Positions 1-24,569 of a DNA stretch of 24,569 bases are shown piece after piece. Source of the stretch: a virus. The translations under genes and the position numbers were made by a program. Every line of letters starts with the position of its first letter. The stretch's first letter is position 1. The stretch is taken from positions 1-24,569 of IMG/VR virus record IMGVR_UViG_3300037584_002567; one strand, written 5' to 3'. The notes under the pieces are model-generated. The model was given only the letters and a program-made list of their open reading frames with translations. It was not told where the DNA came from and ran no database searches.

Positions 1-318
1 CTATGAAATTACCCCTACCCTGACAGCCAGAAAGAACCTAAAATATTTTGTAACATAAATTTGTATAATATGTACATTGACTAATCTTATGATAAGACTA
101 GCAAGTCTCACTAAGTATTTATACCTACAGCAAGTTTTTAGCTGTGCCAATTTTTAAATTGTTATAAGTATAATTACTTACATGATATTTTCTCGCTGAA
201 ATATAAATTAAGCTTATCAATTAGCAATTAAAATATAAGTTTAAATTATCAGGGAATAAATACAAGCAAATTTAGTTAACTAGCTTTTCAAACGTCCATT
301 CTAAGATACCTACAACGG

Positions 319-405
319 CCTACAATAGCCCCTTACTACTCCTTTAGTACTATCACACTAAAATACTATTTTAGTAGTGTTGTAGGCGATTTTAGCTGTA
401 ATCGC
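319..405. repeat. Nested inverted repeats
   Basis: CCTACAA (319-325) is matched by TTGTAGG (380-386). Inside lies ACTAAAAT (357-364), spacer ACT, ATTTTAGT (368-375), a perfect 8+3+8 inverted repeat. ACTACT (335-340) also has a partner AGTAGT (373-378). A further hairpin GCGATT/AATCGC spans 386-405. The cluster could be protein-binding sites or a folded RNA; the TACTA/TAGTA half-sites match those in promoters elsewhere in the window. Confidence 0.6.
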
Positions 406-428
406 TTGGTATCACTAGGCTACTTTTA

Positions 429-444
429 TAGTACTGCAGTACTA
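429..444. promoter_or_regulatory. 16-bp perfect palindrome, operator-like
   Basis: TAGTACTGCAGTACTA is identical to its reverse complement. Its half-site TAGTA/TACTA is the word that forms dyads around the promoters at 2929-2969, 6464-6505, 8584-8625 and 15070-15079. It may bind the same dimeric regulator. That no gene starts here argues for a terminator-side or end-of-genome role, or for an unseen gene outside the window. Confidence 0.45.
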
Positions 445-460
445 ATTCAGTAGTAGCAAT

Positions 461-482
461 AAAAAAAGCCCTAATTAGGGCC
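461..482 (-). terminator. Rho-independent terminator
   Basis: The 14-bp palindrome GCCCTAATTAGGGC (468-481) is followed, in the minus direction, by seven T (positions 467-461). It lies about 25 bases past the stop of the minus-strand gene at 507-722 and should end the leftmost transcript. Confidence 0.85.
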
Positions 483-506
483 TAAAAGATTAATTTTTAA
501 ATAGTT

Positions 507-722
507 TCAAGAATAGTGTTGAATTGTTTTAACACTTCTAACACTATACCTATAAGCCCCATATTCATTGTCAAGTTTATTCTTGACTCTATGGGCTGTA
601 GTTAGCTTTTTAAACTGTTTTATAACCTTATTGTTGTTGAGAATATCAACAACTAAATAGGGCTTATCAGCGTTTAAAATAGGACGATTAAAAGCGTTTT
701 GGAAAGATTCAGAGAAATTCAT
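507..722 (-). CDS. Small hypothetical phage protein
   Basis: A 71-residue protein that I do not recognise. The middle (about residues 20-50) alternates hydrophobic and charged residues (YLVVDILNNNKVIKQFKKL) and then carries a basic helix, which suggests a small globular fold. No membrane segment or cysteine motif is visible. It is the last gene of a minus-strand transcript, just before a strong terminator. The ATG follows an AT-only stretch with no Shine-Dalgarno. Confidence 0.6.
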   Translation of the reverse strand: MNFSESFQNAFNRPILNADKPYLVVDILNNNKVIKQFKKLTTAHRVKNKLDNEYGAYRYSVRSVKTIQHYS

Positions 723-742
723 AATAATAAAAAAAATAAGGT

Positions 743-883
743 TTATTTAAAAAGAAAATTAAATAACTTTTTTAATAAATTTGTTTCTACTTGATATTTT
801 TGGGACTCTATAAAATCAAAATAAGCAATTGATTCCGTATCGCTAATATCAAGACGATCAGGCAAATAAGAATTAGAAAACAT
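743..883 (-). CDS. 46-residue hypothetical protein
   Basis: A short frame read from ATG at 883 to TAA at 743. The product starts MFSNSYLPDRLDISDTESIA and ends with a hydrophobic, lysine-containing helix. The ATG lies 5 bases beyond the stop of the gene at 889-1176, the tight spacing typical of this operon, which is the main reason to accept so short a frame. Function unknown. Confidence 0.45.
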   Translation of the reverse strand: MFSNSYLPDRLDISDTESIAYFDFIESQKYQVETNLLKKLFNFLFK

Positions 884-888
884 GATAA

Positions 889-1176
889 TTAAATAAATAA
901 AGGTTTAACTGGTAACTCTTGAATTAATACGGATTCCTGATTAAAAATCATTTTGTAATCTTCGCAAAGCCTAATTAATTGTTTTAATTCATTAGTAATT
1001 ACAGTTAATAAAAAAGTGTTTTCATTAACTCCATGCCAACGGCCTATAGCTTTTTGTACTGTATAGCCATCTTCAAAAGTAGCGTCTATTTGTTTTAAAA
1101 ATTGACTCCATTCTTGAGTGGTAACACTTCCGCCAGTAGGCTTATTTGTACCTAAAAAGCATTGATAAGTTTTCAT
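889..1176 (-). CDS. DUF3574-like protein
   Basis: The 95-residue product follows the pattern of the DUF3574 family as I remember it: a start with FLGTNKPTGGSVTTQEW (residues 7-23), then F-x-DGYTV (about 35-40), a GRW turn (45-47) and a C-terminal YKMIFNQESVLIQ (about 74-86). Family members I know of are often secreted bacterial proteins; this copy has no signal peptide. Function is unknown. The start is supported by the conserved leader TATCTTTTATC just before the ATG. It probably heads the transcript that includes 743-883 and 507-722. Confidence 0.6.
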   Translation of the reverse strand: MKTYQCFLGTNKPTGGSVTTQEWSQFLKQIDATFEDGYTVQKAIGRWHGVNENTFLLTVITNELKQLIRLCEDYKMIFNQESVLIQELPVKPLFI

Positions 1177-1183
1177 GATAAAA

Positions 1184-1275
1184 GATAGTAATAAAAAATA
1201 ATTACATTAATAAAGATACAAGAAAATACAATAAATTACTACTAATAGAGTATTACTTAATATTTTGTAATAATT
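1184..1275 (-). promoter_or_regulatory. Putative promoter and leader of 1176 gene
   Basis: Read on the minus strand, the region has ATTATTACAAAAT (a variant of the TTGTTACAAAAT box), a TACTC/TAGTA-rich stretch and the leader CTATCTTTTATC abutting the ATG. It is a degenerate member of the promoter family best seen at 2929-2969 and 6464-6505. The start point and -10 box cannot be fixed by eye. Confidence 0.4.
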
Positions 1276-1409
1276 GAAAATTAGGGCTTTTTATGATATA
1301 TTTATTATGTAATATTTATATCTTTTATTTGTATCATTTATCACACTAAAAAGTAACATCTTGATTAGTACAAATGTACTGTATCAAATTATACAAAGAA
1401 ATTTTTCTG

Positions 1410-1436
1410 AAAAAAAATAGGCTTGAAAAAGCCTAT
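1410..1436 (-). terminator. Rho-independent terminator
   Basis: On the minus strand ATAGGCTT, a 4-base loop and AAGCCTAT form a perfect 8-bp stem (1417-1436), followed by about seven T (1416-1410). It ends the transcript containing 1697-2032 and 1499-1693. The repeat cluster 1451-1498 lies between the stop codon and this hairpin. Confidence 0.88.
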
Positions 1437-1450
1437 GTGTGAAAGTCAGC

Positions 1451-1498
1451 GAGTCTCCGAGTCTCCGAGTCTTGCGAGTCTTGCGAGTCTCCGAGTCC
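1451..1498. repeat. Short tandem repeat GAGTCTCC/GAGTCTTGC
   Basis: Six consecutive units of 8-9 bases begin with GAGTC: two GAGTCTCC, two GAGTCTTGC, one GAGTCTCC and a final GAGTCC. The block sits exactly between the stop codon of 1499-1693 and its terminator, so it is transcribed as a 3' untranslated region. Related words recur in the 3' untranslated regions at 3041-3084 and 3689-3717. Confidence 0.8.
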
Positions 1499-1693
1499 TT
1501 AAGCTATAAAAAAGTCTTTTTCTTTACCATTTAAAGTTTTATTATCCCTCCACGTTAAACCTATAAAAGTATTGTTTAGATGACATTTTATAAGATATTG
1601 GCCTATATTATCCTTTATTACTTCATAAGAAGTATTAGACCAAAATACACGTTGATTGTTTTTTAAAGCTAATTTGATTTCTTGTAAGTTCAT
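1499..1693 (-). CDS. Small conserved phage protein, unknown role
   Basis: A 64-residue product. The pattern W-x-N-x-x-YEVIKDNIGQYLIKC and IGLTW-x-(D/N)-x-x-TLNGKE-x-DFFI seems familiar from small hypothetical proteins in many phage genomes. That is recollection, not a search. The compact beta-rich sequence has no membrane segment. A Shine-Dalgarno (AGGAG, about 9 bases before the ATG) supports the start. It lies 3 bases after the 1697-2032 gene. Confidence 0.65.
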   Translation of the reverse strand: MNLQEIKLALKNNQRVFWSNTSYEVIKDNIGQYLIKCHLNNTFIGLTWRDNKTLNGKEKDFFIA

Positions 1694-1696
1694 CTC

Positions 1697-2032
1697 TTAA
1701 ACTCCTATAAAACTTGAATTGTCAGTAATGTCTAAATTTTGATGAAATTTAGTGTTTAAGTACCATCTAAAGTTTTTTTGATGAATACCATAAATACCAC
1801 CAACAAGAAATTGAATTAAGACATTTAAACGTGATTTAGTAGTATTAGATAGCCAGTTGCAGTGAGAGATAAAAAGCTGACCCCACTTATCGTTTATGCC
1901 ATACTTAGCTATTAGATTGTTATGTAAATAGATATACATAAAATCATTATCTTTAATAACTTCAGTATTAGCTTTTTTGAAATTTCTTCTTTCAATAATC
2001 GCTTGGATCATTTGGCGTTCAATTACTCTCAT
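1697..2032 (-). CDS. Conserved phage hypothetical (DUF8033-like)
   Basis: The 111-residue protein starts MRVIERQMIQAIIERRNFKKANTEV, then a YIYLHNNLIAKYG strand pair (about 33-45), then ISHCNW-x4-TKSRLNVLI (about 55-73). I associate this arrangement with a common small phage protein of unknown function that I believe is called DUF8033; the name is uncertain. No catalytic motif is evident. It is the first gene of its transcript, with the CTATCTTTAT leader element upstream and a large hairpin at 2052-2107. Confidence 0.6.
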   Translation of the reverse strand: MRVIERQMIQAIIERRNFKKANTEVIKDNDFMYIYLHNNLIAKYGINDKWGQLFISHCNWLSNTTKSRLNVLIQFLVGGIYGIHQKNFRWYLNTKFHQNLDITDNSSFIGV

Positions 2033-2051
2033 AATAAATAAAAATAAAGAT

Positions 2052-2107
2052 AGTAGGCTTGATGCCTATGACCTAACAATAAGCCATTTTTTGACTTATT
2101 GCCTACT
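2052..2107 (-). promoter_or_regulatory. Leader hairpin with alternative pairing
   Basis: On the minus strand AGTAGGC (2107-2101) can pair with GCCTACT (2058-2052), stacked on an inner stem AATAAG/CTTATT (2100-2095 with 2083-2078). The same GCCTA strand can instead pair with the nearer TAGGC (about 2068-2064) in a compact 5-base-loop hairpin. The two folds exclude each other and the downstream sequence is T-rich, which fits an attenuator-like leader of the 2032 gene. A TGTTAC box lies just upstream. Confidence 0.45.
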
Positions 2108-2191
2108 GTAACAGTATTTTGTTACATTCTGAAACAATTAAGAATTAAGAGTAAATAATTCTAATTGATTATTAATATTAGAGTTATCTAT

Positions 2192-2446
2192 TTAATCCGT
2201 ATGCGGGTGCAAGTCTTCAAATACATAAGTACAATAATCACCTCCCATGCCAGTAGGCATAAACCATGATCCCGAACTAAAATAAGTATTATCTTTTATA
2301 TCAAGACAATTAGTAACTTCTAATTGATCTAAAATTTCATCAATAGTCTCCTTTTCTCCATCTTCAAGACCTGATTCATCACCATAATAAATATAACAAT
2401 TCCAATAAATTGGAAGATCATATTCTATTGTTTTAAAATTTTTCAT
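2192..2446 (-). CDS. Small acidic protein, DUF6926-like
   Basis: 84 residues. The pattern YDLPIYW-x-CYIYYGDESGLEDGEKETIDEILD (about residues 9-40), with a C-terminal GGDYCTYVFED, resembles a widespread small phage protein I know as DUF6926; I am only moderately sure of the name. It is acidic with two possible surface cysteines and no membrane segment. It overlaps the 2443-2658 gene by 4 bases (ATGA) and has a GAGAGGA Shine-Dalgarno, so translation is probably coupled. Confidence 0.6.
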   Translation of the reverse strand: MKNFKTIEYDLPIYWNCYIYYGDESGLEDGEKETIDEILDQLEVTNCLDIKDNTYFSSGSWFMPTGMGGDYCTYVFEDLHPHTD

Positions 2447-2658
2447 GAGAAATTCCTCTCATAAGTTTTTATAGGTTGTTTTAATGTTGATTCTAAATTC
2501 TCGAAATCATCTACATATTCTTGTATATAATCTTTATCGTTAGCATCAAAACAATGCTTGTTTTGAACTTGCCAATAAGACATATAAAAATAAATTTCGC
2601 TTATTTGTTGACCAGTTAAGGGAACATTAAAAGTTGTTTCTAAGTAAGATTGAATCAT
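2443..2658 (-). CDS. Small hypothetical protein
   Basis: 71 residues, aromatic and acidic (IYFYMSYWQVQNKHC in the middle, then many D/E). It is probably helical. I do not recognise it. It has a strong GAGGAGG Shine-Dalgarno 8 bases before ATG, the second gene of the three-gene unit 2901-2192, and overlaps its follower by ATGA. Confidence 0.6.
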   Translation of the reverse strand: MIQSYLETTFNVPLTGQQISEIYFYMSYWQVQNKHCFDANDKDYIQEYVDDFENLESTLKQPIKTYERNFS

Positions 2659-2661
2659 TAT

Positions 2662-2901
2662 TTAAACCTCCTCTATTTTTACGAGATAGTACTCGTATTC
2701 TTCAATCTGTTTTAGCTCTTCATCTGAAACAGTATCAAAGCTATGTTGAACTGTAAAATCAACTCTTCTTTGTACCTCCTCGTGTATCCAATCTTCCATT
2801 TCGTGATGAAAAGCAAAAAATTTTACAGTTGGATTCTGATAATCCATTTCATCAACTGGATAAGTAACTTTGTACTTAGGCTCAAATTCTATAGTGTTCA
2901 T
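2662..2901 (-). CDS. Small acidic hypothetical protein
   Basis: 79 residues, rich in E, Y and D, ending EEYEYYLVKIEEV. There is no recognisable domain. It heads its transcript: a TTGTTAC/dyad/TATATT promoter lies at 2929-2969 and the leader CTATCTTTATT directly precedes the ATG, with no Shine-Dalgarno. Confidence 0.6.
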   Translation of the reverse strand: MNTIEFEPKYKVTYPVDEMDYQNPTVKFFAFHHEMEDWIHEEVQRRVDFTVQHSFDTVSDEELKQIEEYEYYLVKIEEV

Positions 2902-2928
2902 AATAAAGATAGTTGCTTGAACATCCTT

Positions 2929-2969
2929 AATATAAAGGATATTAATACTAATTTAGTATTTTGTAACAA
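2929..2969 (-). promoter_or_regulatory. Minus-strand promoter with ATACTA/TAGTAT dyad
   Basis: Minus strand: TTGTTAC (2969-2963), then ATACTAAATTAGTAT (an inverted repeat), then TATATT (2934-2929). The sequence after TATATT (AAGGATGTTCAA, then the TATCTTTAT leader) is nearly the same as at 3566 and downstream. Spacing from TTGTTAC to TATATT is 28 bases, 29 in the copies at 6464 and 8584. TATATT is the likely -10 box, and the dyad would overlie -35. Confidence 0.6.
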
Positions 2970-2980
2970 TACTTAACAAT

Positions 2981-3009
2981 AAAAAATAAGAGCTATTTTT
3001 AGCTCTTAT
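2981..3009 (-). terminator. Rho-independent terminator
   Basis: Minus strand ATAAGAGCTA, a 4-base loop and TAGCTCTTAT form a perfect 10-bp stem (3009-2986), followed by a T run (2986-2981). It ends the transcript of 3370-3531 and 3100-3369 and insulates it from the next promoter. Confidence 0.88.
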
Positions 3010-3040
3010 GTATAAATAAATAATTGTGTGTAAGCCTATG

Positions 3041-3084
3041 CCCGCAAGTCTTTGCGGGTGCGGGTGCTTGCGGGTGCGGGTGCT
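3041..3084. repeat. GC-rich direct repeats in a 3' untranslated region
   Basis: A 16-base unit, TTGCGGGTGCGGGTGC, occurs twice in a row from 3052 to 3083, itself made of GCGGGT steps. It is preceded by a hairpin CCCGCAA/TTGCGGG (3041-3058) with loop GTCT. The block is strikingly GC-rich for this genome. It sits between the stop codon of 3100-3369 and the terminator at 2981-3009, as the repeats at 1451-1498 and 3689-3717 do. Confidence 0.8.
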
Positions 3085-3099
3085 TAAATCTCTAATAAA

Positions 3100-3369
3100 T
3101 CATCTTCGCACTTCCTCAAAGTTGTAAGTTTTTTCTAAAATGTTCCGTACTCTCTCTCTGTCAATAGAATCGCCATCACCCCAAGTCCAAGTAGATTCGG
3201 GATTGTCTAAAAACAATTCATAATATTTTACAGCTTTTTTGATGTCAGTTTTTGTAAGTCTTTGCCCTGTTACCATTTGATGTAAGGGGTAAACAGCATA
3301 ACAAGAACCATAAAAGCTATAAACATAATCTATAAATTCTTGTTTTTGTGAAGCTAAGATAGTAGTCAT
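3100..3369 (-). CDS. Small hypothetical protein
   Basis: 89 residues. N-terminal helix (ASQKQEFIDYVYSFYG), then a basic segment TGQRLTKTDIKKAVKYYELFL (about 35-54) and a W-x-W-GDGDSIDRERVR stretch. It resembles small phage proteins of unknown role. Its start directly follows the stop of the 3370-3531 gene, with a GGAAG Shine-Dalgarno. Confidence 0.6.
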   Translation of the reverse strand: MTTILASQKQEFIDYVYSFYGSCYAVYPLHQMVTGQRLTKTDIKKAVKYYELFLDNPESTWTWGDGDSIDRERVRNILEKTYNFEEVRR

Positions 3370-3531
3370 TTAAATACTTCCTTCAATAGTGTTTCTTTCA
3401 TGTTCAATACTTGATAACCACTTATCAAAATCTTGACGTAAGCTATCAGGCATATTGTTATGTAAAGTCTGTAGTTTTGGGTTGTCACTCCATTGCACAG
3501 AAATAACATAGTTTTGAATTGTGTAGTTCAT
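3370..3531 (-). CDS. Small hypothetical protein, internal start chosen
   Basis: 53 residues from the ATG at 3531, beginning MNYTIQNYVISVQW. An upstream in-frame ATG at 3561 exists, but it would put the conserved leader element TATCTTTATC inside the coding region; that element stands right before the ATG in the other first genes, so 3531 is preferred. No known domain. First gene of a two-gene transcript. Confidence 0.6.
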   Translation of the reverse strand: MNYTIQNYVISVQWSDNPKLQTLHNNMPDSLRQDFDKWLSSIEHERNTIEGSI

Positions 3532-3565
3532 TCTCGGTGATAAAGATAGTTTGTTGAACACCCTT

Positions 3566-3626
3566 ACTATAGCTAAGATTTTACACTATTACTACTCTAA
3601 CAGTATTTCTTAATATTCTGTAACAA
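3566..3626 (-). promoter_or_regulatory. Minus-strand promoter of the 3531 gene
   Basis: Minus strand TTGTTAC (3626-3620), an ATACT...AGTA dyad region and TATAGT (3571-3566) as a candidate -10. The sequence after it matches the 2929 promoter closely (AAGGGTGTTCAA, then CTATCTTTATC). The distance between the two boxes is longer here than in the other copies. Confidence 0.5.
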
Positions 3627-3627
3627 T

Positions 3628-3657
3628 AAAAAAAGAGAGGGTTATCAATCCTCTCTT
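3628..3657 (-). terminator. Rho-independent terminator
   Basis: Minus strand AAGAGAGG (3657-3650), a 9-base loop and CCTCTCTT (3640-3633) form an 8-bp stem followed by a T run to 3628. It ends the transcript holding 4429-4917, 4178-4426 and 3717-4178. Confidence 0.85.
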
Positions 3658-3688
3658 GATACTATCTTTATGAGTCACTCCTAGCGTA

Positions 3689-3717
3689 TGCGAGTCTTGC
3701 AAGTCTTATGCAAGTCT
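3689..3717. repeat. Three copies of TGCRAGTCT
   Basis: TGCGAGTCT (3689-3697), TGCAAGTCT (3698-3706) and TGCAAGTCT (3709-3717) lie just after the stop of the minus-strand gene at 3717-4178 and before its terminator. They belong to the same family of 3' untranslated repeats as 1451-1498. Confidence 0.75.
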
Positions 3718-4178
3718 CAACCATAGACTAGGGTGTTGTAGGTTGTTATCTGCAATATAGAATCAGCTATTGAAGCATCTATAAGAGATAAATCGTCAGT
3801 CATAAATGATCTATGGACTGACCAACAATCGTCTGAATTAAGATTAGTTTTACCTGATACTATTTTTTCTATAGCCTTTAAAACATCTTTAACTTTAAAT
3901 TGGTGTTTGTCATCTTCTATATCTTCTACTGTAATAGGACTCTCAAGAGTTAATTCTTTTAGCCATATACAACAGCCTTGATACTCATAATCTTGCCCTG
4001 ATTTAATGTATGTAACACCTTCGTCTTCTTCTACCTCTATATTGCCTATGGTTACATCTGTAGCCCAATAATTTGAGCCTTGACCCATAGTGCAAAATAA
4101 ATCTTTGAGGTTTTGCATAGTTACTGTAAGGTCATAAGTTACATTAACTTTAAATGTTTGTTTGGTTTTAGTTGTCAT
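3717..4178 (-). CDS. Hypothetical protein
   Basis: 153 residues. The N-terminal 45 or so residues read as a beta-strand pair (FKVNVTYDLTVTMQNLKDLFCTMGQGSNYWATDVTIGNIEV) followed by an acidic, cysteine-containing middle (EYQGCCIWLKEL) and a helical C-terminus (KVKDVLKAIEKIV). I do not recognise a family with confidence. It is the third gene of its transcript and overlaps its upstream neighbour by one base, with an AAGGAG Shine-Dalgarno. Confidence 0.6.
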   Translation of the reverse strand: MTTKTKQTFKVNVTYDLTVTMQNLKDLFCTMGQGSNYWATDVTIGNIEVEEDEGVTYIKSGQDYEYQGCCIWLKELTLESPITVEDIEDDKHQFKVKDVLKAIEKIVSGKTNLNSDDCWSVHRSFMTDDLSLIDASIADSILQITTYNTLVYG

Positions 4179-4426
4179 TAATCAATCTCCTTAATAATTA
4201 AATTTAGTTGTTTTTTTTCTTCTTGATCAGCTTTAGCTAAATCATTTATAGCATCAAAAGCATTATTCCATTGATCTGTATTAAATCGCTCTAAGCTAGT
4301 GTTACTTCGTAGGTTATACCACCTTTTAGAGAAGTCTCTCCTAGCTTGATCCTTTTGTTCAAAATAACCTTTAGCTTTTTTGAATCGTCCTATAAAATTT
4401 GGACTCATTTTGTAGTCATAAAACAT
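4178..4426 (-). CDS. Small basic hypothetical protein
   Basis: 82 residues, basic first half (KMSPNFIGRFKKAKGYFEQKDQARRDFSKRW), helical throughout, with no membrane segment. The many R/K and aromatic residues would fit nucleic-acid or protein binding, but nothing specific is seen. It has a GAGGAGGAG Shine-Dalgarno and starts 2 bases after the previous stop. Confidence 0.55.
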   Translation of the reverse strand: MFYDYKMSPNFIGRFKKAKGYFEQKDQARRDFSKRWYNLRSNTSLERFNTDQWNNAFDAINDLAKADQEEKKQLNLIIKEID

Positions 4427-4428
4427 TA

Positions 4429-4917
4429 TTACTCCTCCTCTTTGTTTGAATCAATATAATCTAAAAGCTGATAAGCCATCTGATTAATAACTTCATACTG
4501 AGCTAATCCAATGAGTTGAAATATATTTTCTTGATCTGTTCTAAGGTCTGACTCAACATAACCTCTATTAAGGTCTTCTTGTACCCATTTAATAAGATCA
4601 TAATTATAAATATCAACTGAACCATCTACAATTTCATGCATACGATCTTCTATCTGGTTACGATCTTCGCACTCTACAAAACCACAAAGCAAAGTATGAA
4701 TAGTTTCATATCTCCAATCATTTGGCAATTCGTCATCATGTAATGGATAAATAAGTTGTTGCTCTATCTCCTCTTTATCTGCATGATCTTCTTTAATTTT
4801 ATAATATGTTTTATTCATACCTCGATCTATACAATCTTGTGATCTGGTACTTGTTGTAAATGCGTCAAGTAAATACTGAGTATATTCTTGAAATTTAGTT
4901 TGAGTTGAATTAGTCAT
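4429..4917 (-). CDS. Acidic helical hypothetical protein
   Basis: 162 residues, predominantly helical and acidic, ending in a run of E. No motif or family is recognised. The mimicry of a negatively charged surface (as in some anti-restriction proteins) is possible but unsupported. First gene of its transcript; CTATCTTTAAG precedes the ATG and a promoter-like region lies at 4972-5074. Confidence 0.55.
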   Translation of the reverse strand: MTNSTQTKFQEYTQYLLDAFTTSTRSQDCIDRGMNKTYYKIKEDHADKEEIEQQLIYPLHDDELPNDWRYETIHTLLCGFVECEDRNQIEDRMHEIVDGSVDIYNYDLIKWVQEDLNRGYVESDLRTDQENIFQLIGLAQYEVINQMAYQLLDYIDSNKEEE

Positions 4918-4971
4918 AAACTTAAAGATAGGAATAAAGTTAGTCAGGACTTACATTCTTTCGGTTTACCA

Positions 4972-4994
4972 ATACTAATTAAATTAATTAGTAT
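4972..4994. promoter_or_regulatory. Perfect 10+3+10 inverted repeat
   Basis: ATACTAATTA, spacer AAT, TAATTAGTAT. The arms carry the ATACTA/TAGTAT half-sites of the shared operator. It lies in the 5' untranslated region of the 4917 gene, downstream of the promoter boxes at 5033-5074, where it could act as an operator or an RNA hairpin. Confidence 0.55.
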
Positions 4995-5032
4995 CTATAC
5001 TTTTCAATACACTAGAAAAACCTGATATATAT

Positions 5033-5074
5033 ATATAATAACAGATAATAATACTAATCTGCTATTCTGTAACA
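5033..5074 (-). promoter_or_regulatory. Minus-strand promoter of the 4917 gene
   Basis: Minus strand TGTTACAGAATA (from 5074), then ATTAGTATTATTATCTGT and TATTATATAT. It follows the family pattern of TGTTAC, then an AGTAT dyad half, then a TATAT-type -10 about 28 bases away. The long alternating AT run makes the exact -10 ambiguous. Confidence 0.5.
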
Positions 5075-5085
5075 TTTAGTTACAT

Positions 5086-5367
5086 TTAGTCTTCTTTGTA
5101 TTTATCGCCCCCAAATTCTTCTTGAGTATTGTCATCATATTCAGAATAAGCAAATGTAACTTTATATTTATGACCTTCTTTTTCACCCTCTAAAATATAA
5201 TCTTCATCTTTGTATTTAAAATTATTATTATAAAATTTCTTATTAAAGTTAGTCATACATTCTGAAGAAAGCTCTCTAACTTCATCTTCAGATAATTTAG
5301 TATCAGTCTCAATAGTAAAATCATTTCTTTGTACTATTGATTCTGTAAATTCATAGTTAAATTTCAT
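5086..5367 (-). CDS. Small acidic hypothetical protein
   Basis: 93 residues, alternating strand-like N-terminus (MKFNYEFTESIVQRNDFTIET), helix with a cysteine (ELSSECMTNFNKKFY) and two more strands (DYILEGEKEGHKYKVTFAY), ending acidic. It looks like a small alpha/beta domain. No family recognised. A stem-loop lies in its leader (5405-5435). The ATG is preceded by TTTTTATCTAA, a relative of the common leader. Confidence 0.6.
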   Translation of the reverse strand: MKFNYEFTESIVQRNDFTIETDTKLSEDEVRELSSECMTNFNKKFYNNNFKYKDEDYILEGEKEGHKYKVTFAYSEYDDNTQEEFGGDKYKED

Positions 5368-5404
5368 TTTCTTAAATTAGATAAAAAGTAAGGGTTGTAG
5401 ACAT

Positions 5405-5435
5405 ACCTAGAATTATTTTCAAGCCCCTTCTAGGT
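5405..5435 (-). repeat. 8-bp stem-loop in an intergenic leader
   Basis: ACCTAGAA (5405-5412), a 15-base loop and TTCTAGGT (5428-5435) form a perfect inverted repeat between the 5454-5639 and 5086-5367 genes. There is no T run, so it is not a simple terminator. It could be an mRNA-processing or protein-binding hairpin. Its stem resembles P1 of the array at 18662-19346, but the loop lacks that core. Confidence 0.5.
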
Positions 5436-5453
5436 CATTTTGAGAGGGCAATT

Positions 5454-5639
5454 TTAGGTATTTTTTGGAATACCTAGCCTTTCGTAAGCTTTTTCTAAAT
5501 CTTCGTCTGAAATTTCATTTTGAAAATAAAGATCCTCAATAATTGCTCTACGTTCTTGTTTGATTTCTTTTAATGTCTTAGGTTGTTTCATTGGTTTAAA
5601 CTCCGCATAGGGTGAACTGATAGGGTTAGGGTAGGTCAT
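5454..5639 (-). CDS. Small hypothetical protein
   Basis: 61 residues, with a proline-rich N-terminus (TYPNPISSPYAEFKP) and a C-terminal helical hairpin (LKEIKQERRAIIEDLYFQNEISDEDLEKAYERLGIPK). The helical part is charged and could be a protein-interaction module. It overlaps the stop of 5639-6430 by one base, so translation is probably coupled. Confidence 0.6.
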   Translation of the reverse strand: MTYPNPISSPYAEFKPMKQPKTLKEIKQERRAIIEDLYFQNEISDEDLEKAYERLGIPKNT

Positions 5640-6430
5640 TATGACCCACCTAACGCTTTATACCCGCCACTAGCCATCTGACGAGATAAACCTACCGAGC
5701 CACCCGCAGATCTACCCGCACTAGCTCCAGAACCACCTTGAGTAAAACCAGAACTAGCATATAGTTTTGGGTATTTTTGTTTCTTATAAGCCTTTATAAT
5801 TTCTGATTCTGTATTATTTTTCTTTTGAACTGCTAATGCTGATTGATTGATAGTCCTTGATTCTGTTTGTATTTCTCTTCCATTTTCTTCCTCATCTTTT
5901 TTCATTTGATAGAAACGATTTGAAACTTTATTTGCCCACGCTTTTCTAAAACTATTTCTATGTGATGAACCCATCATTGCAACTTGAAATGGATCTTCTT
6001 TGCAATGCTTAGTCCAATCGTCCTCTAAAGCCTGTAATAAGAAATCTGTATATAACTCAATCTCGATTTGACTCTTTCGTGAACTAAAAACCTCGAAATG
6101 TCTAGTTATTGTACGCTTATAACCATAATCGGTGTAATCAGCATCATCAAAAGCATAAACTATAGAACCATTGTAAAACCTTGCAACCGCACTAAGAATA
6201 GTAGCTGTAGCGGGATCAATACGCTTATAAGGTTGACCATATCTAAAAGATATAGCTTCTATTTCTTCATCAACAGTTGCCATATCTAACTGTTGCTCTA
6301 ATTGCTCTCTTGTAATACCTTTTGCTTGAAGTTGTTGCTCTAATTTTTCTTCAGCTAATCTAGCTTCATGCGGATTTGAAGAAGCTGTTAAGCCTAGAAT
6401 TTTTGAAAGAACTGAAAGTGATCTAGTCAT
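5639..6430 (-). CDS. DUF2786/DUF7168-like protein
   Basis: 263 residues from ATG 6430. The N-terminus (SVLSKILGLTASSNPHEARLAEEKLEQQL) follows the DUF2786 pattern of a helical hairpin around an N-P-HEA motif. The middle (about residues 75-175) has a YG-x-x-Y-type strand region, W-x-x-H and RNSFRKAWANKVSNRF, as I recall for DUF7168. The C-terminus is glycine/serine-rich. Such two-domain proteins are common in phages and bacteria, with unknown function. The start at 6430 is preferred over 6505 because the TATCTTTTATC leader directly precedes it and the upstream extension would overrun the promoter. Confidence 0.7.
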   Translation of the reverse strand: MTRSLSVLSKILGLTASSNPHEARLAEEKLEQQLQAKGITREQLEQQLDMATVDEEIEAISFRYGQPYKRIDPATATILSAVARFYNGSIVYAFDDADYTDYGYKRTITRHFEVFSSRKSQIEIELYTDFLLQALEDDWTKHCKEDPFQVAMMGSSHRNSFRKAWANKVSNRFYQMKKDEEENGREIQTESRTINQSALAVQKKNNTESEIIKAYKKQKYPKLYASSGFTQGGSGASAGRSAGGSVGLSRQMASGGYKALGGS

Positions 6431-6463
6431 TTGATAAAAGATAGTAAATTTGTTTACATATTC

Positions 6464-6505
6464 AATATAACAACTAATAATACTAATATAGTATTTTTGT
6501 AACAA
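6464..6505 (-). promoter_or_regulatory. Minus-strand promoter with perfect dyad
   Basis: Minus strand TTGTTAC (6505-6499), then ATACTATATTAGTAT, a perfect 6+3+6 inverted repeat, then TATATT (6469-6464). The leader to the ATG at 6430 contains ACTATCTTTTATC. This is the cleanest example of the shared promoter/operator. Confidence 0.65.
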
Positions 6506-6514
6506 TTAGTTACA

Positions 6515-7186
6515 TTAGAATAATATGCCTTGTATATTAGGTTTATAGGACGAATCATATCTTTCATTATCTCCTTTAGGATAGTTACAGACCTTGTATG
6601 CAAGCAAGTCTCTCATAGATTTAATTTCTTTGCGAGTGCCTAATAGATAGAAATATCTATGTTTTCTAGGTCTTTCTGTAATATAAAATCTATCCTTATC
6701 TTTCTGCCTTTCTTCTAATGTATATTGCTCACAAATAGTTTTACTATGTTTATTATTTCCTCTCATTCTCCATTCTGTTCTTTTATCTGATAAACCTGTA
6801 TAAATCCAATTAGTTGCCTGATAAATATATCCATGATGATTTTGTGAAGTATCTGCATAAGAGACTATTACTTTTGGTTTTGGCAATAATTTAAGTGATT
6901 GACTAACAAAAAAACTTAGCGAGTTTTTTTCTAAATTATCCTCAACACATAATCTATTTAACTCTAAAAAGTCTTCTTGATATTTGCCTTTAAATGCACC
7001 AACTACTAAAGGTTTAGAAGCGGGTGAGCCAAAACTTATAACACCTTGTAAAACATTATTATTGTCATAAAGTCCATAACAATAAGAAATACTAGGAATA
7101 CGTTTTGCATAATGCTTATTGTTAAACCAATCATGAGTCTCGAATCTCTTAATTGGTTTAACAGTAAAACTATCTTTAATTGTCAT
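6515..7186 (-). CDS. Mom-like DNA-modification protein
   Basis: 223 residues from ATG 7186. It matches my memory of Mom-family phage proteins (GNAT-related; phage Mu Mom makes N6-carbamoylmethyl-adenine and protects phage DNA from restriction). Visible landmarks are NKHYAKRIPS (23-32), a GLYDNNNVLQGVISFG strand pair (38-53), LELNRLCV (74-81), SFFVSQSLKLLPKPKVIVSYADT (91-113) and HHGYIYQATNW (117-127). The start at 7186 is chosen because its ATG overlaps the upstream stop (ATGA) and the protein then begins at the family-typical VKPI strand; 7225 is an alternative. Cytoplasmic. Whether this copy modifies adenine is untested. Confidence 0.72.
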   Translation of the reverse strand: MTIKDSFTVKPIKRFETHDWFNNKHYAKRIPSISYCYGLYDNNNVLQGVISFGSPASKPLVVGAFKGKYQEDFLELNRLCVEDNLEKNSLSFFVSQSLKLLPKPKVIVSYADTSQNHHGYIYQATNWIYTGLSDKRTEWRMRGNNKHSKTICEQYTLEERQKDKDRFYITERPRKHRYFYLLGTRKEIKSMRDLLAYKVCNYPKGDNERYDSSYKPNIQGILF

Positions 7187-7401
7187 CCTTGTAATTGGAT
7201 ACTCCAATTTTTTAATGAGTTCCAATCTAATCCAACACTTTGAATTGGTTCGGAATCAATTAAATCCAAATTAACGATAATTGAATGATTTGCTAAATCT
7301 ACAGAAAAACCTGTACATCTAAATTCTGTACCGTTTGTATTTGTAAACAATGAGCCAACAATCCAATTTAGATTAAGTTCTTGTGTTCCTTTTAAATTCA
7401 T
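7183..7401 (-). CDS. Small hypothetical protein
   Basis: 72 residues, beta-rich (IVGSLFTNTNGTEFRCTGFSVDLANHSIIVNLDLID), with no known domain. It directly precedes the Mom-like gene, overlaps it by ATGA and has a CAGGAG Shine-Dalgarno. Phage Mu mom has an upstream partner gene, com, that controls its translation, but this protein lacks the zinc-finger cysteines of Com, so no link can be claimed. Confidence 0.55.
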   Translation of the reverse strand: MNLKGTQELNLNWIVGSLFTNTNGTEFRCTGFSVDLANHSIIVNLDLIDSEPIQSVGLDWNSLKNWSIQLQG

Positions 7402-7610
7402 TAAGTGTCTCCTGATTTAGTTTTTACGTTGTACTCCACAGCTTCCCAAACGACTATAAATTGTTGTAACCAATCTATATGTCTAGTTTGTATTTTTTCT
7501 CTTATAGGAGAACTAGTTAAATCATCTGCTGATAAGTTAGGTAGGTTATGTTTTTTGCGATAGGCTTGAAAAACATCTACTAACCATAATTGCTCTTTGT
7601 CTAAAGTCAT
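7401..7610 (-). CDS. Small hypothetical protein
   Basis: 69 residues, helical and tryptophan-rich (LWLVDVFQAYRKKHNLPNLSADDL, then HIDWLQQFIVVWEAVEYN). No membrane segment. Not recognised. It has a GAGGAGGAC Shine-Dalgarno and one-base overlaps with both neighbours, so it is translated as part of the 8548-6515 operon. Confidence 0.58.
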   Translation of the reverse strand: MTLDKEQLWLVDVFQAYRKKHNLPNLSADDLTSSPIREKIQTRHIDWLQQFIVVWEAVEYNVKTKSGDT

Positions 7611-7795
7611 TAGTCCTCCTCTTCATAATCAAATTCTTCTTCTTTAAGTTCTAACTCTCCAATAGAAGATTCTCTTATAAGATCAATAACATCAACAAGT
7701 GCATCTGAAAATTCCTCATTCTCACTTGTATCTGGTGAATCGTAGCAAGACGCATAGTTATAGATAGCTTTATCTATGTATTCATAAAGTTTCAT
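7610..7795 (-). CDS. Small acidic hypothetical protein
   Basis: 61 residues, strongly acidic with a C-terminal EELKEEEFDYEEED-like tail. N-terminal helix YEYIDKAIYNYASCYD. Function unknown. Shine-Dalgarno GAGGAGGAC, 3 bases after the preceding stop. Confidence 0.55.
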   Translation of the reverse strand: MKLYEYIDKAIYNYASCYDSPDTSENEEFSDALVDVIDLIRESSIGELELKEEEFDYEEED

Positions 7796-7798
7796 TCT

Positions 7799-8191
7799 TT
7801 AGTCCTCCTCTATTGCAAAACTTTGTATGCTTTCTACTGTAGGTTTTATTAGGTTATCATCATGCTTTTTAGTTTCGTGATTGTAAGCGTGATTTTCCCA
7901 CCACTCAAAGACTTGTTTGTAACCTTGTACAACTTTCTCCTCGTAATCTAGCTGATACCAACCTTCTTGTTTAGCAAGCTCATCATTAATTTTGATTTGC
8001 TTATGCTCTTCTTCTGTAAGCTCATCATCATGTTTCTTGAAACATATTCGTTCATCGCAAAAAAAGTAATCTAACCCTTCTGCAAAAAGTAACTGTGCAA
8101 AATCAGCTAATCTTCTTTTTTCTGATTTTGCAATTCTCTGTATAAAGTCATAGTCTTTATCAGAAACTTTTATTCTAATTTCTTTTGTCAT
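7799..8191 (-). CDS. Ribbon-helix-helix-like protein
   Basis: 130 residues. The first 40 (KEIRIKVSDKDYDFIQRIAKSEKRRLADFAQLLFAEGLD) fit a ribbon-helix-helix DNA-binding domain: a strand, helix, turn, helix. The remainder is acidic and helical with many aromatic residues. It may be a regulator or an accessory DNA-binding protein of this operon. Shine-Dalgarno GAGGAG. Medium confidence in the domain, none in the target. Confidence 0.55.
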   Translation of the reverse strand: MTKEIRIKVSDKDYDFIQRIAKSEKRRLADFAQLLFAEGLDYFFCDERICFKKHDDELTEEEHKQIKINDELAKQEGWYQLDYEEKVVQGYKQVFEWWENHAYNHETKKHDDNLIKPTVESIQSFAIEED

Positions 8192-8194
8192 TGT

Positions 8195-8548
8195 TTAGTA
8201 CTCCTCTGGGAATAGAACTACTGTATTGGTGTAATCAATCTCAGAGAATGTTTCTAAATCCATAGCAGATTTAGGTGTGCCATATCCTGATGTAATGACC
8301 CATATAGTTTTGCCATCTGAGAGGGTAAATACAGAATGTAATCTGCCACCATCATGCTCTTTAACTACTTGATTATTTTGCTGTGCATCTTCTGTGCGAA
8401 CCTCACCCCAATTACCATTAGCGTGTAGTCTGACTTTAGATTTAATTTCTGTTGCTCTTGCTTGATCTAAGAGTTGATATTCATTTACTTTCTGAGAGAA
8501 AGCAAAATGACCTAGCGATTTTTGAATTGGTTTGACTGTAGTTGTCAT
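8195..8548 (-). CDS. Small hypothetical protein
   Basis: 117 residues, with strand-rich C-terminal half (HSVFTLSDGKTIWVITSGYGTP, then NTVVLFPEEY). It looks like a small soluble beta domain. I do not recognise it with confidence. It is the first gene of the long transcript 8548-6515. The ATG follows three TATCTTTATC-type repeats and lacks a Shine-Dalgarno. Confidence 0.6.
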   Translation of the reverse strand: MTTTVKPIQKSLGHFAFSQKVNEYQLLDQARATEIKSKVRLHANGNWGEVRTEDAQQNNQVVKEHDGGRLHSVFTLSDGKTIWVITSGYGTPKSAMDLETFSEIDYTNTVVLFPEEY

Positions 8549-8583
8549 TGATAAAGATAAAGATAAAAGTAATGTACATATCT

Positions 8584-8625
8584 AATATAACCATAGATTA
8601 GTACTTGTATAGTATTCTGTAACAA
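8584..8625 (-). promoter_or_regulatory. Minus-strand promoter of the 8548 operon
   Basis: Minus strand TTGTTAC (8625-8619), then ATACTATACAAGTACTA (half-sites TACT/AGTA), then TATATT (8589-8584). The boxes are 29 bases apart as at 6464-6505. A second copy of TTGTTAC lies just upstream. Confidence 0.6.
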
Positions 8626-8638
8626 TTAGTAACAATTA

Positions 8639-8872
8639 CTATCTGCCACCGAATTGAGCCTTGTTAAATAAGTCTTTAACTGCCTCTTCTAAAAGCTGAC
8701 TAGCTAAAACACTATGTTGAACTGGCTTAGTTGTAGGGTCAAAATTCTTCAAATCCCAATCCTTACCACAAGTGGGGCAAGTCTTGTATCTGTGACCATT
8801 AGCGAGTGCTTTTAGTACTTCAAATGTTTCTTTTGGTATTCGGCAATTAACTTGCTCCCTCTGATTAGACAT
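8639..8872 (-). CDS. Small protein with RHH-like start and CPTC motif
   Basis: 77 residues. The N-terminus (VNCRIPKETFEVLKALANG) looks like a ribbon-helix-helix or CopG-type DNA-binding start. The middle has CPTCGKDW (about 32-39), half of a zinc-finger pair, with only one other cysteine (C10), so a full zinc site is not evident. A C-terminal helix follows. Probably a small DNA-binding protein. It has its own sigma70-type promoter (8898-8926). Confidence 0.5.
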   Translation of the reverse strand: MSNQREQVNCRIPKETFEVLKALANGHRYKTCPTCGKDWDLKNFDPTTKPVQHSVLASQLLEEAVKDLFNKAQFGGR

Positions 8873-8897
8873 AGTTGATAAAAATAATATTAATGTT

Positions 8898-8926
8898 ATA
8901 ATACTCTATACTTACTCAGTAGTCAA
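8898..8926 (-). promoter_or_regulatory. Sigma70-type promoter of the 8872 gene
   Basis: Minus strand TTGACT (8926-8921), a 17-base spacer, then TATTAT (8903-8898). The match to the host consensus and the spacing are good. It directly follows the ligase stop, so the small gene at 8639-8872 can be transcribed without read-through. Confidence 0.6.
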
Positions 8927-8927
8927 C

Positions 8928-9707
8928 CTACCACACTTGTTTCCACACATCTTTTATTGCTGTTGCCCAACTAGGTGCTATAGATGTTCGACCAATCTCT
9001 GATTGCAAGTCTTTATTAGAAACTTTAATGACAATACCGTCTGTAGGATAACGACTGAATATTAGCGAGTCTTGCCACTTGTTATGTAATTGTTTTACAT
9101 GGTTTACTGCATTTGATTTAACTTTTATATAACCACAAGTATGAAAACCCCAACTTATAAGTTGTTGTAAATTAGATTCTTCTGTACCTTGACCATCAAA
9201 AATTTGGAAGGCACAAAAAGACAAGCCATCTCCTGTAGGTGATTTCTTGCGAAGATGACCTGAAGCAAGTCTCTGAGAGCTAGATGGTACGAGTCCTTGA
9301 CCATATAATTCACCACGAATCTCTACGAGTCCTTTTTGTTTTATCTTATGTGGCAAATCTTTTATATATCTCATGCAATATGTCTTATCAACATTCTTGC
9401 GAGTCCATGCTTTTACAAGTAAACCATCTACATATCTAACTGCTATAGCACAACCATCAATCTTAGGTTCTGCAATAAGTGGTGTACCTTTTGGTAAATA
9501 ACCATACCATTCTTCAAAAGGTAATGTACCAAGTCCTGACAGTACACAACCTTCATCAACTTTCTTAAGTGCGGGATGTTTAGGGTCAAGATCAATCAAC
9601 GCTTGTTTAAGTGCATCAAACTGTTTGTCAGATATTATTGCTCTACCCGCCCTATATAAGTCATTGTGATATAGAAAGTCTTTTGCTAATTGATCTGCGA
9701 TAGTCAT
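8928..9707 (-). CDS. Short NAD-type DNA ligase (adenylation core)
   Basis: 259 residues, against about 670 for bacterial LigA. The N-terminus (YHNDLYRAGRAIISDKQFDALKQAL) matches the Ia domain that binds NMN in NAD-dependent ligases. The nucleotidyltransferase motifs follow: EPKIDG with the adenylated lysine K82, VEIRGELYGQG (motif III, about 128-138), DGIVIKV (motif IV) and WATAIK (motif V). The OB fold, HhH and BRCT domains of LigA are absent. It would activate nicks with NAD+; nick sealing may need a partner or be limited. The RNLASG-like site is replaced by SQRLASGHL. The start is at ATG 9707 with the TATCTTTATT leader. Confidence 0.82.
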   Translation of the reverse strand: MTIADQLAKDFLYHNDLYRAGRAIISDKQFDALKQALIDLDPKHPALKKVDEGCVLSGLGTLPFEEWYGYLPKGTPLIAEPKIDGCAIAVRYVDGLLVKAWTRKNVDKTYCMRYIKDLPHKIKQKGLVEIRGELYGQGLVPSSSQRLASGHLRKKSPTGDGLSFCAFQIFDGQGTEESNLQQLISWGFHTCGYIKVKSNAVNHVKQLHNKWQDSLIFSRYPTDGIVIKVSNKDLQSEIGRTSIAPSWATAIKDVWKQVW

Positions 9708-9740
9708 TAATAAAGATAAAAATATACTACTATTATAGTA

Positions 9741-10526
9741 TTATCTTCTACCTTTTGCAAGTTTTTTTATTTCTTTTGTCCAATACTTATAAACTCTTTC
9801 ATTAGATATGGTCTTAATTCTTAATCTAAATGTTTGCTTACCTGATTGAGTAGGAATAGGACTAAATCTAAATAATGGACGAGCAAATGGTTTTTTACCT
9901 TTACCTCTTGATGTTTCTCTATAAATACCCGCCCTTAATCCTTTGTTTTTACTTTTACCATCACTTTTTATTGCAAAAACCCTAGCATCACCAATCTTTG
10001 CATTGCCACCTTGAAATACACCACTACTTTTTTTATTATCGCGAGTCTTTCCTAACGCTTCTATTGTTTGTCCGTAGGTGCTACCAGTAACATTTCTAAA
10101 TTTATTTAATCTTACTAATGGATTTGCCTTTATTGGAAAAGGATAATCTCCCTTTTTAATTAAATTCCTATTTCTTAAATACTGTGTAAATAAAGTATCG
10201 TAAGCTCTTTTTGAACCACCGCCAATCGTAGGGAATAAATATTTAGAGGCGGGATTACCTTTAGTAATTGCTTTTTCATCTTTTACCCCTACAAGCAATT
10301 CCAATCCACTTTGTTTACCAAAAGTACTTGTTAATGTAAAACTTACAGGATTTTTAAATTTACCTGTACCTTTTATATAAGTTTTTGCTACTAAACCACC
10401 TCTGCCCTTTAATTCTTTATTTAATCTTGTAAGTGCTTTTTTACCCGCAAATTTTGCTTGAGTTAATTCATAAGCATTAAACCTATTTTGTATTTTATTA
10501 AAATCAAAAACTAAAGGTTTAGCCAT
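9741..10526 (-). CDS. Basic protein, possibly virion-associated
   Basis: 261 residues, very rich in K and R, with many glycines (GGGSKRAYDTLFTQYLRNRN, then SRGKGKKPFARPLFRF). A beta-rich core follows a helical N-terminus (NAYELTQAKFAGKKALTRLNKEL). The layout resembles phage tail-completion or minor tail proteins, but I do not recognise a family and the replication neighbours give no support. It could instead be a DNA-binding protein. A divergent leader with the TTTTTTATCTCTG motif lies upstream. Confidence 0.5.
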   Translation of the reverse strand: MAKPLVFDFNKIQNRFNAYELTQAKFAGKKALTRLNKELKGRGGLVAKTYIKGTGKFKNPVSFTLTSTFGKQSGLELLVGVKDEKAITKGNPASKYLFPTIGGGSKRAYDTLFTQYLRNRNLIKKGDYPFPIKANPLVRLNKFRNVTGSTYGQTIEALGKTRDNKKSSGVFQGGNAKIGDARVFAIKSDGKSKNKGLRAGIYRETSRGKGKKPFARPLFRFSPIPTQSGKQTFRLRIKTISNERVYKYWTKEIKKLAKGRR

Positions 10527-10581
10527 TGCGAGTCTGTTTTTTATATTTTAGCAGAGATAAAAAATGAGACTGAAAAAAATT

Positions 10582-10809
10582 GGTGTCCATAGTGTCCATA
10601 GGTGTCCGACCTTTTTCTTAGGAGTTTCCTAATTCCTACGGTTTTCTATTATAGCCCCCTATTTCTCCCCTCTATCCCCCCTCTTCCTTATTTTATATAC
10701 TTTATAGGAATAGGTATGGACACTATAGACACGCTCGAAAACGGTTGGGCTGTAATCAGTTTCGGTGTCCATACGGTGTACCTACCTCATACAGAGGTCA
10801 GGACACTAT
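10582..10809. other. Iteron-like repeats, candidate replication origin
   Basis: GTGTCCATA repeats occur in direct orientation at 10582-10591, 10592-10600 and 10764-10773, with a near copy at 10601-10609 (GGTGTCCGA). Inverted copies lie at 10715-10723 (TATGGACAC), 10724-10732 (TATAGACAC) and 10801-10809 (GGACACTAT). Between them is a C/T-rich, then AT-rich tract (about 10650-10705) that could unwind. The cluster sits at the 3' end of the primase gene. Together these look like a Rep-bound origin; binding by the primase is inferred. Confidence 0.5.
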
Positions 10810-12949
10810 CCGAGTCTCGAATGTAGACCCATTTGCGACAACTTTTAGTACCTCTTCTCTTTTTTTCGTAGCCAAGATTTTTTAAAATTGTTGCAACTTG
10901 CATCTGGTCATATCTAGTTTGTCTTTCTATTGGTTTTTCTATTGCTTCTGTAAGGACGCTTTCTGTTGTAAGTTCTCTATGTCTATTAGATGGTGCATCT
11001 AAAAATTGTTCGATAACAGATTTCCAAGGAGATTCGATAAGGTAATCTAAATTTTCCTCGTTTACTATCAATTCGTTTTCTTTTGTAAGGTATGTAGACT
11101 CTCCATTTTTGTAAGCCATTACTGCGGATGCCCAAATTTGGTCACGCTCTTTTTCTAGGCTTTCAATGTCTATCGGGTTTTCTATGGTGACGTTTTCGCC
11201 TAATTTTATGATCCAGAATCTACGATTCCCAGTTTCATCAACAAGAAATCCATCATGTCTGTTAGTAGATCCAACAATGATTCCTCTTCTAGGGAACTCT
11301 TCCGTTACTTTTCCGTAAGGAACTCTAAAGACATCTGTTTTTTGCGAGAGGAAAGATTTTATATCTCCCGCCATTTTTTTAGATGTTATGCTTTCCAACT
11401 CGGCTAGCTCACAAATCCAACTGCGATGAAGAATCATTAGTGCATCTTTTCCATTTATGTCTCGAAGACCATCACTAAAAAATTCTTGTCCGAGTGTGTA
11501 CCAGAAAGATGATTTCCTTGCTCCTTGCTCTCCAAGTAAAACACAAGCGTTATCAAATTTATGTCCTTCTGGTTTGTATGCTCTTGCGACTGCTGCTATC
11601 AGAGTCTTTTTTAACATGTCATCATAAATTGTTGGATTAGGAAGATCCTTTTCTTCTGGTCTGAGATATGTGCTTGCGAGTCTGTCTATGTAAGCGGGAA
11701 GTTCTGTTGTATAAACTTTTTCTAAGTAGTCAACTACAGGATTGTATTCATTTTCTCTTGCTACTTGTACTACACAGTCAAAGGCTGTGTCCTTATTACA
11801 TTTATATCCAAGTCTTGCGAGTGTTAGATAATATCTGTCTATTGAAGTTGAACCCTGACAAGGAACACCATCAAGTTCTATTTGTTGGGTGAAGATATTA
11901 TATCTAAATGCGTGTTCTCCATTGTCTCTATGTGACTTAAGTAGATTTAATAATTCGTTTGCTTCTATTCTTTGTAATTTATCTGATTCTATAAGTTTTG
12001 GATTATCTGGATTATCTGGATTAATAACTTTAATTGTTTTCTTTGGTTTATAGCCATGTTCAATAGCCCAATACCAAAAAGAACCCGCATTAATTTGTAC
12101 ACCTCCTGACTTTGCTACTTGATCTATACCTCCCCAATCTGGTGAATGTTGCTTCATAAGTGCAACTGCATCTCCCGCATTTTTGCCCGCATCTTCACAT
12201 GCTTTAATTAAGCCCCATAAGATGTTTCTATACATGTGATAGGTGTTGGTATTTGGTTTGCGTGGTGGAATATATGCGAGTGCTTTTTCTACTGTTGCTA
12301 TATCTTCTTTACGATATTCTTTAAAATTTGAAGAAGATTTATTTTTTTCGTGTTGCTTTTTTGTAGGTAAGCAAGACTCTATATCCTTAAGAGTGTATTT
12401 AACATCTGATTGATGTATTATCTTAGTCATAGCAGAGGGAGTGCCATCTTCTTTCATGTGATATGTGCCTGGTAATCGCATAACTCTTGATGGATTTTTT
12501 AAGGCTCTATCTGCATCTGCATGATCTAATAATCGCTCTTGGATAGGTTTCCAAGTTTCTGGATCTATTGCTTTTTTTAAGACCCAATAGTTGTGTATTG
12601 ATTTACCTCCTGTATCAATTTGAAGAGATGGTTCTGGCAAGCCTATTTCTTTCCAAATCCATAGTTGTTGCTCTTTCGATATATCGTCATGCTCATAAAA
12701 AAAAGCTCGGCAAGCTGTTATTGATGAGTCTGTATCTTCTCCATCATTAATTACGACATAAACACCACGACCTTCTTCTTGACAATGTTTAATCCAATCT
12801 CCATTTGCGTCAGACTTTTTACCTCTATCTCTTTCTTTTAATGGGTGTCCTTTAGGAAAGAATGACCGAAGTCTGACTTTGTTAATATCCTTTCCAAGTT
12901 GACTAAGAAATGACCGCCATTCGTTACGGTCTAAATTTAATAAAGACAT
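10787..12949 (-). CDS. VapE-type primase-helicase
   Basis: 720 residues. The N-terminal 160 have archaeo-eukaryotic primase features: a F-x-EHDD motif (about 84-89, metal ligands) and SIHNYW (117-122, the conserved histidine). A linker with a PriCT-like helical domain (about 215-300) follows. The C-terminal VirE/VapE ATPase has Walker A GEQGARKS (473-480), Walker B-like ELAELE (514-519) and a NRRFW motif (576-580) as a possible arginine finger. The fusion of primase and helicase initiates DNA replication in many phages and plasmids. Start ATG 12949 follows TTTATCTTT. The candidate origin lies at its 3' end. Confidence 0.85.
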   Translation of the reverse strand: MSLLNLDRNEWRSFLSQLGKDINKVRLRSFFPKGHPLKERDRGKKSDANGDWIKHCQEEGRGVYVVINDGEDTDSSITACRAFFYEHDDISKEQQLWIWKEIGLPEPSLQIDTGGKSIHNYWVLKKAIDPETWKPIQERLLDHADADRALKNPSRVMRLPGTYHMKEDGTPSAMTKIIHQSDVKYTLKDIESCLPTKKQHEKNKSSSNFKEYRKEDIATVEKALAYIPPRKPNTNTYHMYRNILWGLIKACEDAGKNAGDAVALMKQHSPDWGGIDQVAKSGGVQINAGSFWYWAIEHGYKPKKTIKVINPDNPDNPKLIESDKLQRIEANELLNLLKSHRDNGEHAFRYNIFTQQIELDGVPCQGSTSIDRYYLTLARLGYKCNKDTAFDCVVQVARENEYNPVVDYLEKVYTTELPAYIDRLASTYLRPEEKDLPNPTIYDDMLKKTLIAAVARAYKPEGHKFDNACVLLGEQGARKSSFWYTLGQEFFSDGLRDINGKDALMILHRSWICELAELESITSKKMAGDIKSFLSQKTDVFRVPYGKVTEEFPRRGIIVGSTNRHDGFLVDETGNRRFWIIKLGENVTIENPIDIESLEKERDQIWASAVMAYKNGESTYLTKENELIVNEENLDYLIESPWKSVIEQFLDAPSNRHRELTTESVLTEAIEKPIERQTRYDQMQVATILKNLGYEKKRRGTKSCRKWVYIRDSDSVLTSV

Positions 12950-12973
12950 AAAGATAAATTTAAAAATAAAAAG

Positions 12974-13330
12974 TTAAGAAACTTTCAGTATATTTAGTGC
13001 GTCTTTTACATTACGAGCAACACCCACAATACCGCCAGCTTTCTTAACAGCTTGAAGCCAATTATGCTGATATTTTGAAAGTTGTCCAGAGTTTGTTTTC
13101 ACTTCGATACTTGTGAAAACTGCAAGATCTTGTCCGATCATCTCAGGAGTAATCTTGATAGTTTTAAAACCAATAAGGTCAGAACTACCTTTTGCCAATC
13201 CAAATCGAACCCATTGGCCTGTTCTAGGATCTGGAAGTTTTCCAGTTTCGTTACGAAATAAACGAAGGTTAGATTCTGTACCAAGAGCTAATCTTATATT
13301 TTGTTGTAAGATAGTCTCTTTATTAGACAT
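12974..13330 (-). CDS. VRR-NUC domain nuclease
   Basis: 118 residues spanning a single PD-(D/E)XK VRR-NUC domain. The visible landmarks are GLAKGSSDLIG (44-54, catalytic D51), a SIEVKT motif (74-79, E76 and K78) and Q88. The family includes phage and eukaryotic (FAN1) structure-selective nucleases. It is probably a Holliday-junction or flap nuclease in replication or recombination. It lies between the primase and the helicase, all on the minus strand. Confidence 0.85.
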   Translation of the reverse strand: MSNKETILQQNIRLALGTESNLRLFRNETGKLPDPRTGQWVRFGLAKGSSDLIGFKTIKITPEMIGQDLAVFTSIEVKTNSGQLSKYQHNWLQAVKKAGGIVGVARNVKDALNILKVS

Positions 13331-13358
13331 TGACAGGGCAAGTTTTCCCTATCTTACA

Positions 13359-15038
13359 TTAAAAGTTGAAATAATCTTGATTGTCTTTTTCACCTTTTAG
13401 CTTTTTATTAATTTTTCTTTGTTTGCGATATTTCCTAAGTTCCCATCTTTTTTTAGCCCAAAATGGATTATGACCACGTTTTTTAGCGAGTTTGTACCAA
13501 TCATCTAATGTTACACATTGTGCTTCTTCTTGTTTTTTGATTTTAGTTCGCAAATCAAAATCAATTCTTATGTCATCAAGTTCTACTTCTGCAAGTTTTG
13601 TTAATTTTAAAAATTGATTAATTGAATGTTTTGAATAGACATTTAATTTTTGAAATTCTTTCCATTGTGCCTCATAAAAACATTGTGCAAATGTATTTCT
13701 AGGTTTTGCAAAAAGTTTAAATTGTGTTTTATTGTAGTCATCTGAGTATGAGAAAAAATATAATTTTGCACCTGTAGATATTTCTATAATTGGATCTCCT
13801 GTTTGTAAGTTTAAATTCTTTTTCATTTTTACTAATTCGCCTTCTTTATAAATTATTTCTCTTTTTCTAATTTCTCTAACGTGTCCACAAACAGGGCAAG
13901 ATGCTTGTGGCTTGTAAACTGCGAAACATACTTCGCAAGTTTCTACTTGTGGTGCTGTTTCACCTTTTCTTTTTGATTTAGCTTTTTGATTTAGATCATA
14001 ATGTCTTATGTCATCAACAAATCCATGACGTTTTGTGTTACCTACATGATCTAAAACTATTGCTGTTTTATTAGGTTCTGGTCTTAAGACTCTTCCTACT
14101 TGTTGTATATATAGTGCTTCTGATTGTGTTGGTCTGAGAAGTATTGCACATGAACAGTTTTCGACATCAAAACCTTCTGATACTACATCTATAGAAACAA
14201 GGATTTGTACTTTACCATTTTTAAATCTGGTAGTTAGATTGTCTCTATCTGTTCGAGACATATCACCTGTTATAAGTTCTGCCTTATATCCCGCTTGTTT
14301 AAATTTATTTGTTACATATTTACCATGTTTTACTGAAATACAAAAAGCTATAGCGGGTTTGTTGTCTGCAAGTTTTTTATAGTTTTCTACTGCATCACCA
14401 ACTATATCTACTTTTTCAAACTCGTTTTCTACCTCTTTTTGTGCAAAATCACCCTTAATTGTCCTTATTTTGTCTAAATTTAGTTTATTTGGCGGTGCAT
14501 ATACCTCATGTGGTGCAAGAAATTTCTTATCAACGAGTTCTGGTATGCTTGTTCCAACGATTAAGTCATCAAAGACTTCTCCTAACCCCGCACCTGTCAT
14601 TCTCATAGGTGTAGCTGTTACCCCAAGTTTTATTGTATTTTTATAAAAATCTAAAATCTTCCTCCAAGATCTAGCTACTGCGTGATGTGCTTCATCAAGA
14701 ATAATAAGATTAGGTTGCCATTTATCGTTAAGTCTTCTTATTAGTGTTTGAACAGAAGCTACTTGCACCATACTTGTTTTAGGTTCATAACCAGAAGCTA
14801 TGATTCCATGATTAACTTTATTCTTTTTAAGTTTGTTTGATGCTTGATCAATAAGCTCTTTTCTGTGAACAAGGATAAGAACATTAGAACCTTTTAATTT
14901 TGCAAGTTTTGTTATTTCAGAAAATATAACTGTTTTACCCGCACCTGTAGGAAGTGTAAGCAATACGGATTTGTTATCGTTTTGAATCGACTTTCTAATA
15001 TTATTTATTGCTGACTTTTGATAATCCCTTAATTGCAT
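13359..15038 (-). CDS. SF2 DEAD/DEAH-box helicase
   Basis: 559 residues. Walker A TGAGKT (31-36), DEAH (115-118), TAT (141-143, motif III), and helicase C-terminal motifs including VSEGFD (286-291) and QQVGRVLRP (312-320, motif VI) place it with SSL2/YejH-type superfamily 2 helicases. A four-cysteine zinc ribbon (C368, C371, C381, C384) follows. The C-terminal 160 residues are basic and lineage-specific. It probably remodels replication or recombination intermediates. It is transcribed away from the divergent promoter region at 15043-15098. Confidence 0.9.
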   Translation of the reverse strand: MQLRDYQKSAINNIRKSIQNDNKSVLLTLPTGAGKTVIFSEITKLAKLKGSNVLILVHRKELIDQASNKLKKNKVNHGIIASGYEPKTSMVQVASVQTLIRRLNDKWQPNLIILDEAHHAVARSWRKILDFYKNTIKLGVTATPMRMTGAGLGEVFDDLIVGTSIPELVDKKFLAPHEVYAPPNKLNLDKIRTIKGDFAQKEVENEFEKVDIVGDAVENYKKLADNKPAIAFCISVKHGKYVTNKFKQAGYKAELITGDMSRTDRDNLTTRFKNGKVQILVSIDVVSEGFDVENCSCAILLRPTQSEALYIQQVGRVLRPEPNKTAIVLDHVGNTKRHGFVDDIRHYDLNQKAKSKRKGETAPQVETCEVCFAVYKPQASCPVCGHVREIRKREIIYKEGELVKMKKNLNLQTGDPIIEISTGAKLYFFSYSDDYNKTQFKLFAKPRNTFAQCFYEAQWKEFQKLNVYSKHSINQFLKLTKLAEVELDDIRIDFDLRTKIKKQEEAQCVTLDDWYKLAKKRGHNPFWAKKRWELRKYRKQRKINKKLKGEKDNQDYFNF

Positions 15039-15042
15039 AGGG

Positions 15043-15098
15043 TTGACAAATACTATCTTATACTATACCATACTAGTATATGTCGCCTTATACGTCAA
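15043..15098. promoter_or_regulatory. Face-to-face promoters over a palindrome
   Basis: Plus strand: TTGACA (15043-15048), a 17-base spacer, TACCAT (15066-15071). Minus strand: TTGACG (15098-15093), a 17-base spacer, TAGTAT (15075-15070). The two -10 boxes overlap, and the perfect palindrome ATACTAGTAT (15070-15079) covers both. Binding there would block both directions at once. The same ATACTA/TAGTAT half-sites recur in the minus-strand promoters. Confidence 0.65.
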
Positions 15099-15101
15099 GT
15101 T

Positions 15102-15290
15102 ATGACAATAACAGATAACGAAATTATGCTAAAAATTGAAAGTGATTTAATTGTAAATCTGGGAGTCGCCTTAATAAAACAGGGTTGTCCTGATGACACA
15201 GAAATGTCTGGGTTTGACATGACACTTGGAGAATTTAAAAAAATGGCTCAACTTTCACAAGAAGAAATTAATTTATTAAGAGGTAAGTAA
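15102..15290 (+). CDS. Small acidic hypothetical protein
   Basis: 62 residues from ATG 15102 (MTITDNEIMLKIESDLIV). An upstream ATG at 15033 is in frame but would cross the promoter, so 15102 is preferred. The sequence is acidic and helical, with no recognised domain. First gene of the rightward recombination operon. Confidence 0.6.
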   Translation: MTITDNEIMLKIESDLIVNLGVALIKQGCPDDTEMSGFDMTLGEFKKMAQLSQEEINLLRGK

Positions 15291-15500
15291 ATGGACGAAA
15301 CAAAAGCAGAGCTTGTTGACAAGCTAATACTTTATGTAAGAACAGATAATTACAATGCTTTCTTTTCAGCTTGTAATCGTGGAATGAATATTTATGGAAA
15401 TAAGCAGTTTGCAGATATGATGCACTACGATTTTATTTTTAAATTATTTTCTTGCGAAGCTGTAGATACATTTATTAAATGGGGAGAAAAGTTGAAATGA
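15291..15500 (+). CDS. Small hypothetical protein
   Basis: 69 residues, helical, with aromatic clusters (NAFFSACNRGMNIYG, HYDFIFKLF). The start codon follows the upstream stop directly and its own stop overlaps the exonuclease start (ATGA). Not recognised. Could be a small partner of the recombination proteins. Confidence 0.58.
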   Translation: MDETKAELVDKLILYVRTDNYNAFFSACNRGMNIYGNKQFADMMHYDFIFKLFSCEAVDTFIKWGEKLK

Positions 15501-16327
15501 TTTATAAACCAGAAATCATAAGTAATGCTGATTATCATGTAAGAAAAGGTAATGAGTCTTCTACAAATATTAGACATGCTTTAATTAGCCCTAAAAAATA
15601 TTTGCATGGTAAAACAGCAATACAAGTTCCAACAAAAGCAATGGAAGAAGGAACTGCTGTTCATACTTTTTTCTTAGAAAATAATAAATTTCATGATGAA
15701 TATATTTTTAGACCAGAAGGATTAAATGCAAGAACAAAAGAAGGTAAAGAATGGATGAAAGAAAATGAAGGCAAGAAGATTTTGTCTTATGAATGGAAAC
15801 AAAATTTAGAATTAATGAATGAGTCTATTATGGATAGTCCCGCAAAAATAATCTATAATAACGACAATTACAGCGAATTAAGCTTTTTTTGGGATGATTT
15901 ATACGGAATAAAAGGAAAATGTAGACCTGATTGTTTATCTTACAATGGTCGTTTTGTCATAGATTTAAAAACTACACAAGATGCAAGTCCTAAAGGTTTT
16001 CAAAAATCTATTGGTGGATTTGGTTATCACATCCAGGCATCTTGGTATTTAAGAGGGCTTAGAAAATTAGGAGTAAAAGTAGATGAATTTCTATTTGTTG
16101 CGATAGAAAAAACAGCACCTTTTTGTGTTGGTGTTTATAGGGCTGACAAAGAAATGCTCGAAGAAGGTGAGAAGAAAGTAGAAGAAGCATTAAAGATTAT
16201 TTCTCAATGCAATAACAACATGCATTGGGCTGACTACACACCAGAGATCCTTGATATTAGCCTTCCTCCTTGGATGGTTAATAAGAAAAACCAAACACAA
16301 CAAATGGAGGAAATTGAACTTTATTGA
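15497..16327 (+). CDS. Exo8-like PD-(D/E)XK exonuclease
   Basis: 276 residues from ATG 15497. The pattern fits the RecE/Exo8-type nuclease domain: NIRHALISPKKY near the N-terminus (24-35), GTAVHTFFLE (52-61, histidine of the alpha/beta core), E127, KCRPDCL with D145, and FVIDLKTT (153-160, catalytic D156 and K158), followed by YHIQASWYLRGL (177-188). It would resect double-stranded ends 5'-3' to give the single strand used by the RecT-like protein. It couples to the previous gene through an ATGA overlap. Confidence 0.85.
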   Translation: MIYKPEIISNADYHVRKGNESSTNIRHALISPKKYLHGKTAIQVPTKAMEEGTAVHTFFLENNKFHDEYIFRPEGLNARTKEGKEWMKENEGKKILSYEWKQNLELMNESIMDSPAKIIYNNDNYSELSFFWDDLYGIKGKCRPDCLSYNGRFVIDLKTTQDASPKGFQKSIGGFGYHIQASWYLRGLRKLGVKVDEFLFVAIEKTAPFCVGVYRADKEMLEEGEKKVEEALKIISQCNNNMHWADYTPEILDISLPPWMVNKKNQTQQMEEIELY

Positions 16328-16449
16328 TGCCACAGTTCCCAGAAGAACCATACGAGGGTCAAGTTTATTATGACCCAGAACAAAAAAAGACTTGGATGTT
16401 TGCACAACGTCAATGGGTCGATATTACATACGAGGATTTACCAGAATGA
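16327..16449 (+). CDS. 40-residue conserved phage protein
   Basis: A short frame from ATG 16327 to TGA 16447-16449. The start overlaps the upstream stop (TGATG) and the stop overlaps the next ATG (ATGA). The product starts MPQFPEEPYEGQVYYDPEQ and contains KTWMFAQRQWVDIT, a pattern (P-x-x-GQ-x-Y...W...W) I have seen in short hypothetical phage proteins near structural or recombination genes. Function unknown. Confidence 0.6.
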   Translation: MPQFPEEPYEGQVYYDPEQKKTWMFAQRQWVDITYEDLPE

Positions 16450-16637
16450 AAATTAATTTCCCTAAAAACCCATCTATCGGACAAATATTTTTCAGTCCTA
16501 ATCATTTTAAAGTTTTTAGATTTGATGAAATAGAAGTAAAAGATGGAATAAGGACAGAATTTATAGATGATTGGATTGATGTTACAAAAAGTTTTTTAGA
16601 ACTCAAACATGACGAAATCAAAGGAGAAAAAAAATGA
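16446..16637 (+). CDS. Small hypothetical protein
   Basis: 63 residues from ATG 16446, which overlaps the upstream stop (ATGA). An upstream ATG at 16392 lies inside the 40-residue gene and is not needed. The protein has a proline-rich start (FPKNPSIGQIFFSPNHFKVFRFD) similar in layout to its neighbour, and a basic tail. Not recognised. Confidence 0.55.
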   Translation: MKINFPKNPSIGQIFFSPNHFKVFRFDEIEVKDGIRTEFIDDWIDVTKSFLELKHDEIKGEKK

Positions 16638-17263
16638 CAACAGAAATCACAAAAATTAATACAGATGGCGAGTCTTCCATCTATCAAACTACAGAAACCT
16701 TTGAGTTTGCACAAAGACAAGCTAAAAGTTTGTGTCAATCACAATTAGTACCAACACAATATCAAGGTCAGAATGGATTGTCTAATTGTCTTGTTGCTTT
16801 GGAAATGAGTAAGAGGATGAATCTTAGTCCTCTAACTGTTATGCAAAACTTAAATGTTATACATGGCAAACCAACATGGTCAGCACAATTTATTTCTAGT
16901 CAAATAATTGGTTGCGGTAGATTTAAAAACTTTGATTATATAGTTACTGGTAAAGATGATAGTTTATCTGTTCAATGCCAAGCTATAAGACTTGAGGACA
17001 ATAAATTATTAAAAGGTACAGCAGTATCTATGAAGATGGCACAGAAAGAAGGTTGGACTGCAAAGAATAAAAAGTATCAATCTATGCCAGAAATCATGCT
17101 GAAAGCAAGAGCCTCTACATTCTTTGGTAGGCAATACATACCTGATCTTTTGTTAGGTGTGCAAACTAGCGAAGAGGTTGTAGACATTGAGCCTATTAAT
17201 GTAACTGATACTGTAGAACCAGAAGTTGTACAACAGGAGAAAAAAGATGACTTTGGATTCTAA
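16634..17263 (+). CDS. recT: RecT-like single-strand annealing protein
   Basis: 209 residues. The stretch from residue 14 to about 180 matches phage RecT-family proteins: FAQRQAKSLCQSQLVPTQYQ, NCLVALEMSKRMNLSPLTVMQNLNVIHGKPTWSAQFI, MPEIMLKARASTFFGRQYIPDLLLGVQTSEEVVD. It anneals complementary single strands during recombination-dependent replication. It starts at ATG 16634, overlapping the upstream stop, and has a GGAG-type site. The Exo8-like gene two places upstream forms the expected nuclease/annealase pair. Confidence 0.85.
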   Translation: MTTEITKINTDGESSIYQTTETFEFAQRQAKSLCQSQLVPTQYQGQNGLSNCLVALEMSKRMNLSPLTVMQNLNVIHGKPTWSAQFISSQIIGCGRFKNFDYIVTGKDDSLSVQCQAIRLEDNKLLKGTAVSMKMAQKEGWTAKNKKYQSMPEIMLKARASTFFGRQYIPDLLLGVQTSEEVVDIEPINVTDTVEPEVVQQEKKDDFGF

Positions 17264-17441
17264 AAAAGAGTTCTTAACATCTCAAGAACTTGCCGATAGA
17301 TGGCGAGTTCATCTTGACTCTATTCATAGGTGGAGAAGAGAGGGTAAACCTCCAAGTTTCTATTCTATAAATGGAAAAATCCTCTATAAGTTGGCTGAGA
17401 TAGAGGATCTCGAATTAGCCAAACGTCAATCAAACAATTAA
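17247..17441 (+). CDS. Helix-turn-helix (excisionase-like) protein
   Basis: 64 residues from ATG 17247, inside the tail of recT; an AGGAG Shine-Dalgarno precedes it. The core LTSQELADRWRVHLDSIHRWRREGKPP (about 9-35) followed by a beta wing (SINGKILYKLAEIEDLE) fits the MerR/excisionase winged-helix pattern. It may be an excisionase or a small regulator of this operon. An integrase is not present in the window, so excision is only one option. Frame overlap with recT is 17 bases. Confidence 0.65.
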   Translation: MTLDSKKEFLTSQELADRWRVHLDSIHRWRREGKPPSFYSINGKILYKLAEIEDLELAKRQSNN

Positions 17442-17445
17442 GCAA

Positions 17446-17826
17446 ATGACTTTTAAACTAAAACTTGCAATTTTTTCTAATACAGAAGAAGACCACAAAA
17501 GAGTATATGGCGATAGCTATGACTCAAGTAAAAACTATCCTAGATATTCTGGTAACTTACAAATACCTGAGTCTGAATTAATAAAATTTATTGATTATCT
17601 ACAGAAATGTAAAACTGATCCTAATGAATATTATGGTGAGCCAGTTGTACCTGTAAAAGTTAGTGGTTGGTTATCACAATCTAATAATGGCAAAAACTAT
17701 CAGGCATTAAATATAGAGCCTGTATATGCAAAACAAAAAGAAATAGAAGAATCTGGATCTAGTGATAGTGCAAGTCCTTCAAGTCCTCCACCAACTAACA
17801 AGCAAGAAGAAGATTTTCCCTTTTAA
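17446..17826 (+). CDS. SSB-like single-strand-binding protein
   Basis: 126 residues. The C-terminus EEDFPF, following a disordered S/P-rich linker (about 105-120), matches the acidic tip by which SSB proteins bind partners. The N-terminal 100 residues (KLKLAIFSNTEE, YSGNLQIPESEL, VPVKVSGWLSQSNNGKNYQALNIEP) read as the strands of an OB-like fold. It directly follows recT and the HTH gene, consistent with a recombination role. The OB assignment is weaker than the tip. Array unit 0 begins 3 bases after the stop. Confidence 0.6.
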   Translation: MTFKLKLAIFSNTEEDHKRVYGDSYDSSKNYPRYSGNLQIPESELIKFIDYLQKCKTDPNEYYGEPVVPVKVSGWLSQSNNGKNYQALNIEPVYAKQKEIEESGSSDSASPSSPPPTNKQEEDFPF

Positions 17827-17829
17827 CAA

Positions 17830-17956
17830 TGTGGCATTAGGGAAGGGAGTCGAAGCCTGTCTGTAACCCTATGTAAGTCCACACTTACGATTGGTTGACA
17901 TCTGTTGTCTTCTATTCCGTTGATCTAACATCATAGTTTGCCTGTACTTAACAGGC
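17830..17956 (+). ncRNA. Array unit 0, divergent copy upstream of the RAMP-like gene
   Basis: It has the same design as units 1-5. P1 is TGTGG (17830-17834) with CCACA (17879-17883), inside which CAT (17835-17837), P2 (TAGGG/CCCTA, 17838-17842 and 17867-17871, here a long arm of about 34 nt) and TGTAAGT (17872-17878) occur in order. A variable segment (17884-17934) follows. The 3' hairpin GCCTGT-ACTTA-ACAGGC is at 17940-17956. P1 and P2 differ in sequence from the other units, but the pairing and the CAT/TGTAAGT core are kept. It starts 3 bases after the SSB-like stop. Confidence 0.72.
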
Positions 17957-17986
17957 ACTTATATCTTATTTTTTATCTCTAAACTT

Positions 17987-18658
17987 ATGGCACTTTACAA
18001 AGTCCTCGGAACACTAGAAGGTATTACACCAATACAACTTCAAAATCCAATGTATCAGCATCCATCAGAACCGCTATACAAAATCCGTACACCTATTTCA
18101 CAAAAAAGAAAAAAGACCGAAGAAGATCATATAACTCTTTCTAAATTAGATTTTCTTATGTCTTGTCATTGGGCTGTAGATAGTACTGACGATTGTGATT
18201 GTACTGTTGATACAAATGGGAATGTATCTTTCACAGGTTTTAAAGATCCATATATGCCCGCAGAAATGTTGCGTAAGTCAATAAGAAACTCTGCAAAAGC
18301 ACTTAACAACAGGAAAGGGGCTGCGTTTGATAGAGGTGTAACTGTCTCAGAAGATATGCTTCTTAATTATGACGGTGCAAAAGATTGCAATGGTATGTGG
18401 AATGACAAACTTTGGGTTAGGTTACGAGGTGAAAGATCTGGTAGTTTGATATGGATCACTAGGGTAAAGATACCTCAATGGTCAGTTAATTTTTCATTAA
18501 CTTGTGATACAAGTCAGGTTGAGATTTCAGAATTAGAAACTATGCTTAAAGCTAGTGGAAAATATTCTGGTGTTGGAAGTTATAGACCTGAGAATGGTGG
18601 CAATGCGGGAAAGTTTGAGGTTACTGAGTTTGAATACGAAGAGATAGCATTGATTTAA
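17987..18658 (+). CDS. RAMP/Cas7-like phage protein (candidate RNA-binding effector)
   Basis: 223 residues. Features that recall the RAMP/Cas7 superfamily are a start strand YKVLGTLEGITPIQLQ (4-19), a helix MPAEMLRKSIRNSAKALN (90-107) like the LKGALR helix of RAMPs, and a C-terminal glycine-rich loop GVGSYRPENGGNAGKFEV (195-212). A W-x-V-N-F strand precedes the loop. I also know this signature from a large family of phage proteins annotated as hypothetical. It is flanked by the six structured array units, its stop lies 3 bases before unit 1, and a TTTTTTATCTCTAAACTT leader precedes the ATG. It probably binds the array RNA. The family assignment is by eye and moderate. Confidence 0.5.
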   Translation: MALYKVLGTLEGITPIQLQNPMYQHPSEPLYKIRTPISQKRKKTEEDHITLSKLDFLMSCHWAVDSTDDCDCTVDTNGNVSFTGFKDPYMPAEMLRKSIRNSAKALNNRKGAAFDRGVTVSEDMLLNYDGAKDCNGMWNDKLWVRLRGERSGSLIWITRVKIPQWSVNFSLTCDTSQVEISELETMLKASGKYSGVGSYRPENGGNAGKFEVTEFEYEEIALI

Positions 18659-18661
18659 ATT

Positions 18662-18787
18662 TCTAGGCATCTTCGGTGTAAGTCCTAGATTTATCTTACT
18701 TTGGCTTCGCTTGACATAGGATGAGATATTTTACCTTGAATTGAGTTATGTCGACCTAACTTACAAGTCCGCCTGTACTTAACAGGC
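18662..18787 (+). ncRNA. Array unit 1
   Basis: P1 TCTAGG/CCTAGA (18662-18667, 18684-18689), CAT, tetraloop-like P2 CTTCGG (18671-18676) and TGTAAGT (18677-18683). The variable segment is 18690-18764 and can itself fold (GACATA with TATGTC, about 18712-18753). The 3' hairpin is at 18771-18787 with loop ACTTA. It begins 3 bases after the RAMP-like stop codon. Confidence 0.75.
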
Positions 18788-18800
18788 AACAATATTTTCA

Positions 18801-18918
18801 CTAGGCATAGATCATCCCTTGTAAGTCCTAGATTAAGTTAAGTTGATTTCTCGTCTTTTTTTTTACATTGCCTTGCGTTCTTTTAACTTAAACTACAAGT
18901 TTGGCTGTACTTAACAGC
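18801..18918 (+). ncRNA. Array unit 2
   Basis: P1 CTAGG/CCTAG (18801-18805, 18827-18831), CAT, a longer P2 loop (18809-18819) and TGTAAGT (18820-18826). The variable segment 18832-18895 includes TTAAGTTAA near its start and TTAACTTAA near its end, which can pair over 9 bp. The 3' hairpin (18903-18919) has GCTGT/ACAGC with a C-to-G change compensated by G-to-C relative to unit 1. Confidence 0.72.
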
Positions 18919-18928
18919 TACAAGTTTC

Positions 18929-19052
18929 ACTAGGCATCTAATAGTATAAGTCCTAGTATTTCCTTACCTTTGAATCTTTTTTCATCGCATATCTTATTTT
19001 GCATTTCTTTATTTTAGCTTAATTTGCAAGTTTGCCTGTACTACAACAGGCA
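18929..19052 (+). ncRNA. Array unit 3
   Basis: P1 ACTAGG/CCTAGT (18929-18934, 18952-18957), CAT, P2 CTAATAG and TATAAGT (18945-18951). The outer pair is A-T where unit 1 has T-A, a compensatory change. The variable segment is 18958-19026. The 3' hairpin TGCCTGT/ACAGGCA (19033-19052) has the aberrant loop ACTACA, so only three of the five loop-to-core pairs remain. Confidence 0.72.
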
Positions 19053-19062
19053 CAATTTTTTG

Positions 19063-19206
19063 CTAGGCATCTTTGGTGTAAGTCCTAGATATGTTCCATT
19101 ATCATATTATTCCTTGGCCTATTTTCCCTTAAGTTAGATTTTCCTATTTTCCCCTCGGTTAAGACTTCTTACCATGTGTTTCAAGTTTGGCTGTACTTAA
19201 CAGCCA
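19063..19206 (+). ncRNA. Array unit 4
   Basis: P1 CTAGG/CCTAG (19063-19067, 19084-19088), CAT, P2 CTTTGG, TGTAAGT (19077-19083). The longest variable segment (19089-19181, 93 nt) is rich in CCTT and CCCC runs. The 3' hairpin TGGCTGT-ACTTA-ACAGCCA (19188-19206) carries the same compensated pair as unit 2, here with a 7-bp stem. Confidence 0.75.
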
Positions 19207-19217
19207 CAGAATTTATA

Positions 19218-19346
19218 CTAGGCATCCTCGGTGTAAGTCCTAGATTGGGTTATTATAATTTGCCTTTCATTGGCTTGTATTCCCTTAGATTAATGTGTAT
19301 TTTAATCCGATCACTTAACTTTTAAGTTTGCCTGTACTTAACAGGC
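19218..19346 (+). ncRNA. Array unit 5
   Basis: P1 CTAGG/CCTAG (19218-19222, 19239-19243), CAT, P2 CCTCGG, TGTAAGT (19232-19238). The variable segment 19244-19323 contains an internal hairpin GATTAA/TTAATC. The 3' hairpin GCCTGT-ACTTA-ACAGGC is at 19330-19346. The TTATTTTTTATCTTTAATC leader and the next gene follow within 26 bases, as the RAMP-like gene follows unit 0. Confidence 0.75.
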
Positions 19347-19371
19347 TACATATTATTTTTTATCTTTAATC

Positions 19372-19875
19372 ATGCAAGATTTACCAATTCTATCAATCGA
19401 CTATCAGAAAATCCGTAAAGGTGATGTGTTTTCTGAAGAGCAAGTCCTTCATCACTACAAATATTTTTTATTAGGTGAAGAAGAGTATCATAAACGTCTT
19501 GATAAATACACCAAAAAAGAAGTTACTTATCATCCTGACGAATATGCTTTTAGGGATGTTTATAAGGATATAGAAAAGAACTGTAGAGAACTTGGTTATC
19601 CTGTTGTTGCAAAGACTAAAAAGAAAAAAATATATATTCTTGATGATAAACAAGCAGTAGATTATTTATCAAACAGGGCTGACTTACATATAGATAATTT
19701 TAAGAGAAAAGTGCAGAGACTTCATGTAGATATAGATGAAGAAAAACTATCTGATTACGATAGAAAACAGCTTGAACATAAGAAAAATTATTACACCTTA
19801 ATTCAAGGTCATATTGCACAAGGTCAAAAGTCTTTAAAAGAAATGCGTAAAAGAAAACAATTAGGTGGTAGATAA
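19372..19875 (+). CDS. Possible winged-helix protein beside the array
   Basis: 167 residues. The middle (about 55-105) reads as helix, helix, beta-hairpin (EYAFRDVYKDIEKNCRELG, then VVAKTKKKKIYILDDKQAVDYL), a winged-helix-like pattern. The C-terminal half is charged and coiled-coil-like with a basic end. It may bind nucleic acid. Its leader matches that of the RAMP-like gene, and it lies directly after unit 5, so it may belong to the same system. Family not recognised. Confidence 0.55.
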   Translation: MQDLPILSIDYQKIRKGDVFSEEQVLHHYKYFLLGEEEYHKRLDKYTKKEVTYHPDEYAFRDVYKDIEKNCRELGYPVVAKTKKKKIYILDDKQAVDYLSNRADLHIDNFKRKVQRLHVDIDEEKLSDYDRKQLEHKKNYYTLIQGHIAQGQKSLKEMRKRKQLGGR

Positions 19876-19900
19876 AGTAAGATTTCGGTATCTTATTTTT

Positions 19901-19996
19901 ATGACTATTGAAGAAAAAATAAAACAAGCAAAGAAACGAATTGCAGAATTGCAAATATTAATTAAATCATGGCAAAACAACACTAAAACTAGATAA
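19901..19996 (+). CDS. 31-residue basic peptide
   Basis: A short frame from ATG 19901 to TAA 19994-19996 (MTIEEKIKQAKKRIAELQIL...). It is an amphipathic, mostly helical peptide. The TATCTTATTTTT leader directly before the ATG, as in other first genes, and the terminator at its end support it. Function unknown. Confidence 0.45.
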   Translation: MTIEEKIKQAKKRIAELQILIKSWQNNTKTR

Positions 19997-20009
19997 AACC
20001 TAGTTTTTT
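19985..20009 (+). terminator. Rho-independent terminator
   Basis: AAAACTAG (19985-19992), a 7-base loop and CTAGTTTT (20000-20007) form a perfect 8-bp stem with a T run to 20009. The stem overlaps the stop codon of the peptide at 19901-19996. It should end the array-proximal transcript. Confidence 0.8.
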
Positions 20010-20039
20010 AGTTAAAATGTATCTAAATTATCTTTATCT

Positions 20040-20429
20040 ATGGCTTTAACATTTAAAAGTAAACAAATTGATAAGGTTGTATCTATAGATGATGTAGGTA
20101 CACTTAGTAATCCAGAAATATTATTGCTTAAAGATGAATTAATGACAGCAATTAATAACATGGAAGATTCAATAAAGAAATTTAAACAAGAACAACAAGA
20201 TTCTTATGACCAAGAATGGCATCAAAAAGTCAGAAGAAAACAACAAGTTTGTAAGGCATTTTTATCGCAGTTAATAAATTTAGATTATGACGAAAGTTTA
20301 TTTAGATCTATATATGATAAACACTTTTCAAAAATGATTTTACAATATATAGATCAACAACAGTTTAGAACTATTAATGATAAAGCTAGATCATTAGCTA
20401 TTGAAGAATTAGAAAAAATTAAACCATGA
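20040..20429 (+). CDS. Hypothetical helical protein
   Basis: 129 residues. N-terminal strand region (LTFKSKQIDKVVSIDDVGTL), then long charged helices (IKKFKQEQQDSYDQEWHQKVRRKQQVCKAFL), ending in a helical C-terminus. Possible coiled coil. Not recognised. The TTATCTTTATCT leader precedes the ATG, marking it as the first gene of a new transcript after the terminator. Confidence 0.58.
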   Translation: MALTFKSKQIDKVVSIDDVGTLSNPEILLLKDELMTAINNMEDSIKKFKQEQQDSYDQEWHQKVRRKQQVCKAFLSQLINLDYDESLFRSIYDKHFSKMILQYIDQQQFRTINDKARSLAIEELEKIKP

Positions 20430-20704
20430 AAAGAAACGAAACTAAATCAGGAAGAAAATTAGATAAATTAAAAAAATTAAGATTAAAAAAGTTAGAAGAA
20501 GAATTAGATAATGCTATAAGAGGTTACGATCATTTATTACATTATAAGGATGATTGTACTGTCTCAGTAAAAGATGACAGAGTAAATGAAAATATTAGAA
20601 CAATAATTATGAAACATAATTATCAAGTTCAAAGAGTTTCTAGTATGCTTGTGAGAGATTTTAAAACTGAAGAAAGACTACAGGTAGAAAATGATGGAGA
20701 GTAA
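20426..20704 (+). CDS. Small basic coiled-coil protein
   Basis: 92 residues, mostly charged, with a K/R/E-rich N-terminal half (SGRKLDKLKKLRLKKLEEELDNAI) typical of a coiled coil. It overlaps the upstream gene by ATGA and its own end overlaps the next gene by 14 bases. Not recognised. Confidence 0.55.
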   Translation: MKRNETKSGRKLDKLKKLRLKKLEEELDNAIRGYDHLLHYKDDCTVSVKDDRVNENIRTIIMKHNYQVQRVSSMLVRDFKTEERLQVENDGE

Positions 20705-20915
20705 TTTTAAAGACTTAGAAATTCTGTCAATGAGATCAGATGAAGAAGGTGTTACTAGAGCTAAAAAAAATAAAAAAACAAAAAAGTATAATTTGTTAGT
20801 TAAAGGTATTGGAAATTTTCCAATGAAATTATCAACTTATGCAGAAAGTAAGGATAAAGCAATAAAGTATGCACAAGCAAGATGGGGAGATTGTATTATT
20901 AAAGTCGTTGAATAA
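20691..20915 (+). CDS. Small hypothetical protein
   Basis: 74 residues, basic middle (AKKNKKTKKYNLLVKG) and a final alpha/beta piece (ESKDKAIKYAQARWGDCIIKVVE) that looks like a small modular fold. It starts at ATG 20691 or 20694, overlapping the upstream stop. Family not recognised; a DNA- or RNA-binding module is possible. Confidence 0.55.
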   Translation: MMESNFKDLEILSMRSDEEGVTRAKKNKKTKKYNLLVKGIGNFPMKLSTYAESKDKAIKYAQARWGDCIIKVVE

Positions 20916-20922
20916 TATTTTT

Positions 20923-21069
20923 ATGGAAAAAGAAACAGAAACCATTAGAGATGGAGAAATCGTATGTTGCGGAAATCATGTATTTAGGGTTATAAATGGA
21001 CAACGACATTGGATAAGTGAGCCACCAAAAGATTGGGAAACTATTGACGGAAGAGTTTGGGATAAATAA
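20923..21069 (+). CDS. 48-residue hypothetical protein
   Basis: From ATG 20923 (MEKETETIRDGEIVCCGNHV), ending with a WETIDGRVWDK motif. Compact, with paired cysteines (CC at residues 15-16), but no zinc site is evident. An upstream in-frame ATG at 20869 lies inside the previous gene and is rejected. Short spacing of 7 bases to the previous stop. Confidence 0.5.
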   Translation: MEKETETIRDGEIVCCGNHVFRVINGQRHWISEPPKDWETIDGRVWDK

Positions 21070-21383
21070 TGCCATCTCTTAGGTATCATGCAGGCCGAAT
21101 GGTTTTGTATGAAGAAACACCTAAAAAATGGCGAGTAAAAATAAAAACAAAAAAAGGTAAATTAGATTTACCTTTAGAAAGTGATAATTTAGAACCCGCT
21201 ATTTTAGAAGCGGAATATTTATATGCAGATACAAAGTGTATGAGTAGAAATCATCCTATTTGTGTTGACTGTATTCATCATTTAGTTGTAAAAGCAGAAT
21301 GTGGATTAGGTATGCCAGAGGGAAAAGCAAGTGGTGGAATATGGGCTAAAGACTGTGCTTATTTTTGGGAAAAAAATCCTTAG
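21069..21383 (+). CDS. Small cysteine-containing hypothetical protein
   Basis: 104 residues. The first half has strands (MVLYEETPKKWRVKIKTKKGKLDLPL) and the second has a C-x8-C-x2-C-HH pattern (CMSRNHPICVDCIHH, about 57-71) plus two further cysteines, which could form a zinc site. Function unknown. Starts at the stop of the previous gene (one-base overlap), ends within the convergent 21346-21630 gene. Confidence 0.55.
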   Translation: MPSLRYHAGRMVLYEETPKKWRVKIKTKKGKLDLPLESDNLEPAILEAEYLYADTKCMSRNHPICVDCIHHLVVKAECGLGMPEGKASGGIWAKDCAYFWEKNP

Positions 21384-21630
21384 AATTTAATTTATCTATA
21401 TGATTTCCTGCTTGATGTATTATTTTAACTAATCTAAAATTTTCTTTTGCAAAAGCACTTATAAGATCAGGTATATCTTCTGGTTCAAGACATTCCACAA
21501 TATGTCTTAAAAAAACTTCTACTTTTAATTCTTCTTCTAAAGTAACATCAGCCATAACCCATTTTTCAACTTTTTTACGTTTTCTGGCTTGTTTTACAAA
21601 CCAATCAGACCAAGGCATAATAATATCCAT
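21346..21630 (-). CDS. Small hypothetical protein, convergent
   Basis: 94 residues. A basic segment (VKQARKRKKVEKWV) precedes an acidic helical stretch (EEELKVEVFLRHIVECLEPEDIPDLI). An AAGGAC site precedes the ATG at 21630. Its last 38 bases overlap the end of the plus-strand gene 21069-21383. Not recognised. Confidence 0.5.
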   Translation of the reverse strand: MDIIMPWSDWFVKQARKRKKVEKWVMADVTLEEELKVEVFLRHIVECLEPEDIPDLISAFAKENFRLVKIIHQAGNHIDKLNSKDFFPKNKHSL

Positions 21631-21709
21631 AACAAGTCCTTTATTTTTAACTTAACGTACTAGATATATAAGGCAATAAAGATATACTATTTATAGTTAC
21701 ATTACAAAA

Positions 21710-21787
21710 ATGGAATTACAAACAAGAGGTTATGGCTCTTCAAAAAAGAAGAAAACAAAAAAGAAGAAAGTAAAATTGGGAAAGTAA
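21710..21787 (+). CDS. 25-residue lysine-rich peptide
   Basis: ATG 21710 to TAA 21785-21787. The product MELQTRGYGSSKKKKTKKKK has about half lysine residues. Small K-rich proteins of this type occur in many phages and may bind DNA. The upstream region (21661-21709) is AT-rich and promoter-like (TATATAAGGC, then GATATACTATTTATAG). It ends right where the minus-strand gene 21788-21970 ends. Confidence 0.4.
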   Translation: MELQTRGYGSSKKKKTKKKKVKLGK

Positions 21788-21970
21788 CTACAGGGGTAGT
21801 TGACTTACCTTCCTACTAGGAAAAAGATTCTGCTCCAACAAATCAACCAACCTATCATCAACAGTATTATCTGTTTTTTTGACTAAAGCTCGCAAAATAT
21901 CTAATGCGAGTTTTTTTATTGCATTGCCACGAAGGAAAGCAAAAACAATAGGTCTTATAATTTTTAGCAT
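21788..21970 (-). CDS. Small hypothetical protein
   Basis: 60 residues, with a hydrophobic and basic N-terminus (MLKIIRPIVFAFLRGNAIKKLALDILRALVKKTDNTVDDRLVDLLEQNLF). The pattern A-x-x-KKLALDILRALVKKTDNT-x-DD-x-LVD-x-LE-x-GL-type is familiar from small phage proteins of unknown function, often near lysis genes. A single N-terminal membrane-associated helix is possible. Converges exactly with the plus-strand peptide. Confidence 0.55.
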   Translation of the reverse strand: MLKIIRPIVFAFLRGNAIKKLALDILRALVKKTDNTVDDRLVDLLEQNLFPSRKVSQLPL

Positions 21971-22021
21971 TTTTTTTATTTATTGCTAATTTAATAGTAG
22001 CTCAAACTCCACAACAGAGCT

Positions 22022-22057
22022 AAAACCTCTTCCTGTTCCAAGGGGAAGGGGTTTTTT
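22022..22057 (-). terminator. Hairpin terminator, possibly bidirectional
   Basis: AACCTCTTCC (22024-22033), a 10-base loop and GGAAGGGGTT (22044-22053) pair with one T.G wobble. On the plus side the stem is followed by six T, on the minus side by four T. It follows the minus-strand gene 22056-22286 and overlaps its stop, and can also end rightward transcripts from 21710. Confidence 0.65.
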
Positions 22058-22286
22058 AACGTCTTGTCTTAATCTCAGCTACTTTAACTTCTACTTCTTT
22101 TAAACGATGAAATACTTCTCTCATATCATCGTGCATTACTTCTATTTTATCTGTTAATAGTTCTATAGCTGTTGTATTTCGCACGAGATCATCTCTTGAT
22201 TGCCTACCTCTGTATGACATTGAGCCAACGGAGACAAAACAAGCTGTAAGACAAGCTCCACCTAATGCTGCAATAACCTCTACCAC
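22056..22286 (-). CDS. Small membrane protein with coiled coil
   Basis: 76 residues. A single hydrophobic segment at the N-terminus (MVEVIAALGGACLTACFVSVGSM, 1-23) is followed by a basic turn (SYRGRQSRDD) and an amphipathic coiled-coil tail (IEVMHDDMREVFHRLKEVEVKVAEI). This layout, one membrane helix plus a coiled coil, occurs in phage holin-associated and hemolysin-XhlA-like proteins. It is adjacent to other membrane proteins, so a lysis role is possible but unproven. Confidence 0.55.
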   Translation of the reverse strand: MVEVIAALGGACLTACFVSVGSMSYRGRQSRDDLVRNTTAIELLTDKIEVMHDDMREVFHRLKEVEVKVAEIKTRR

Positions 22287-22329
22287 TTTACTAGTCCTCT
22301 ATATATGTCTATTATGACAGAAAAAGCCT

Positions 22330-22755
22330 ATGACAACAGAAACCCAAAAAGAATCACAACAAAAGAACAAACAAATAGATGATGACAAACCTGACTATCA
22401 GGAGAAAATCATGTTTTTAGTAAGCACCACAGCACAAGGAGCTATACTTGCCTGGTGTTTAATAGTTTTATCTTTAGGATATATAAAATTGCCTAATAAA
22501 CTCTTCGGTTTAGATATACCAGACCAACCTCGTGTTGATAGCACGTTTGCAGCAGGTCTTTTGGGCAACATCCTAGCGGGATGGGGTGTTTCTGTTGGTG
22601 CTGCTACAGGTGCTAAAAAGAAAAAGAAAGAGGGAGAAGCAACTAATAATACAAACACAAGTGGGCAACAAACTATAATAATAAGACAACCAATAGAACT
22701 AATTACAAGTAAACCTGATGTTATCAAGGTTGAACCTACAAAACCAAAAGCATGA
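22330..22755 (+). CDS. Membrane protein with two hydrophobic segments
   Basis: 141 residues. A polar Q/K-rich N-terminus (1-25) precedes a transmembrane segment (IMFLVSTTAQGAILAWCLIVLSLGYI, about 27-52) and a second, weaker one (TFAAGLLGNILAGWGVSVGAATG, about 72-94) followed by KKKKK and a disordered P/T-rich tail. The lysines mark the cytoplasmic side. Holin-like or envelope role is possible. Its end overlaps the next gene's start by 4 bases. Confidence 0.55.
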   Translation: MTTETQKESQQKNKQIDDDKPDYQEKIMFLVSTTAQGAILAWCLIVLSLGYIKLPNKLFGLDIPDQPRVDSTFAAGLLGNILAGWGVSVGAATGAKKKKKEGEATNNTNTSGQQTIIIRQPIELITSKPDVIKVEPTKPKA

Positions 22756-23267
22756 AAAAACTACTTCCATTATTGTTATTAGTTGCAAGTCCTAGTTATG
22801 CGGACATAACTCAAAAGTTCACTACTTCTGCACAAGTTACTGTGGATATGCCATATAGCGTTACGAATAAACTTGGTACGACTTATTCGTTGTCAGGTAA
22901 TAATATTACTCCTTCTGTAACCTCTGGCGGTAGCACTACGTCTGGTGCGATTGGAGGACTAAATGTTGGCTCGCTCACAGCAGGTGTACCTGCTCTTATA
23001 CAAACTGATAAAGCTATCACAACAGCTGGTTCTGCCTTCTCGGTTACAGAGTCGGTGACTATGGGAGATGCTACACCATCTGCAATAACTCCATCATCAG
23101 GAATTTCTGCTTTGCCTCACCTTGGAGGACAAACAACTATAGGATCTGGAGGTACTGCAGGTAGTTTAGGTATGACTAGCCTTTCATCGGGAGTCCACTC
23201 GTGTACCGCTGGTGGAAGTGGTACTAGCTGTATTGGCAGCACTACAGTCACAATCCAAATTGACTAG
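22752..23267 (+). CDS. Secreted serine/glycine-rich protein
   Basis: 171 residues. A signal peptide (MKKLLPLLLLVASPSYA) with a probable cut after A17 precedes a mature chain rich in S, T and G with repeated turns (SGGSTTSGAIGGLNVG, GTAGSLGMTSLS), ending in a cysteine pair (CTAGGSGTSC). The beta-like repetitive composition suggests an extracellular or envelope protein, or a phage structural appendage. It starts at ATG 22752, overlapping the upstream stop. Confidence 0.65.
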   Translation: MKKLLPLLLLVASPSYADITQKFTTSAQVTVDMPYSVTNKLGTTYSLSGNNITPSVTSGGSTTSGAIGGLNVGSLTAGVPALIQTDKAITTAGSAFSVTESVTMGDATPSAITPSSGISALPHLGGQTTIGSGGTAGSLGMTSLSSGVHSCTAGGSGTSCIGSTTVTIQID

Positions 23268-23697
23268 AGTTTGGTTGCTATTAATAATATTATTTCCTGT
23301 CAAAACCCTTGCAAATCCTGTCGTCCCAACCTTCCGAAGTGGTAGCTCTAGCACAAATTCTACAAGTCAATCTGTCATAACTGAATCTATTACGAGCTAT
23401 CAGTATAGGACAGGCTATTCAGTTGGTGTTAGTGGAACTAACATTGAAAGTGCTGATGTAAATGGATATATTAATGCAATACCAACAGCAGAAGCTACAC
23501 AAACTGTAAATGGAATTAATTTTTCTTATACGAGTCCTACATTGGAGGGTATGCCTAGATGGAAGATCGTAAACGAGTCTCAGCCCTTCAGTTTGGTAGA
23601 GACAGTAATGACACCAGGGATCGACACCATTACCCAAATAAACCGCACCATAAATACAACTACTACCACCACCGTAGAAACTACCTTTGGGCAATAG
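23260..23697 (+). CDS. Secreted protein with TTG start
   Basis: 145 residues from TTG 23260, overlapping the stop of 22752-23267. The signal peptide LTRVWLLLIILFPVKTLA ends before NPVVP. Mature part rich in S, T, N, no cysteines, with a T-rich end. The upstream ATG at 23212 would fuse an unrelated N-terminus and lie deep in the neighbour, so TTG is favoured. Probably related to its neighbour in location (periplasm or virion), not in sequence. Confidence 0.6.
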   Translation: MTRVWLLLIILFPVKTLANPVVPTFRSGSSSTNSTSQSVITESITSYQYRTGYSVGVSGTNIESADVNGYINAIPTAEATQTVNGINFSYTSPTLEGMPRWKIVNESQPFSLVETVMTPGIDTITQINRTINTTTTTTVETTFGQ

Positions 23698-24272
23698 CTC
23701 TTATACTTTGCCCTACAAAAGTTCTAGCTAATACAACGGTCAGTAGTCCGAACTCAACTGCACAAGGCACGGTTAACAATAATGCCACGATGATTGCCCC
23801 GCAAAGTACCCCACAATTTAGGATGTCACAAGGAATTGTTTGTAGTTCACCAAGTCTTACAATTACACCTTATATAACTGACGCACATACCTATAACTTA
23901 CCTAGACAAAATGTGACTAGACAAAATATTTATGATGAGGATACAGGGGCTATAAAGTATATACAAGAAACACCAAGATTTGAAAAAGATAATTTCAATG
24001 TTAATTATGGTATCTCAGCACAAATCAGTATTCCGTTAGGTAAAGCACCTAATTTATGTCTTAGAGCTACAGAAGTAAATATAAAAAATCAAGAATTACT
24101 ATATCAAAAACAAAAATTAGAAATTGCACTCTTTAGACTTCGGGTATGTGGTGAGCAAGCGAACCTTGGAGTTACGTTTACAGGTAAGTACGCAGAAATT
24201 TGTGAAGGGATAAAAGTAGCAGTACCGCCAAATCAAGTTATACCACATACGCACGAAATTAAAACTAAGTAG
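23559..24272 (+). CDS. Secreted or anchored protein with long basic N-terminus
   Basis: 237 residues if ATG 23559 is used, overlapping the previous gene by 139 bases in another frame. Residues 1-42 are H/R/N-rich and look like translated antiphase sequence. The hydrophobic segment YLWAIALILCPTKVLA (about 43-58) then reads as a signal peptide followed by NTTVSSPNS. No ATG, GTG or TTG is seen between 23559 and that segment, so the true start may be a non-standard codon (about 23680). Mature region has a GISAQISIPLG strand, a helix (EVNIKNQELLYQKQKLEIALF) and two cysteines. Ends 8 bases inside the convergent gene. Confidence 0.5.
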   Translation: MEDRKRVSALQFGRDSNDTRDRHHYPNKPHHKYNYYHHRRNYLWAIALILCPTKVLANTTVSSPNSTAQGTVNNNATMIAPQSTPQFRMSQGIVCSSPSLTITPYITDAHTYNLPRQNVTRQNIYDEDTGAIKYIQETPRFEKDNFNVNYGISAQISIPLGKAPNLCLRATEVNIKNQELLYQKQKLEIALFRLRVCGEQANLGVTFTGKYAEICEGIKVAVPPNQVIPHTHEIKTK

Positions 24273-24569
24273 ATTTATCTTTTTTCTTTGTCAGTTTCTT
24301 TATTAAATTCTTAACTATAGGTTTTACAAGGTTGAGAATAATTGGTGTAGTCGCAGCCACAGATGCAATAAAAGCAGTAGAGACAACCACGCTAGGAGCT
24401 GGAATGTACTGGTCGATAAAAGGTACTTTTTCCCAGACCGCATTGCACGAACCATCAATTTCTCTTGTATAGTTTAACAGTCTTTCAAGCCTTAACTCAT
24501 TTTTGAAATCGCCTTTCCGATATGGTGCATTTTTAGGTGGGCATGGTTTATAGTCATCTTCTTTTTTAT
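24265..24569 (-). CDS. Membrane protein, runs off right edge (partial)
   Basis: C-terminal 100 residues of a minus-strand gene whose start lies beyond 24569. The stop TAG is at 24265-24267. A charged stretch with two cysteines precedes a hydrophobic segment (VVVSTAFIASVAATTPIILNLV) and a lysine-rich cytoplasmic end (IKKLTKKKDK). One or two membrane passes are likely. Overlaps the plus-strand gene end by 8 bases. Possibly part of the same membrane/lysis cassette. Confidence 0.6.
   Translation of the reverse strand, partial: KKEDDYKPCPPKNAPYRKGDFKNELRLERLLNYTREIDGSCNAVWEKVPFIDQYIPAPSVVVSTAFIASVAATTPIILNLVKPIVKNLIKKLTKKKDKST

Follow-up and report, generated by a model that had tools for sequence, protein, structure and literature searches.

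The window, that is, the whole 24.6-kb stretch of DNA analysed here, is a fragment from an uncultured virus. It contains six related units, in each of which a variable tract separates a 5' hairpin (P1-P2) from a 3' hairpin ( Table 1 ). The 5' hairpin is composed of a 5-bp P1, a variable P2 and a conserved 3' bulge, UAAGU. The 3' hairpin has 6 bp, G[C/G]CUGU-loop-ACAG[G/C]C, and is located 56-100 nt beyond the 5' hairpin. The original prediction had assigned all six units to the interval 18662-19346. This interval, however, covers only units 1-5, which stand in tandem at 18663-19346, whereas unit 0 stands alone at 17830-17956. The gene of a Vipr homologue lies between unit 0 and unit 1, and a candidate vap gene follows the array. 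The comparisons below are based on a set of 42 non-identical units from the source phage and about a dozen related marine IMG/VR contigs.

Table 1. Positions of the guide units and of the associated genes in the window.
Feature	Position	Strand	Method
Unit 0, 5' hairpin element (P1 TGTGG/CCACA, long P2, 3' bulge UAAGU)	17830..17883	+	
Unit 0, pentanucleotide tract, 11 words	17884..17939	+	
Unit 0, 3' hairpin tail GCCTGTACTTAACAGGC	17940..17956	+	
vipr homologue, 223 aa, phrog_4652, C-terminal G-rich motif SGVGSYRPENGG	17987..18658	+	profile match, hhalign, tblastn
Unit 1, 5' hairpin element P1-P2	18663..18688	+	
Unit 1, pentanucleotide tract, 16 words	18689..18770	+	
Unit 1, 3' hairpin tail	18771..18787	+	
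Unit 2, 5' hairpin element	18801..18831	+	
Unit 2, pentanucleotide tract, 14 words	18832..18902	+	
Unit 2, 3' hairpin tail (GGCTGT/ACAGCT)	18903..18919	+	
Unit 3, 5' hairpin element, C/A mismatch at first P2 pair	18930..18956	+	
Unit 3, pentanucleotide tract, 15 words	18957..19033	+	
Unit 3, 3' hairpin tail, 6-nt loop	19034..19051	+	
Unit 4, 5' hairpin element	19063..19088	+	
Unit 4, pentanucleotide tract, 20 words	19089..19188	+	
Unit 4, 3' hairpin tail (GGCTGT/ACAGCC)	19189..19205	+	
Unit 5, 5' hairpin element	19218..19243	+	
Unit 5, pentanucleotide tract, 17 words; sole array tract kept in most relatives	19244..19329	+	
Unit 5, 3' hairpin tail	19330..19346	+	
Candidate vap (accessory) gene, 167 aa, winged-helix-like + long helices	19372..19875	+	AlphaFold, Foldseek/BFVD

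The VIPR system, first described in a 2026 preprint and known since April 2026, consists of phage-encoded RAMP proteins (Vipr) and of vrRNAs, which are described there as ending in a structured 3' tail after 9-16 YNNGG words (PMC13142463). VIPR is proposed as an ancestor of CRISPR. A protein profile made only from the marine sequences matched PDB entry 36pp, "SUSP1 Vipr protein", with E=3.5e-12 in a profile search, and hhalign against the Vipr homologues of seven phages gave 99.4% (E=5e-21). The tblastn matches were in Suspvirus/Felixounavirus, Gordonia, Mycobacterium, Pseudomonas and Vibrio phages. The marine protein and the known Vipr homologues have invariant residues in common, and in the G-rich C-terminal region GVGSYRPENGG aligns with GVGDWRPRFG. 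By homology, the gene between units 0 and 1 encodes the marine counterpart of the CRISPR-RAMP-like protein known as Vipr in SUSP1. The AlphaFold model of the marine protein had a pLDDT of 30, so its RAMP fold, expected to comprise an RRM core, a G-loop and a thumb, is predicted from sequence homology.

The gene after the array was analysed through its predicted structure (AlphaFold pLDDT 86). Its best named Foldseek/BFVD matches came from Gordonia phage Trine and Escherichia phage adrianh, where the matching proteins are encoded beside vipr; each of these two fold matches had E=0.03, with a probability of 0.98-1.0. A sequence-profile comparison with vipr-adjacent proteins gave no match (hhalign 0.2%). 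Because the best named fold matches adjoin vipr in other phages, we regard the product as a candidate Vap, the accessory protein.

In the 3' hairpin, pair 2 is C-G in units 0, 1, 3 and 5 and G-C in units 2 and 4, as had been predicted; the closing pair of unit 2 is G-U. All six stem pairs are standard in 42/42 units, with pair 2 being CG in 30 and GC in 12, and pair 1 being GC in 36, GU in 4 and AU in 2. A covariation test on the 27 distinct rows bore out the predicted compensatory changes, with a score of 0.203 against 0.081 for shuffled rows, and 0/500 shuffles reached 0.203. In the same rows, the true partner was 100% paired and a slid partner gave a score of about 0.03 or less. Three observations, the double changes at two pairs, the complete pairing in all units and a loop length that varies between 5 and 6 nt, lend good support to selection on RNA (or single-strand) structure in the 3' hairpin. 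The original prediction had stated that such changes prove conserved hairpins. This wording is too strong, because kin units yield few independent events.

The 5' hairpin gave a less uniform result. As had been noted, the P1 strands are TGTGG/CCACA in unit 0, whereas units 1-5 have CTAGG/CCTAG. The double changes, however, amount to one contrast and not to many, since pairs 1-3 change on both sides but every change stems from the unit-0 lineage. An outer P1 pair had also been proposed, T-A in unit 1 and A-T in unit 3. This claim was chosen from two units; the two positions are A/A in units 2 and 5 and G/A in unit 4, and they are paired in only 13 of the 42 units. Structure selection on P1 is moderately supported. 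P2 was said to differ in sequence and length in every unit and yet to pair. In fact, units 1, 4 and 5 have a P2 of equal length and nearly identical sequence, the first pair in unit 3 is the C/A mismatch, and the fold in unit 2 is weak. The evidence for structure selection on P2 is weak. The general claim that selection acts on RNA structure is supported for the hairpins to these differing degrees, but it overlooked the main constraint, which is a 5-nt register between the hairpins.

Several other readings of the hairpins were considered. Rfam searches at gathering and relaxed thresholds returned chance matches only and no known RNA family, and a tRNA/tmRNA search found none. A pseudoknot tail of the published SUSP1 type was not seen in the marine units. 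A bulge-loop pseudoknot between UAAGU and ACUUA is conceivable but finds no support: the loop variants ACUAUA and ACUACA break the pairing, the variants UAAGC and GCUUA never co-occur, and there is no covariation. Matches to the unit pattern in a Prochlorococcus podovirus and an acidobacterial MAG were coding or random sequence and contained no units. Eukaryote-like splice signals (GTAAGT, TACTAAC-like, CAG) are regarded as coincidence, since this is phage DNA, and a boxA-like reading of the hairpin loop was set aside.

The tract between the hairpins is a phased array of pentanucleotides, U-NN-N-(U/A), with 11-29 words in the 42 units and 11-20 in the window. It is T-rich (48%), whereas the coding sequence is A-rich, and its content differs from unit to unit. 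The autocorrelation of T over all units showed peaks at lags 5, 10, 15 and 20, with z of 15-19 relative to dinucleotide shuffles; the six units of the window alone gave z of 4.5-6.5, and the strongest period-5 T signals of the window were all found inside the array. In 40/42 units the words keep a fixed phase relative to the 3' hairpin. It is this register test that can be relied on, since uncertain gap placement weakened a gap-length comparison of aligned pairs. Divided from its 3' hairpin backwards, unit 5 gives the words TTGGG TTATT ATAAT TTGCC TTTCA TTGGC TTGTA TTCCC TTAGA TTAAT GTGTA TTTTA ATCCG ATCAC TTAAC TTTTA AGTTT.

Position 2 of the word is T in 96% and C in 4%, and never A or G. 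Position 1 is T in 71% and A in 18%, and positions 3-5 are open. The base compositions of position 3 (A.32, C.18, G.28, T.21) and position 4 (A.28, C.27, G.18, T.27) are close to those of N1 (A.38, C.10, G.29, T.24) and N2 (A.27, C.24, G.19, T.30) in the GGY/NN tracts of other phages. Among orthologous guides, position 2 is almost frozen (4 events in 158 columns), position 5 is the freest (41/165), and positions 3-4 are intermediate (46/318) with relatively more transitions. The difference between positions 3-4 and position 5 gave p=0.006 for rate and 0.02 for transitions, the guide pairs being partly non-independent. The lower rate and the transition bias at positions 3-4 would fit a tolerance of G-U wobble in the pairing with a target. 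On the basis of the pyrimidine at position 2, the NN-like composition and the substitution pattern, we read the word as given above. TA, TG and CA are depleted at word positions 3-4 only (z -6.2), which could suit coding targets read at codon positions 1-2. We give this observation little weight, because the same depletion was absent from the GGY control tracts. The most fitting view of the hairpins is that they cap both ends of a guide RNA whose informative part lies between them.

The guides change far faster than the genes beside them, even between phages that are nearly identical elsewhere. The DNA of the vipr ORF is 96% identical between the source phage and a relative (L003), but most guides of the array are unalignable. 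The interiors are mosaics of segments common to units at different places, always in sense; for example, the unit at L008:983 is a composite of stretches found in the units L003:3076 and L003:3224. Most relatives retain unit 0 and the last unit, and the array contains 2 to 5 units among them. This rapid guide turnover points to an arms race.

In SUSP1, the genes are preceded by one vrRNA and followed by three, all of them reported as transcribed RNAs (PMC13142463). According to the preprint, the NN bases pair with DNA, one target base is skipped per word and the GG scaffold remains unpaired; its main text states that all VIPR types use GGY/NN "or a related consensus" (fig. S17) (PMC13142463). 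When the vipr flanks were checked, GGY/NN words were found in SUSP1, SUSP2, LittleE, MakoManhole and others. The marine locus is similar to SUSP1 VIPR in its homologous Vipr, its phage-borne location, the single guide unit upstream with an array downstream, the pentanucleotide words with a pyrimidine followed by two variable bases, the structured 3' tail and a candidate accessory gene of DNA-binding type. The word, however, is U-NN-N-(U/A) instead of Y-NN-GG. The marine guides depart from the GGY/NN of the published main text in that the pyrimidine before NN is kept and the GG is lost, and they have 11-29 words, compared with the 9-16 given in the preprint. The marine tail is a simple 6-bp hairpin and not the pseudoknot of SUSP1, and the 5' hairpin carries the conserved UAAGU 3' bulge. 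The marine Vipr is about 25% identical and has an extra insertion of about 20 residues. The candidate vap is located after the array and not beside vipr, and the phage is marine.

A 5' hairpin is not peculiar to the marine units. In SUSP1 (L231) and SUSP2 (L230), a 5' hairpin with a similar core precedes the words in 8/8 vrRNA units, and its outer stem occurs in two alternative compensated forms, TTAAAAG/CTTTTAA and CACTTAA/TTAAGTG. The main text of the preprint describes only the 3' tail of the SUSP1 vrRNAs (PMC13142463). Vibrio phage 1.266.O likewise has pentanucleotide tracts on both sides of a Vipr homologue, and their scaffold, too, is not GGY. Its GCA/NN words (2152-2473 and 3065-3309 of locus L236) represent a second departure from the main consensus; the scaffold is GCA (GC-A/NN) and not U-rich, and the 5' and tail elements are different from the marine ones. 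In actinophages, the VIPR tails resemble tRNA minihelices, with an acceptor-like stem and a T-arm with a TTCGA loop. Such tails are present in Mycobacterium phage LittleE (3631-3994 of locus L234) and in Gordonia phage MakoManhole (1641-1772 and 2885-3235 of locus L232), suggesting possible processing by tRNA enzymes.

Other guide systems offer partial parallels. In class 1 CRISPR systems (Cascade/Csm), the crRNA is an end-capped guide on a RAMP filament with periodic unpaired bases, an account that comes partly from the VIPR preprint. The working mode proposed for the marine system is similar, but the marine locus contains neither repeats nor Cas genes, its reading would be noncontiguous and its period is 5 and not 6. 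TIGR-Tas arrays are also phage-associated guide arrays; at the marine locus, in contrast, no Tas protein and no short two-spacer units were seen.

These features should be weighed against explanations that involve no guide. The units are intergenic, lie on the coding strand and end just ahead of the start codons of the next genes, and their hairpins covary. They could therefore form an array of cis-acting structured leaders or intergenic elements (riboswitch-like, or hairpins for mRNA processing or stability) acting on the flanking genes, with the interior as a mere spacer. A 5-nt phased array locked to the hairpin is unlike a spacer, however, and it is difficult to reconcile this reading with a varying number of units and with interiors that turn over next to an ORF that is 96% identical; Rfam also gave no match. 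We consider such cis-acting elements very unlikely. The 5-nt spacing with one near-invariant base per word would also be found in a non-guide decoy or scaffold RNA bound by a ring or filament protein that covers 5 nt at a time, as with TRAP on (G/U)AG, where the U would matter and NN would be uninformative. The number of words, from 11 to 29, is unlike a closed ring, and orthologous guides keep positions 3-4 better than position 5. In addition, the protein encoded between the units is a homologue of Vipr, which the preprint reports as the reader of pentanucleotide guide words (PMC13142463). The decoy or scaffold seems very improbable indeed.

It is also conceivable that the array functions only as DNA, as a replication origin, a partition site or a set of protein-binding dyads. 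Operator half-sites would show symmetric dyad changes as well, and the array adjoins recombination genes. The variation in the 3' hairpin loop, however, argues against a protein dyad with fixed spacing on DNA, and the widely varying length of P2 breaks such spacing as well. Where interiors resemble one another, they always do so in the sense direction, and the order of the locus is that of SUSP1, in which the equivalent regions are reported in the preprint as transcribed (PMC13142463). An element acting purely at the DNA level is extremely unlikely.

We therefore hold it very probable that the array is a vrRNA guide array of a phage VIPR system. Its most likely function would be RNA-guided binding of the DNA of competitor phages or satellites. 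The six units may be transcribed as one RNA, which would be cut within the AU-rich linkers. Vipr subunits would then polymerise on the tract, one per five bases. Each subunit would grip the conserved U, so that word positions 3-4 stay available for base pairing with DNA; as in SUSP1, this pairing would probably pass over one target base for every word. The two hairpins would cap the ends of the filament, the Vap-like protein might assist the complex, and the genes silenced by the complex would be those of phages or satellites competing within the same host. A target search in about 2 Mb of loci and relatives' contigs found none, with several read positions and skip lengths giving nothing beyond shuffled guides, and tblastn of the predicted wobble-skip peptides against INPHARED gave no significant match.

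Whether the guide code itself is new is a separate matter. It seems fairly probable that the marine phages represent a VIPR clade with a new code, in which the GG is replaced by one conserved uridine and a loose U/A, a guide has up to 28 words and a 5' hairpin serves as a cap. The scaffold bases would then necessarily be read differently by Vipr, and the skip rule may differ. A marine clade that has the register and the pyrimidine without the GG would show which parts of the code are essential. The conserved last guide, together with interchangeable words, offers a direct route to the code via target search, and a uridine scaffold could broaden the sequence space of guide tools.

Some further observations concern the phage and its population. 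The related contigs IMGVR 3300020392_000217/218, 3300020282_000034 and 3300030099_003530 end inside the array, as would be expected if the array content varies within the population. The window also encodes a Mom-like DNA modification protein (6515-7225, minus strand; phrog_1384, E 8e-59), and the phage may thus modify its own DNA. The primase/helicase (10787-12949, minus strand) is closest to that of Synechococcus phage S-LBS1, with 57% over the C-terminal half, a similarity hinting at a cyanobacterial host.
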